Assembly: GCA_021770655.1 (NCBI GenBank)
Contig: JAETQO010000023.1
Location: 19,452-83,451 of the forward strand
Source of the DNA: Ruminococcus sp.
GTDB taxonomy: Bacteria; Bacillota; Clostridia; Oscillospirales; Ruminococcaceae
Direction of reading: 5' to 3'
Length of the DNA stretch: 64,000 nucleotides
The notes under the pieces were generated by a model, which was given only the letters and a program-made list of their open reading frames with translations, did no database searches and was not told the origin of the DNA. The translations under genes and the position numbers were made by a program. Positions 1 through 64,000 of the stretch are shown here, in pieces (position 1 is the first letter of the stretch; each line of letters begins with the position of its first letter).

Positions 1-620
1 GGGAAAAAGCCCAAGCCGTATATCAGAACGGGGTCAAGCACTATGTTTGTGACCGCTCCTGCAAGCTGGGCGATAGTCGAAGGCACGGTTCTTCCTGTTC
101 CCTGCAAAAGCTTTTCAAATATCATCGAACCTACCGCGCCGAAAGAAAGTACGCAGCATATGCTGAGATACTCGTCCGCCATACCCAGCGCTATCGGGTC
201 GGAAGTCTGGGATTTCAGAAAAGCCTGCGTTCCGAAAATACCGAAAAGCAGAAACACCACATATGTACAGATACCGATAAAAATCGCATTGCCGGCAATT
301 TTTCCGGCTCTTTCAAAGTTCTTCTCTCCAAGACTTCTTGACAGCAGGGCGTTTATTCCTACGCCTGTACCGACTCCCACGGCGATGATAAGAAGCTGTA
401 CGGGAAACGCAAGAGTTAACGCATTAACGGCATATTCGCCCATATTTTCAAGCTGTCCGTCGGTTATCCTGCTTACGAAAAAGCTGTCCACAATGTTGTA
501 AAACGCCTGAACTATCATAGAAACTATCATAGGCAGACCCATTGTAAGCATAAGCTTTGGCATAGGCATTATGCCCATTTTGTTTTCCGTAGTTTTTTCC
601 CGAACCGTATTTTCACTCAT
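1..620 (-). CDS. MATE-family efflux transporter, N-terminal part (runs off the window start)
   Basis: Reverse-strand translation from ATG at 620: MSENTVREKTTENKMGIMPMPKLMLTMGLPMIVSMIVQAFYNIVDSFFVSRI...; typical MATE N-terminus. The plus-strand ORF in the track is antisense. RBS aggagg upstream. Confidence 0.85.
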   Translation of the reverse strand, partial: MSENTVREKTTENKMGIMPMPKLMLTMGLPMIVSMIVQAFYNIVDSFFVSRITDGQLENMGEYAVNALTLAFPVQLLIIAVGVGTGVGINALLSRSLGEKNFERAGKIAGNAIFIGICTYVVFLLFGIFGTQAFLKSQTSDPIALGMADEYLSICCVLSFGAVGSMIFEKLLQGTGRTVPSTIAQLAGAVTNIVLDPVLIYGLGFF

Positions 621-886
621 TTTTACTCCTCCTTTTATGTATCCTCCGACTGTCTGTCCTCAGCATATCGGAAACCTGATTTTATGGCAGAAAAAACAGC
701 ATAAGCCCGTTCAATCGGACTTACGCTGCAGCTGCTCATTGATCTGATATGCTCCGTTTTTCGCCGGAGTTTTTATTTGTTTATATTATACCATTTTCCG
801 CACAAAAATGTAATAGCTTTTTTCAACAAACTTTTATTAGGATTCGGACGGAAAAATTGTCAAATGCGATTTGGATAATGACAAAT

Positions 887-1333
887 TCAGTAGTAATTAT
901 CGGGTACTTTTTCGGGTTCGCAATCTATACGAACGCTTATTGATTTTAAATATTCGGTTGGACACCGGTCTTGATTAACTGAAAATGCTTCATTAATCAT
1001 AATTATTATATCATTTCTGTATTCCCAGATGTCCCTTGGAATAGGTATTCTCTTTATTATCCAGATAATATCTACGCCAGTATCATAATTGCCTTTTCCC
1101 CCACGCTTAGTCTCCATTCTTATGACATATCCATTCCACCATAAGTCATAAAAATAAGGCATTTCGTCATAACCTCCGCCTATTCCGACAAGATAGGCAT
1201 TTCTTTCACGATCTGCACACCATTGCGTTCCATTAATCAAAAGATATGTTCCATTTCCCCAGCAGTTTTTTAATCCCATAGATTTAAAAAATTCGTAGTC
1301 TTTTTCGGGGACTTTTTCAAATACAAACGCCAT
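887..1333 (-). CDS. Hypothetical protein, paralogous to the ORF at 47066-47461
   Basis: MAFVFEKVPEKDYEFFKSM...WCADRERNAYLVGIGGG; RBS GGGGGAG before ATG at 1333; shares MxFV[FY]EKVxExD and WCxDRExxxYxVxIG with 47066-47461. Confidence 0.75.
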   Translation of the reverse strand: MAFVFEKVPEKDYEFFKSMGLKNCWGNGTYLLINGTQWCADRERNAYLVGIGGGYDEMPYFYDLWWNGYVIRMETKRGGKGNYDTGVDIIWIIKRIPIPRDIWEYRNDIIIMINEAFSVNQDRCPTEYLKSISVRIDCEPEKVPDNYY

Positions 1334-1533
1334 AACAAACTCCCCCATTTGTTTTATATATTAATTATACACCGGAACTTGGTTTAAATCAAGTATATTT
1401 TCCCAATTTAACTTTTTTAGCTGATAAGCCAAAAACGACATATCTGCATTGACTTTTTATTCCGTTCGTATTATAATATATGGGTATTGATATGCTATTT
1501 TCTGCGAGCTACAGGCTCGGAAAGGATCTTGTT

Positions 1534-2961
1534 ATGGAAAACAATGTTATTATTCTTGCCGGCGGACAGGGCAAGAGAATGAAAACCAATATGCCGAAAG
1601 CGCTCTGCAACGTTATCGGCGAACCAATGCTGGAATGGGTTCTTACTGCCTGCGAAAAGGCTGAGCTTAAAGAGATCTGTGTTGTGAAAGGCTTTGAGGG
1701 CGAACAGATAGACGCTTACCTTTCCTCACGCAAATCAAAGGCGGAGATCTCCACCGTTATGCAGGCGGAAAGGCTGGGAACAGGTCACGCCGTTATGCAG
1801 GCGGCGGATTTCCTTAAGGCACACGCCGACGGAAATACTCTTGTACTCTACGGCGACGCTCCGTTTATTGACGCGGATACAATTACAGGCGCACTTGCGT
1901 TACATACCGAAAAGAACTGCGGTGTGACGGTCGTTACCTCCCGTGTGGAAAATCCCACGGGGTACGGCAGGATAATCCGCACCGACGAGGGCATTTCGGG
2001 TATTGTGGAGCATAAGGACTGCACTCCCGCTCAGCTTGCTATAACCGAAATAAATTCGGGCTGTTATTGGTTCAGGACTGCCGATCTTCTGGAAGTGCTG
2101 TTCGACATCAAGCCGAATAACGCACAGGGCGAATATTATCTTACCGACTGCATAGAACTGCTTATCGCAAAGGGCAAAAAGGCGGACGCTTTTATCTCCG
2201 CTAACCCGAACGTTGCTCTCGGCGCAAACGACAGACGTGGTCTGCTTATGCTCAACGACATTGCAAGATATGAAATAATCGGGAAGTGGCTTGACGAAGG
2301 TATCGAGTTCTGCTGTACGGACGGAGTGTCTATCGGCAATAATGTAAAGATAGGCGCAGGCACAAAGATACACAGCGGTGTAATTCTCAGAGGAAACACC
2401 GTTATCGGCGAAAACTGCGAGATAGGAAATAACTGCATAATCGAAAACACTACCGTAGGAAACGGCGTAAATCTCAACAATGTTCAGGCGTATGAGTCCG
2501 TTATAGAGGACGATGTAAAGATAGGACCTTACGTTCAGCTCAGACCTGATTCTCACATCAAAAAAGGTGCTAAGATAGGCGACTTTGTGGAGATAAAGAA
2601 TTCCACTATCGGCGAATACACCGCTGTGGCGCACCTTACTTATATCGGCGATTCCGACGTGGGCGCAAACGTAAACTTCGGCTGCGGAGTAGTGACCGTG
2701 AATTACAACGGCGATAAGAAGTTCAGAACGGTGATAGAGGACAACGCCTTTATCGGCTGTAACACAAACCTTGTCGCTCCCGTAAAAGTGGGCAAGGGCG
2801 CATACACCGCCGCCGGCTCAACAATCACAACGGATATTCCGGACAACGCTCTTGCAATAGAGCGCGGCAGAGAGACCATAAAAGAGGGCTATGCCGAAAA
2901 GAAGCTTAAAGCAAGAACGGAAAAATTTGAGGCTCTTCACCGCAGTTCCGAGGGAAAATAA
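1534..2961 (+). CDS. glmU: Bifunctional UDP-N-acetylglucosamine pyrophosphorylase / glucosamine-1-phosphate N-acetyltransferase
   Basis: LAGGQGKRMKTNMPKAL nucleotidyltransferase motif; C-terminal left-handed beta-helix hexapeptides (IGNNVKIGAGTKIHSGVIL). Start moved to ATG 1534 after aaagga. Confidence 0.95.
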   Translation: MENNVIILAGGQGKRMKTNMPKALCNVIGEPMLEWVLTACEKAELKEICVVKGFEGEQIDAYLSSRKSKAEISTVMQAERLGTGHAVMQAADFLKAHADGNTLVLYGDAPFIDADTITGALALHTEKNCGVTVVTSRVENPTGYGRIIRTDEGISGIVEHKDCTPAQLAITEINSGCYWFRTADLLEVLFDIKPNNAQGEYYLTDCIELLIAKGKKADAFISANPNVALGANDRRGLLMLNDIARYEIIGKWLDEGIEFCCTDGVSIGNNVKIGAGTKIHSGVILRGNTVIGENCEIGNNCIIENTTVGNGVNLNNVQAYESVIEDDVKIGPYVQLRPDSHIKKGAKIGDFVEIKNSTIGEYTAVAHLTYIGDSDVGANVNFGCGVVTVNYNGDKKFRTVIEDNAFIGCNTNLVAPVKVGKGAYTAAGSTITTDIPDNALAIERGRETIKEGYAEKKLKARTEKFEALHRSSEGK

Positions 2962-2984
2962 ACTGCCGAAATTCTGATATAACA

Positions 2985-3027
2985 AAAAAATCCTGTCTTT
3001 TCAAATCACGAAAGGCAGGATTTTATT
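2985..3027. terminator. Bidirectional terminator between glmU and the XRE gene
   Basis: aaaaaaatcctgtctttt...cgaaaggcaggattttatt stem-loop with A/T tracts on both sides. Confidence 0.75.
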
Positions 3028-3253
3028 TATTCATTTTTTTACTGTTGGTTCGCCCGAGGATATAATCCGTTGACACGTCATAAAAATCCGCAAGTATAAG
3101 CAGATGTTCAACGGGGATTGTCAAAACCCCTCGCTCATATCGGGAGTATACCGTTTGGCTTGTAAACAAAAGCTTTGCGATCTGCGTCTGGTTCATATCC
3201 CGATCTTCCCGCAAATCACGTAATCTTTGAAAATACATAAAATTTCCTCCCAA
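3023..3253 (-). CDS. XRE-family HTH transcriptional regulator
   Basis: LRDLREDRDMNQTQIAKLLFTSQTVYSRYERGVLTIPVEHLLILADFYDVSTDYILG: classic Xre HTH. Confidence 0.9.
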   Translation of the reverse strand: MGGNFMYFQRLRDLREDRDMNQTQIAKLLFTSQTVYSRYERGVLTIPVEHLLILADFYDVSTDYILGRTNSKKMNK

Positions 3254-3281
3254 CTTTTGTATAAAATGTAGAAAATAGTTT

Positions 3282-3328
3282 TAGTACCAATCGGTACTAT
3301 TGACTTTACCATATTTAAATGTTATTAT
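3282..3328 (+). promoter_or_regulatory. Promoter (TTGACT-N17-TATTAT) abutted by an 18-bp palindrome tagtacc-aatc-ggtacta
   Basis: Perfect 7-bp arms at 3282-3299 immediately before/overlapping the -35 at 3300; lies between divergent XRE and lipoprotein genes. Confidence 0.6.
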
Positions 3329-3380
3329 ACCATTGTTAGGACTTTTAAGTGCTAGAAAAATGTCGAAAGAGGAAATTTTT

Positions 3381-4505
3381 ATGAAAAAACTTATTGCAGG
3401 ATTAATATCTTTGACGCTCACTTTTTCAATGGTATCATGCTCGGACAGCAGTGGAAACAATAACAATAATCAAGAAGCCGGAAATAATCAAGAAGAAACA
3501 GTCGTTGATTCTGCCTCTGAAACAGCGTTTTCAAAAGGAGAACAATATTTCAACGACGGTGATTATGCCAGCGCAATAAAATCATATGAGCAGGTTGCGG
3601 AGGGTTCGCCTAACTACGAAACAGCGCAGGAACGTATTCAGCAAGCTAATGAAGAGTACAAAAACAAGATAATTGACGATGTTGCGGAGTATGCCAAAAA
3701 ATCAGAATATAAGAATGCAATTTCTGTGTTGGAAGAAGCAATAGAAAAAATGCCGGACGACAATGACTTAAAGACCAAGCTTGAAGAAATCAACAAGGAA
3801 CGCTGTGATTATATTCTTGAAGAAACAAATGAAATGGTTCTGAATGATGATTATGTCGGTGCTATAGATTTCATTACTAAGAAAGAACAATGCGCCGATA
3901 CATATCCGGAGGTTGCCGAAAAGCTTGAAGAATATACTGCTGCGTATGTAAAAAAAGAAATAGAATCGGCTGACGGAATGGTGAAAGACGGCGACTATGA
4001 CGGCGCAATCGAAGAACTTGGAAATGCTTTAACTACTCTTCCAAGCAATGAAGAATTAACGAAGAAGAAAAAAGAACTTGAAGATTCAAAGCCTGTTCCG
4101 CTAAGCGATTTTAAAATTACTAACAGCGAACATTTTGAGCAAATTACAGTTGATGACGGCGCCGCAGAAGATTCAATTGGCAATGTTTATGCTCCGGGAA
4201 ATTTATATAAATCTTGGGAGGATAACGGAAACGGTTTGGCGGAAATCTATGTTGGTAAAGAGTATACAAAACTTAGTGGCATATGTGCAACATCAGACGA
4301 ATGTACCGAAGCTACAGGCAGACTTGAAATTTATGCAGATGATAAAATGATTTATTCTCAAAAATTCAACCGAAAAAGCACCCCGTTTAACATTGATCTG
4401 GATATAACTAATTGCGAGTGGCTAAAGATACAAGTTACATTTGTCAAGGATACTGGCTATGGACCTGTTACAATTCTACTTTCTAATTTTAGTCTTTATA
4501 AATAA
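3381..4505 (+). CDS. TPR-repeat lipoprotein
   Basis: MKKLIAGLISLTLTFSMVSCSDSSG lipobox; repeated 'F..G.YA.AI..Y' TPR-like units. Confidence 0.75.
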   Translation: MKKLIAGLISLTLTFSMVSCSDSSGNNNNNQEAGNNQEETVVDSASETAFSKGEQYFNDGDYASAIKSYEQVAEGSPNYETAQERIQQANEEYKNKIIDDVAEYAKKSEYKNAISVLEEAIEKMPDDNDLKTKLEEINKERCDYILEETNEMVLNDDYVGAIDFITKKEQCADTYPEVAEKLEEYTAAYVKKEIESADGMVKDGDYDGAIEELGNALTTLPSNEELTKKKKELEDSKPVPLSDFKITNSEHFEQITVDDGAAEDSIGNVYAPGNLYKSWEDNGNGLAEIYVGKEYTKLSGICATSDECTEATGRLEIYADDKMIYSQKFNRKSTPFNIDLDITNCEWLKIQVTFVKDTGYGPVTILLSNFSLYK

Positions 4506-4531
4506 AATCTAATACACGAGGAGAATAATAT

Positions 4532-5047
4532 ATGTACTGTAAATATTGCGGAGCGGAATTGAAAAATGATGCTCAATTTTGTACCAAATGCGGAAAGAGT
4601 TTTTCTGATATTGACAAAAAGAAAAGCTCAGATATAATTGCTAAAAAGGATAATAAATCTAATACATTATCGATTATAATTGCAATTATATTTATCCCAT
4701 TGACAATTTTTATTATTTGGGGAATATCAACAGGTGCTTTCAAGTCTACAGAGAGTAAATTAATCGGTACTTGGGTTCCAATTGATGAAAATAAGGATGA
4801 TGAAGTAATCGTATTTTATGATAACGGTAATTGCGGAGGAAAAGGACTTGATGATTATGATAAATACACGCTTATTGACGATGATACAATCATAAAATTA
4901 TCTGGTTCAGATGATTGGGGCGAAAGACCTTTATTGTTAAAGATAACCGAACTTACCAACGAAAGACTAACTCTTGTTATGCTTGATAAAAACGGAGAAC
5001 CCTATGATGATGAAGATGCAACAATAACATTGCACAAGCTTGAATAA
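4532..5047 (+). CDS. Zinc-ribbon membrane protein
   Basis: MYCKYCGAELKNDAQFCTKCGKSF zinc ribbon followed by one TM segment. Confidence 0.75.
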   Translation: MYCKYCGAELKNDAQFCTKCGKSFSDIDKKKSSDIIAKKDNKSNTLSIIIAIIFIPLTIFIIWGISTGAFKSTESKLIGTWVPIDENKDDEVIVFYDNGNCGGKGLDDYDKYTLIDDDTIIKLSGSDDWGERPLLLKITELTNERLTLVMLDKNGEPYDDEDATITLHKLE

Positions 5048-5065
5048 AAGTATTTATAATGTGAT

Positions 5066-5094
5066 TTGACAAATCCCCACGCCTATGTTATAAT
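5066..5094 (+). promoter_or_regulatory. Sigma-A promoter for pth-mfd
   Basis: TTGACA (5066-5071) N17 TATAAT (5089-5094). Confidence 0.7.
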
Positions 5095-5116
5095 AAACTG
5101 AACAATTAAAAAGCAG

Positions 5117-5141
5117 ACCCCGTCCTTTTGCAGGACGGGGT
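5117..5141 (+). promoter_or_regulatory. Strong GC hairpin in the 5' leader of pth
   Basis: accccgtcct-tttgc-aggacggggt, 10-bp perfect stem between promoter and start codon, without a strong T-tract. Confidence 0.55.
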
Positions 5142-5185
5142 TATTGTGCGTTATAATAAAATTACAAAAGGGAGAGTACGGATAT

Positions 5186-5815
5186 ATGAGTATCTGGGAC
5201 GCATTCAACAAAATATCCGCAGGCAGAGATCAGGAAAACAAGGGCAGTAAACCCGAATATATTATCGTAGGACTGGGCAACCCCGGAATACAGTATGAAA
5301 ATACACGGCATAATGCAGGTTTTCTGGCAATTTCCGCGCTTGAAAAAAAGTATAATTTCAGTACGAACACACATAAGTTCAAGGCGCTTACGGCAAGAGC
5401 GGTCATAGGCGGCAAAAGCTGTCTTGTCATGAAGCCCGAAACCTTTATGAACAACAGCGGCGAGGCTGTAAGCGAGGCTATGGAGTTCTATAAGATACCG
5501 CTTGAAAACGTGCTGGTCATATTCGACGACATTTCTCTTGACGTAGGGCAGATGAGAATACGCCGCAAAGGCTCAGCCGGCGGACATAACGGTATAAAAA
5601 GTATTATCGCACTGTGCGGCGGAGAAAGCTTTCCGCGCATTAAAATAGGTGTGGGCAAAAAGCCCCACCCCGATTACGACCTTGCCGACTGGGTGCTTTC
5701 ACGCTTTTCCGACGATCAGCTTAAAACCCTCTCGGAAGTGAACGAAAAAGTCTGCAAAGCCTGTGAGCTTGCGGTGCAGAATAAAATATCCGAGGCTATG
5801 AACAGTTTCAATTAG
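5186..5815 (+). CDS. pth: Peptidyl-tRNA hydrolase
   Basis: YIIVGLGNPGIQYENTRHNAGF, KPETFMNNSGEAV, GGHNGIKSI motifs. Confidence 0.95.
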   Translation: MSIWDAFNKISAGRDQENKGSKPEYIIVGLGNPGIQYENTRHNAGFLAISALEKKYNFSTNTHKFKALTARAVIGGKSCLVMKPETFMNNSGEAVSEAMEFYKIPLENVLVIFDDISLDVGQMRIRRKGSAGGHNGIKSIIALCGGESFPRIKIGVGKKPHPDYDLADWVLSRFSDDQLKTLSEVNEKVCKACELAVQNKISEAMNSFN

Positions 5816-5830
5816 CGAAAGGCAGTAAAA

Positions 5831-8800
5831 ATGAATATCTTTAATGAAATAACCGGCAGACTTCCATTTTATAAGGACATAAAAAACTGTCTGCTGAAAG
5901 GCTTTACGCCCTGCGCCGTGACAGGCGTTTCAAATATACACAAGGCTCAGACTATCCTCGGACTGAGCCGACTTGCGCCCTGCCTTGTTATATGCGACGA
6001 CGAGGCCTCGGCGCTTAGAATGATAAACGACATCAACGAAATGGCAGGCGAACAAATAGCCTGCTTTTTCCCCGCCAAAGACCTGAACTTCGCATATATG
6101 GAAGGCGTTTCAAGGGAGTACGAGCATAAGCGTCTTGAGGCGCTCTCGCTTATCTCCCAAGGAAAGTGTAAGATATGCGCCGCCAGTATGGAGGCCTGCC
6201 TTCAAGGCACTATCCCGCAGACCGCGCTGAAAAATTATTCCTTTACAGTATCCGCAGGCGGCGAGCTGAATTTAGAGGAGCTTGTGAAGAAACTCCTTGC
6301 CGGCGGCTATACGCGCACCGATCAGGTTGAGGGGCAGGCGCAGTTCGCTGTCCGAGGCTCGATCGCAGACATCTTCCCTGTTCAGGATTCGCGTCCCGTA
6401 AGAATAGAACTGTGGGGCGATGAGGTGGATTCGATCTCATATTTCGACCCCGAATCCCAGCGGCGTACCGACCCAATTGACGAGATCACTGTTTTCCCCG
6501 CCCTTGAAATAATCTTTCCGGATAAAAATGCGCTTGTCGAAAAGCTTGAAGCCCTGTCAAGATCGGTTAGGGGAAAACAGACCGACAAGATAAGAACTCA
6601 TATCGCCAGAGATATTGAAACCGCGCAAAGCGGTATAACCCTTACAAACCTTGATAAATACTACACCCTCTGCTACGATAAGATATGCACTGTTTTTGAC
6701 TATTTTGACGGAGGAATATGCCTTGTTTCGGAATATTCCAACTGCATAGAAAAAGGAAAAGCCGCCCTCGCTCAGCTTTCTGAGGATATGAAGCTTTTAT
6801 ACGAGGACGGGATACTTTTCAAAAGGCTGGAAGGATTTTTTATTGATACCGCTCAGGCTGAACTCAGGATAACGTCAATGAAGTCCGTTTTTCTGGACAG
6901 CTTTATGCGTTCCAACAATGGGATAAAATTCAAAAAGCTTATCAATACCGACTGCCGACAAACTGCGGCATGGGGCGGAAATATCATAAACCTGGAGGAA
7001 GAGCTGAAAACGCTCTGCCGGTCCGGTTACTGCACGGTGGTGCTTGCAGGCTCGGAAAAAACTCTGCCCATAATCGTCAAGGACCTTATCGACGCAGGGA
7101 TCTCCGCTGAGATATTAAAGGACGACAGCGAGATAACGGCAGGTAAAGTATACGTCCGCACAGGAAGTCTTTCAGGCGGCTTTGACTATCCCGACATAAA
7201 ATGCGCCGCAATCACACAGATGAAAGCGATGACGGCGAAAAAGAGAAAATCCCGTCACAAAGCAGGCGAAGAGATAAAAAGCCTTTCCGATATTCAGAAA
7301 GGCGACCTTGTGGTACATTCAATGTACGGCATAGGTAAATTTGACGGCATAAAAAACATCGAGACAAATGGCGTGACAAAGGACTATATCACCATTAAAT
7401 ACGCAGGTACAGATGTGCTTTACGTCCCTGTTACACAGCTTGATCTGGTTTCACGATATATCGGACCTCGTGACGACGGTGCTGTAAAGCTGAACAAGCT
7501 GAACTCCATGGAATGGTCCAAGACCCGAAGTCGGGTAAAATCCGCAGTCAGGGATATGGCGGAGGAGCTTACAAAGCTTTACGCCCAGAGGCAGATCGCA
7601 AAGGGCTTTGCATTTTCACCCGACAACGACTGGCAGGCTGATTTCGAGGAGCGTTTCGATTATCAGGAGACCGACGACCAGTTACGCTCCATTCAGGAGA
7701 TAAAAGAAGACATGGAAAAGCCTGTGCCTATGGACAGACTTCTCTGCGGCGACGTAGGCTTCGGAAAAACGGAGGTCGCTCTCCGTGCCGCATTCAAATG
7801 TATGCTTGACAGCAAGCAGGCGGCGATCCTCGTTCCTACCACCGTGCTGGCGTGGCAGCATTATCAGACAGCAATAAAACGCTTTGAGCATTTCCCCGTA
7901 AAAGTAGAACTGCTCTCACGCTTTCGCAAACCGAAGGAACAACAGCAGATAATCAGAGAACTTAACCGAGGCACTATAGACCTTATAATCGGCACGCACC
8001 GCCTTGTACAGAAGGACGTAAAATTCAAGGATCTTGGACTTGTGATAATTGACGAAGAACAGCGTTTCGGCGTGGCGCACAAGGAAAAATTCAAAGAAAG
8101 CTTCAAGGGAGTGGACGTTCTCACTCTTTCCGCAACGCCTATCCCGAGAACGCTCAATATGGCGATGAGCGGCATAAGAGATATGTCCGTTATAGAAGAA
8201 CCGCCTATGGACAGACATCCTGTTCAGACCTATGTGATCGAGCATAACATGGGCGTTATCTGTCAAGCGATAAGCAAGGAACTTCGCCGGGGCGGACAGG
8301 TATATTATATCCACAACAGAGTTGAAACTATAATGATGACAGTACATCAGCTTTCGGAAGTGCTCCCCGACGCAAGGATCGCCGTCGCTCACGGACAAAT
8401 GCCCGAGGCGGAGCTTTCCGAGATATGGCGCCAGCTTTGCGACAGAGAGATCGACATTCTGGTCTGCACTACTATTATCGAAACGGGAGTTGACGTTCCC
8501 AATGTAAACACGCTTATAATCGAGGACGCCGACAGGCTCGGTCTTTCACAGCTTTATCAGCTGAGAGGACGCGTCGGACGTTCCAACCGCAGAGCCTTCG
8601 CATATTTCACCTTCCGAAGAGGAAAGGTTCTGAGCGAAGTTGCGGCAAAGCGGCTTGATGCAATAAGAGAGTTCACTCAGTTCGGCTCAGGCTTCAGAAT
8701 CGCCCTCCGCGACCTTGAGATCAGGGGCGCAGGCTCGGTGTTGAGCGGCAGACAGCACGGTCATATGGAGGCGGTAGGCTATGATATGTACCTGCGGCTT

Positions 8801-9304
8801 CTCAACGAAGCTATTGCGGAACAGAAAGGCGAGGCCCTGCCGCCGTCGCCGGAGGATTGCCTTGTGGATATTTCCATTGACGCTTACATTCCGGAAAACT
8901 ACATCGAAAATCTTTCTCAGCGCATAGACTGCTACCGCAAGATAGCCTCCATAACAAATGAAGAGGATTCGCGGGACGTGCTTGACGAGCTTATCGACAG
9001 ATACGGCGAACCGCCGAAAGCGGTAATGGGTCTTGTAAACGTGACACTAACAAGGAATACAGCCTCACGTCTTGGAATCACGGAGATCACTCAGCGTGCG
9101 GACAAGGTACTGTTCTTTATTAAGTCGCCGGAAGTCGAGCAGATACAGGAGCTTTGCAGGGTTTACAAAAACAGGGTAAAATTCTTTGACGGAGCAAAGC
9201 CGTACTTTGCCGTAACCATAGAGAAGAAGCAAAAGGCTTCGGAGCTTATGACGGAAACGGTTAAGCTTATGCAGGCTTCTCTCGGCTCACAAAAATCGGA
9301 ATGA
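5831..9304 (+). CDS. mfd: Transcription-repair coupling factor
   Basis: GDVGFGKTEVALRAAF, DEEQRFGV, TRCF C-terminal domain; about 1157 aa. Confidence 0.97.
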   Translation: MNIFNEITGRLPFYKDIKNCLLKGFTPCAVTGVSNIHKAQTILGLSRLAPCLVICDDEASALRMINDINEMAGEQIACFFPAKDLNFAYMEGVSREYEHKRLEALSLISQGKCKICAASMEACLQGTIPQTALKNYSFTVSAGGELNLEELVKKLLAGGYTRTDQVEGQAQFAVRGSIADIFPVQDSRPVRIELWGDEVDSISYFDPESQRRTDPIDEITVFPALEIIFPDKNALVEKLEALSRSVRGKQTDKIRTHIARDIETAQSGITLTNLDKYYTLCYDKICTVFDYFDGGICLVSEYSNCIEKGKAALAQLSEDMKLLYEDGILFKRLEGFFIDTAQAELRITSMKSVFLDSFMRSNNGIKFKKLINTDCRQTAAWGGNIINLEEELKTLCRSGYCTVVLAGSEKTLPIIVKDLIDAGISAEILKDDSEITAGKVYVRTGSLSGGFDYPDIKCAAITQMKAMTAKKRKSRHKAGEEIKSLSDIQKGDLVVHSMYGIGKFDGIKNIETNGVTKDYITIKYAGTDVLYVPVTQLDLVSRYIGPRDDGAVKLNKLNSMEWSKTRSRVKSAVRDMAEELTKLYAQRQIAKGFAFSPDNDWQADFEERFDYQETDDQLRSIQEIKEDMEKPVPMDRLLCGDVGFGKTEVALRAAFKCMLDSKQAAILVPTTVLAWQHYQTAIKRFEHFPVKVELLSRFRKPKEQQQIIRELNRGTIDLIIGTHRLVQKDVKFKDLGLVIIDEEQRFGVAHKEKFKESFKGVDVLTLSATPIPRTLNMAMSGIRDMSVIEEPPMDRHPVQTYVIEHNMGVICQAISKELRRGGQVYYIHNRVETIMMTVHQLSEVLPDARIAVAHGQMPEAELSEIWRQLCDREIDILVCTTIIETGVDVPNVNTLIIEDADRLGLSQLYQLRGRVGRSNRRAFAYFTFRRGKVLSEVAAKRLDAIREFTQFGSGFRIALRDLEIRGAGSVLSGRQHGHMEAVGYDMYLRLLNEAIAEQKGEALPPSPEDCLVDISIDAYIPENYIENLSQRIDCYRKIASITNEEDSRDVLDELIDRYGEPPKAVMGLVNVTLTRNTASRLGITEITQRADKVLFFIKSPEVEQIQELCRVYKNRVKFFDGAKPYFAVTIEKKQKASELMTETVKLMQASLGSQKSE

Positions 9305-9554
9305 CCGACAACGAACTATAGCAACTAACAGCAATAACCGGTCGATACCCGCAATCGACCTTTCAGGCAACACCTACGAACTTTTGTGCAGGGTGCTGCC
9401 TTTATTATTTCCGCCCACTTTCAATATCTTATATTACAAAAATACAGGCTCAAATTTGTATGATATGACAAATCTGAAAATTTTATTTTTCCTCTGCAAC
9501 ATTAGAACGCTTTTTTTACACTAATATTATGACGGACGTTAGGGGTGATGAATT

Positions 9555-10076
9555 TTGGATAAAAGGGAAAAGAAAAGGCTCGTTGAAAAAGCCGTTCAGG
9601 GGGATACGGAATCATTTTCCAAGCTGTACGGCGAAATTTACAAGGAGCTTTACTATTACGCTCTCGCCAATCTGCAGAACAGCGAGGACGCCGCCGACGC
9701 AGTACAGGACGCTGTGCTGGACGGTTTCATTGGCCTTTCCTCACTCAAAAAAAGCGAGGCCTTTGAAAGCTGGATGTTCAAAATTCTTGTCGCCAAAATC
9801 AAACAGAAACAAAAAGAATACGCCCAGCGGAATTCCAGCCTTGACTATATTAATGAAAGCGACGCGATAATCAAGGAGAATACCGATTTTGAGCGGTGCG
9901 AGATCTTAGAAGAGTTTGCAAATCTAAGCGAAGCGGAACGCTTGTGTATAACGCTTCACTATATTGCAGGCTACAAAGGCGAGGAAATTGTGGAGATAAC
10001 AGGTATTAAAAACTCAACCGTTCGTTCCCATATATCCAGAGGAAAATCTAAAATGAGGAACAGGCTGAAGCTGTAA
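9555..10076 (+). CDS. ECF-type RNA polymerase sigma factor
   Basis: Sigma-70 region 2 (SEDAADAVQDAVLDGFIGL) and region 4 (RLCITLHYIAGYKGEEIVEITGIKNSTVRSHISRGKSKM); TTG start. Confidence 0.88.
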   Translation: MDKREKKRLVEKAVQGDTESFSKLYGEIYKELYYYALANLQNSEDAADAVQDAVLDGFIGLSSLKKSEAFESWMFKILVAKIKQKQKEYAQRNSSLDYINESDAIIKENTDFERCEILEEFANLSEAERLCITLHYIAGYKGEEIVEITGIKNSTVRSHISRGKSKMRNRLKL

Positions 10077-10089
10077 AGGAGGTGACATA

Positions 10090-12519
10090 ATGAGAAAGCA
10101 AGCAAAATTCATAAAGAAAATGGAAGAGAACAACAAAATTCCTGATAAGCTTATGCCGAAAAAAATAAAGGATATGCTCGATGAGGCGGGTTTTGCCAAG
10201 CCCATAATCACGGACGGCGACGCCCCGGAGATCAGACTCAACGGAGGACGCACCAATGCTTTGCGGTGTCTTGCGGTAGTGGCTGTTTTCGTCCTGGTGG
10301 TGGGAGGATTTGCTTTTCTGAAGCTTAACGGAGATAATCAGGTAAAGGAATATCCCGACGCCCCCAAGTCACAGTCTGCGGATACCTCTCAGCTTGACGG
10401 ACTCAGAGGCACGACCTACAAGGGCATATTCAACTTCCTGAAGAAAAATAAAAATAACAAGGAAGTCCTTATTGTAGACAACAGATATATATATGAGAAT
10501 ATGTTCGATGAATTTGTCGACGATTACATCACTAACAGTTATCAGTCGCAGTACAAAAGTGCTTTGACAGCCAATCAGATAGTATGCAATCCCAATGAAC
10601 TGAACATAACTCAGGAGGGAGTAAACGTTACTCCGCAGAATTATTATGACGAAAGCTCGACGTTTTTAAATTCGGGAGACGTATATTTCTACGTTTCCGA
10701 AAAGGGGCTTACAGCTTACAGAATGAAGAACGGCAAGATAGAAACGCTGAAAAACGACTTTTTTGAAGACACGTTTCTGAAAAAAGAGCTTGTGGACATT
10801 GAAAAGTTTCAAAAATTCGGCTGTAAATTCATGCCTAGCGTGACCGCGATGTATCTTGACGGAAATGAACTGAACGTCTTTTTCGATTTTTACTTACCCA
10901 CCGATCATGACGATCATAGCATTGACGTTGATTACTGCGGTATGTGCTCGTTCGATATAAGCGACCCCGAAAACATCAGGCTTATCAGCGAATATGAACA
11001 GCCGGGAACGCTGGAGGCAATCAGAAAAGTAAACGGAAAATACTTCATTATGTCACGTTATACCGAGGCATCTCAGTTCATAGACAGCGACAGCCGGTTC
11101 GATGAAGAAAACCTTGACTTTATTCCCGCACGCTATATCAACGGAGATAAACAGCTTTTTGAAGAGCAGGAAATGTACATTGCGGCGCTGGAGAGAACTC
11201 CGTCTCTGATACTCCTTTCGTCCTTTGACGGAGAAAATCAGTGCTCGTATATGACCTCCAAGCTTATAGCGTGCGGACAAAGCAAGGTCTGCATGGGAAC
11301 GGACAACATATATCTCATCAGAGATATGTCCGATTTTTCGGAAAACGCCAACAGCATGAAAACTCTCATTATAAAGATAAGCTACGGCGACGGAGAGCTT
11401 GAGCTGACAAAGTCAAACACTGTAGCCGTCAGCCTTCTTAACAGTTATACTGTACAGGGAGAAGAATATAACGGCAACCTGACTGTTTTTTCAAGACTGT
11501 ATTGCACTTACCCGGATGAGGATAACGAAAGCACAGACGGTATCGGCACAGGGATAAGCGGCCGCATTATGGTCTTTGATCCTGAACTGGAACTGATAGG
11601 CGATAAATCTGTAGAATATGATATTGCGGACGAAACTGTGAATATTTCAGGTGCGGTTTATCACAACAGAATCTATGTTTTCGATAATTATCTCTATTTG
11701 ACGGAAAAAGAAACATATTCTGATGAAAATCCGATTCAGTTCAGGACGGCTTATGATCTTTCCGACCCGGAGAACATTGTAGAGACGGCGCTGAAAGACG
11801 TCGTGGCTACTCAGTCGGATAATGCGGATTTTATCGGAGACACACAGATCTCAACGGCAACGGCCGCCGATCCGAAAACAAATAAGTATCAATGCGAGTT
11901 AAGACTCCGGGATAAAACAAAAACGCAGACTCTGAAAACATATTATATTAGCGGCGAAAACAATGAAATAACGCTGTACACTCCCACCTACTCGGACATC
12001 AGCAAGTATGTTATGTGCAAATGCAACAGCGAAAATTATAAAGATGAGAAGAGCGGATATGACGTAAACAGTACTACGTATATAGACGGAGGCGAATATG
12101 GGGAAAACAAGTATCTTATAGACAAGGAGAACGGTATTGTAGGGGTTATTATTTTGACGTCCAAGGAGTACGGAGGCTGGACCTCGGTCGAAGGCGAAGA
12201 TTGGGAACAATTCGACCCCGAATATGCCGTAAACACCACGGAACTCCTGCTGATGAAATATGACAGGGAGAAAAGGACGTTCAGCGATCTGGGTTCTGCC
12301 AAGCTTTTTGAAAGCACGTCATATTATCAGTCCTATTACGACAATCATCAGGCGGAGGAAGATATTGACGCCGTATACGAAGGGGAAGAATATTACAAAC
12401 GTTCATTTGCAAAGGACGGATATATATACGTCATCACGAACAAAAGAATAATATCCTACTCATACGATGACCTTTCAAAGGCGGCCGGCGAAATAATATT
12501 TACAAAAACCGACGAATAA
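10090..12519 (+). CDS. Membrane-anchored protein with C-terminal beta-propeller domain (possible anti-sigma partner)
   Basis: One TM near residue 60, large extracellular region resembling secreted beta-propeller (COG4880-type) proteins; immediately follows the sigma gene. Confidence 0.7.
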   Translation: MRKQAKFIKKMEENNKIPDKLMPKKIKDMLDEAGFAKPIITDGDAPEIRLNGGRTNALRCLAVVAVFVLVVGGFAFLKLNGDNQVKEYPDAPKSQSADTSQLDGLRGTTYKGIFNFLKKNKNNKEVLIVDNRYIYENMFDEFVDDYITNSYQSQYKSALTANQIVCNPNELNITQEGVNVTPQNYYDESSTFLNSGDVYFYVSEKGLTAYRMKNGKIETLKNDFFEDTFLKKELVDIEKFQKFGCKFMPSVTAMYLDGNELNVFFDFYLPTDHDDHSIDVDYCGMCSFDISDPENIRLISEYEQPGTLEAIRKVNGKYFIMSRYTEASQFIDSDSRFDEENLDFIPARYINGDKQLFEEQEMYIAALERTPSLILLSSFDGENQCSYMTSKLIACGQSKVCMGTDNIYLIRDMSDFSENANSMKTLIIKISYGDGELELTKSNTVAVSLLNSYTVQGEEYNGNLTVFSRLYCTYPDEDNESTDGIGTGISGRIMVFDPELELIGDKSVEYDIADETVNISGAVYHNRIYVFDNYLYLTEKETYSDENPIQFRTAYDLSDPENIVETALKDVVATQSDNADFIGDTQISTATAADPKTNKYQCELRLRDKTKTQTLKTYYISGENNEITLYTPTYSDISKYVMCKCNSENYKDEKSGYDVNSTTYIDGGEYGENKYLIDKENGIVGVIILTSKEYGGWTSVEGEDWEQFDPEYAVNTTELLLMKYDREKRTFSDLGSAKLFESTSYYQSYYDNHQAEEDIDAVYEGEEYYKRSFAKDGYIYVITNKRIISYSYDDLSKAAGEIIFTKTDE

Positions 12520-12530
12520 TGAATGTTTTG

Positions 12531-12561
12531 AATCCCCGACGGACAGTCGGGGGTTCTTTTT
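12531..12561 (+). terminator. Rho-independent terminator
   Basis: tccccgac-ggaca-gtcgggggttctttttg. Confidence 0.75.
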
Positions 12562-12725
12562 GTTTGTATTTTTCATTGACAGACTTTAAGAATGTTAACA
12601 GTACGATAACCAATTGCATATTCTTTTGTGATATAATAAAAAGAATGTTACGGATCAGTTTGCTAATGACTTTCAGAAATGAAAAATACAAACGATCCTG
12701 CCTAACAATTTTCAGGAGGGGTATT

Positions 12726-14069
12726 ATGGAAAAAGAAAAATCGGCTGGCTTTTCAAGCCGTATAGGATTTATTCTTGCCGCGGCAGGCTCTGCGGTAGGA
12801 CTGGGAAATCTTTGGAGGTTTCCTTATCTGGCAGCCAAATACGGCGGAGGAATTTTTCTGCTGGTATACATCATTCTTGCGATAACCTTTGGTTTCACAC
12901 TTATGATCACTGAAATAGCTATCGGCCGAAAGACGGGAAAGAGCTGTATCGAGGCATTCGGAGTATTTAACAAAAAATGCTCGTTTATAGGCTATATAGC
13001 CGCGCTTGTACCGATAATCATTTTCCCGTATTACTGCGTTATCGGAGGCTGGGTAACAAAATTCGTGACGCTCTTCGCTACGGGCAATGGACGGCAGGCA
13101 GCGGCGGACAGCTACTTCGGCGGTTTTATAAGCAAAGCGGGAGAACCGCTTATCTTCCTTGCGATTTTTATCGCTATAACCGCTGTCATTATTATGATGG
13201 GCGTTCAGAACGGAATCGAAAAGGTGAGCAAGGTGCTTATGCCGGTGCTTGCAATAATGACCGTGGGAATCGCTGTCTACACTCTTACACTTCCGGGCGC
13301 CCTCGACGGATTTGTTTATTATGTCAAGCCGAACTTTGAACTGTTTTCGATAAAAACCGTTGTTGCGGCAATGGGACAGCTGTTCTACTCAATGTCGCTG
13401 GCAATGGGAATTATGATAACCTACGGTTCATATATGAACAAAAAAGACGACCTTGAAAGATCGGTAAGACACATCGAGATATTCGACACTGCTATTGCGT
13501 TTATGGCAGGCGTTATGATAATCCCTGCGGTCTTTGCCTTTTCAAACGGTGATACAAGCAAGCTTCAGCAGGGCCCGACCCTTATGTTCGTTACTCTGCC
13601 AAAGGTATTTGACTCTATGGCAGGCGGGCAGATAGTCGGCGCGGTTTTCTTCATTCTGGTATTCTTCGCCGCTCTTACCTCAGCGGTATCCCTTATGGAG
13701 ACAATACTCTCGGTAATGCAGGATAAGCTTCACATCAATAGGATTCCGGGTTGTCTTATAATTCTCGGTCTTGCTTTCCTCATTGCGATACCTTCGTCGC
13801 TGGGCTTCGGAATTTGGAGCGGAGTCATTCTTCTGGGAAGAGATTTTCTTGATTTCTTCGACTTCATCAGCAACAACATTCTTATGCCTATCGTGGGCTT
13901 CCTCACCTGTATTTTCGTGGGATATATCGTTAAGCCCAAGGCTATCGAAGATGAGGTCGAAAGCTCGGGAAAATTCAAGAGCGCGACTATGTACAGGGTA
14001 ATGGTAAAATATGTTGCGCCTGCATTCCTGCTGATAATTCTTATTTCTTCTATCGTAGGCTACGTCTGA
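12726..14069 (+). CDS. Sodium-dependent transporter, neurotransmitter:sodium symporter (SNF) family
   Basis: FSSRIGFILAAAGSAVGLGNLWRFPYLAAKYGGGIF signature; start at ATG 12726. Confidence 0.93.
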   Translation: MEKEKSAGFSSRIGFILAAAGSAVGLGNLWRFPYLAAKYGGGIFLLVYIILAITFGFTLMITEIAIGRKTGKSCIEAFGVFNKKCSFIGYIAALVPIIIFPYYCVIGGWVTKFVTLFATGNGRQAAADSYFGGFISKAGEPLIFLAIFIAITAVIIMMGVQNGIEKVSKVLMPVLAIMTVGIAVYTLTLPGALDGFVYYVKPNFELFSIKTVVAAMGQLFYSMSLAMGIMITYGSYMNKKDDLERSVRHIEIFDTAIAFMAGVMIIPAVFAFSNGDTSKLQQGPTLMFVTLPKVFDSMAGGQIVGAVFFILVFFAALTSAVSLMETILSVMQDKLHINRIPGCLIILGLAFLIAIPSSLGFGIWSGVILLGRDFLDFFDFISNNILMPIVGFLTCIFVGYIVKPKAIEDEVESSGKFKSATMYRVMVKYVAPAFLLIILISSIVGYV

Positions 14070-14094
14070 TCCTACAGAACACTAAACCGACAAC

Positions 14095-14138
14095 AAATCC
14101 CGAATATGCGAAAAACTCGCTTATCCGGGATTTTTTTA
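14095..14138 (+). terminator. Rho-independent terminator
   Basis: aaatcccgaatatgcgaaaaactcgcttatccgggattttttt. Confidence 0.8.
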
Positions 14139-14150
14139 TGTATATTTTCT

Positions 14151-15221
14151 TTATTCTTCGTCCGGCAGAGTGACTATAAAATGAGTTCCCATACCGTACT
14201 GGGATTCCACTCTTATAGTACCGCTGCATAGCTCCACTATTCTTTTGACAAGGGGCAGACCAAGGCCGTTGCCCTCGGAGGAATGGGCGCTGTCGCCCTG
14301 ATAGAATTTCTCAAAGATGTGATGTATCACGTCCTGGCTCATACCGATTCCTCGGTCTGTTATTTCTGCCCGTATCTGTCCGTCCTGTTTATGCAGGGCG
14401 ATCTTTACCGTGCTGCCCTCGGGAGAAAACTTAACGGCGTTCCCTATAATATTCACCCACACCTGCGAAAGCATTTCAGCATTTGTGACATAACGTATTT
14501 CCTCCATATCGATATCGAAATCGATATTCTTTGAAGTCCACTGTTTTTCAAGGAGCAGTATACAGCTTCTTATCTGCTCGTCCAGAGAAAACTCGGACTT
14601 GTCGGTGATTATCTGCTGGTTTTCAAATTTTGTGAGCATAAGTATATTTGAAGAAAGATTGGTAAGCCGTTTTGACTCATCGATTATTATATCTATGTAC
14701 TCCTGCTTTTTTTCAGGGGAAAGGTTATCCTTTTTAAGCTGTTTGGCAAATCCCTGAATTGAAACTATAGGCGTTTTGAATTCGTGGGAAAAGCTGTTTA
14801 TAAAATCCTCACGGAACATTTCTATTCCACTCAGCTCCTCCGACATTTTATTGTAGCTGTCAACAAGATCGTTGACCTCGCTGTGGAAGTCGCTGTTCTT
14901 TACTCTTACCGAAAAATCGCCTTTTTCTATCCTCTGCATAGCCTTTATGACTTGACGGACGGGTTTTACTATCTTGCTCGCCACGGCTGCGGATATGCAG
15001 GTGCCGAGTATCACGCTTACTATCAGTCCTGCAATAAGCACCACAAAGGGCATTTGCAAAGGCGTTATAAAGTGGCACAGCTTTCTTAAAACAAACATAA
15101 TAAAGCCTGTTAGCAGGCCTGCCCAAAGCATTATCATAAACACTGCGAAAACCACCGCCGCGTTCATTGAATAATACCTGCGCCACTTATTCATCTTCAC
15201 TCGGCTCTTATTATTTTTCAT
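14151..15221 (-). CDS. Sensor histidine kinase (HAMP, HisKA, HATPase)
   Basis: FINSFSHEFKTPIVSIQGFAKQL H-box; GNGLGLPLVKRIV G-box; two TM segments. Confidence 0.93.
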   Translation of the reverse strand: MKNNKSRVKMNKWRRYYSMNAAVVFAVFMIMLWAGLLTGFIMFVLRKLCHFITPLQMPFVVLIAGLIVSVILGTCISAAVASKIVKPVRQVIKAMQRIEKGDFSVRVKNSDFHSEVNDLVDSYNKMSEELSGIEMFREDFINSFSHEFKTPIVSIQGFAKQLKKDNLSPEKKQEYIDIIIDESKRLTNLSSNILMLTKFENQQIITDKSEFSLDEQIRSCILLLEKQWTSKNIDFDIDMEEIRYVTNAEMLSQVWVNIIGNAVKFSPEGSTVKIALHKQDGQIRAEITDRGIGMSQDVIHHIFEKFYQGDSAHSSEGNGLGLPLVKRIVELCSGTIRVESQYGMGTHFIVTLPDEE

Positions 15222-15903
15222 TGTTTTCCTCCGATGTCTTTGAAGCCTTATACCCCAGACCGCGCACTGTTACTATCTCAAAATCGTTTATCCCTTTAAG
15301 ATGATCTCTGATACGGTTTATATGTACGTCCACCGTTCTTTCATCGGTATCGGAGGTCATATCCCACAGTTCGTCCATAAGCTGGCGGCGGGTAAATATT
15401 TTGTTGGGATAGGACAGCAGTTTATAAAGAAGCATGAACTCTTTCGGCGGCAGTTCCCTTTCTTCACCGCCGTTTTTTATGGTAAGGGAATCATAGTCAA
15501 GCGTTGTACCGCCTACGGTTATCTTATGCTCGCTCACTATTTTTGAACGGCGAAGCAGAGCCTGTATACGCAATATCATTTCTTCCTCGTCCACAGGCTT
15601 GACCATATAGTCGTCTGTACCTTTGATAAACCCCTGCTTTTTATCGAAGGGAGCCTCCTTTGCCGTCACCATTAATATCGGCGTGGAAAAGCCTGCTTTT
15701 CTGATATTTTCGCAAAGCTCAAAGCCGTCCATACGGGGCATCATAATATCCATTATGATAAGATCGCAGTGTTTTTCATCCATTATTTCAAGCGCCTCGA
15801 CGCCGTCCTTTGCCTCTATGGGGATATAGCCGTTATCGCTAAGCACGTCGCAGGTAAGCCTGCGGGTATTGGCGTCGTCCTCAACCACAAGTATATGAAA
15901 CAT
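15211..15903 (-). CDS. OmpR/PhoB-family response regulator
   Basis: VVEDDANTRRL, DLIIMDIMMPRMDG, winged-helix C-terminus. Confidence 0.95.
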   Translation of the reverse strand: MFHILVVEDDANTRRLTCDVLSDNGYIPIEAKDGVEALEIMDEKHCDLIIMDIMMPRMDGFELCENIRKAGFSTPILMVTAKEAPFDKKQGFIKGTDDYMVKPVDEEEMILRIQALLRRSKIVSEHKITVGGTTLDYDSLTIKNGGEERELPPKEFMLLYKLLSYPNKIFTRRQLMDELWDMTSDTDERTVDVHINRIRDHLKGINDFEIVTVRGLGYKASKTSEENNEK

Positions 15904-15984
15904 AAAAACACCCTCCGAGTCAATTTGATTTAATCAGCCTTTAATTAGGATACCACCTAATTATTAACGCAGTATTAAGGCAAC

Positions 15985-16021
15985 CAAAAAGCCGCCCGAT
16001 ATACGGACGGCAAAATTTTTA
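15985..16021 (-). terminator. Terminator of yebC
   Basis: Minus strand: ttttgccgtccgtatatcgggcggctttttgg. Confidence 0.6.
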
Positions 16022-16037
16022 CGATTATAAATCAGCT

Positions 16038-16781
16038 TTATTCCTCTTCCTCGACCGGCATATTCTCCCAGTTGTGGTACACGTTCTGAACATCGTCATC
16101 GTCCTCAAGATACTCAAGGAGAAGTCCCATTTTCTTCATAGCGTCCTCGTCCTCGATAGTCGTATAGCTGGACGGAACCTTTTCTGCCTCGGCTGAAAGA
16201 ACCTTGTAGCCCATACCCTCGAGGGCTTCTCTTACTGCGGAAACTTTATTCGGGTCGCAGGAGATCCCGATCACATCGTCCTCAACGTTGAAGTCGTCTG
16301 CTCCTGCCTCAAAGCAGTCCTCCATTATCTTATCCTCATCAGCGCCGTTATTCTCGATAACTACTGTTCCGACATCGGAGAACATAAAGGATACACAGCC
16401 GGAGGTTCCCATATTTCCGCCGAACTTATCAAAGAAATGACGAATGTCGCCTGCCGTTCTGTTCTTGTTGTCGGTAAGGCACTCTACGATGACCGCAACG
16501 CCGCAGGGACCGTAGCCCTCGTATACCATTGACTCATAGTTGTTCTTGTCGCCGTCGCCTGCCGCCTTCTTGATTATTCTGTCGATATTATCGTTAGGCA
16601 CATTGTTGGACTTAGCTTTTGCAATAAGATCTCTCAGCTTTGCGTTTCCGGCAGGATCCGCTCCGCCCTGCTTAACGCAAACGGAGATCTCACGTCCTAT
16701 CTTGGTGAATATCTTCGCTCTTGCGGCGTCTGTTGCACCCTTCTTTCTCTTGATGTTTTCCCATTTTGAATGACCTGACAT
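16038..16781 (-). CDS. yebC: YebC/PmpR-family protein
   Basis: MSGHSKWENIKRKKGATDAARAKIFTKIGREI. Confidence 0.95.
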   Translation of the reverse strand: MSGHSKWENIKRKKGATDAARAKIFTKIGREISVCVKQGGADPAGNAKLRDLIAKAKSNNVPNDNIDRIIKKAAGDGDKNNYESMVYEGYGPCGVAVIVECLTDNKNRTAGDIRHFFDKFGGNMGTSGCVSFMFSDVGTVVIENNGADEDKIMEDCFEAGADDFNVEDDVIGISCDPNKVSAVREALEGMGYKVLSAEAEKVPSSYTTIEDEDAMKKMGLLLEYLEDDDDVQNVYHNWENMPVEEEE

Positions 16782-16799
16782 TTTAATTCACTCCTTATG

Positions 16800-17222
16800 T
16801 TACTTCAGCTTATTGTATATTTCTTCGGCATAATCTGCCGCTTCATTTATGTCGTTTTTATTGGGTCGTCCGAATTTCATAAACAAAAACGAGCCCTGAA
16901 CGTCCTTTTCCCCCGCAAGGGTCACGCCCTTTTCGGAGAGTATATCCTTTATTCTTACCTGCTCGTAATTATGAGAAACGCTTGACATTATAATCAGAGC
17001 GTTTTTTACCTGTCCGCCGTCAAGGTTTTCAAGCCACGCTTCAAGCTCAGGCTTGATCTTTCCGCCGTATATACCTGCACAGATAACAAGCAGATCCTCG
17101 TTCATGACTTCGCAGTCCTGATTTTTGACGTTGTACGCCACAGCCTCCAAACGCTCTGCAATGCTCTCGGCAATTTTCCTTGAATGACCGGTCATTGTAG
17201 CATAAACCACCTTACAGTTCAA
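16800..17222 (-). CDS. Flavodoxin-like protein
   Basis: VVYATMTGHSRKIAESIAERL FMN-binding T-x-T-G-x-T-like motif. Confidence 0.8.
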   Translation of the reverse strand: MNCKVVYATMTGHSRKIAESIAERLEAVAYNVKNQDCEVMNEDLLVICAGIYGGKIKPELEAWLENLDGGQVKNALIIMSSVSHNYEQVRIKDILSEKGVTLAGEKDVQGSFLFMKFGRPNKNDINEAADYAEEIYNKLK

Positions 17223-17634
17223 GTTCGTCGCCTCCTATCTCCCAAGCGCAGGAAAAAAGCTCGTCGATCCTGTCGTCTCTTCCCGTAAGATAAAGAAAAC
17301 CGAAAAGACATTCAAGCCCGGTCGCCGCACGGTACTGTGAAATCGTAGAATGTTTCGGCGCCGCCACGCCTTTCGCGTTTCGTCCGCGCTTGAAAATATC
17401 CGTCTCCTGCTCGTCCAGCAGGTCGTTTTCCAGCCACTTATGTACCGCCTGCGCCTGATATTCCGCGCAGACTCTCTTTATCGTAAGCCTGTGAAGCTTA
17501 TCCGCGGGCATATTTGCGCTCAGAATTATCTTCTCGCGCACCTTAATCTCATAAACTCCGTCGCCGATAAAGGCAAGCGCCAAAGGGGAATACTGAAGCG
17601 CCTCTTTATCGGAAAGCTTTCTTTCCGTAGAAAT
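17212..17634 (-). CDS. mrnC: Mini-ribonuclease III
   Basis: LQYSPLALAFIGDGVYEIKVRE; ORF track starts at TTG 17583 but the conserved N-terminus continues upstream (ISTERKLSDKEALQYSPL) to non-ATG codons just after the obgE stop. Confidence 0.85.
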   Translation of the reverse strand: MSTERKLSDKEALQYSPLALAFIGDGVYEIKVREKIILSANMPADKLHRLTIKRVCAEYQAQAVHKWLENDLLDEQETDIFKRGRNAKGVAAPKHSTISQYRAATGLECLFGFLYLTGRDDRIDELFSCAWEIGGDELEL

Positions 17635-17639
17635 CCCCC

Positions 17640-18917
17640 CTACCTCATATACTCAAACTCAAAGTCGAAAATAGAAACGGTATCGCCCTCTTCTATTCCC
17701 ATTTCCTCAAGCTTGTCTATTATGCCGCTGGTACGCAGGACGTTCTGGAAATACTGCAAGGAGGAGTAATCGTCCATATCGGCGGTTCTGAGAATATCCC
17801 ACAGCCAGTCCGCCTCCACAAAATAAACGCCGTCCTCCACAGTAACGCGGAAATCCTTTTTGGAGATAAGCTTTTCGTCAAGCTCTTCCTTAGTGAGAGG
17901 CTGAGCCTCAAACTGCTTGACCGGAGGAAGCACCGAAAGTTTTTCCCACACGCCGTACATAAGCTCTTTTGTACCCTTTGTGGTCGCCGCAGAGATCTCA
18001 TAAAACAGCAAGCCCTTGTCCTCGACATAATTTCTGAGCCTTTCGATCTGTTCGGGCGCTGCCATATCGCTTTTGTTTGCCGCCACTATCTGCGGAGCGT
18101 CGGCAAGCTCCATAGAAAAGTTTTCAAGCTCACGTTTTATCGCCTCGAAATCTTCGATAGGATCTCTGCCTTCACTGCCTGAAACGTCGATAACGTGTAC
18201 GATAAGACGGCATCTTTCAACGTGGCGCAGAAACTCGTGTCCAAGTCCGATACCCTCGCTTGCGCCCTCGATAAGTCCCGGAATATCCGCCATAACGAAG
18301 GATTTTCCCTCTTCTATCTTGACCACGCCCAGCACCGGGGTGAGTGTGGTGAAGTGATAATTGGCGATCTTGGGCTTTGCCGCCGAAACCACGGAAATAA
18401 GCGTGGACTTTCCCACATTCGGAAATCCCACAAGCCCCACGTCGGCGATAAGCTTAAGCTCCAGCATTACCTCGTACTCGTCGCCGCGGAAACCGGGCTT
18501 GGCAAACTTGGGTATCTGTCTTGTAGATGTCGCAAAATGAGCGTTTCCTCTGCCGCCTTTTCCGCCGTGAGCGATAACTACAGGCTCGTCACCGGAAAGG
18601 TCGGCAAGTATCCTGCCGCTTTTTACTTCCTTTACTACCGTTCCTCTGGGAACCTTTACCACAAGATTTTCGGCATTTCTGCCTGAGCAGTTCTTTGCTC
18701 CTCCGTTTTGTCCCTTATCCGCAACATATTTTCTCTTATATCTGAAATCCAGAAGATTTGAAATATTGTCGTCCACCACAAAAACAATATCTCCGCCCCT
18801 GCCGCCGTCACCGCCGTCGGGACCGCCCGCCGCCACATATTTTTCACGGTGAAAGGAAACTGCGCCGTCTCCTCCGTCACCCGCTTTGATATAGATCTTC
18901 GCCGAATCGACAAACAT
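17640..18917 (-). CDS. obgE: GTPase ObgE/CgtA
   Basis: FVDSAKIYIKAGDGGDGAVSFHREKYVAAGGPDGGDGGRGGDI Obg fold; GFPNVGKST. Confidence 0.97.
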   Translation of the reverse strand: MFVDSAKIYIKAGDGGDGAVSFHREKYVAAGGPDGGDGGRGGDIVFVVDDNISNLLDFRYKRKYVADKGQNGGAKNCSGRNAENLVVKVPRGTVVKEVKSGRILADLSGDEPVVIAHGGKGGRGNAHFATSTRQIPKFAKPGFRGDEYEVMLELKLIADVGLVGFPNVGKSTLISVVSAAKPKIANYHFTTLTPVLGVVKIEEGKSFVMADIPGLIEGASEGIGLGHEFLRHVERCRLIVHVIDVSGSEGRDPIEDFEAIKRELENFSMELADAPQIVAANKSDMAAPEQIERLRNYVEDKGLLFYEISAATTKGTKELMYGVWEKLSVLPPVKQFEAQPLTKEELDEKLISKKDFRVTVEDGVYFVEADWLWDILRTADMDDYSSLQYFQNVLRTSGIIDKLEEMGIEEGDTVSIFDFEFEYMR

Positions 18918-18972
18918 ATTTCAAACCTCCTTATACAAGCCTGTCGGGCTTTCAGAATTATGTGCTGAATAA

Positions 18973-19006
18973 TCGCAAAAAACCCCAAGCATTACCGCTC
19001 GGGGTT
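18973..19006 (-). terminator. Terminator of the rplU-prp-rpmA operon
   Basis: Minus strand: aaccccgagcggtaatgcttggggttttttgcg. Confidence 0.8.
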
Positions 19007-19018
19007 ATGTGTCTAAAT

Positions 19019-19297
19019 TTAAGCCTGCGGATAAACAGAAACCTTCTTGCGGTCTCTGCCGAGTCTTTCAAATCTTACAACACCGTCGCTTGTTGCAAAC
19101 AGAGTATCGTCTGATCCTCTCTTTACATTCTCGCCCGGATGAATGTGCGTTCCTCTCTGGCGAACCAGAATGTTTCCGGCAAGTACGAACTGACCGTCCG
19201 CTCTCTTTACGCCAAGTCTTTTAGACTCGGAATCACGTCCGTTCTTTGTGGAACCCATACCTTTCTTATGAGCGAAAAACTGCATAGAAATCTTTAT
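19019..19297 (-). CDS. rpmA: 50S ribosomal protein L27 with N-terminal prosequence
   Basis: [31 protein letters not shown]-terminal extension before AHKKG. Confidence 0.96.
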
Positions 19298-19331
19298 CAT
19301 TACAATTACACCTCCGTAAAATGTAATCACG

Positions 19332-19658
19332 TCAATTGCTTTTTATATGCACATTGACCTTAATCCTGCCCGAAAACTCCTCCGCAAGGAAATACAGATG
19401 AGTAAGCAGTCCTAACAGAACCTTGTCACCCTCTCCCCCATTGTCGTTCACGAGCTTGAGCATTATTTCATTTTCCTGTACCCCGACCTTGGCTTCTATC
19501 TTAAAAGCCTCGGTTATGGTGTTGGCCGCCATCATAACAGCCGATGAAACGCTTGCACAGCAAACGTCTTCCCCGAAATCAGCGTAACCTGCGTGTCCGG
19601 TTATGCAAAAACCGAGCAGAGCCTCATCCGGACTTTTGAAAAAATCAGCGCAGATCAT
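19332..19658 (-). CDS. prp: Ribosomal-processing cysteine protease Prp
   Basis: [23 protein letters not shown] catalytic His/Cys motifs; located between rplU and rpmA. Confidence 0.93.
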
Positions 19659-19969
19659 TATGCGTTGATTGCTTCGATCTGTACCTTAGTGTAAGGCTGT
19701 CTGTGACCGATCTTTGTCTTTTCACCCTTCTTAGGCTTGTAAGTAAAGACTGTGATCTTCTTTGCCTTGCCGTTCTTGAGAACCTTAGCAGTTACAGTCG
19801 CACCGTCAACATAAGGAGCGCCGACCTTGATTCCGTCGTCTGCGCCTACAACCATTACCTTGTCAAAAGTAACAGCGTCCTCTGCGTTAACGTCGAGCTT
19901 TTCGATGAAAACCTCATCACCCGGCTTAACCTGATACTGCTTTCCGCCTGTTTCGATTACTGCGTACAT
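19658..19969 (-). CDS. rplU: 50S ribosomal protein L21
   Basis: [25 protein letters not shown]. Confidence 0.97.
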
Positions 19970-19972
19970 TCC

Positions 19973-20062
19973 AAATGCACCTACCTTTAAATAAACTCGC
20001 TATGCACGGTGGTCCGCACAAAGCCAACGCTTATGACCGTGAATATGCGGCTTTAATATCAT
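19973..20062 (-). promoter_or_regulatory. Possible L21 leader (autoregulatory mRNA structure)
   Basis: Minus strand: ccgcatattcacggtcataagcgttggctttgtgcgg hairpin followed by ccgtgcatagcgag...ggtaggtgcattt just upstream of rplU; position and shape fit the L21 leader, no model was run. Confidence 0.45.
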
Positions 20063-20162
20063 ATCACATCTACGTCCAAAAGTCAAGCGCATACAGAAAG
20101 TCAATAAAACTTTTACAGAAAATTAACGTTTCAAAATCTACATAAAGGATATATCACGAAAA

Positions 20163-20262
20163 TTAAGGTAACACCGTACAACTATTGTGTGCGGGTAACG
20201 GAAAATTGGCAAGTTAGACGTGCACAAAGCCGTTAGGCGGTAGTTGTGCGGTGCTGCCTTAA
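20163..20262. repeat. MITE-like 100-bp element with about 22-bp terminal inverted repeats
   Basis: Left end ttaaggtaacaccgtacaacta; right end tagttgtgcggtgctgccttaa (reverse complement ttaaggcagcaccgcacaacta, 19/22 match by eye). Confidence 0.65.
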
Positions 20263-20343
20263 ATATGATCTGAGTGAAAAAGACAGCTAAACATTTTCAT
20301 GTAAAAAACACCATTCGGCAAAATTTATTTATAGGACAAAGAT

Positions 20344-20372
20344 TTGACAAAATGATATTAATATGGTATAAT
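20344..20372 (+). promoter_or_regulatory. Consensus promoter of rnpB
   Basis: TTGACA-N17-TATAAT (20344-20349, 20367-20372). Confidence 0.8.
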
Positions 20373-20378
20373 CCAGTT

Positions 20379-20722
20379 TGTGAGTGAGCTATGCGATAGC
20401 GTAAACGTTTTATGTTTATGAGGAAAGTCCGAGCATCACAGAGCAGGATAGCTGATAACATCAGCCGAGGGCGACCTTAGAGCAAGTGCAACAGAGATAT
20501 ACCGCCGGATTTCCGGTAAGGGTGGAAAGGCGGGGTAAGAGCCCACCGGGGCGTCGGAGACGGCGCCGCCATGTAAACCTTATCCGATGCAACACCAATG
20601 GTAGTCTTTAAGTCAATGATTGCTCGTCAGACTTGGGGCTATAGGTGGCTAGAGCTGTACGGCGACGTACAGACCAGATAGATTATCGCACACGACAAAA
20701 CTCGGCTTATCGGCTCAGTCAC
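20379..20722 (+). ncRNA. rnpB: RNase P RNA (bacterial type A-like)
   Basis: gaggaaagtccgagc (P4 5'), acagagatataccgcc, ggtaagggtggaaaggcgg, gtaagagcccaccg, cagatagatta, acaaaactcggcttat; terminal gtgagtgagc/gctcagtcac pairing. Confidence 0.95.
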
Positions 20723-20726
20723 ATTT

Positions 20727-20767
20727 GCTGTTTCTGTTTTTTTACGGAGACAGCTTTTTCTTTTTTA
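20727..20767 (+). terminator. rnpB terminator
   Basis: gctgtttctgtttttttacggagacagctttttctttttt. Confidence 0.65.
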
Positions 20768-21013
20768 TCTAAAACTCGTCCGAATATTTGTACAGAATAG
20801 CTAAATTTTTCTCAGGGCTATTGTGATTTTAGGTTAATTGTGTTATAATAAAAAATAATAAGCAATTAAGGCAATATCTCACAGCTGTTATGTGCGTATC
20901 GTACAGTCACATCACGGGAATCACAGACTGTTATAATTCCGCCGGTGCGGTATTGCAGAATGCAGAATTATGACAAGTATGCCGGATAAAAGCGGCCGAA
21001 AGGAGGAGATTTC

Positions 21014-23161
21014 GTGAGTGCGGTTCTTAACAACAACAAAACGATAGAAGGCTTTCTTAAGATATTGGAAAGCTCGGAAAAATTTGATACGGTCTGCAAA
21101 AACTTTCTGAAAAGCATATGCGAAACTCTTTCCGCACAGACCGCTACGGTCACCGTTTCGGAGTATGAAGACGCCGCTCCGACAAGCTATGAATATATAG
21201 CCGACAGCGGAAAATATTCGGTTTTCAGCTTTGACCGGAAAGGCAACGGTATAATATACGACTACATAAAAAGCGCACTGGATTCCGGCGGTATCCATAT
21301 TGCGGATAAAAGCTGCCCGCTGGAAAACGGACGCTGTATTATCCTGAATAACGTAAGCTATCCCTGCTCGCTTACCTGCGCGATCAAGGAGTCAAGCGTA
21401 AGCGTAGCCTTTTTCAATCTGCTCTGTTCCGATAAGGAAAGAGCTTGGACGAACGAGGAAATTTCACTTGTATCACAGCTTACATATATTCTGGCAGGTA
21501 TGCTTCATACGCAAAGGGCTTCGGATCATGCCGAAAACACCAGCAGGACTTTGACCGACGTTATGGACAATATGAGTTCCTATGTCATCGCTATGGTGGA
21601 CGATACCGACGAGATCATTTTTGCAAGCAAACGTCTGGAAAAATATTTCGGAAAAGACTTGGTGGGCAAAAACGGAACCGATATTTTCAGATATACCCAG
21701 GACGAGATAAACAAAACCAAGGACGGAAAATTCTTTAACGGCGACTTTTATTCCAAAACAATGGACAAGTGGCTTGACGTTTCGGAAAAGCTTATCAAGT
21801 GGCACGACGGAAGGACGGTAAGGCTTTGCACCCTGAACGATATATCCGACAAGATCGAATATGAGAGAGTGATCGAAAAACAGGTATTTTTCGACAGCCT
21901 CACAGGACTCACAAACAGGAGAAGCCTTGACCAAAGTATACAGAACGTTATCGAAACCGAAACGGACAGCACTATTATACTGCTGGACCTTGACAATTTC
22001 AAGAACATAAACGACAGCTACGGTCACAACAACGGAGACCGACTGCTTATGGAAATCGGCGAATTCTTTAAAAAGCTGGCTGAAAACAATAAGGAGCTGA
22101 GCGTTTTCCGTTTCGGCGGCGATGAAATGGTAGTGCTTATAAAATCTCAGGACAGCGATCTTGTGGATCGTATATGCGGCGAGATACATGAAAAATTCAA
22201 CGAGGAATGGCAGATCGCAAACCTCAGCTGCTACTGCACCTGTTCGATGGGGATAGCTACCTTTCCTAAGCCCGACGACACGGTAAACACTGTACTGAAA
22301 AGAATAGATCTGGCTATCTATTATGCAAAAAAGCACGGTAAGAACTGTATGGTGCATTACAACGAAAAGATCGGCAGGATACTTACTCGGCAAATGGATC
22401 TTGAAAGGCTTATGCACAAGGACATTTCCTGCGGATTCAGGCATTTTTCAGCATACTATCAGCCGATTTTCAGCAGTACTACGAAAAAGCTTGTGGGGTG
22501 CGAAGCTCTTATGAGGTGGTGCCCTCCGGAGTACGGTCAAGTGCCGCCGTCGGAATTTATCCCTATGGCGGAAAAGCTCGGATATATAAATCTTCTGGGA
22601 GAAAATATAATACGGGTCGCAGGCACGCAGTGCAGAGAATGGGTAGACGCAGGCTTAAATCTGAGAGTGAACATAAATCTTTCGGTAGGACAGCTTATCG
22701 AACCGGACTTTGTTGAAAATCTTGACAGAGTATTCAGCGAGATAAACGCACCGCTGGAGAACATCTGCTTTGAGGTGACCGAAAGCCTTGCAATAAACGA
22801 TATGGCGAAAATGAAAATGATACTTACCGACATTGCGAACAAGGGCATAAAGATCGCGCTGGACGATTTCGGAACGGGATATTCCTCGCTTAACTGCATA
22901 AAAGAAATGCCGCTCAATACGATAAAGATAGACAAATCCTTTATCGACGACATTGCCAAAAATCCTAATACGGCGGTCTTTGTCAAGACTATAGTAAACC
23001 TTTCTCACGATCTCAACATTGCGGTATGCGCAGAGGGCGTTGAGGAGCAGATGCAGTTTGAAATACTGCGCGACCTTGATACCGACGTTATTCAGGGCTA
23101 TTATTTCGGCAGACCTATGCCGGCGGAAAAATTCAAGGAAAATTATTTGATGACAGAATAA
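21014..23161 (+). CDS. Diguanylate cyclase/phosphodiesterase (PAS-GGDEF-EAL)
   Basis: DSLTGLTNRRSL, FRFGGDEMVVL, CEALMRW, DDFGTGYSSL. GTG start. Confidence 0.93.
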   Translation: MSAVLNNNKTIEGFLKILESSEKFDTVCKNFLKSICETLSAQTATVTVSEYEDAAPTSYEYIADSGKYSVFSFDRKGNGIIYDYIKSALDSGGIHIADKSCPLENGRCIILNNVSYPCSLTCAIKESSVSVAFFNLLCSDKERAWTNEEISLVSQLTYILAGMLHTQRASDHAENTSRTLTDVMDNMSSYVIAMVDDTDEIIFASKRLEKYFGKDLVGKNGTDIFRYTQDEINKTKDGKFFNGDFYSKTMDKWLDVSEKLIKWHDGRTVRLCTLNDISDKIEYERVIEKQVFFDSLTGLTNRRSLDQSIQNVIETETDSTIILLDLDNFKNINDSYGHNNGDRLLMEIGEFFKKLAENNKELSVFRFGGDEMVVLIKSQDSDLVDRICGEIHEKFNEEWQIANLSCYCTCSMGIATFPKPDDTVNTVLKRIDLAIYYAKKHGKNCMVHYNEKIGRILTRQMDLERLMHKDISCGFRHFSAYYQPIFSSTTKKLVGCEALMRWCPPEYGQVPPSEFIPMAEKLGYINLLGENIIRVAGTQCREWVDAGLNLRVNINLSVGQLIEPDFVENLDRVFSEINAPLENICFEVTESLAINDMAKMKMILTDIANKGIKIALDDFGTGYSSLNCIKEMPLNTIKIDKSFIDDIAKNPNTAVFVKTIVNLSHDLNIAVCAEGVEEQMQFEILRDLDTDVIQGYYFGRPMPAEKFKENYLMTE

Positions 23162-23173
23162 AGGGGAAAGCTT

Positions 23174-25171
23174 ATGAGCGAAGAGAAAAAGGACGAAATT
23201 ACAGAAGAGAACGAGAATGACAGCGTCGGAGAGGTTTCCGAAAACGCAGAAGAATCAAAAAACAGGATCAATAAAAAGCTGATCTTTGCATTTGCGGGAA
23301 TGGGCGCTGTTATCGTCGGTCTGGTCATTGCGCTTATCGTTGTGGCAACATCGGGAAAGGACGAAAGTTCGTCGAAAAGCGACAGCAAGCCTGCCGAAAG
23401 TTCTGTTGTTACGACAGCGGACAGCGAGAACGAAGATGAAGAGGAAAGCTCCGAGGCAGAAAAAGAGGAAGATTCCGAGCCGGAAGAGGACGACAGTTCC
23501 GAAGAGGAAGAGGACGAAAAGGCCGAGGGCTTTGTTGTTTCCTATTCCGGCGACAATACCTGGCAGGACGGCGACAAGATAATGACCGGCATGGAGATCG
23601 GCATTACTAACAATTCCGACGAAGCCGTAAAAGAATGGAAGCTGGAACTGGAAATTGAAGAGCTTAAATCCTGCGAGGGCTGGAACGGAACCTTTAAAAC
23701 CAAGGGAAACAAGCTTACCATAACAAACGCCGAATATAACGGAGAGATCACCAAGGGCGGCTCGGTCTCCGTAGGCTGCAACATCGGCACAGGCGTAAAG
23801 CTGAACGTAAAATCGGCAAAGTTAAACGGAAAGGACTGCACCGTAAAGAAAGGCAAAACCGCTCAGAATAATAACAATAATAATAACAATAACAATGATA
23901 AAAAAACAAGCTCTGCGGACGTAAAGGAACTGCTTGAAAGGACCTCAAAAGCCAAGCAGGGCGACGACTGGCTGCACACCGACGGAAACAGGATACTTGA
24001 CAAGAACAATAAAGAGGTGTGGATAACTGGCGTAAACTGGTTCGGCTACAATACCGGCACAAACACCTTTGACGGACTTTGGAACAGCGAGCTTACCACG
24101 TCTGTGAAGGCTATCGCCGACCACGGCTTTAACCTTATAAGAGTGCCTATCTCTGCGGAGCTTATAAATCAGTGGGCGGACGGAGAATATCCGCAGGCTA
24201 ATTACAACAACGCCTACAACGAAGAGCTTAACGCAATGAACAGTCTGGAGATATTTGAATACTTTCTGAAACTTGCCGAGGAAAACGGACTGAAGGTAAT
24301 GCCCGATATTCACTCTGCCGAAACAAACGCCAGCGGACATACGGTAAATCTGTGGTACACCGACAAGGTGACCGTTAAAGACTACTATCACGCACTGGAA
24401 TGGATAGCGGACAGATACAAGGACAACGACACTATCATTGCATACGACCTGAAAAACGAGCCTCACGGCAAGCCGAACGAGGGCGGCGCCGCCGCGATCT
24501 GGAACGATTCTAAGGACGCAAACAACTGGAAATATGTTGCCGAAACCGCCGCGAAAAAGGTTCTGGCGAAGAATCCCAACGTACTTATAATGGTAGAGGG
24601 AATCGAAATATATCCTAAGAACATCAAGAATAATTCAGATTACTCGTCTGCCGACAGCAACGATTATTATTTTAACTGGTGGGGCGGAAACCTTAGAGGC
24701 GTAAAGGATTATCCTATCGATCTGGGGAAATATCAGGATAAGCTCGTTTACTCTCCTCACGACTACGGTCCGACGGTATATCAACAGCCTTGGTTCGAGG
24801 GCGATTACACCTACAAGAGCCTTATGAAGGACTGCTGGAAGGACAACTGGTTCTATATCCAGGAGCAGGATATCGCACCTCTGCTTATCGGCGAATGGGG
24901 CGGATTTATGACAGAACCGAACCTGACATGGATGACGCATATGAGAAAGCTGATAAAGGACAATCATGTAAATCATACCTTCTGGTGCTTTAACGCCAAC
25001 TCCGGCGACACAGGCGGACTTGTCCTTGACGACTTCACCACATGGGACGAAGAAAAATACGAATTTGTAAAGGAAGTCCTGTGGCAGGAAAGCGGCAGGT
25101 TCGTAGGACTCGACCATGCGATACCCCTCGGCGATAACGGGATCACCCTAAGCAAGGCAAAGGGACTGTGA
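23174..25171 (+). CDS. Membrane-anchored GH5-family cellulase with CBM2-like domain
   Basis: N-terminal TM, Ser/Glu-rich linker, CBM2-like [43 protein letters not shown], poly-Asn linker, GH5 catalytic YDLKNEPHG and IGEWGG. Confidence 0.9.
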
Positions 25172-25203
25172 CGCATATTATTTGATAAAATAACATTATA
25201 AAC

Positions 25204-25233
25204 TAACGGGAGCATTTCTAAGTAAATGCTCCC
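25204..25233 (+). terminator. Hairpin terminator after the cellulase
   Basis: acgggagcattt-ctaagt-aaatgctcccgt; weak T-tract. Confidence 0.5.
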
Positions 25234-25366
25234 GTCAGTCTGTCGAAAAAGTCTTTTTTATAACTGCCAAGGAGGTAAAAAGAGCGGGGTCAAGCGACGC
25301 GATTGCCGCTTGCGGGGTCGAGGGGCAGAGCCCCCGTCGCTCCCGCAGGAGCGAAATCCCCTTACT

Positions 25367-26029
25367 TTAATTAAAGGCAAGCATAAAGCGGTATTTTTCC
25401 TTGCGCTCCTCGGCAGTCGCTCTGATATGCCGCTTGAATTCCTCATAACGAATGACCATATCGTTTTCCTCTGCAAACTTTCTTATCTTTTCCGCTATCC
25501 TCAGCGAATAACACAGGTCTATCGCAAAAACTCCGTAAAAAAAGCCTATGAAAAAGGAGAAAACCAGATTATTTGACAGCCACTCCAGCGCATTCAGTAT
25601 ATACGGATGTATGAGAAAATAATATACTGCGCCGAGTATTGCCCAGATAGTCGAAAACAAGGGACAGATTATCCCCTTGTAATTGAACTTGTTATCGCTG
25701 TAATCCCAGAGCTTAACGTGCATTCTGATTATAAATATCTCTCCTGCCGCAAGCTCGATAAGCGTCATCGCCACTGCCATTGCCGCAAAAAGTATAAGCT
25801 TTTGCATCAGCATATTATCTATATGTATATATTTTTCCAGACCTGCCAGCAGATAAAGCGTACAAAGCCCGAATCCGTAAAGAGGAAGATAAGGTCCTAT
25901 CAGAAAGCCTGGATTTATCCACTTCCGTTCCTTGTTGCAGGGCTGAAAACGCCGATATATCACTTCTATCCCCCAGCCGATAATACAGCCAAGAAAGAAC
26001 AGAAACCCTAAAACCAACATATTACTCAT
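25367..26029 (-). CDS. Putative ABC transporter permease (CmpB-like) multi-TM membrane protein
   Basis: FLFFLGCIIGWGIEVIYRRF...NPGFLIGPYLPLYGFG typical of the family. Confidence 0.75.
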   Translation of the reverse strand: MSNMLVLGFLFFLGCIIGWGIEVIYRRFQPCNKERKWINPGFLIGPYLPLYGFGLCTLYLLAGLEKYIHIDNMLMQKLILFAAMAVAMTLIELAAGEIFIIRMHVKLWDYSDNKFNYKGIICPLFSTIWAILGAVYYFLIHPYILNALEWLSNNLVFSFFIGFFYGVFAIDLCYSLRIAEKIRKFAEENDMVIRYEEFKRHIRATAEERKEKYRFMLAFN

Positions 26030-26208
26030 ATGCTATTTCCTTTCCTTATTTTATGGTCAATGAAAAGTATAGCATAATCGACTGAGTTTTTCAAGCAAAA
26101 AATCAAGAAAATTTGATTTTTATCAAAACCTATAAAGTTAAAAACACCCATATACATTTTAAAATATGTAAAATCTCCTACCTTATGTTTAAATTGCAAT
26201 AATTATCT

Positions 26209-26281
26209 GTGTATCTTCCCCGCCGTAGGTTTGGGAAGATACACAAAACAATCTCCGTCTGTAAAAATTGATTTCCGTGTA
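26209..26281. repeat. Palindromic dispersed repeat, copy 1
   Basis: gtgtatcttccc-cgccgtaggttt-gggaagatacac followed by aaaacaatctccgtctgtaaaaattgatttccgtg. Confidence 0.65.
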
Positions 26282-26496
26282 AACCTGTGACGGCTCGTTG
26301 ACAGAAAGGGCTTATTATGTTAAAATATTTTAAGGTAACACCGCACAACTATTGATGTTCAGGTGCTGAAGCTATCGGGACAAAATCCCGAACGGCAAAA
26401 TGTTCGTAAATATTACACAAAAAATAAAGCTGAACTTTGTACATTATTTACCCACAAAAACAGGGGAGCAAAATCGTATATAGTTCATCGAAGGGT

Positions 26497-27057
26497 GTGA
26501 AAACTTTGACCGACGACGAGTTCGATTTCAGAATGGAGCTGATTCTGGCAAACGACAAAAACGGTCTCAGGGAGATATACCAATGCTACGGCAGAATAAT
26601 TTACGGTATAATGCTCGATATTGTAAAAAGTCCTCAGGACGCTGAGGACTTGACGTCGGATTTCTTTCTGAGACTGTGGGAAACCGCAGGGCTGTATAAA
26701 AAGGGAACCGGGCATAAACGCTATCTCACCGTTATGGCGAAAAATCTGGCGCTGGATTTTATCAAAAAACGGCGGCGCGAGGTCTGTTCTCTTGACGACG
26801 ATACCAAGGATCATACGGAACAGGCGGACAGCACACGGGTGGACGACAGCGTTATCGGCGGCATATCCTTTGACGAGGCTTTAAACAGGCTTAACAGCGA
26901 CGAAAGGGAAATTCTCAGCATGAGGCTGGGCATGGAGCTTACCTTCCGGGAAATAAGCAAAATAATGAAAAAGCCTCTGGGTACTGTCACCTGGAAATAT
27001 CGTCAAGCTGTCGCAAAGCTGAGAAAAACGGTAAAGGAGGACGGTATCTATGGATAA
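26497..27057 (+). CDS. ECF-type RNA polymerase sigma factor
   Basis: SPQDAEDLTSDFFLRLWETA region 2, FREISKIMKKPLGTVTWKYRQAVAKLRK region 4. Start codon uncertain (GTG 26497 chosen). Confidence 0.88.
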   Translation: MKTLTDDEFDFRMELILANDKNGLREIYQCYGRIIYGIMLDIVKSPQDAEDLTSDFFLRLWETAGLYKKGTGHKRYLTVMAKNLALDFIKKRRREVCSLDDDTKDHTEQADSTRVDDSVIGGISFDEALNRLNSDEREILSMRLGMELTFREISKIMKKPLGTVTWKYRQAVAKLRKTVKEDGIYG

Positions 27058-27916
27058 TAAAATTAAATATCTGTATAAAAAGCATATCCACGATAACGCT
27101 CCTGATATGGATAAGCTTTGGGACAGAATAGAAAAAGAAATAGACGGCAAAACGCAGAACGGCGGGAACGATCTTTCCCGCAATAAAAAAATAACACAGA
27201 CAAAAAGAACAAAGAAAAGCTATAAGAAATTCACAGCGGCGGCCGCTTCACTGCTGGTGATAATCGGAGGAATAAGCCTTTATGCCGACCTTTCCTCCAC
27301 AATGAACAACGAAACGGGATCGAACAAAAACACATATACAAGCTCCGAGAACGATACGAACCATGACTATTCCGAAAACAATGATACAGTGGTAAGAGCG
27401 GATATGAGCTATGAACAGCTAAGTTTCAGCCGTACCGAAACCGCCGTATATAATTCGGAATACAAGGCGGCGGGCGACGAGTATTTCACAGAACAAAGCG
27501 TTCTTTCTCAGACCGACTGCTTTGCGGACGTTACAGTGCTTTCCGCAGAGCTTGGAACAGACAGCGCACAGTATACGCTGAAAATAAACAGACTTATTTC
27601 AAGATCAGGCGAGACAGAGGAAACGAACATTACCCTTCAAAGTTCAACTCCGTACATCTTGCAGGAAAACAGAGAATATTTCATTCCGCTGAGAAAAGAA
27701 AACAACGATTACTTTATCGTGTTTGAAAACGCTCCGCAGATAGAGATAACGCTTGACAATGAAATTGTTTTCCAGAACGGCTGGAACAGCCTTACGGAAA
27801 ACTCCGGTACTCTGAAAAAATCTCAGGCAAACCAAAACGATTATTACTATGACCGTATGAGATACGCAGAGGAAAACGACCTTGAAAAGCTTATCGAGGA
27901 ATGGAAAAGTCTTTAA
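27050..27916 (+). CDS. Membrane protein, likely anti-sigma factor
   Basis: Overlaps the sigma stop; N-terminal cytoplasmic segment, one TM (FTAAAASLLVIIGGISLYA), extracellular C-terminus. Confidence 0.6.
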   Translation: MDNKIKYLYKKHIHDNAPDMDKLWDRIEKEIDGKTQNGGNDLSRNKKITQTKRTKKSYKKFTAAAASLLVIIGGISLYADLSSTMNNETGSNKNTYTSSENDTNHDYSENNDTVVRADMSYEQLSFSRTETAVYNSEYKAAGDEYFTEQSVLSQTDCFADVTVLSAELGTDSAQYTLKINRLISRSGETEETNITLQSSTPYILQENREYFIPLRKENNDYFIVFENAPQIEITLDNEIVFQNGWNSLTENSGTLKKSQANQNDYYYDRMRYAEENDLEKLIEEWKSL

Positions 27917-27956
27917 CCGCAAAATAAGTCTGCGACTTTAACGGGAGATGACATCT

Positions 27957-29636
27957 ATGAAAAACAAAAGAAGAACACATATAACAAAAGTTTTGGCGAT
28001 CGCATTGACTCTTGCAATGACGTCTGCTGCCCTTGTCTCCTGCGGACAAAGCGAAAGCGGCGGAAACTACAAAGGCAATAAAAATGAATATCAGATGGGC
28101 GACGTTAATCAGAATATCGCAGGCGATAACCGCTATGAAACCAACGACGGAAAAATGAATACGGATGCGACTGCTGAAGAAGGATATAATACACAGCAGT
28201 ATCCAAACACGGAGGAATACAATCACCTAACCGAAAACGGGTTCAAAATGGTATCGGAAAATCCTCTCTCCACCTTCTCGACAGATGTTGACACAGCGTC
28301 CTATACCAACGTCCGCAGAATGATAAACGAAGGCTGGGAGATCGACCCCGACGCAGTAAGAACAGAAGAGTTCATCAACTATTTCAAGTACGACTATGAA
28401 AAGCCGACAGACGATGCGGTATCTATAACCACAGAGCTTTCAGACTGTCCATGGAACGACGAGGCAAAGCTTATGCTGGTAGGACTTCAGGCAAAAGAAG
28501 CCGAGGTTGAGGACGTTCCGACAAATCTGGTATTTCTCATTGACGTAAGCGGCTCTATGGAGGACGAAACCAAGCTGCCGCTGGTAAGAGAGGCTTTCTC
28601 AATGCTTTCTGGCACTCTTAAACCCAACGACAGAATATCCATAGTGACCTATGCGGGAAGTGATCAAGTCGTTCTCGAGGGCGAAAGCGGCGACAACAAA
28701 GATAAGATTTGCGACGCCCTCGATTCTCTGTCCGCAGGCGGCTCGACGGCCGGTGCGGCAGGAATAACCACGGCGTATGAGCTTGCGGAAAAATATTTCA
28801 TAGAAGGCGGAAACAACAGAGTTCTCCTTGCTACCGACGGCGACCTTAACGTTGGGCTTTCCACAGAGGAGGAGCTCACCGCGCTCATAGAAGAAAAAAG
28901 AGAATCCGGCGTGTTCCTGTCGGTTCTGGGCTTTGGCATGGGCAATTACAAGGACAACAGACTTGAGGCTCTGGCAGACAACGGAAACGGAAACTACGCA
29001 TACATCGACAGCCTTGATGAGGCTGAAAGAGTGCTTGTGACAGAGCTTAGCGGAACGCTTTTCACTGTTGCAAAGGACGCAAAGGTACAGGTCGAGTTCA
29101 ACCCGTCAAACGTTTCGGCATACAGACTTGTGGGCTATGAAAACAGGCTCATGAACGACGAGGACTTTAACGACGACACTAAGGACGCCGGAGATATAGG
29201 TTCGGGACAGCAGGTAACGGCGCTTTATGAGATAATCCCCACAGAGGACTGTTTGCGTAGCGGAAAAACAAGCTCGATCGATCTGAAATATCAGTCCGAG
29301 GATATACGACCCGAATTGGTTGAAGAAGGGGAAACAAAACTTGACGGCGAACTGCTTACCGTATCTATCAGATACAAGGAGCCCGACGCAGAGCAGAGCA
29401 AGCTTATCAAAAAAGCAGTCCTCTGCGATAATTACACCGCAGAACTCCCCGACAATCTTAAATTTGCCTGCGCAGTAGCGGAATTTTCAATGATACTCAG
29501 AAACAGCGAATATGTCAACGGAATATCGGCAGCCGATATACTCGACGACATGGAAAATAACGGCTACGGCGACGAGGACTTTATCGAACTGGTACGCACG
29601 TATGTACGCAGCGGGGATATTGGCCGGAACGACTAA
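27957..29636 (+). CDS. von Willebrand factor type A domain lipoprotein (YfbK-like)
   Basis: Lipobox SAALVSCG; PLSTFSTDVDTASYTNVRR; vWA MIDAS LIDVSGSM; C-terminal DUF3520-like region. Confidence 0.9.
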   Translation: MKNKRRTHITKVLAIALTLAMTSAALVSCGQSESGGNYKGNKNEYQMGDVNQNIAGDNRYETNDGKMNTDATAEEGYNTQQYPNTEEYNHLTENGFKMVSENPLSTFSTDVDTASYTNVRRMINEGWEIDPDAVRTEEFINYFKYDYEKPTDDAVSITTELSDCPWNDEAKLMLVGLQAKEAEVEDVPTNLVFLIDVSGSMEDETKLPLVREAFSMLSGTLKPNDRISIVTYAGSDQVVLEGESGDNKDKICDALDSLSAGGSTAGAAGITTAYELAEKYFIEGGNNRVLLATDGDLNVGLSTEEELTALIEEKRESGVFLSVLGFGMGNYKDNRLEALADNGNGNYAYIDSLDEAERVLVTELSGTLFTVAKDAKVQVEFNPSNVSAYRLVGYENRLMNDEDFNDDTKDAGDIGSGQQVTALYEIIPTEDCLRSGKTSSIDLKYQSEDIRPELVEEGETKLDGELLTVSIRYKEPDAEQSKLIKKAVLCDNYTAELPDNLKFACAVAEFSMILRNSEYVNGISAADILDDMENNGYGDEDFIELVRTYVRSGDIGRND

Positions 29637-29756
29637 ACTGCTATGAAAAAATTTTAGCACGCTCCGACCGACCGACAAATCCTGCGGCAAAAAAAACAAC
29701 TTACCCATTCTTCGTCCTGCCGCAAAACTTGAATATCCTCGCATAAAACACATCAT

Positions 29757-29793
29757 CAAAGCGGATCGCTTTTCGGCGGTCCGCTTTTTGTTA
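29757..29793 (+). terminator. Terminator after the vWA gene
   Basis: aaagcggatcgcttttcggcggtccgctttttgtta. Confidence 0.7.
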
Positions 29794-29898
29794 CAGCCGG
29801 ATTGTTTACCTGTTACCCCGCTTTTTTGACCGGTCGCTGAAAAGATATTTACAAAATCCAAGTTTTATTCTATAATGTAATTATCGGGGGGTGAGGGT

Positions 29899-30354
29899 GT
29901 GAAAATAAAGATCGAGATCGACGAAAGCGCAGAGGAGACCGAATTGACCATACGGTGCAAAAAGCTTGACGAAAACGTTGAGAAAATCAAAAAAGCCGCC
30001 GAAAATATCGACAAGGAACCCGATATTGCTTTCTATAAAGATAACGTTCAATATTTCCCGCCGCTGGATTCGGTGCTGTTTTTTGAAACCTCCGATCCTG
30101 CGCTGTGCGCTCACACCGCCGACGACGTTTTTCAGGTAAAAGCAAAGCTTTACGAGCTTGAAAACCTGCTGCCCAGAAAGTTTGTAAGGGTGTCAAAATC
30201 TGCGATAGTGAACGTGCGAAGCGTTTATTCGGTGGAGAAAAACATCGCCTCCGCCAGTGTGATAAGCTTTGCGGGAACTCACAAGCAGGTGTTCGCTTCA
30301 CGGAATTATTACAAGCTTCTCAAACAGCGTTTGGGTGAAAGGAGATTTTTATGA
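29899..30354 (+). CDS. LytTR-family DNA-binding regulator
   Basis: LPRKFVRVSKSAIVNVRSVYSVEK LytTR motif; GTG start. Confidence 0.85.
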   Translation: MKIKIEIDESAEETELTIRCKKLDENVEKIKKAAENIDKEPDIAFYKDNVQYFPPLDSVLFFETSDPALCAHTADDVFQVKAKLYELENLLPRKFVRVSKSAIVNVRSVYSVEKNIASASVISFAGTHKQVFASRNYYKLLKQRLGERRFL

Positions 30355-31058
30355 ACAGAAAAAATTTGATCTGGGGATTGTTTTTTATCCTTACAGGCAC
30401 AGCGGTGATACTTAATCAGACCGGACTGCTTGGGGGCGTAAGCGTTTGGAGCGTTATAATCGCACTGCTGCTTGTTCCGTCAATAGTCACAAGCGTCCGT
30501 CATCTTAACTTCTGGGGAATATTTTTCCCGCTGGCGATAATCGTCATACTCTTCGACGATACTCTTGGGATCGAAAAGCTCACTCCGTGGCCTGTCCTCG
30601 GCGCGGCGCTGTTTCTGAGCATAGGCTTTTCGTTTATTTGCCCGTACCGCTATCGCTTCACACAAAATAAATGGAGCTCCCACAGCGTTGATAATCCGGC
30701 ATGGGAAACCAGCTCCACCGACGGCGAATATGTCAAGATTTCTACCAAATGCTCGGGCAGTATAAAGTACATTACTTCCAAAACATTAAAAGGCGTACAG
30801 ATAGACTGCAAATGCGGAGGAATGGAAGTATATTTTGACGGCGCCGAGATCGGCGGCGACAGCGCCGAGGTCATAATAAACGCCGTTTGTGCAGGCGTAG
30901 AGCTTTATGTTCCGAAAAGCTGGAACGTTCACATTGAAACCGACTGTATACTCGGCGCGGTAGACGAGTCTGGAGCGAAAAACAGCGAAAAGACAGGTAA
31001 GACGCTTGTGCTGAAGGGAAGAACAAAGCTTTCGGGCGTGGATGTTATATACATTTGA
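30351..31058 (+). CDS. LiaF/cell-wall stress-response-like membrane protein
   Basis: Four N-terminal TM segments then a beta-rich C-terminus; overlaps the LytTR gene by 4 bp. Confidence 0.65.
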   Translation: MNRKNLIWGLFFILTGTAVILNQTGLLGGVSVWSVIIALLLVPSIVTSVRHLNFWGIFFPLAIIVILFDDTLGIEKLTPWPVLGAALFLSIGFSFICPYRYRFTQNKWSSHSVDNPAWETSSTDGEYVKISTKCSGSIKYITSKTLKGVQIDCKCGGMEVYFDGAEIGGDSAEVIINAVCAGVELYVPKSWNVHIETDCILGAVDESGAKNSEKTGKTLVLKGRTKLSGVDVIYI

Positions 31059-31081
31059 CAACAAGCTTCCGAAAATGCAGC

Positions 31082-31123
31082 CGTCAAATATTTTGCCTGT
31101 TTCGTCAAATATTTTGCCTGTTT
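31082..31123 (+). repeat. 21-bp perfect tandem duplication
   Basis: cgtcaaatattttgcctgttt x2. Confidence 0.8.
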
Positions 31124-31246
31124 TTCGAAAAATAATGTGTAAATATACGAAATAAACAGCGGTGTACCGGTTACGCCGCTGTTTTCTCTTGACAAACCGA
31201 GTTAGTCGTGGTAAACTTATTTTGAAATGTAAAACCGTATACGTCG

Positions 31247-31262
31247 GTTAGCTTATTCTAAC
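31247..31262. promoter_or_regulatory. Candidate DtxR/IdeR-type metalloregulator operator upstream of feoA
   Basis: gttag-cttatt-ctaac palindrome about 70 bp upstream of feoA. Confidence 0.4.
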
Positions 31263-31335
31263 TGCGAATGTTGACGGATACGGTGAATATATTATACTAT
31301 AGGCATAATGCCCTATGACAAACGGAGGTTGCGGT

Positions 31336-31578
31336 ATGACTTTAGACCGGCTTAAAATCGGAGAAACTGCGGTTATAAAAACAGTGGGCGGCGAAGGAGC
31401 GCTGAGACTGCGTCTGCTGGATATGGGACTTATCCCAAGAACTAAAGTAAAAATGCTGAAGCGTGCGCCAATGGGTGATCCGCTGGATATTATCGTAAGG
31501 GGATATGAGCTTACCCTCAGAGCAGATGACGCAAAGAACATAGAAATAGAACCGTTAACGGGAGGCGAAGAAAAGTGA
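31336..31578 (+). CDS. feoA: Ferrous iron transport protein A
   Basis: MTLDRLKIGETAVIKTVGGEGALRLRLLDMGLIPRTKVKMLKRAPMGDPL. Confidence 0.92.
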   Translation: MTLDRLKIGETAVIKTVGGEGALRLRLLDMGLIPRTKVKMLKRAPMGDPLDIIVRGYELTLRADDAKNIEIEPLTGGEEK

Positions 31579-33581
31579 TATTTGCTCTTGCAGGAAATCA
31601 GAACTGCGGAAAGACGACCCTTTTCAACGCACTTACAGGCTCTAACCAGCACGTCGGAAATTTTCCGGGAGTTACTGTAGACCAGAAGATAGGCGAAATA
31701 AAGGGACAGAAAAACTGCTCGGTGGTAGATCTGCCGGGAATCTATTCTCTCCGCCCATACACACAGGAGGAGATCGTTACAAGGGATTACATATTGAACG
31801 AAAGACCCGATGCAATAATCAATATAGTTGACGCGACAAATATAGAAAGAAATCTCTATCTTACCTTACAATTGCTTGAACTCAGAGTCCCGATGGTGCT
31901 TGCGCTCAATATGATGGACGAGGTAAGAGCCAACGGCGGAACTATAGACGTCAAAATGATGGGCGACGCTCTGGGCATACCCGTTATCCCTGTAAGCGCC
32001 GCAAAGGGTGAGGGTATCTCCGACCTTATCGACAAGGCTGTCGAAACGGCAAGAAACAAAACAAAACCGATAGTTACCGACTTCTGTTCGGACGATTCCG
32101 CCGTTCACCGCTGTATACACGCAGTCGTTCACCTTATTATGGATCACGCAAACAGAGCGGGAATACCGCCCCGTTTCTGCGCCACAAAGCTAATCGAGGG
32201 AGATAAGAACATCGAGGAACAGCTTGCCCTCAACGATAACGAACTTGAACTGCTTGAGCATTGTATCGTGGAAATGGAATCCGAATCACAATTTGACCGC
32301 AACGCCGCTCTGGCGGATATGCGCTACAGCTTTATCGAAAAGGTAATAGCTATAAGCGTGGTTAAATGTCATGAAAGCAAGGAGCATAAGCGAAGCGTTA
32401 AGATAGACAGGATCCTTACCGGAAAATATACCGCTATACCGGTATTTCTTGTCATAATGCTGTTGGTATTTTTCCTTACCTTCAACGTTATCGGTTCTGC
32501 ATTGTCCGACTGGCTTTCACTTGGGATCGACAAGCTTACAGAGCTTGTCGACAGAGGACTTACCGCCTACGGAATAAATCCGGTGGTTCACAGTCTTATA
32601 ATCGACGGCGTATTTGCGGGAGTGGGAAGTGTACTGAGCTTTCTCCCCATAATCGTAACGCTGTTTTTCTTCCTGTCTATACTTGAAGATACGGGATATA
32701 TGGCAAGAGTCGCCTTTGTAATGGACAAGCTGTTAAGAAAGATAGGTCTTTCGGGACGAAGCTTTGTGCCGATGCTCATAGGCTTCGGATGCTCGGTGCC
32801 TGCAATTATGGCGACAAGAACGCTGGTTTCGGACAGAGACAGAAAAATGACCATTATGCTCACGCCGTACATGAGCTGTTCTGCAAAAATCCCGATATAC
32901 GCCGTATTCTGCGCCGCCTTCTTTGAAAAATATCAGGCGCTTGTAATGATCGGACTTTACGTTACGGGAATGATACTGGGCGTGATCGTTGCGCTTATCT
33001 TAAAGAATACGGCTTTCCGCGGAAATCCCGTACCTTTCGTAATGGAACTTCCGAACTACCGTCTGCCCTCCGCCAAGAGCGTTGCACTTCTCCTTTGGGA
33101 TAAAGCAAAGGATTTTATCCAGAAAGCCTTTACGGTCATCTTCGTGGCAACTATAATCATCTGGTTTTTGCAGACCTTCGACGCAAGACTGAACGTTGTA
33201 AAGAGTTCATCGGACAGCCTGCTTGCGCTCATCGGTCAATCTGTCTCTCCCATATTCAAGCCGCTGGGCTTTGCCGACTGGAGAGTCACCACTTCGCTGA
33301 TCTCAGGCTTTTCCGCTAAGGAGGCTGTAGTCAGCACAATGGCAGTACTTATGAACACCAGCACCGCAGATCTGGGCGCTGCGCTTTCAGGCACATTCTC
33401 TGCCCTTTCCGCACTGAGTTTCCTTATATTCACTTTGCTGTATACTCCCTGCGTTGCCGCAGTTGCAACCATAAAAAGAGAGCTTAATTCCACACTGGCA
33501 ACTATCGGCGTAGTAATAATGCAGTGCGCGGTAGCATGGCTTTGCGCCTGCGCGGTATATCAGATAGGATCATTGCTATGA
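31575..33581 (+). CDS. feoB: Ferrous iron transport protein B
   Basis: FALAGNQNCGKTTLFNALTGSNQHVGNFPGVTVDQK; FeoB gate motifs. Confidence 0.97.
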   Translation: MIFALAGNQNCGKTTLFNALTGSNQHVGNFPGVTVDQKIGEIKGQKNCSVVDLPGIYSLRPYTQEEIVTRDYILNERPDAIINIVDATNIERNLYLTLQLLELRVPMVLALNMMDEVRANGGTIDVKMMGDALGIPVIPVSAAKGEGISDLIDKAVETARNKTKPIVTDFCSDDSAVHRCIHAVVHLIMDHANRAGIPPRFCATKLIEGDKNIEEQLALNDNELELLEHCIVEMESESQFDRNAALADMRYSFIEKVIAISVVKCHESKEHKRSVKIDRILTGKYTAIPVFLVIMLLVFFLTFNVIGSALSDWLSLGIDKLTELVDRGLTAYGINPVVHSLIIDGVFAGVGSVLSFLPIIVTLFFFLSILEDTGYMARVAFVMDKLLRKIGLSGRSFVPMLIGFGCSVPAIMATRTLVSDRDRKMTIMLTPYMSCSAKIPIYAVFCAAFFEKYQALVMIGLYVTGMILGVIVALILKNTAFRGNPVPFVMELPNYRLPSAKSVALLLWDKAKDFIQKAFTVIFVATIIIWFLQTFDARLNVVKSSSDSLLALIGQSVSPIFKPLGFADWRVTTSLISGFSAKEAVVSTMAVLMNTSTADLGAALSGTFSALSALSFLIFTLLYTPCVAAVATIKRELNSTLATIGVVIMQCAVAWLCACAVYQIGSLL

Positions 33582-33742
33582 GCGTTCTTGACTGGGTGCT
33601 TATCGGACTCATCGCTTTGGGTACAGTCATGGCGGTAAGATCGCTGATAAAGCAGAAAAAATCGGGGAAATGCTGCGGCGGCTGTCAAGGCTGTGCATTT
33701 TCGGGAAAATGTTCAAAGAAAAGCGATTCAAAGCCTGAGTAA
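33578..33742 (+). CDS. FeoB-associated Cys-rich membrane protein
   Basis: MSVLDWVLIGLIALGTVMAVRSLIKQKKSGKCCGGCQGCAFSGKC; overlaps the feoB stop. Confidence 0.88.
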   Translation: MSVLDWVLIGLIALGTVMAVRSLIKQKKSGKCCGGCQGCAFSGKCSKKSDSKPE

Positions 33743-33788
33743 CAGCGAAAGAATCAAATTTCCTAATTTTAAATCAAAATGCTTATTT

Positions 33789-33860
33789 GTGTATCCCCCT
33801 CCCTCCGGCGGGGAAGATACACAAAACAAACTCTGTCTGTAAAAATCGATTTTCATGTGA
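33789..33860. repeat. Palindromic dispersed repeat, copy 2
   Basis: gtgtatccccctccctccggcggggaagatacacaaaacaaactctgtctgtaaaaatcgattttcatg; close to 26209-26281. Confidence 0.65.
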
Positions 33861-33877
33861 AACAACAGCGTTTGTAA

Positions 33878-33906
33878 TTGACTTTCCGACGAATTTGTGT
33901 TATCAT
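33878..33906 (+). promoter_or_regulatory. Promoter of the hyd/nif-like/hyp operon
   Basis: TTGACT (33878-33883) N17 TATCAT (33901-33906). Confidence 0.6.
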
Positions 33907-33973
33907 ATAAATAACATCAAAAGCTTTTGTATATTGTGTGCAAAATATCTGAAATAACGTTTGGAGGACGCCA

Positions 33974-34219
33974 ATGGACACACGGGTGGCAATAATCGCT
34001 ATTATCGCCCACGGCAGCGGCTCTGCGCAGGAAATAAATGCCCTGCTTCACGATTACGCCGACTATATAATCGGCAGAATGGGACTTCCCTATAGGGAAA
34101 AAGAAATGAACATAATAAGCGTCGCAATAGACGCGCCGCAGGATAAAATAAATACTCTTGCGGGCAGGATAGGACGTATCGAAGGCGTTACGGCAAAGAT
34201 ACTCTACTCCCCCGCATAA
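33974..34219 (+). CDS. TM1266-like iron-only hydrogenase system regulator (ACT/NikR-C-like fold)
   Basis: MDTRVAIIAIIAHGSGSAQEINALLHDYADYIIGRMGLPYREKEMNIISVAIDAPQDKINTLAGRIGRIEGVTAKILYS; family typically adjacent to hyd maturases. Confidence 0.8.
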   Translation: MDTRVAIIAIIAHGSGSAQEINALLHDYADYIIGRMGLPYREKEMNIISVAIDAPQDKINTLAGRIGRIEGVTAKILYSPA

Positions 34220-34382
34220 GTTGGTTTTACCTGATCAATCAAATAGACATAATGCCCCTAACGTCGAAAACAAAGCGCAAATGCCTTTCTTTAAGACGAA
34301 AGTATGACAGACTTTTTTTTACGCTGTGCGCAAAAGCCGTATCTTTCAGGGGTATGGCTTATTTTTTATGGAGGAAAAACTT

Positions 34383-35576
34383 ATGAGCTTAAATGAAACT
34401 CCGTCCGGCGAAAGAGTTCACATCGGCTTTTTCGGCAGACGAAACGCAGGAAAATCAAGCGTTGTCAACGCCGTGACAGGACAGGAGCTTGCAGTGGTCT
34501 CCGATACAAAGGGAACTACGACAGACCCCGTAAGCAAGGCTATGGAGCTTTTGCCCATAGGACCTGTAGTGATGATCGACACACCGGGCTTTGACGACGA
34601 GGGCAAGCTCGGCGAGCTGAGAGTGCGTAAAACCAGACAGACGCTCAACAAAACCGACATAGCCGTGCTGGTAACAGACTGTACTCTGCCCGACGGAGAA
34701 TGTGAAAAACAGCTTGTTGAAATATTCAAAGAAAAAAATATACCGTTTATCATTGTTAAAAATAAATGCGATCTGCTTGAAAATGTTCCCGCCGACGGAG
34801 ATAACAAAGTTTTTGTCAGCACAAAGAACAGAACCGGTATAGAAAAGCTGAAAGAAACTATAGCCGGACTTGCTCCGACAGACGACCGGAAAAGGATAGT
34901 CGGCGACCTTATACGTCCGAACGATCTTGTGGTGCTGGTAACTCCCATAGATACCGCCGCCCCCAAGGGCAGGCTTATACTGCCCCAACAGCAGACCATA
35001 AGAGATATTCTTGACGCAGACGCCTGCTCCGTTGTGGTAAAGGAATTTGAGCTGAAAAGCGTTCTCGGAAAAATATCAAAACCCGCCCTTGTAATCACCG
35101 ACAGTCAAGTTTTCTCAAGGGTTTCCGCCGATGTCCCTACAGACATTCCCTTGACCTCTTTTTCTATCCTTATGGCAAGATATAAGGGCTTTCTTGACAC
35201 GGCGGTAAAGGGCGCCGCGGCTATCGACAGATTAAAAGATGGGGATAAAATTCTCATCTCCGAGGGCTGTACTCATCACAGGCAATGCGATGACATAGGT
35301 ACGGTAAAGATACCGCGCTGGCTGAAAAACTATACGGGAAAAACCTTTGAATTTTCTTTCTCCTCCGGCGGAGGATTTCCCGACGATCTGTCGGAATACG
35401 CTCTGATAATACACTGCGGCGGCTGTATGCTTGGTACAAGAGAAATAACATACCGTATGAAATGCGCGGAGGATCAGAATATCCCCTTCACGAATTACGG
35501 CGTGGCAATAGCCTTTATGCAGGGAATTTTAAAACGGAGCGTAGAAATATTCCCACATCTTCACGACGAATTATAG
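34383..35576 (+). CDS. hydF: [FeFe]-hydrogenase maturation GTPase HydF
   Basis: GFFGRRNAGKSSVVNAVTGQ P-loop; CTHH...HCGGC Fe-S ligand motifs; start ATG 34383 after ggagg. Confidence 0.95.
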   Translation: MSLNETPSGERVHIGFFGRRNAGKSSVVNAVTGQELAVVSDTKGTTTDPVSKAMELLPIGPVVMIDTPGFDDEGKLGELRVRKTRQTLNKTDIAVLVTDCTLPDGECEKQLVEIFKEKNIPFIIVKNKCDLLENVPADGDNKVFVSTKNRTGIEKLKETIAGLAPTDDRKRIVGDLIRPNDLVVLVTPIDTAAPKGRLILPQQQTIRDILDADACSVVVKEFELKSVLGKISKPALVITDSQVFSRVSADVPTDIPLTSFSILMARYKGFLDTAVKGAAAIDRLKDGDKILISEGCTHHRQCDDIGTVKIPRWLKNYTGKTFEFSFSSGGGFPDDLSEYALIIHCGGCMLGTREITYRMKCAEDQNIPFTNYGVAIAFMQGILKRSVEIFPHLHDEL

Positions 35577-35598
35577 TACCTGAAAGCGGTGAGAGCAA

Positions 35599-36648
35599 TT
35601 GAAAAACAAATTCCTCATAGACAAGCTTAACGAAAACAAAGCCCTTTCCCACAGCGAATGGTTAAAGCTTATTTCCGATCACGACAATGAGGAAAGAGAA
35701 TATGCGGCGCAAACGGCAAGGGAAATATCCGTCGGCCGATTCGGAAAAAACATATTTATAAGAGGCATCATCGAGTTTTCAAACGTCTGTAAAAACGATT
35801 GTCTTTACTGCGGGATACGCCGCTCAAATTCGGAGCTCAGCCGATACAGGCTTACAAAAGAGGAAATACTCTCCTGCTGTGAAGAGGGCTACAACTGCGG
35901 ATTCCGCACCTTTGTACTTCAAAGCGGCGAGGATATGTTTTACACCGCAGAGCTTATGTGCGAAATAATCAGGGAGATAAAAAAACGCTTTCCCGACTGC
36001 GCCGTTACGCTTTCGCTGGGAGAAAAAAGCGAGGAGGATTACCGCCTGATGTTCGAGGCAGGCGCAGACAGGTATCTTCTCCGTCACGAAACCGCCGACG
36101 AAACCCATTACCGCTCTCTGCATCCCCCGCAGATGTCATGGAAACACCGAATGAAATGTCTTGAAGATCTGAAAGAAATCGGTTTTCAGACAGGCTGCGG
36201 AATGATGATAGGCTCGCCGTTCCAAACGGCTGAGTGTCTGGCTGAAGATATGGAATTTATGTGCGCATTCAAGCCCCATATGATAGGGCTTGGACCCTTT
36301 ATTCCCCACAGTGCCACGCCTTTCAGGGATAAGCCCGCAGGCTCGCTTGAACTTACGCTGTTTCTTCTGAGCCTTTGCAGGATAATGCTTCCCGACGTGC
36401 TTCTCCCTGCCACCACCGCTCTCGGCACGATAGACCCCAAAGGCAGAGAATACGGCGTGCTTGCAGGCGCGAACGTAATAATGCCTAACCTTTCCCCAAC
36501 AGCAGTGAGAAAAAAATATATGCTTTACGACAATAAAATATGCACGGGAGATGAATCGGCACAGTGCAGAGCCTGCCTTGAACGGAGAATGAACTCCATA
36601 GGCTATTCTATAAAAATCACAAGAGGAGATCACATAAGTCATGATTAA
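35599..36648 (+). CDS. hydE: [FeFe]-hydrogenase maturation radical SAM protein HydE
   Basis: CKNDCLYCG radical-SAM motif, IRGIIEFSN..., [13 protein letters not shown]. Confidence 0.93.
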
Positions 36649-37393
36649 GCTTGCTTTTTACGGAAAGGGCGGAATAGGAAAATCCACCACCGCTTCAAAT
36701 CTCTGTGCCGCTTTGTCGGAAAAAGGGCTGAGAGTAATGCAGATAGGATGCGACCCGAAAGCCGACTCGACTGTGCTTCTGCACGGCGGCACAAAAATAC
36801 CTACGGTGCTGGAGCTTGTAAGAAACGGAAAACCCTTTACGCTTGATGATATGGTCTGCAAAGGCTACGGTTCGGTTATCTGCGTAGAGGCAGGCGGTCC
36901 CGTACCGGGACTTGGCTGTGCGGGCAGAGGAATAATCGCCGCGCTGGAGGAGCTTGACAAGAAAGGCGCTTATGAAAAATTCTCTCCCGACGTCGTGGTA
37001 TACGACGTTCTGGGCGATGTTGTCTGCGGTGGATTTTCAATGCCTATGCGAAAGGGCTATGCCGACAAGGTATTCATAATAACATCAGGTGAAAACATGT
37101 CTATACACGCCGCCGCAAATATCGCAATAGCGGTAGACAATTTTAAAGACAGAGGCTACGCAGGACTCGGCGGACTTATCCTGAACAGACGGAACGTCAA
37201 AAACGAGGACGAAAAAGTCTCCGAGCTTGCGGACGATTTTCACACCTCAGTAATAGCCTCCATTGACAGGAGCGAAACTGTAGAGGACGCCGAAAACCTT
37301 TGCAAAACCGTTATCGAAGCCTTTCCCGAAAGCGAAGCGGCAAAACAATACAGAATTCTTGCAGACGGCGTTTTGAATGTCTGCGGAATGTGA
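36641..37393 (+). CDS. NifH-like ATP-dependent reductase, copy 1
   Basis: [33 protein letters not shown] and DVVCGGF (both [4Fe-4S] Cys retained). Confidence 0.93.
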
Positions 37394-37401
37394 GGATAAA
37401 A

Positions 37402-38718
37402 ATGCTGAAGGCTATAGATCAGAATATCCCGTCGGTAAATATCGCCGAAGCCCGGTTTCCCTCGCCGTTCAGAAGCGGACTGGAATACAACGCTCCCGCC
37501 AGAGGAACATGGAATATAGTCCATACAGGTATGCTAATTCCCGAAGCGCATCAGATATTCGTATGCGCAAGGGGCTGTCTGAGAGGAGTTATACTCACAG
37601 CAGCGGAAATGAACGCTATGGACAGAATGTCATGGGTTTCTGTCAGCGAAAACGACCTTTACGACGGCACAATGGAGCAGGACGTTATCGACGGCGTGAC
37701 CGAAATATTAAACAGAATGGAAAAGCGGCCGCCCTGCGTACTGCTGTTTTTAAGCTGTGTGCATCTTTTCGCAGGCTGTGATTTCAAGATGATAATTGAA
37801 CGTCTGGGAGAAATTTTTCCCGACGTGCATTTCACCGACTGCTATATGACCCCGACTATGCGAAAGACCGTTACCCCCGACTGCCTTATGCGGAAACAGC
37901 TTTACGAACCGCTCAAAGCCGTAAAGAAAGATACAAAAACAGCCGCAGTGATCGGCTGTGACAGACCCACCGACAAAGCCTCGGAGCTTGTAGGTCTTAT
38001 AAGCACGGCAGGCTTTAAGCTTACTGATATAACGGAATGTAAAACCTACGGCGAATATCTCGATATTGCAAAAAGCTCTCTTAATATTACATATATCCCT
38101 GCGGCAAAATCGGCGGGAGATGAGCTTGAAAAAAGGTTCGGTACAAAGCATCTCTACATTCCCCTCAGCTACGGATATGAAGAGATCACCGACTGCTGTA
38201 AAAGGCTTTGCGGCGCTCTTGAAATCGATACGCCCGATTTTTCGGAGAATATCGCCAAGGCGGAGAAGTCGCTGAAAAATGCCCTCGGCATTATCGGCGA
38301 TACTCCCATAGCCGTAGATTATACCGCAACGCCCAGACCGCTGGGACTTTGCCGACTGCTTTCCGAACACGGATTCAACGTAAAGCGCTGTTATGCCGAC
38401 GTGTTTACCGATGAGGAACAGAATGATTTTGAAGTGCTTGCAAGAAAATTCCCCGACCTTGAAATATTCCCAACGGTCAACGTAAAAATGCGCTTTGCGG
38501 CAGACTGCGTACAAAAGGAAAAATATCTTGCTATAGGACAAAAAGTGGCTTATTTCTGCGGCACAGACAACTTCGTAAACATCGTTGCCGGAGGAGGGCT
38601 TTACGGTTTTGAGGGCATCTCAAAAATTGCGGAGCTTATGACAGACGCATTTTATGAGCCGAAGGACAGACGAACAGTGATTCAATATAAAGGACTGGGG
38701 TGTGAAAGCTGTTTATGA
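37402..38718 (+). CDS. Nitrogenase component 1 (NifD-like) protein, copy 1
   Basis: Cys in FVCARGCLRG, FLSCVHLFAGCD, FTDCYM; located between NifH-like and NifK-like ORFs; start ATG 37402 (track start 37300 lies inside the upstream gene). Confidence 0.85.
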   Translation: MLKAIDQNIPSVNIAEARFPSPFRSGLEYNAPARGTWNIVHTGMLIPEAHQIFVCARGCLRGVILTAAEMNAMDRMSWVSVSENDLYDGTMEQDVIDGVTEILNRMEKRPPCVLLFLSCVHLFAGCDFKMIIERLGEIFPDVHFTDCYMTPTMRKTVTPDCLMRKQLYEPLKAVKKDTKTAAVIGCDRPTDKASELVGLISTAGFKLTDITECKTYGEYLDIAKSSLNITYIPAAKSAGDELEKRFGTKHLYIPLSYGYEEITDCCKRLCGALEIDTPDFSENIAKAEKSLKNALGIIGDTPIAVDYTATPRPLGLCRLLSEHGFNVKRCYADVFTDEEQNDFEVLARKFPDLEIFPTVNVKMRFAADCVQKEKYLAIGQKVAYFCGTDNFVNIVAGGGLYGFEGISKIAELMTDAFYEPKDRRTVIQYKGLGCESCL

Positions 38719-39863
38719 CGAACGTTTCAAAAATAATTTCCATATATGCGGCGGACACATCGGGCGTATGCTCCGCTCTTTACGAGCTTGGCGGAATGAC
38801 GGTCGTACATGACGCCTCAGGCTGTAACTCCACCTACTCCACTCACGACGAGCCCCGCTGGTATGACAAGAACAGCATGATATACATTTCCGCATTGACG
38901 GAAACGGACGCTATAATGGGCAACGATCAAAAGCTTATAGACGATATATGCTCTGCGGCAAAGGAGCTTGCCCCTGCGTTTATCGCGCTCTGCGGCTCTC
39001 CGATGCCTGCAATGACGGGAACGGATATGAACTTTGCCGCCGAAGAGATCGCACTTGTCACAGGCATAGAGACCTTTGCGATCAACACAAACGGTACTCA
39101 CTCCTACCTTTACGGTGCAGGACAGGCGTTTGCAAAAATCGCCGGAAACTTTTGTACCGAAAGAAAAAAAACGGACAAAATGTCGGTGAATATTTTAGGC
39201 GCGACCCCCCTTGATTTTTCCCTGAACGGCAGTATAGAGTCTATAAAAAAGTGGCTTTGCGAAAACGGATTTTCGGTAAAGACCTGTTTTGCAATGGGTT
39301 CAGATCTGAGCGAAATATCCCACGCCCCCGAGGCTCAGGTAAATCTTGTTATCTCCTCATCGGGAATACCGGCGGCAAAGTATTTTTACGACAGGTTCGG
39401 CATACCTTTTGTTGCAGGAGTTCCCATAGGAAAAAGCTTTTCCGAAACATTGGCTCAAAACCTTAAAACGGCAGTCAAAACAGGGAAATGCCTTTTCCCT
39501 GCCTCGGAAAGAATTTCGTCCGATAACGGCTTTATTGTCACGGGCGAAAGCGTTTATGCGTCATCGCTTGCGGCGGCGGTAACGAAAGACCTGTCCATGC
39601 CCGTCAAAGTTCTCTCCACAGTAAGCGACAGCGACGACGGCTCTCTTGCAAAAGGCGACATCATCTGCCGCTCCGAAGAAGAGCTTGAAAAAGAATTTGC
39701 AAAAGCTTCTCTTGTCATCGCCGACCCGCTTTTTTCGCCCATTTGTCCCAAGGGAAGATTTTCTGCACTTCCCCATGAGGCTTTTTCGGGCAGATGCTTT
39801 TCAAAATCGATACCCAATCTCATAAACGCAGATATATCGGGACTTCTCACCCAAGGAGGATAA
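38715..39863 (+). CDS. Nitrogenase component 1 (NifK-like) protein, copy 1
   Basis: [29 protein letters not shown]; 4-bp overlap with the upstream NifD-like gene. Confidence 0.82.
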
Positions 39864-39870
39864 AAATACA

Positions 39871-40638
39871 ATGATAAAAATAGCCGTATACGGAAAGGGC
39901 GGAATAGGTAAATCCACCGTCACGGGAAATCTGGCCGCCGCTTTCGCAAGCCTCGGAAAGCGCGTGATACAAATAGGCTGCGACCCCAAGGCGGACTCTA
40001 CCATAAATCTGCTGGGCGGCGAACCCGTCACCCCTGTTATGAACTACCTCAGAGAACACGACGACGAACCGACAAGCGTCGAAGAAATCTCAAAGCAGGG
40101 TTTCGGAGGGGTTCTCTGCATAGAAACGGGAGGCCCTACTCCGGGGCTTGGCTGCGCAGGCAGAGGAATAATCACAACCTTCAGTCTGCTGGAAGACCTT
40201 AAGCTGTTTGAAAAATATAAACCCGACGTGGTGCTTTACGATGTTCTGGGCGACGTGGTCTGCGGAGGCTTTGCCGCACCTATAAGAGAGGGCTACGCCT
40301 CAAAGGTGCTTATCGTTACCTCGGGAGAAAAAATGTCTCTCTATGCCGCAAACAATATCAACAGCGCAGTAAAGAATTTTGCCGACCGAAGTTATGCAAA
40401 GGTAAGAGGGATAGTCCTTAACCGACGGGCGGTGGAGGACGAAGAACGCAAGGTAACGGAGTTTGCCGAAAAAGCAGGGCTTTCCATAGTCGCAGACATT
40501 CCCAGGAGCGGCGATATTATCCGCTTTGAGGATATGGGAAAAACCGTTATCGAGGGCGACCCGGAATGTGAAACAAGCAAGCGCTTTTTCGAGCTTGCAA
40601 AGCTTCTTCTGAACGACGGAGAAAATGAAAATGAATAA
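39871..40638 (+). CDS. NifH-like ATP-dependent reductase, copy 2
   Basis: [56 protein letters not shown] resembles canonical NifH. Confidence 0.94.
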
Positions 40639-41941
40639 GGCTTACTGTATAACCGCCGATGAACTGGCGGAAAGAGGATATAAAAACATACCGGACGAAC
40701 TGCTTTCGGCAAAGCACCTCATCTACAGCTCTCCGGCCACACTGGCGTTCAATTCACCCGGAGCGCAGGGATTCGGCGTAAAAAGAGCGGGACTTGCCGT
40801 ACCGGGTTCGGTAATGCTTCTGGTCTCTCCCGCCTGCTGCGGACGGAACACCTCGGCGCTGGGCGCTGAAAGCAGCTATGCCGACAGGTTTTTCTATCTG
40901 CTGCTGGACGATACCGACATCGTCACAGGCAGACATCTCAGCAAGATTCCACAGGCAGTAAAAGAGGTCTGCGACAGTCTTGACTATACTCCCTCTGCGG
41001 TGATGATATGTATAACCTGCGTTGACGCCCTGCTGGGAACGGATATGGAAAGAGTGTGCAGAAAATGCTCCGATTTTGCAGGCGTTCCTACTGTACCCTG
41101 CTATATGTACGCACTCACCAGAGAAAAACGGCTCCCGCCTATGTCGGCGGTAAGAAAATCGGTCTATTCGCTTTTAAAGCCTACAAAGAGAAGACCCGAC
41201 GAGGTAAACATAATGGGATTTTTTTCACCCCTCATGGACGACTGCGAGCTGTATGCCCTTTTAAAAAGCGCGGGAGTAAAAAAGGTAAGAGAAATATCCC
41301 GCTGTGAAACCTTTGAAGAGTACGAAAAAATCGCGCAGGCAAATTTCTCTCTTGTGCTTAACACTGAGGCAAGATATGCGGCGCAGGAAATGCAGAGATC
41401 CCTTGGGATACCGAGCGTGGAGCTGTTAAGGCTTTATCAGGCAGACAAGATACATAATCAGTACCGCCTGCTGGGAAAAGCAATAGGCGCAGAGCTTGAC
41501 GACCGTGAGTATTATGACGATACTCTTAAAACCATAGAGAATTTCAAAGATAAGTACGGCGAAATAACCTTTGCCGTAGGGGAATTTTCCAACTGCGATC
41601 CTATCGAAACAGCCTTGGCTCTTTTGCGGTACGGCTTTAAGGTGTCCGAAATTTTCGCGACCGTGGGAGAACTTAACTTCTCATTTGTGAAAAAAATTGC
41701 GGAGCTTTCTCCGAAAACAAGAATATATTCAAATCTTTCCCCCACAATGCTCTATTACGAGCCGGACGGAGAGATAGACGCATATATCGGCAAGGACTGT
41801 AAGTATTATCACCCCGACGCCGTGGGAGCGGATTGGAACGAAGAGATACAGCCCTTCGGCTATGCAGGCGTAAAAGCGCTGTTCAAAGAGCTTGACAAAC
41901 AGCTTAACGGAAATAAGCGGAAGGGAGAGCGGAAACAATGA
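40625..41941 (+). CDS. Nitrogenase component 1 (NifD/E-like) protein, copy 2
   Basis: [39 protein letters not shown]; aligns by eye with copy 1 at the key Cys. Confidence 0.85.
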
Positions 41942-42978
41942 AAAATCTACTGAAATTTCTAACTCCCTTCGCCCCCGACCAGTCGGGAGCCTCGGCAGCG
42001 CTTTACGAGCTTGGCGGTCTGATCGTCATATGCGACGCAGGCGGCTGTGCAGGAAACGTCTGCGGCTTTGACGAACCTCGCTGGTTCACCCGCAAAAGCG
42101 CAATTTTCAGCGCAGGACTCCGAGATATGGACGCTATCCTCGGCAGAGACGACAAGCTTGTGGAAAAGCTGTCAAAGGCGGCACAGCAGATAAAGCCTGC
42201 TTTCACCGCAATAATCGGCACTCCCGTGCCTGCGGTCATAGCCACAGACTTCCGCGCCCTCAGAAAAATGACTGAAAAAGCCACGGGACTTCCCTGTATA
42301 ACCTGTGAATGTACAGGCACCAATTACTACGACGCAGGCGAGGAACAGGCTTTTCTGGACATATTCAAAGCCTTTGCGGAAAAATCTCTCCCCGTACAAA
42401 AGGGCAGACTTGGAATAATCGGAGCAACGCCTCTTGAAATAAGCAGTATCAGCGCAGACAAATTTATAACCGCCTGCAAAAAGCAGGGCTGGAAAGACCC
42501 TGTGTGCTACGGAATGGGAACAGGACTTGACGAGATCAAAGCCGCCTCTTCGGCAGAAAAAAACCTCGTGATCTCTCCCGCAGGAATAAAAGCGGCAGAG
42601 TATCTCAAAGAGAAATTCTCAACGCCCTATGAAATAGATTTCCCTTGTATTCCCGAAAGCGTAATAAACAGCGCTCAAAACCTGAACGGCAAAAAGGTCC
42701 TCATAATCCACACCCAGACCGCCGCAAATTCTCTGAGGGAAAAGCTTACCTCCGAATACGGCTGTGAGTGTACGGCGGCAACGTTCTTTATGCAAAAAAG
42801 TACCCTCTGCCGCAAGGGAGATTTCAAACTTAACGGCGAAGAAGACCTGCAAAACATCACCTCGCAAGACTACGACGTGGTGATAGGCGATAAAGCCCTT
42901 CGGCGCGCAATGAAAAACTTTAAAGGAGAATTTATAGATTTTCCGCACTTTGCACTGTCGGGAAATCTTACAGACTGA
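41938..42978 (+). CDS. Nitrogenase component 1 (NifK-like) protein, copy 2
   Basis: ALYELGGLIVICDAGGCAGNVCGFDEPRW, matching copy 1 motif LYELGGxxVxxDAxGC...DEPRW; 4-bp overlap with upstream gene. Confidence 0.82.
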   Translation: MKNLLKFLTPFAPDQSGASAALYELGGLIVICDAGGCAGNVCGFDEPRWFTRKSAIFSAGLRDMDAILGRDDKLVEKLSKAAQQIKPAFTAIIGTPVPAVIATDFRALRKMTEKATGLPCITCECTGTNYYDAGEEQAFLDIFKAFAEKSLPVQKGRLGIIGATPLEISSISADKFITACKKQGWKDPVCYGMGTGLDEIKAASSAEKNLVISPAGIKAAEYLKEKFSTPYEIDFPCIPESVINSAQNLNGKKVLIIHTQTAANSLREKLTSEYGCECTAATFFMQKSTLCRKGDFKLNGEEDLQNITSQDYDVVIGDKALRRAMKNFKGEFIDFPHFALSGNLTD

Positions 42979-42996
42979 TCGAAAGGAGATTCTTAC

Positions 42997-43398
42997 ATGA
43001 TTGAGGAAATAATCGAAAAACTTGAAGAAAAGCTTGACTCTGATGACTTTGAATATGTAATGGAGGACTGTATGCAGGAGCTTGACGAAAGTGGAGCAGG
43101 GATAACGGCAGTCGAACCCCTGCTCAGACTTATGGAACGCCACCCCCTTTCCGACTTCGGAATGCCCGGCGCAATTGTCCGCTATGCGGAGCAGTTTTAC
43201 GGCAGAGGTTACGAGGATATTCTCGCAAGCTCCGTTGATCGCAGACCCGCATTGCATACGGTATGGATGCTGAACAGAATTATCAACGCCAAGGAAGAAG
43301 AAACCGAAAAGGAAAAATACGAAAACGTTATGATAAACATTCTTGAACGTCCCGATGTAGAAGATGAGATAAAAAATTCGGTAAGAGAACTGTTATAA
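42997..43398 (+). CDS. Uncharacterised acidic, helix-rich 133-aa protein in the nif-like/hyp operon
   Basis: MIEEIIEKLEEKLDSDDFEYVMEDCMQELDESGAGITAVEPLLRLMERHPLSDFG...; no recognised motif; RBS gaaaggag. Confidence 0.75.
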   Translation: MIEEIIEKLEEKLDSDDFEYVMEDCMQELDESGAGITAVEPLLRLMERHPLSDFGMPGAIVRYAEQFYGRGYEDILASSVDRRPALHTVWMLNRIINAKEEETEKEKYENVMINILERPDVEDEIKNSVRELL

Positions 43399-43432
43399 AG
43401 GTTCACTCAATTTCAGTTTCAGGAGGAATAAA

Positions 43433-45727
43433 ATGAAAACCGAGATCATTCGGGTCTACGGAATAGTTCAGGGCGTAGGCTTCCGCCCCTTTGTGAGCAG
43501 AGAGGCCGACAGGCTCTCGCTTGCGGGAACGGTGTCAAATAAAGGCTCATATGTGGAGATACACGCCCAAGGAGATGAGAAAGCAGTTGACGGGCTTTTG
43601 AAGGCTCTTAAAGGAAACGCCCCCGAACGTTCCGAAGTGCTTGACGTCATCTCAGCCCATGCCGACGAACCGCCCTATGCAGGCTTTGAAATAATCGAGA
43701 GTGAAAAGGAGCAGGGAGATATATTCGTTTCACCCGATATAGGAATATGCGACAAGTGCAAAGCCGAGCTTTTCGACAGCTCCGACAGACGGTATCTGCA
43801 CCCGTTCATAAACTGCACCCAGTGCGGACCAAGACTAACTATCCTCGATTCAATGCCCTATGACAGAGTCCGCACTAGCATGAACGAATTTCCCATGTGC
43901 GAAAGCTGTGCGAAAGAGTATGAAAACCCCGAAACAAGGCGTTATGACGCTCAGCCCGTCTGCTGTAACGACTGCGGGCCGGAGGTTTATTTGATCGGCA
44001 CGGATATAAAAGGAAAAGCGGCAATAACAGCGGCACGGAAAGCAATAAAAGAAGGAAAAATAATCGCCGTCAAAGGAATAGGAGGCTTTCACCTCTGCTG
44101 TTCGGCGTCCGACGAACAAGCGGTAAAACGGCTGAGAAAACTAAAAAACCGCCCAATGAAACCCTTTGCGGTCATGCTAAAAGATATGGAAACCGCCAAA
44201 AGAGAGTGTGCTATCTCCCCGGAGCAGGAAACTCTCCTCTGCGGCTGGCAAAAGCCCATAGTTCTGCTGAAAAAGAAAAAGGGCGGAAAGCTTTGTGAAA
44301 GCGTTGCTCCCGACAATCCCAACGTAGGCGTTATGCTGCCCTATGCGCCCGTTCAGCTTCTGCTGTTTAATTACGACGACGGCATAAAAACCCCCGACTG
44401 TCTGGTCATGACCAGCGGAAACGCCTCCGGCGCGCCTATCTGCCGCAGCGACGAGGACGCCGTAAAGGAAATATCCCACTTCTGCGACCTGATGTTATCT
44501 CATAACAGAAAAATACGGCTCCGCGCCGACGACACCGTCACCGACTTTTGGGGCGGCAGACCCTATATGATAAGACGTTCCAGAGGCTTTGCTCCCCTGC
44601 CGATAATGCTTTCCGAAAACTTCGGCGGACAGGTACTCGCTATTGGCGGCGAACTGAAAAATTCCTTTTGCATAGGCAAGAAAAATCTGTTTTATCCCTC
44701 TCCCTATGTGGGCGATATGGCGGACATACGAACGGTGAACGCCCTGAAAGAATCTGTCGGGCGTATGTGCGAACTGCTTGAAGCCGCTCCCGCCGCTGTC
44801 GCCTGCGATCTTCACCCAAAATACAATACCGTTACAGCCGCCGAAGAAATGGGACTTCCCGTCATAAAGGTTCAGCACCATTTCGCCCATATCCTTTCCT
44901 GTATAGCGGAAAACGACTATTCGGGAAAAGTCATCGGCGTTTCCTTTGACGGCACAGGCTACGGCGAGGACGGCACTATATGGGGAGGCGAGCTTCTGCT
45001 CTGCGATTACAGCGGCTACGAACGCCTCGGCAGTATACGCCCATTTATTCAGGCAGGCGGCGACCTTTCCGCAAAGGAGGGCTGGCGCATTGCGGCGTCC
45101 ATAATCGGCGAAATATTCGGCGAACAGGGGGGCGATATTTGTGAAAAGCTTTCCGTTTGCGACAAAAAGAATTTCAAGGTACTGTCTGCAATGACAGACC
45201 GCAGAATAAACTCGGTAATATCCACCAGCGCAGGCAGACTTTTCGACGGCGTATCGGCGATCCTCGGAATAAGAAAAGCCTCTACCTTTGAGGGAGAGGC
45301 CTCCATGACTCTGCAATTTGAAGCGCAGAAATACAGCGAAGAACCCTTTGCGGATTACGAGCCTATGGAAAAACTCACAGCGCAAAAGGAAACGGGCGTC
45401 ACCCTCTGCACTCACGCCCTTGTAAAAAGGCTCTGCGAGAACAGACTTTCAGGCAGGGATACACCACAGCTCGCCTATGAATTTCATGCCCTGCTGTCGG
45501 ATATGATAACGGCGGCGTGCGATAAAATAAGATCGGACAGCGGCGTTTCTGTCTGCGCTCTCAGCGGCGGAGTTTTCCAGAACAAACTGCTTTTAAAAAT
45601 GACCGTGGCAAGGCTTGAAAAACAAGGCTTTAAAGTGCTTACCCACAGCCTTATCCCGCCCAACGACGGAGGAATAGCCTTAGGGCAGGCGGTGTACGCC
45701 GCAAAAATACTTGAAAGAAACAATTAA
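43433..45727 (+). CDS. hypF: Carbamoyltransferase HypF
   Basis: Acylphosphatase GIVQGVGFRPFV, zinc fingers CDKCKAELFD / CTQCGPR, YrdC domain, carbamoyltransferase HHFAHILSC. Confidence 0.96.
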   Translation: MKTEIIRVYGIVQGVGFRPFVSREADRLSLAGTVSNKGSYVEIHAQGDEKAVDGLLKALKGNAPERSEVLDVISAHADEPPYAGFEIIESEKEQGDIFVSPDIGICDKCKAELFDSSDRRYLHPFINCTQCGPRLTILDSMPYDRVRTSMNEFPMCESCAKEYENPETRRYDAQPVCCNDCGPEVYLIGTDIKGKAAITAARKAIKEGKIIAVKGIGGFHLCCSASDEQAVKRLRKLKNRPMKPFAVMLKDMETAKRECAISPEQETLLCGWQKPIVLLKKKKGGKLCESVAPDNPNVGVMLPYAPVQLLLFNYDDGIKTPDCLVMTSGNASGAPICRSDEDAVKEISHFCDLMLSHNRKIRLRADDTVTDFWGGRPYMIRRSRGFAPLPIMLSENFGGQVLAIGGELKNSFCIGKKNLFYPSPYVGDMADIRTVNALKESVGRMCELLEAAPAAVACDLHPKYNTVTAAEEMGLPVIKVQHHFAHILSCIAENDYSGKVIGVSFDGTGYGEDGTIWGGELLLCDYSGYERLGSIRPFIQAGGDLSAKEGWRIAASIIGEIFGEQGGDICEKLSVCDKKNFKVLSAMTDRRINSVISTSAGRLFDGVSAILGIRKASTFEGEASMTLQFEAQKYSEEPFADYEPMEKLTAQKETGVTLCTHALVKRLCENRLSGRDTPQLAYEFHALLSDMITAACDKIRSDSGVSVCALSGGVFQNKLLLKMTVARLEKQGFKVLTHSLIPPNDGGIALGQAVYAAKILERNN

Positions 45728-45742
45728 CGGAGGTAATGTAAA

Positions 45743-45952
45743 ATGTGCGTAGGATTATCTGCAAAGGTCGTAAGCGTTGACGACGATACGGCTGTCATTG
45801 ACGCCGGAGGAGCAAAAAGAAAGGTGTCGGCAGACCTCATCGAGGATCTTGAACCGGGAGATTACGTTATGGTACACGCAGGCGTGGCTATCGCAAAGAT
45901 CACCTCGGACGATGCCGCAGAAACCGATGAAATAATGGAAGGCTTAAATTAA
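45743..45952 (+). CDS. hypC: HypC/HybG/HupF-family chaperone
   Basis: MCVGLSAKVVSVDDDTAVIDAGGAKRKVS...PGDYVMVHAGVAIAKI; N-terminal Met-Cys. Confidence 0.94.
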   Translation: MCVGLSAKVVSVDDDTAVIDAGGAKRKVSADLIEDLEPGDYVMVHAGVAIAKITSDDAAETDEIMEGLN

Positions 45953-45982
45953 CGGAGGAAAGCTGAAAGGCTTATATGAAAA

Positions 45983-47038
45983 ATGGACAGTATAAACAAT
46001 GCAAAGGAAATCATTTCCTCATACAATCGAACAGACGGAAAAAAGCTCCGCATAATGGAGGTCTGCGGTACGCATACCCACGAGATATTTCGTCTCGGAA
46101 TAAGAAAACTCCTGCCTGAAAGCGTTGAGCTTATCTCAGGACCCGGGTGTCCCGTGTGCGTAACGCCGGTAGGCTTTATCGACGAGGCGGTCATGCTTGC
46201 GCTGGACAAAGGCGCAACTGTCTGCACCTTTGGCGACCTTATAAGAGTGCCGGGAACCGAACAGAGCCTTGCAGGCGCAAGGTCGAAAGGCGCAAAGCTT
46301 AAAACCGTCTATTCCCCCCTTGACGCGGTAACATACGCCGAGGAGCGCCCCGAAGAACAGGTGGTATTTCTTGCGGTAGGCTTTGAGACCACCACCCCCT
46401 CGGCATGCCTTGCGGTAAAAAAAGCAAAAGCGGCAAACCTTAAAAACTTCTCAGTTCTCGGCGCAAACAAAACAATGCCCAACGCCTATAAAGCGCTGAA
46501 AAACAGTGCGGACGCCTTTCTTTATCCGGGACACGTCAACGCTATAACAGGAACAAAGCTGTGCGAGGATATGACAAAGCAGGGCGTTTCGGGAGTGGTC
46601 GCAGGCTTTACAGCGGCAGAACTTCTCACCGCCCTTGCCGTAACGATAGAGCTTTCACAAAAGGGCGAGCCGTTTTTCAGAAACTGCTATACAAGGGTAG
46701 TAAAGCCGGAGGGCAACCCTGCGGCGCTGAAGCTTATGGACAAGGTCATGACCCCCTGCGACAGCGAATGGAGAGGTCTCGGCGTTATCCCCATGTCGGG
46801 CATGGTATTAAAGGACGAGTACGCAGACTTTGACGCACGGAAGAAATTCGGCCTGCCGAAGATCACAGGCAAACCGAATCCCGCCTGCCGCTGCGGCGAC
46901 GTACTTCAGGGAAAATGCAAGCCCTGCGACTGTAAGGTATTCGGCAAAGGCTGTACGCCCATGCACCCCATAGGCGCTTGCATGGTGTCAAACGAAGGCG
47001 CCTGCTCGGCTTATTATCAGTATGGACTAGAGGGGTAA
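45983..47038 (+). CDS. hypD: Hydrogenase formation protein HypD
   Basis: IMEVCGTHTHEIFR, GPGCPVCVTP, C-terminal CKVFGKGCTPMHPIGACMVSNEGAC. Confidence 0.96.
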   Translation: MDSINNAKEIISSYNRTDGKKLRIMEVCGTHTHEIFRLGIRKLLPESVELISGPGCPVCVTPVGFIDEAVMLALDKGATVCTFGDLIRVPGTEQSLAGARSKGAKLKTVYSPLDAVTYAEERPEEQVVFLAVGFETTTPSACLAVKKAKAANLKNFSVLGANKTMPNAYKALKNSADAFLYPGHVNAITGTKLCEDMTKQGVSGVVAGFTAAELLTALAVTIELSQKGEPFFRNCYTRVVKPEGNPAALKLMDKVMTPCDSEWRGLGVIPMSGMVLKDEYADFDARKKFGLPKITGKPNPACRCGDVLQGKCKPCDCKVFGKGCTPMHPIGACMVSNEGACSAYYQYGLEG

Positions 47039-47065
47039 ATCGGAAATTTGAGGAGTCTCATCATT

Positions 47066-47461
47066 ATGTTTGTTTATGAAAAAGTTACCGAACAAGACAA
47101 AGAATTATATGAAAAAGTTTCTGGATTCTGGTATCATGAGGGACTTTCCAAATGGTGTGTTGATCGGGAAAATAGAATTTATATTGTTTGCATAGGAAAA
47201 CATGGAGTTGAAACCCCAGTCGTTTTCAGAATATTATTTAAGGATCATTTGTTTGAATTTATTATCCCTGAACCCGATATTCTTTACGGAAATAAACCGG
47301 AAGTCTATGTTAGACTGCCTGCTGTTTTGGCAAGTGATAGTTCCGCTATTGAAGAAGTAATCAAACGAGCTTTTCGGGAAACAATCGGAATATCTCATTA
47401 CGGAAGTCTGCCCAGAAATATTGATGATCACACTTTTGATTTTGAGCGCTATAAATTCTGA
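47066..47461 (+). CDS. Hypothetical protein, paralog of 887-1333, inserted between hypD and hypE
   Basis: MFVYEKVTEQDKELYEKVSGFWYHEGLSKWCVDRENRIYIVCIG; ATG 47066 after aggag; visibly AT-richer than neighbouring genes. Confidence 0.75.
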   Translation: MFVYEKVTEQDKELYEKVSGFWYHEGLSKWCVDRENRIYIVCIGKHGVETPVVFRILFKDHLFEFIIPEPDILYGNKPEVYVRLPAVLASDSSAIEEVIKRAFRETIGISHYGSLPRNIDDHTFDFERYKF

Positions 47462-47512
47462 TTTATCCTGCCAATTCAAAAATAAAAACCAACCGAAAAG
47501 AGGTATAAAAAT

Positions 47513-48520
47513 ATGTCTGAAAAATACGTCACTCTCGCTCACGGAGCGGGAGGAAAACAAACGTCCGAGCTTATCGATCAGGTCTTCAAGGCTCATTTCT
47601 CAAACCCGAACCTTACCGCCGACGACGCCGCCGTGCTGTCCGTAGAAAAAGGAAAGATAGCCTTCACCACCGACGGCTTTATCGTCTCCCCCTATGAATT
47701 TGCAGGCGGAAATATCGGAAAGCTGAGTATCTGCGGAACGGTCAACGACCTGTCCTGTATGGGCGCAAAGCCGCTCTATCTTTCCTGCGCCTTTGTTATC
47801 GAGGAAGGCTTTCCGATGGAAAAGCTGGAGGAGATAGCGGCAGCAATGGAAAAGACTGCAAAGGAGGCAGGCGTTGAAATTTGCGCAGGCGACACCAAGG
47901 TCGCAGGAAAAGGACAGGTGGACAGCGTCTTTATCACCACAACGGGAATAGGCAAAGTAATGGAAAACGCCAATACATCGGGAAAGCTTGCCCGCCCCGG
48001 CGACGCCGTTATCGTCACGGGCGATATAGGCAGACACGGCTGTACGATACTGCTCGCCAGAGATGAATTCGGTATCGAGGCGGACGTGACCAGCGACTGT
48101 GCACCGCTTTGGAACAACGTCAAAGCAATGTTTGACGTGACCGACGACATTCACGTTATCAGAGACGCAACAAGAGGCGGCGTCGGCACAGTGCTGTATG
48201 AGATAGCAGGACAAAGCGGCGTGGGAATTTCCCTCGAATCGGAAAAAATTCCCGTAGCCGACGAGGTACGCGGCGTGTGCGGAATGCTGGGTCTTGAGCC
48301 GCTTTATCTTGCTTGCGAAGGCAGACTTGTGGTGTTTGCGCCAAAGGAAAAAGCGCAGGACATCGTAAACGCCCTGAGAGCCTGCAAGTATTCGGAGAAC
48401 GCCGCAATAATCGGCGAAGTCACCGAAGAAAACGCCGGAAAGGTAATAATGAAAACAGAGATCGGTTCGCAAACTCTCCTGCCCCAGCCCGGCGGCGAGC
48501 TTTTGCCGAGAATATGCTAG
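47513..48520 (+). CDS. hypE: Hydrogenase expression/formation protein HypE
   Basis: LAHGAGGKQTSELI; FTTDGFIVSPYEFAGGNIGKLSICGTVNDL; C-terminal LPRIC with terminal Cys. Confidence 0.96.
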   Translation: MSEKYVTLAHGAGGKQTSELIDQVFKAHFSNPNLTADDAAVLSVEKGKIAFTTDGFIVSPYEFAGGNIGKLSICGTVNDLSCMGAKPLYLSCAFVIEEGFPMEKLEEIAAAMEKTAKEAGVEICAGDTKVAGKGQVDSVFITTTGIGKVMENANTSGKLARPGDAVIVTGDIGRHGCTILLARDEFGIEADVTSDCAPLWNNVKAMFDVTDDIHVIRDATRGGVGTVLYEIAGQSGVGISLESEKIPVADEVRGVCGMLGLEPLYLACEGRLVVFAPKEKAQDIVNALRACKYSENAAIIGEVTEENAGKVIMKTEIGSQTLLPQPGGELLPRIC

Positions 48521-48530
48521 TGCGATTTCG

Positions 48531-48580
48531 ATAAAAAAGCAATACCCTTGTTTCAGTTTTGAAACAAGGGTATTCTTCGT
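48531..48580. terminator. Shared convergent terminator of hypE (+) and xfp (-)
   Basis: aatacccttgtttc-agtttt-gaaacaagggtatt, 14-bp perfect stem; aaaaaa before it gives a U-tract on the minus strand. Confidence 0.75.
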
Positions 48581-48646
48581 TATTGGGGGTTATTATATAA
48601 TACACTTGCCTGCCGCACAAATCCGGCAGCTATGCAGGGTATTTCC

Positions 48647-51007
48647 TTATACGCTCCATTTCCAGTCGCGTATCTCAGGCATATCAATGCCGTACTCAGC
48701 AATGTACTGCTTGTGCTCAACCAGCTTGTCCTGCATCATCTGGTGCAGATATGCGCCCCTGTTTCCAAGCTGAGGAAGTCTCTTTATTACCTCCAGAACA
48801 ATGTGGAAACGGTCGATCTCGTTCTGCACTCTCATGTCGAACGGAGTAGTTATCGTACCCTCCTCGTTGTATCCGCATACATAAAGATTACGGTTGTGAC
48901 GGTGATAAAGCAGCTCGTGAATAAGCGTCGGATAACCGTGGAACGCAAATACAATCGGCTTGTCCTTCGTAAACAGCGCGTCAAAGTCTGCGTCCGAAAG
49001 TCCGTGAGGATGCTTTGACTGCGGCTGTAGCTTGAACAGGTCAACAACGTTTATAAATCTTACCTTTACCTCAGGCAGATTCTTTCTCAGTATAGTTACC
49101 GCTGCAAGAGCCTCCAGAGTAGGAGTGTCGCCGCAGCAGGCAAGAACAACATCAGGCTCCTGTCCCTGATCGTTGGACGCCCACTCCCAGATGCCTATAC
49201 CCTGCGTGCAGTGTTTAACAGCCTGATCCATAGTGAGCCACTGCTGTCTCGGGTGTTTCGACGTTACCATTACGTTCACATAGTTCTTGGAACGTATACA
49301 GTGGTCAAAGCAGGACAGCAGACAGTTTGTGTCCGGCGGCAGATACATTCTTACAACGTCCGCTTTCTTGTTTGCAACATGATCGAGGAAGCCGGGGTCC
49401 TGATGAGTAAATCCGTTGTGATCCTGCTGCCAAACGTTAGAGGAAAGTATATAGTTGAGGGAAGCGATCTTCTGTCTCCAAGGAAGCTGTGAAGTTACCT
49501 TCAGCCACTTTGCGTGCTGAGAGAACATCGAATCTACTATCCTGATAAACGCCTCATAGCTTGCAAAGAAACCGTGACGTCCCGTCAGCAGATAGCCCTC
49601 CAGCCAGCCCTCGCACATATGCTCGGAAAGCATAGAGTCCATAACTCTTCCGTCTGTCGCAAGGAACTCGTCATTGTCAAGCTTATCGGCGTTCCAGTCT
49701 CTGTTCGTCGCCTCGAATACCTTTCCGAGACGGTTGGACATAGTTTCGTCCGGTCCGAATATACGGAAATTCCTGCTTTCCTCGTTAAGCTTGAAAATAT
49801 CCCTTACAAAGCCGCCCAGCTCGATCATATCCTGAGCCTCAACTGCGCCCGGTGCGGGAACGTCGATACCGTACTTTCTGAAATCGGGAAGTCTCAGATC
49901 TCTCAGAAGAAGTCCGCCGTTTGCATGAGGATTAGCGCCCATTCTCCTGTCGCCCTCAGGAGCAAGCTCCTCAAGCTCAGGAATAAGTCTGCCCTCTTCG
50001 GTGAACAGCTCTTCGGGATGATAGCTTCTCAGCCAGTCCTCCAGCATTTTAAGATGTTCGGGAGCCTCCATGGACATAGGCACCTGATGCGCTCTGAAAG
50101 TACCCTCTATCTGATTGCCGTCCACGATCTTAGGACCTGTCCAGCCCTTCGGCGAACGGAAAATTATCATCGGCCATCTCGGTCTTTCGGCAACTCCGTC
50201 CTCTCTTGCCGCTTTCTGAATAGCCTTTATCTCCTCGATGACAGTGTCCAGCGTTTCCGCCATAAGCCTGTGCATCGTCATCGGGTCGTCGCCCTCTACA
50301 AAGTAAGGCTTCCAGCCGCAGCCCTCGAAAAAGCTCTTTATCTCCTCATGAGAGATTCTCGAAAAGATCGTCGGGTTGGAGATCTTGTATCCGTTAAGGT
50401 GCAGGATAGGAAGTACCGCACCGTCCGTTTTCGGGTTGAGAAATTTGTTGGAATGCCATGCGGTAGCAAGCGGACCTGTTTCAGCCTCTCCGTCACCGAC
50501 AACGCAGGCAGTAATAAGATCGGGATTATCAAACACAGCGCCGAAGGAGTGTGCAAGCGAATATCCAAGCTCGCCTCCCTCGTTGATAGAGCCCGGTGTT
50601 TCAGGCGCTACGTGCGAAGAAATTCCGCCCGGGAAAGAGAACTGCTTGAACAGCTTTTTCATTCCCTCAACGTCTCTTGAAATGTTCGGATATACCTCGG
50701 AATAAGAACCCTCCACATAGGTGTTTGCCACCATGAAGTTTCCTCCGTGGCCGGGACCGGAAATGTAGATCATATCAAGATCGTACTTTTTGATGACCCT
50801 GTTAAGGTGTACATAAATAAAGTTCTGTCCGGGAACAGTGCCCCAGTGACCGACGATTTTCTTCTTGACGTGCTCCTTTTTCAACGGCTCACGAAGAAGA
50901 GGATTGTCAAGCAGATAAAGCTGGCCTGCGGAAAGATAGTTCACAGCGTTCCAGTATCTGTTCATTTTCTCCAACAGTTCAGGAGAAATGTTCTTTGTAT
51001 CAGACAT
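48647..51007 (-). CDS. xfp: Phosphoketolase (xylulose-5-phosphate/fructose-6-phosphate)
   Basis: [69 protein letters not shown]. Confidence 0.97.
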
Positions 51008-51038
51008 TGCAATACCTCCATATACTTTTTCCGAAAAC

Positions 51039-51052
51039 AGTAAACGTTTTCA
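51039..51052 (-). promoter_or_regulatory. Candidate CcpA cre site upstream of xfp
   Basis: Minus strand TGAAAACGTTTACT, near TGNAANCGNWNNCA, just downstream of a tataat-like -10. Confidence 0.5.
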
Positions 51053-51218
51053 CACAATAAAATTATATCACAGCCGATTTTATTTTTCAAGAAAAGAATA
51101 TGAAAATAGTTTAGAATTTTATACTGCATTACTGATTTTTCATAGGACATATAAAAAATCACATACGAATGATGAGTGAGGAATTAAAAATGAGGAATGG
51201 TTGGCAAAGACGGTGCGG

Positions 51219-51420
51219 CGTGTAGGAATACAAGACGAACAACGGGTCTAACGTGCTGTCGAGAACGCCAGCCCCTACAATTCATTTGAGCATTGAAACA
51301 ACGTAGCGAAAGAACCACCAAACAGACTATGTACAGTTTAACGCTATGTACGGTTTAGTATCAAACCTATCTTCGGGCTGAGTCGTACCCTCACGCAGTT
51401 CGCTGCAACCCGAATTAAGA
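51219..51420. repeat. Degenerate member of the 'ttcgggtcg...cccgaatt' repeat family
   Basis: ccctacaattcatttgagcattgaaacaacgtagcgaaagaaccaccaaacagactatgt shared with 57513-57573; ends in cccgaatt. Confidence 0.6.
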
Positions 51421-51717
51421 AAAAAGAAGACTTGCAAGGCAGGCAAACGCCGCCACAGTAATAAGACTTTTCTCACGAAACGCCAGAATACAAGCAACCG
51501 CTAACCCCGCACAGGAGGAGACAATGTTGCCTGTCGAAAACAGGATAGCGGGAAAGGTCATCGCTCCCAGAACAGCGTAAGGCACATAAAATAAAAAGCT
51601 TTTCACAAATCGGTTTGTGATCTTTCCGCGGAATATCACAAAAGGCAAAGCCCTTATAAGATATGTATCCCCCGACATAATAAACAGATAAATAAAAAAC
51701 GTCCTTACCGTTATCAT
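51415..51717 (-). CDS. azlD: AzlD-family branched-chain amino acid transport protein
   Basis: TYLIRALPFVIFRGKITNRFVKSFLFYVPYAVLGAMTFPAIL. Confidence 0.88.
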   Translation of the reverse strand: MITVRTFFIYLFIMSGDTYLIRALPFVIFRGKITNRFVKSFLFYVPYAVLGAMTFPAILFSTGNIVSSCAGLAVACILAFREKSLITVAAFACLASLLFS

Positions 51718-52421
51718 TTCCCGGCCTCCTCTTCCTTAACGGGGAAAAGCAAAGCTATTACCGCCGAAGATACCACCGTGCAAATGATTATCACAAATCC
51801 GCTTGACACCCTGTTCAGAACAGGAATCCACCTGAACGCACAGCTCAAAAGTGCGGCCATCACCGCCGCAGCCATTATAGCCCGATTCTTTTTTGCCGGC
51901 GGGATAATAATTGCAAGGAACATACCGTAAATAGCAATGCTGAGCGCGCTTATGATTATCTCCGGCAGTATCTTTCCCGCCGCCGCACCCAGCAAAGTTC
52001 CCAGCGACCAGCCTACCACAGGCAGGCTTATCAGCCCGTAAAGATACCTTGCACAAACGCTCCCCTCGTTGCCCATTGCCACCACAAATATCTCGTCGGT
52101 TATCCCAAAACCGATAAGCCAGCGGTGAAGTCCCGATACCGACTCGTCGGTCTTTTGTGATAAGGACAGCGACATCAGAGCGTACCGCAGATTTATCACA
52201 AGCTGAGTGCAAGCCATTTCCAGCCAGAACCCACTGCCCGAAAGCATAATGTCAAGTCCCGCAAACTGCCCCGCCGAAGTCAGGTTACATAAAGAAATAA
52301 GCACTGTTTCCCACCAGCCCAGTCCTCCGTTCACTCCCTGCAAACCAAAGGTGAAGGATACAGACAGATACCCCAGCGCTATGGGTATTCCGTCTTTGAG
52401 CCCTTTTTTAAATCCACTCAT
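51714..52421 (-). CDS. azlC: AzlC-family ABC-type branched-chain amino acid permease
   Basis: FKKGLKDGIPIALGYLSVSFTFG; LTSAGQFAGL. Confidence 0.92.
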   Translation of the reverse strand: MSGFKKGLKDGIPIALGYLSVSFTFGLQGVNGGLGWWETVLISLCNLTSAGQFAGLDIMLSGSGFWLEMACTQLVINLRYALMSLSLSQKTDESVSGLHRWLIGFGITDEIFVVAMGNEGSVCARYLYGLISLPVVGWSLGTLLGAAAGKILPEIIISALSIAIYGMFLAIIIPPAKKNRAIMAAAVMAALLSCAFRWIPVLNRVSSGFVIIICTVVSSAVIALLFPVKEEEAGK

Positions 52422-52467
52422 AAATCATCTCCGCCTACCGCATATTATCCGGCAGACCATACCTCTC

Positions 52468-52998
52468 CTAAAAGTTTTTTATCACGCATTGACAGGAGCG
52501 CATTGTCTCCAGCGCGGCATTGTGACTTTCCTCAGTAACTCCCGCACAGCAAAGAGCGTCACAGATGACCTCGCATTCGGGACAGAACGCCTTTATCAGC
52601 AAAGCATTAGAAACAACGCAAATGTCCGTGCAAAGCCCGCAAAGCTCTATCTCATCGCCCTCTTTCACCACTTCGGACAAATAAGACGCCAGCTTCACCG
52701 AACCGAATGTGCTTTTCTCAAAAACCTCAGCACAGCCGTCAAGCGCCGCCTGAACCCTTTCGTCCGGTTTCCAGCCCTCTGTTCCTTTTATGCAGTGCAT
52801 GACCGGCAGTTTTTTGCCCTCAGAAGTTTCAAGATAGTCCTTGAAATGAGAATCCAGAGTCATAAATATCCTGCCGCCGTCATTCTTATATTCTCTGATT
52901 TTTTCACAAACCGCAGGTACGATCTTTTCCGCCGCCTCGCTTCCGAGACTGCCGCCGATAAAATCTTTCTGCATATCCACAATTATAAGATATTTCAT
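52468..52998 (-). CDS. Isochorismatase-family cysteine hydrolase (nicotinamidase-like)
   Basis: LIIVDMQKDFIGGSLGS, ELCGLCTDICVVSNALL. Confidence 0.92.
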   Translation of the reverse strand: MKYLIIVDMQKDFIGGSLGSEAAEKIVPAVCEKIREYKNDGGRIFMTLDSHFKDYLETSEGKKLPVMHCIKGTEGWKPDERVQAALDGCAEVFEKSTFGSVKLASYLSEVVKEGDEIELCGLCTDICVVSNALLIKAFCPECEVICDALCCAGVTEESHNAALETMRSCQCVIKNF

Positions 52999-53033
52999 TT
53001 TATTCTCCTTACATCACACGAGGTTTCTATATA

Positions 53034-53160
53034 GGCAGCACCGCATAACTATTGTGTGCGGATAACGCAGAAAATTTTTCGTTAGATTGTATAGAAACGA
53101 CGCAGAAATACTTGTGTCTTTCAAGGAGTTTCTGTGCAAGATAACGGAAAATTGGCAAGT
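53034..53160. repeat. MITE-like dispersed repeat (long form, copy 1)
   Basis: ggcagcaccgcataactattgtgtgcggataacgcagaaaatttttcgttagattgtatagaaacgacgcag...gtgcaagataac; near-identical to 60010-60121. Confidence 0.75.
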
Positions 53161-53253
53161 TATCTTTCTTCCGCCGTAGGCAGGGGGAAAGACAACAGAT
53201 ATATATCCGACAACAGTAAGGGCAGTCATAACCCTATGACCGCCCCTTTTATG

Positions 53254-54999
53254 CTATTCCTTTTTCTTGGTCGTCTCTGCCGCAGATGAATCGTCCGACT
53301 TTTTCGTCTTATCCCCGCCGCTTTCAGCTTTATCCTTTTCATCAGCCTTTGAAGAACTTTCCGCCGCCTTCTGCTCGCTTTCCTTTATGGTGCTTGCAAG
53401 GTGCGTAAAGTCGGGAAGCTTGTCCCTTGTTACGGTGAGATTATTATTATACATCGTAATAAGGTCTGCCGCCGTGTTAAATTCCTCCGAAAGCTTTCCT
53501 TCGTCGGTCATCAGATAATTTCCGCCCCACTGTCCGATGTAGGACCACATCGCCTTTTCGTCGGCAACGCTCTGTATCGACGGAAAATTTCCGCACTCGC
53601 TGATAGCGACAGGCTTTTTCTTTGAAATACTCTGCAAAAACAGCATTATATTTGCCTGCCCGTCCCGATTGCCGTCATCATAAATGTCGCAGGAAAGAAT
53701 ATCGCAGTATTCGTCTCCAACATACCACTCGGCATTCTGAGCGGACCATACCCAGATAAGATTGTTCAGCTTGTGATATTCCGTCTGCCGTTCATACATC
53801 AGTTTCCAAAGCCACTGATACGCTTTCTTATCCTTGCCCCACCAGAAACTGCCGTTGCTCGCCTCGTGAAGAGGTCTCCACAGTACGGCTACGCCCTCGT
53901 CCCGAAGCTTGGAAAGCTGTTCTGAAACAGTGTCAATGTCTTCAACCAGAGCCACGCATTCCTCCGAAACCTTTCCGTCCTTCTGAAGTTTTTTAATATC
54001 ATCTATGCTTAGCTGTGCTATCTTTTCCGTGGTCACAGCCTTCTTTATGTCAAAATCCGTCTGATCGGCATAATATTCCCTCTTGTCATCAGGTGCGGCC
54101 CAATGCCACATATAACCTACTATTCCGCCCTGTGCCGCCCATTCCTCGGCAGCGCTTATCTCCTCCTGAGTAACAACGCTGTCCTTGTCTGTCGCAAGCA
54201 TAAGATCGCCGAAACGTATTGCAGGATATTTTCCCGTCGTCTGATAGATCATATTGCTCTCAGCCGTGCCTCCGATAGTATCGTGCTGTCCCAGAATCAC
54301 CTGCTTGCCGTAATTTTCACAAATATACTGATAAACCGCCTTTGTATTGTAATCCGCATTCTTGTTTACCAGTGCAGGCTCTGTCAATTTCTGGCTCAGC
54401 TTGGATATATCCTCGCTGGCAGTAAGATTCAGATAATCTATATCCAGACCGCTGTCCTCCGGGATAACTGAGATCTTCGCCGTTCCCTTTTCAATGTAAA
54501 TGTTCTTAAAGGTTATGGTCTCGAATTTTCCCGAACCGCTTACAGAAAAATCCTGTATCTTCTTGCCGTTGACCGAAATGCCGTTTACGCAGGGCACGTC
54601 CGACGCCACCGTTATCGACAGATTATAATACTGAGAATCGGTAAGCTCAAAGTCGTGACACCAGTCCTCCTCAGCGGAAATATTCGTTACATATCCCTTG
54701 CCCTTGAAGCCCTTTCTTTCACTCTTTACCTCAGCCTTGCCTTTAACGGTACCCGTTTCGGCATTATATGTCTGATAGTACTTTACATAAGGGATAGCGT
54801 TCGCCACCACCTTTATTTCCTCGTAGCCTTTAACTTCGGGAGTCTCCGCCTTACTGTCATCGGCGATAGCCTTGGTCGTTGTAATGACCGTCGTTTTTTC
54901 CGGCGGAGTCATACTCTCGTTTTTTCCTATCTGCGCTCCGCAGCCCGAAGCCGCACAGACGAAAACGGCTGTTGCCGCCGCGATACGATTAAATCTCAT
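53254..54999 (-). CDS. GH26 mannanase-type lipoprotein with N-terminal CBM35-like domain
   Basis: Lipobox CAASGC; KQVILGQHDTIGG, VAVLWRPLHEASNGSFWWG, PVAISECGNFP (GH26). Confidence 0.88.
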   Translation of the reverse strand: MRFNRIAAATAVFVCAASGCGAQIGKNESMTPPEKTTVITTTKAIADDSKAETPEVKGYEEIKVVANAIPYVKYYQTYNAETGTVKGKAEVKSERKGFKGKGYVTNISAEEDWCHDFELTDSQYYNLSITVASDVPCVNGISVNGKKIQDFSVSGSGKFETITFKNIYIEKGTAKISVIPEDSGLDIDYLNLTASEDISKLSQKLTEPALVNKNADYNTKAVYQYICENYGKQVILGQHDTIGGTAESNMIYQTTGKYPAIRFGDLMLATDKDSVVTQEEISAAEEWAAQGGIVGYMWHWAAPDDKREYYADQTDFDIKKAVTTEKIAQLSIDDIKKLQKDGKVSEECVALVEDIDTVSEQLSKLRDEGVAVLWRPLHEASNGSFWWGKDKKAYQWLWKLMYERQTEYHKLNNLIWVWSAQNAEWYVGDEYCDILSCDIYDDGNRDGQANIMLFLQSISKKKPVAISECGNFPSIQSVADEKAMWSYIGQWGGNYLMTDEGKLSEEFNTAADLITMYNNNLTVTRDKLPDFTHLASTIKESEQKAAESSSKADEKDKAESGGDKTKKSDDSSAAETTKKKE

Positions 55000-55108
55000 T
55001 TTACAAAACCTCTCAAAATTTCAAAGCAATACCGCGATATGCGCACGGTCTTCGTGCGGTATTGCCTTTGCATACCACTTATAACGCTTTTTGTCACGAA
55101 AAAAGCCG

Positions 55109-57388
55109 TCAAAATTCTATCCTGTAGGTCTTTCCTTTCTGGGTTTCAAATTCCGTGACCGAACCGATCTCCTCAGCCGTCACCCTTTCATCGCCGCAGA
55201 ACACTTTGCAGTCCCTGCAGACGATACGGCATTTTCTGCCGTACCCCGAATATATCTGGCATTCCGTGATCTTTCCGTCCTTCCACGAAAGATTTACCTT
55301 AAATCCTCCCCTGGCGCAAAGACCTCTGAATTCTCCGTTGCTCCATTCCGCAGGGAGAGCGGGAAGAAGAACGATCTCTCCGTTCTCGCTCTGAATAAGA
55401 GCCTCCGTAATGCCCGCCGTTCCGCCGAAGTTTCCGTCTATCTGGAAAGGAGGATGCATATCGAAAAGATTGTCGCTGGTAGAATGTGAAAGCAGAGCTA
55501 TTATGTTTTCATATACTTTTTCACCGTCGAACAACCTTGCCCAGTGATTTATTATCCACGCCCTCGACCAGCCTGTGTGACCGCCTCCATGGGAAAGCCG
55601 TCTTTCAAGAGTTGCTCTCGCCGCCTTTGCAAGCTCCGGCGTCTTTCTCATAGTTATCATATCGCCCGGATAAAGAGCGAACAGCTGTGAGATGTGCCTG
55701 TGACCCGGCTCTACCTCGTCGTAATCCTCCGCCCATTCTTTTATCTGTCCGTACTTTCCGATCTCAGGCTTAGGCAATCTGTCCCTTGTCTCCATAAGCT
55801 TTCTGCGGTAAGCCCCGTCGATACCGAGTATCTCCGAAGAGCTTATTACCGCCGAGAAAAGCTCGTACAAGATCTGGCTGTCCATAGACGGACCGATGCA
55901 GACTGAGCCTTTCGACCCCGAGCCGGTAAGATATGTATTTTCCGGTGAAACCGACGGACAGGTAACGAGCCTGCCCTGCCTGTCCTCAATCAGAAAATCA
56001 AGGAAGAAATCCGCCGCCTCTTTCATAGTGCCGTATTTCTCTCTGAGAAACTCCTCATCGGGAGAAAACAGATAATGCTCCCATATGTGCAGACAAAGCC
56101 ACGCCGCACCCATAGGCCACTGAGTTCCCGGTATCCACAGATCCTGCGGAGCGGTGTCGCCCCATATGTCCGTGTTATGATGACAAACAAAGCCTTTACA
56201 GCCGTACATCTTCTCAGCCGTTACTCTACCGTTCGGACGAAGCTTTTCAATGTGATCGATAAGCGGCATATGAAGTTCTGAAAGATTGCAGTTTTCCGCA
56301 CACCAGTAGTTCATCTCGGTATTGATGTTTACAGTAAACTTACAGCCCCACGCAGGCCACATATCCTGATTCCATATACCCTGCAAATTGGTCGGCAGAG
56401 TTTTTTCACGGCTTCCCGCAATAAGCAGATACCTACCGAAATTATGATACATTTCAATAAGCTTGTTATCAGGCGCTCCCTTTTTCACAAGCTCCAGCCT
56501 CTCGTCGGTCGGCAGTGAAGAATTTCCGCCGCTGTTATCCTCCAATGTAATTTCCGCCCTGTCGAAATATGACTTGTAGTCCGCAATATGGTCGGCTTTA
56601 AGCTGTTCGTAGCTTTTTTCAGCCGCCCTCTCCACATCAAATACAGCCTGTCCCTTATAGTCCTCACAGCGATAGCTTGTCTGCGCTCCCAAAAGCACAG
56701 TTACCTCGTCGCAGTTCTCACAGGTTATAAAACTGCCGTAAGGGTATACCTTTCCGCCCTTATTCAGAACCTTTACATACGCCGCAAAGTTTATTCCGTC
56801 CTCAGAACCGCATCCGCCGTAAAACAGCAGATCGTCGCCGTGAACAGGAGAGTTGTCGTCAAAGTAATCGTCTCTTCCGTCGATTTTTATCCTAACGTTT
56901 ATCCGCCCCTTTTCGGAGGCAGTCATGTGCATAACAAAAACCTGATCGGGCTGAGAAACGAACGCCTCTCTTGAATATTTCACATCGCCTATCCTGTATT
57001 CCGTCATGCATACCGCCGTTTCAAGGTCAAGACTTCTTTGCAGGAATTCGCACTCCTCGTCCTTATAATGGATAACGTTCATATCGGCAAGGGGCATATA
57101 ATGACGCTGATTGACGGGAGTTCCGCAGAAAGCGTCGTAAATTATCTTCTCCGCCTCTTCGATCTTTTCATCGAAAAGGAGCTGTCTTACCCTTTCAAGA
57201 TTCGACAGTGCAGAAGGATTGTTTCTTTCTCTGAACCCTCCCGACCAAACCGAATCCTCATTCAGCTGAATTCTCTCGCACAGCGGCTGTGAAAACACCA
57301 TAACGCCTATCCTGCCGTTTCCCAAAGGCAGAGCCTTGTTCCAATCGTCGGCGGGATTCTTATACCACAAAAGCTTTGAAGTATTCAT
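55109..57388 (-). CDS. GH95-family glycoside hydrolase (alpha-L-fucosidase-like)
   Basis: LWYKNPADDWNKALPLGNGRIGVMVFSQPLCERIQLNEDSVWSGG; NLQGIWNQDMWPAWGCKFTVNINTEMNYWCAE. Confidence 0.92.
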   Translation of the reverse strand: MNTSKLLWYKNPADDWNKALPLGNGRIGVMVFSQPLCERIQLNEDSVWSGGFRERNNPSALSNLERVRQLLFDEKIEEAEKIIYDAFCGTPVNQRHYMPLADMNVIHYKDEECEFLQRSLDLETAVCMTEYRIGDVKYSREAFVSQPDQVFVMHMTASEKGRINVRIKIDGRDDYFDDNSPVHGDDLLFYGGCGSEDGINFAAYVKVLNKGGKVYPYGSFITCENCDEVTVLLGAQTSYRCEDYKGQAVFDVERAAEKSYEQLKADHIADYKSYFDRAEITLEDNSGGNSSLPTDERLELVKKGAPDNKLIEMYHNFGRYLLIAGSREKTLPTNLQGIWNQDMWPAWGCKFTVNINTEMNYWCAENCNLSELHMPLIDHIEKLRPNGRVTAEKMYGCKGFVCHHNTDIWGDTAPQDLWIPGTQWPMGAAWLCLHIWEHYLFSPDEEFLREKYGTMKEAADFFLDFLIEDRQGRLVTCPSVSPENTYLTGSGSKGSVCIGPSMDSQILYELFSAVISSSEILGIDGAYRRKLMETRDRLPKPEIGKYGQIKEWAEDYDEVEPGHRHISQLFALYPGDMITMRKTPELAKAARATLERRLSHGGGHTGWSRAWIINHWARLFDGEKVYENIIALLSHSTSDNLFDMHPPFQIDGNFGGTAGITEALIQSENGEIVLLPALPAEWSNGEFRGLCARGGFKVNLSWKDGKITECQIYSGYGRKCRIVCRDCKVFCGDERVTAEEIGSVTEFETQKGKTYRIEF

Positions 57389-57573
57389 ACCAAAACCCTT
57401 TCATAATCTATACTCTATATCATTATACCACACTTAATCTCAAAAGTAAAGAACAAAAAAACAGCCAACACGCAAATCAACTTGTTTTAATTCGGGTCGA
57501 TGTGGGCATCGTTCCCTACAATTCATTTGAGCCTTGAAACAACGTAGTGAAAGAACAACCAAACGGACTATGT

Positions 57574-57849
57574 GCGGTTTAATGCTATGGATAAGACCAC
57601 ACAAGCAAGGTCTTCGGGCGGGAAAAGTTACTCCTTGAAGTACCTATCGACCCGAATTAAAAAGAGCGGTTTAGTGCTATGGATAAGACCACACAAGCGA
57701 GGTCTTCGGGCGGGAAAAGTTACTCCTTGAAGTACCTATCGACCCGAATTAAAAAGAGCGGTTTAGTGCTATGGATAAGACCACACAAGCAAGGTCTTCG
57801 GGCGGGAAAAGTTACTCCTTGAAGTACCTATCGGCCCGAATTAAAAAAG
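57574..57849 (+). repeat. Three tandem copies of a 92-bp unit
   Basis: Units begin gcggttta[ag]tgctatggataagaccacacaagc[ag]aggtcttcgggcgggaaaagttactccttgaagtacctatcg[ag]cccgaatt at 57574, 57666 and 57758 (period 92). Confidence 0.9.
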
Positions 57850-57854
57850 ATGTG

Positions 57855-57883
57855 TTGACATGTGTGTGCGAAAGTGGTATAAT
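57855..57883 (+). promoter_or_regulatory. Promoter of the VanY-like gene
   Basis: TTGACA-N17-TATAAT directly after the 92-bp array. Confidence 0.75.
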
Positions 57884-57941
57884 TTAATCAAGAAAATATA
57901 GGACCTGTCAAACGTTTAAAGACGTGAAAAGAGGGGATTTT

Positions 57942-59702
57942 ATGAACAACAGAACAAAACGCGTGACCGCTTTTTTAGCCGCAGCGGCTATGATAACGGC
58001 AACGGGCTTTGCGCCGGAAAACGGCGCGCCGGCAATTTTTGATAACGCCTCCGTAGTTTCCTATGCGGCAAGCGTGGGAAAGGTGCAGGGGCTTTCTACC
58101 AGAACTCCTGATATAAGTTCAATAAAGCTTAGCTGGAAATCGGTAAAGGGCGCCGACGGATATTCGGTCTGCATGAGAAAAAACGGAAAATATCCTGAGA
58201 TAGCAGACGTCAAAGAAACAAGCTATACGGTCACAGGACTGCCTGCCGCCACGAGAGAAAACTTCAAGGTAAGAGCCTATAAGATCATCGGCGGCAGAAA
58301 AGTATACGGTGCATATTCTGACAACCGCAACACCGCAACAAATCCAAGACAGGTCACAGGACTGAAAGCCGAAACGATAAACGGCGGCGTTAAGCTTTCG
58401 TGGAAAAAAGTCGGCTGTACAAATTACCGAGTATTTATGTATAAGTCCGGCGTATGGGAACAGATTGCTCAGACTACCGATCCGAACTGTACTGTGACAA
58501 ACCTTGACGAAGGAACATACCGTTTTAAAGTAAGAGCCTGCAAGGTTGATGACAGACCGCTCAACCATTACGGCAAGCATTCCGAAGAAATCTCGGCAGA
58601 TACATATTTTGTTGGAACTCCTACAGGACTTACCTCAAAAACCACAGGCATAAGCTCCATAAAGCTGTCATGGAATCCCGTTGAGGGCGCGGACGGTTAT
58701 TATGTCGGAATGAGAAAAAACGGTCAATATCCGCAGATAGCCGACATCACCGGCACAACCTACAGCGTTACGGGTCTGCCCGCCGCAACAAGAGAAAATT
58801 TCAAGGTCAAAGCATATAAAATAATCGACGGTCAAAAGGTTTACGGCGACTTTTCCGAAAACTGGAATACAGCCACAAATCCAAGACAGGTAACCGGACT
58901 GAAAGCAGTAAGCACAACGTCTTCGACAATAAAGCTTAGCTGGAACAAGGTCGGCTGTACAAGCTACAGGATATTTCAGATGAAAAACGGTGTATGGAAA
59001 CAGATCGGGACATCGTCCGTCAACTCCTATACCGTGAAAGATCTCAAAGCCCAGACCCAATATCAGTTCAGAGTAAGAGCCTGTAAAACCGATGACAAAA
59101 AAACTGCCAACAATCATTACGGAGCATATTCCGACGCCGTGACAGTCAAGACCGACAAACACACTATTGAAAATAAAAACGGAGTTACATACGTTGACGG
59201 TATCCTTATCGCCAACAAAACCTACGGTCTTCCGTCAAGCTACAACCCCGGCGGACTTACCGCTGAAACAAGCTCTGCATTTTCAAAAATGCAGAAAGCC
59301 GCTTGGCAGGACGGCATAAGTCTCTGGGTATGCTCAGGTTTCCGTTCCTACAGTTACCAGAATACTCTTTACAACAACTATGCCGCCAGAGACGGCAGGC
59401 AGGCGGCGGATACATACTCCGCAAGAGCCGGATACAGCGAGCATCAGACAGGACTTGCTATAGACGTAAATAACGCAAGCAGTTCCTTTGCGGGAACAAA
59501 GGAAGCGAAGTGGCTTGAAAAGAACTGTGCAAAATACGGTTTCATCATACGCTATCCTCAAAACAAACAGGATATAACAGGCTACAAATACGAGCCTTGG
59601 CACGTTAGATATGTAGGCGTGCCTTTAGCTCAGGAGATAACCGACAGCGGTTTATGTCTTGAAGAATATCTGAACATCACCTCAAAGTATTCTTCTTTTT
59701 AA
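57942..59702 (+). CDS. Secreted VanY-family D-Ala-D-Ala carboxypeptidase with fibronectin-III-like repeats
   Basis: Signal peptide; internally duplicated 'ISSIKLSW.PV.GADGY...MRKNG.YP.IAD' modules; C-terminal SGFRSYSYQNTLYNNY...SARAGYSEHQTGLAIDV...EPWHVRYV. Confidence 0.9.
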   Translation: MNNRTKRVTAFLAAAAMITATGFAPENGAPAIFDNASVVSYAASVGKVQGLSTRTPDISSIKLSWKSVKGADGYSVCMRKNGKYPEIADVKETSYTVTGLPAATRENFKVRAYKIIGGRKVYGAYSDNRNTATNPRQVTGLKAETINGGVKLSWKKVGCTNYRVFMYKSGVWEQIAQTTDPNCTVTNLDEGTYRFKVRACKVDDRPLNHYGKHSEEISADTYFVGTPTGLTSKTTGISSIKLSWNPVEGADGYYVGMRKNGQYPQIADITGTTYSVTGLPAATRENFKVKAYKIIDGQKVYGDFSENWNTATNPRQVTGLKAVSTTSSTIKLSWNKVGCTSYRIFQMKNGVWKQIGTSSVNSYTVKDLKAQTQYQFRVRACKTDDKKTANNHYGAYSDAVTVKTDKHTIENKNGVTYVDGILIANKTYGLPSSYNPGGLTAETSSAFSKMQKAAWQDGISLWVCSGFRSYSYQNTLYNNYAARDGRQAADTYSARAGYSEHQTGLAIDVNNASSSFAGTKEAKWLEKNCAKYGFIIRYPQNKQDITGYKYEPWHVRYVGVPLAQEITDSGLCLEEYLNITSKYSSF

Positions 59703-59930
59703 TTCGGGTCGATAGGTACTTCAAGGAGTGACGGCTCAGCCCGAAGACCTCGCTTGTGTGGTCTTCTCCATAGCATTAAACCGCACAAAGTGCGGTTGGT
59801 GGTTTTCCGTAATGTTGCTGTAACCTTTTTTATTCGGGTCGATAGGTACTTCAAAGAGTGACGGCTCAGCCCGAAGGCCTCGCTTGCAGGGTTTTCTCCA
59901 TAGCACTAAACCGCACATAGTCCGTTTGGC
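59701..59930 (-). repeat. Two copies of the same repeat family in inverted orientation
   Basis: aattcgggtcgataggtacttcaaggagtgacggctcagcccgaagacctcgcttgtgtggtcttctccatagcattaaaccgcac and a second copy from 59831; reverse complement of the 57574 units. Confidence 0.85.
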
Positions 59931-60009
59931 GGTTCTAAGAAACTTTGCCGGATCAGTTTATAATATGCAGGGGACAATTTTCGTTGTTCCCTGCATTCTT
60001 TTATTTCTT

Positions 60010-60121
60010 TAAGGTAACACCGCACAACTATTGTGTGCGGATAACGCAGAAAATTTTTCGTTAGATTGTATAGAAACGACGCAGGAATACTTGTGTCTTT
60101 CAAGGAGTTTCTGTGCAAGAT
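60010..60121. repeat. MITE-like dispersed repeat (long form, copy 2)
   Basis: aaggtaacaccgcacaactattgtgtgcggataacgcagaaaatttttcgttagattgtatagaaacgacgcaggaatacttgtgtctttcaaggagtttctgtgcaagata. Confidence 0.75.
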
Positions 60122-60192
60122 AAATTTTCCCCGCCGTTCGGCTGGAAAAATACACAAAAACAAGCCCTGTCTGTGAAAATTGATTTTCGTGC
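60119..60192. repeat. Palindromic dispersed repeat, copy 3 (degenerate stem)
   Basis: taaattttccccgccgttcggctggaaaaatacacaaaaacaagccctgtctgtgaaaattgattttcgtg. Confidence 0.55.
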
Positions 60193-60262
60193 CCGAACTC
60201 AAAAAGGGGTTGTAATTTTTTTTATGGTGTGGTATAATGATTATGTATTTTTAGGGAAAGAG

Positions 60263-60589
60263 GTGATTTTTCTGAATAAGGAATTGCTTGTTATGCTTGG
60301 CAAGCTGGCAGTAGGCTGTGCGGTCATAATGACGCTTATCGTTATTGCCTGCCTTATTACGCCGAAGATCGCAAGATTTATTGAGAAAAGACACCCGAGC
60401 CTTACGGAAAATCCCGAAAGGGTGGACGGTGATATGCAAGGGGAATGCCCCGACGACAATAAGGTCCAAGGTCTTTACGATAAATCAACACTGGACGACT
60501 GGGACCCGAATTACAAAATCTATAATACTGATATATATGGAGTTGATTTTAAACATGGGAAAAAACAAAAACGAAAAGATGGTAAATAA
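60263..60589 (+). CDS. Small single-TM protein overlapping proS
   Basis: [27 protein letters not shown] segment; start codon uncertain; coding frame overlaps the proS start. Confidence 0.5.
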
Positions 60590-62003
60590 TATCACCTCGA
60601 TGGACGAGGATTTTGCCAAGTGGTACACCGACATCTGCATGAAAGCAGAGCTTATTTCTTACACCAGCGTAAAGGGCTGTATGGTAATACGTCCTTACGG
60701 CTACGCTATCTGGGAAAACATTCAGAAGATACTCGACGGTAAATTCAAGGCGCTCGGACACGAAAACGTGTGTATGCCTATGTTCATTCCCGAAAGCCTT
60801 CTTCAGAAAGAAAAGGATCACGTTGAGGGCTTTGCTCCCGAAGTTGCCTGGGTAACTCACGGCGGAAACGAAAAGCTTGAGGACAGGCTTTGCGTAAGGC
60901 CGACTTCTGAAACGCTTTTCTGCGAGCATTACGCCAATATCGTACATTCCTACAGAGATCTGCCTAAGCTTTACAACCAGTGGGTATCCGTTGTAAGATG
61001 GGAAAAGACTACCAGACCGTTCCTTCGTTCAAGAGAGTTCCTCTGGCAGGAGGGTCACACCATTCACGAAACCGCCGAGGAGGCTATCGAGGAGACCGAA
61101 AGAATGCTCAACTGCTATGCGGATTTCTGCGAGCAGGAGCTTGCAATGCCTGTTGTCAAGGGCAGAAAGACCGAAAGCGACAAGTTCGCAGGCGCAGAGG
61201 CTACATATGCTATCGAGGCACTTATGCACGACGGAAAGGCTTTGCAGGCAGGTACTTCCCACTATTTCGGCGACGGCTTTGCTAAAGCGTTTGATATTCA
61301 GTTTACGAACAGAGAAAATAAATTGCAGTATCCGCATCAGACTTCATGGGGCGTGACCACACGTCTTATCGGCGCAATAATAATGACTCACGGCGACGAT
61401 AACGGACTTGTTCTTCCGCCTGCGGTCGCTCCGACTCAGGTCGTTATCGTGCCTGTGGCTCAGCATAAGGAGGGCGTGCTTGAAAAGGCAAGAGAGCTTT
61501 ATGACCAGCTCAAGGCTCACGGCATAAGAGTAAAGCTTGACGACAGCGAGCAGTCTCCGGGCTGGAAATATGCCGAATACGAAATGAAAGGCGTTCCTGT
61601 TCGTCTGGAGATCGGGCCGAAGGATATTGAAAACGACCAGTGCGTGCTTGTCACAAGACACAACAGAGAAAAGACTTTCTGCGCTCTTGAAAACCTTTGC
61701 GAAACGGTTGACGAAAGACTTAAAGCCGTAAGAGACGGACTTTACGAAAAGGCGTTACAAAACCGCGAAAGAAAGACCTATGTATGCAAGACCCTTGACG
61801 AGATCACAAAGGCTCTTGACGAAAAGGGCGACGGCTTTGTAAAGGCTATGTGGTGCGGCGACGAGGCCTGCGAGGACAAGGTAAAGGAGCTTACGGGCGT
61901 CGGTTCAAGATGTATCCCTATGGAGCAGGAGAAAATCTCAGATGTATGCGTATGCTGCGGAAAGCCTGCTAAACACATGGTGCTTTGGGGAAAAGCGTAC
62001 TGA
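60555..62003 (+). CDS. proS: Prolyl-tRNA synthetase
   Basis: [22 protein letters not shown]-type N-terminus, [27 protein letters not shown]; start ATG 60555. Confidence 0.95.
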
Positions 62004-62095
62004 TATTTCAGTGAGGAGTGAGGAATGAGGAATTAATTGGTTGAGATTATTTTGATGTTTGCTTTTACTTCCTTGCTCATTTATACTTTGATAAA

Positions 62096-62140
62096 AAAAT
62101 TGGCAGGACAGCAAAATTGTTGTCCTGCCAATTTTTTTGT
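62096..62140 (+). terminator. Strong Rho-independent terminator after proS
   Basis: aaattggcaggaca-gcaaaattgt-tgtcctgccaattttttt. Confidence 0.9.
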
Positions 62141-62223
62141 TTTCATTTTTTTGCACAAAGCCGTAAAAGGAACGCAAAAGCATTCACCTTTGCTATCCTC
62201 GTTATGCTTGAAGTACCTTTTTA

Positions 62224-63051
62224 TTAACTAATCTTATGACCACAATAAGGGCAATACTTTTTCTCGTCCTGCTCTTCACCATCTTTATCGGTCTCAATCA
62301 CGTCCGAAAAGCCTGCTGTTATAATGCCTGTAGGCACAGCGACTAAGCCAATGCCCAGCAATGCAATAATCGTGCTGAGTATCTTTCCGGGTATCGTGAT
62401 AGGGTATATGTCACCGTATCCGACGGTTGTGAGGGTCGCAACGCTCCACCAGAGCGCTTGAAAAACGTTAGTAAACTTATCAGGCTGAGCCTCATGCTCC
62501 ACGTTGTACATTATCAGCAAGGCTATCAGCATAAGCAAGCCTACGACAAGCAACGAGGATATAAGCTGTGAGGCTTTACGTTTAAAGACTTCAGCAATCG
62601 TTGACAGCGCTTTTGTGTATCGGTTGAGCTTAAAGAGCCTTAACAGACGTACAAGTCTGAGCGATCGCAAAGCCCTCAGATCTATCGGTATAATCATAGG
62701 CAAGTAAAACGGCATTATCGCAAACAAATCTATAATTGCCATAAAACTAAAGATGTATTTTAATCTTGCCTTTGCAGGAGACAGCTCCTCACGGAGCATA
62801 TCAGCTGTCCATACTCTCAAAAGATACTCAGCTGTAAAGATAATTACCGATACTGTTTCAACGGTCGATAATATGTCTCTGACGTTTTGGGGCAGATTAA
62901 ACGTCTCGGCAATAACTGAGCCTGTATTAATTATAATGAGTATGATTATTATAACTTCAAAAACTTTGTTATTGTTTACAAGATTATAAGCTCTTGATTT
63001 AATTTTGGTGTACAAGGTCGTAACCTCCGCATATATTATTGTATTCTGCAA
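62224..63051 (-). CDS. Voltage-gated-type ion (potassium) channel with C-terminal zinc ribbon
   Basis: S4-like LRALRSLRLVRLLRLFKLNRY; selectivity filter TVGYGD; C-terminus YCPYCGHKIS. Confidence 0.92.
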   Translation of the reverse strand: MQNTIIYAEVTTLYTKIKSRAYNLVNNNKVFEVIIIILIIINTGSVIAETFNLPQNVRDILSTVETVSVIIFTAEYLLRVWTADMLREELSPAKARLKYIFSFMAIIDLFAIMPFYLPMIIPIDLRALRSLRLVRLLRLFKLNRYTKALSTIAEVFKRKASQLISSLLVVGLLMLIALLIMYNVEHEAQPDKFTNVFQALWWSVATLTTVGYGDIYPITIPGKILSTIIALLGIGLVAVPTGIITAGFSDVIETDKDGEEQDEKKYCPYCGHKIS

Positions 63052-63063
63052 AGCATTGTACCG

Positions 63064-63888
63064 TTAATTCCTCATTCTCCTGATGCTTTCGGTAATGAGC
63101 TTTTTGAAAAGCGGAGCCGCTTTGTCTGCACATTCCTGAACCTCTGCGTGAGTAAGCGGATTGTCGGTCATTCCTGCGGCAAGATTTGAAACGCAGGATA
63201 TTCCGCAGACCTTCATGCCTGCGTGATTTGCCGCGATAGCCTCGCAGGCGGTGGACATTCCCACTGCGTCCGCCCCCAGAGTTCTCGCCAGTCTTATCTC
63301 TGCAGGCGATTCAAAAGAGGGTCCCGTAAACTGAATATATACTCCCTGCCGGAGCTTGATATCCAGATCCTTTGCCGCTGATATTATCGTTTTCCTTAGC
63401 CGCCTGTCATATATCTCACTCATATCCGGAAATCTCGTTCCAAGCTCGTCAATGTTCGCGCCTATCAGCGGATTCGGCACAAAGCTTGATATGTGGTCGG
63501 TGATAAGCATAAAATCTCCTGCGGAAAAATCTGCGTTTACGCCGCCCGAAGCGTTGGTGAGAAAAAGTATCTCCGCTCCCATCATTCTCATAAGCCGCGC
63601 AGGAAGAACAACGTCCTGCATTGAATATCCCTCATAGTAATGTACTCTGCCCTGCATTATCACAACGGGTACGCCGCCGGCATAGCCGAAAACGAACTGC
63701 CCCTTATGACCCTCGACAGTGGAAGTGGGGAATCCCTCGATATCCTTATAGCTTAGTGTTGCGCGCACATCGATGGAATTTGCGTAATCCCCAAGACCCG
63801 AACCGAGAACAAGCGCCACCTTCGGCTTGAAATCTATCCTTTTCTTTACGCACTCATAGCATTTTACAAGCTTTTCATATGCTGTCAT
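63064..63888 (-). CDS. Purine-nucleoside phosphorylase
   Basis: VALVLGSGLGDYA, VMQGRVHYYEGYS, FLTNASGGVN, VGMSTACEAIAANHAGM. Confidence 0.95.
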   Translation of the reverse strand: MTAYEKLVKCYECVKKRIDFKPKVALVLGSGLGDYANSIDVRATLSYKDIEGFPTSTVEGHKGQFVFGYAGGVPVVIMQGRVHYYEGYSMQDVVLPARLMRMMGAEILFLTNASGGVNADFSAGDFMLITDHISSFVPNPLIGANIDELGTRFPDMSEIYDRRLRKTIISAAKDLDIKLRQGVYIQFTGPSFESPAEIRLARTLGADAVGMSTACEAIAANHAGMKVCGISCVSNLAAGMTDNPLTHAEVQECADKAAPLFKKLITESIRRMRN

Positions 63889-64000
63889 AATTATAATCCG
63901 CCTTTCTGCGAAAGGCACCAATGTGGTTATGAAAAAGGCGCTTTCGCTAAAAATGTATATATGATATAATGTAGTTGAGTGAAACGGTCAACTACAGAAA

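Follow-up and report, generated by a model that had tools for sequence, protein, structure and literature searches.

An operon uniting HydE and HydF with HypCDEF and two nitrogenase-like complexes probably matures [FeFe]-hydrogenase without HydG

The window analysed here, a 64,000-nucleotide stretch of a Ruminococcus sp. genome, carries a 14.5-kb operon on the plus strand (33974–48520), the 3′ end of which is a group of hyp genes. The order is TM1266 regulator, hydF, hydE, nifH1-nifD1-nifK1, nifH2-nifD2-nifK2, a small open reading frame (ORF), hypF, hypC, hypD, a second ORF, and hypE. Gaps between genes run from −14 to +151 bp, and all features given below lie on the plus strand. A promoter-like site with an extended −10 (TTGACT-17-TATCAT, 33878–33906) precedes the first gene; it comes from a consensus scan alone, and the number of such sites in the region is near chance. 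A terminator-like stem-loop with a 15-bp stem (48541–48574) lies directly 3′ of hypE.

The first gene (33974–34219) encodes an 81-residue regulator of the TM1266 family, which belongs to [FeFe]-hydrogenase systems (TIGR03959, 103.6 bits against a cut-off of 60.8). A TM1266 regulator also heads the canonical TM1266-hydE-hydG-hydF operon, and most cluster loci that extend far enough carry its gene upstream. HydF (34326–35576; TIGR03918, 572 bits) keeps its cluster cysteines invariant. Its translation more likely starts at the ATG at 34383, which has GGAGG before it, than at the mechanically assigned GTG. HydE (35599–36648; TIGR03956, 566 bits) falls among canonical HydE proteins in a tree.

Two nitrogenase-like sets follow. 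The first begins with a NifH1-like ATPase (36641–37393; PF00142, 287 bits) in which the Walker A motif and the [4Fe-4S] cysteines are intact. Its partners are a NifD1-like protein (37399–38718; PF00148, 49 bits) with conserved C56, C60, C120, C435, and C438, and a NifK1-like protein (38715–39863; PF00148, 111 bits) with conserved C19, C37, and C93. The latter is related to structures of NifE, NifD, and BchB. The second set consists of a NifH2-like ATPase (39871–40638; PF00142, 291 bits), a NifD2-like protein (40625–41941; PF00148, 92 bits) in which C71, C72, C129, and C132 are invariant in 80 sequences, and a NifK2-like protein (41938–42978; PF00148, 79 bits) with conserved C32, C37, and C42. 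NifH-type ATPases with D/K-type partners place these proteins in the nitrogenase superfamily (PF00142/PF00148). No equivalog-level match to NifD or NifK of an N2-fixing nitrogenase was obtained, the best TIGR scores being far below the cut-offs. The conserved cysteines of NifD1, NifK1, NifD2, and NifK2 fit proteins that could hold Fe-S clusters.

The hyp genes occupy 43433–48520. HypF (43433–45727; TIGR00143, 768 bits) has acylphosphatase, two zf-HYPF, YrdC, and Kae1-like domains. HypC (45743–45952; PF01455) starts with Met-Cys, HypD (45983–47038; TIGR00075, 395 bits) contains CGTHTH and GPGCPVC, and HypE (47513–48520; TIGR02124, 430 bits) ends in PRIC. These are orthodox Hyp proteins, carrying the catalytic cysteines used in [NiFe] maturation. 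A first-pass annotation had described a complete HypC-D-E-F set with intact signature residues, and both the family matches and the residues bear this out. Across 57–69 species, Cys2 of HypC, the core cysteines of HypD, the C-terminal cysteine of HypE, and the zinc-finger cysteines of HypF are invariant; the signature residues are therefore not a product of chance. The two ORFs differ in this respect from the core genes. The 133-residue ORF (42997–43398) belongs to no Pfam family and recurs in one of 80 loci, being found elsewhere in R. bicirculans only, and the 137-residue ORF (47048–47461) belongs to no family and recurs in none of the 80. They were rejected as core parts of the cluster since they are not conserved.

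A search with NifD2 returned 253 relatives in named genomes, and the best 80 of the 253 were read. Among these best 80, hosts include Ruminococcus bicirculans, two R. albus strains, Lachnospiraceae, Clostridiaceae bacterium BL-3, Lentisphaerota, and a member of the Spirochaetaceae, and the gene order of the operon recurs in Firmicutes, Lentisphaerota, and Spirochaetota. A member of the Synergistaceae is also among the hosts, on a short 3-kb contig. NifHDK1 is upstream of NifD2 in all 49 loci with enough upstream sequence; the same loci have HydE upstream in 40 cases and HydF in 28. Downstream, in 53 loci with enough sequence, HypC and HypD are present every time, HypF in 52, and HypE in 50. 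A decayed or selfish gene set without function would suit the patchy distribution and nothing beyond it. The catalytic residues are invariant over several phyla and the gene order is kept, so that we regard this explanation as extremely improbable.

What sets the cluster genomes apart is the absence of HydG. All 50 cluster genomes tested encode an [FeFe]-hydrogenase (HydA) and none has a HydG over the cut-off, although these genomes are tied by descent and gene transfer and are not 50 independent events. HydF was tested in ten of them. The source genome (G000; 2.66 Mb, 99.8% complete) encodes two HydA catalytic subunits. The one of the two that was read has intact H-cluster motifs (TSCCPGW, PCxAKK, and EIMACPGGCINGG). 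HydE and HydF are encoded in the window and HydG is not, and no HydG match (TIGR03955) passes the cut-off anywhere in the genome. Four relatives (G065, G035, G071, and G114) resemble the source genome in their HydG, HydA, and [NiFe] state and in gene order; in G035, hydF sits away from the cluster. A divergent HydG was considered and rejected. The sub-cut-off matches examined are ThiH or HydE, and the stronger ones are ThiH, lacking the C-terminal CxxCx22C domain of HydG. Loss of HydG through poor assembly is unlikely, as HydG is also absent from the 2-contig G114, from R. bicirculans, and from Clostridiaceae bacterium BL-3, which carries the cluster and whose genome includes a 3.1-Mb contig.

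Orthodox HypCDEF proteins could simply help to mature a [NiFe]-hydrogenase in the usual way, if that enzyme or HypAB were encoded elsewhere or had been missed. The first-pass annotation had proposed a genome-wide search for hypA, hypB, and a [NiFe] large subunit, and had named hypAB plus a [NiFe] hydrogenase without hypCDEF of its own, elsewhere in the genome, as the finding that would overturn its view. Neither was found. The source genome has a single HypD, no match to HypA or HypB, and no [NiFe] large subunit (PF00374) even at E ≤ 10; G065, G035, G071, and G114 also lack the large subunit. As a control, the HypB search matched all four [NiFe] genomes used (G054, G056, G057, and G060). The HypA search relied on one E. 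coli sequence, which matched only two of these four, making the HypA half of the result the weaker. With the same single HypA query, neither HypA nor HypB was matched in ten cluster genomes. A [NiFe] large subunit over the cut-off does occur in 8 of the 50 cluster genomes, where it is short and Ech-like, and this would favor a [NiFe] role; the other 42 have none over the cut-off. A [NiFe] target hidden elsewhere was rejected on these grounds. The HypD tree also speaks against such a role. Cluster HypD proteins of several phyla group together (98/98) in a single clade, separate from the HypD of [NiFe] systems, although their exact sister is uncertain owing to long [NiFe] branches. Taken with the missing HypA and HypB, this makes the [NiFe] explanation very unlikely.

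HydE, HydF, and the TM1266 regulator are kept, and HypCDEF and two NifHDK-like complexes occupy the place of HydG. We propose that the operon probably matures [FeFe]-hydrogenase without HydG, by way of HypCDEF and the Nif-like complexes; a role for the cluster in this pathway is well supported by co-occurrence. The first-pass annotation had suggested that HypCDEF may work for something other than a [NiFe] enzyme, plausibly the Nif-like or HydEF proteins encoded with it. A link of this kind is supported by a genome without [NiFe] hydrogenase, by a conserved operon, and by the TM1266-type regulator of [FeFe] systems that the operon begins with. The target itself had been left unnamed, and the Hyp set as then drawn needs extending: the absence of HydG and the operon shared with hydF-hydE and the nif-like genes had been overlooked.

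The Hyp proteins might instead build an Fe(CN)x(CO) cofactor for NifDK, with HydE and HydF sharing the ligand supply and the H-cluster made by another route. The hyp genes lie directly 3′ of nifHDK2 and travel with it, and the conserved cysteines of the D and K subunits could hold clusters. Left unexplained are the TM1266 regulator, the presence of HydE and HydF in the operon, and the contrast between HydG and HydA across the cluster genomes, and we consider a NifDK cofactor unlikely.

The HydE tree is consistent with [FeFe]-hydrogenase maturation without HydG. Cluster HydE nests within HydG-linked HydE, and the supplier label switches several times on the tree. This suggests that the substrate of HydE is probably unchanged and that the same HydE appears to serve either supplier.

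We compared genomes within a family sample of 149. HydA was found in 145, HydG over the cut-off in 62, and HypD in 11, the last divided between six genomes with a [NiFe] large subunit and five with a window-type cluster. NifHDK1 is present in 12 HydG-negative genomes, five with the window layout and seven with a second layout. HydE and HydF accompany NifHDK1 in all 12, and HydG in none. Within the family, NifHDK1 is associated with a lack of HydG among the genomes that have HydA (p = 0.0013), on counts that are not independent because of kinship and transfer. The other HydA-positive, HydG-negative genomes tested (n = 59) include four with a HydF match. Of those four, G049 alone has a true HydE, and its hydG is broken. 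Nitrogenase-type matches in HydG-positive genomes are either far higher-scoring, belonging to conventional nitrogenase or other groups, or weak and not NifHDK1 where examined. In this family sample, therefore, a true HydE together with HydF accompanies either HydG or NifHDK1. Some 55 genomes of the family encode HydA yet lack HydE, HydF, and HydG alike; the presence of HydA alone is therefore no proof that an H-cluster is made.

The second layout, variant B, contains a FecCD permease, an ABC ATPase, HydE, NifHDK1, a FecB-type binding protein, and HydF. The ATPase is fused to a TM1266 domain in several genomes, and some parts are on other contigs in some. Neither NifHDK2 nor Hyp genes were found near the variant B loci of the seven genomes, and HypD is absent from all seven genomes. 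An iron-complex-type importer occupies the place of NifHDK2 and Hyp. This suggests that variant B may take up a compound that the window layout makes with NifHDK2 and Hyp, and that NifHDK1 may act on that compound in both layouts. Since Hyp is missing from variant B, not all HydG-less systems depend on it. The window cluster as the sole substitute for HydG was rejected, since variant B exists and many HydA genomes are without any maturase.

In published descriptions, the H-cluster is built by HydE, HydF, and HydG. HydG converts tyrosine to CO and CN−, and an Fe(CN)(CO)2 synthon is passed to HydE (PMC12752695). In [NiFe] maturation, HypEF makes CN− from carbamoyl phosphate and HypCD holds Fe(CN)2CO; the anaerobic source of this CO is unsolved, and ATP-driven reduction of CO2 has been considered (PMC12134894). 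In the proposed pathway, HypF and HypE would convert carbamoyl phosphate to HypE-thiocyanate (step 1), and the HypCD scaffold would take CN− onto iron (step 2). A Nif-like ATPase/reductase, probably NifHDK2 as the companion of Hyp, would supply low-potential electrons, most simply for reduction of CO2 to CO (step 3). Nitrogenase Fe proteins are capable of this reduction; that NifHDK carries it out here is a guess. NifHDK1, the invariant part that is also found without Hyp, would convert the Fe-CN/CO unit into an Fe(CO)2(CN) synthon for HydE (step 4). HydE would dimerise the synthon, and HydF would finish it and deliver it to HydA (step 5). Such a pathway needs extra chemistry because HypCD carries Fe(CN)2(CO), not Fe(CN)(CO)2. 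The HypCD product here may be Fe(CN)2(CO), an Fe-CN unit, or an Fe(CN)(CO)2 unit.

HypCDEF may also supply CN− only, in which case cell metabolism would provide the CO and the Nif-like complexes would serve, for example, to reduce the iron unit or load HydE/HydF. We hold this variant possible but the less probable course. It is in keeping with the gap in the anaerobic CO source for HypCD (PMC12134894), and HydE plus HydF without HydG are described as weakly using free CO and CN− in the relevant part of one report (PMC9431212). What counts against it is the conservation of two distinct Nif complexes; this suggests that the pathway has to carry out more than one difficult reduction.

The proposed HydG-independent pathway resembles canonical HydE-HydF-HydG maturation in HydE, HydF, the TM1266 regulator, the operon style, and the genomic [FeFe]-hydrogenase, but has HypCDEF and two NifHDK-like sets instead of HydG. 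It shares HypC, D, E, and F with their catalytic residues with HypA-F maturation of [NiFe]-hydrogenase; unlike that system, the genome lacks HypA, HypB, and a [NiFe] large subunit, and HypD forms its own clade. In Coprococcus catus and other Firmicutes, NifHEN-like proteins adjoin hydrogenase maturation proteins and may aid metallocluster assembly (Dos Santos 2012, PMC3464626). The window resembles these group IV nitrogenase-like genes of C. catus, as that paper's passage on them describes, in having two linked NifHEN-like copies beside hydrogenase maturation genes. To the one sentence given there it adds the absence of HydG, HypCDEF without HypAB, and the importer variant. Species of acetogenic Clostridium that have HydE/HydF and no HydG, some with HypCDEF and no HypAB, are also described, with no settled explanation in the part of PMC9431212 dealing with them. 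The source genome shows the same maturase gap; the nif-like cluster, present in the window, does not enter into that part of the account. A literature search did not find replacement of HydG by a Hyp/Nif-like cluster, which does not in itself prove novelty.

If true, the proposed pathway would join three bioinorganic systems: [FeFe] maturation, the cyanide half of [NiFe] maturation, and nitrogenase-like reductases. It would open to genetics the unsolved question of where the CO on HypCD comes from under anaerobic conditions, and might account for the reported HydG-less acetogens. More speculatively still, and with considerable doubt, this could be a second natural route to the H-cluster, in which carbamoyl phosphate and CO2 are turned into an Fe(CO)(CN) synthon by HypCDEF and two nitrogenase-like ATPase reductases, while the sister layout imports its neighbours' iron-CN/CO precursor through a FecBCD-type transporter, a form of organometallic cross-feeding. 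Maturation by this operon would, if true, explain how [FeFe]-hydrogenase is matured in many gut and rumen bacteria.

Directly upstream of the operon and on the same strand lies feoB (window positions 31575-33581), a ferrous-iron transporter gene. At three loci (L217, 11085-13976; L218, 8402-11272; L136), the cluster is flanked by the gene for a 383-aa protein and by one for an [FeFe]-hydrogenase of HydS-like type.

Variant-B operons are found in HydG-less genomes, at loci L209, L210, L211, L212, L213, L214, L253, L254 and L259. These operons comprise HydE, NifHDK1 and HydF together with a FecBCD-type importer bearing a TM1266 domain.

HypB-like genes occur in eight genomes that lack HypD (G008, G020, G025, G026, G031, G082, G128 and G138). 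HydE, HydF and HydG are all missing from about 55 of the family-sample genomes with [FeFe]-hydrogenase genes.

The genome that harbors the window operon carries an additional HydE on contig C70 (locus L252, 9062-10174), unlinked to that operon. This second HydE clusters with HydG-linked HydE, and is possibly a remnant of an earlier HydG system.
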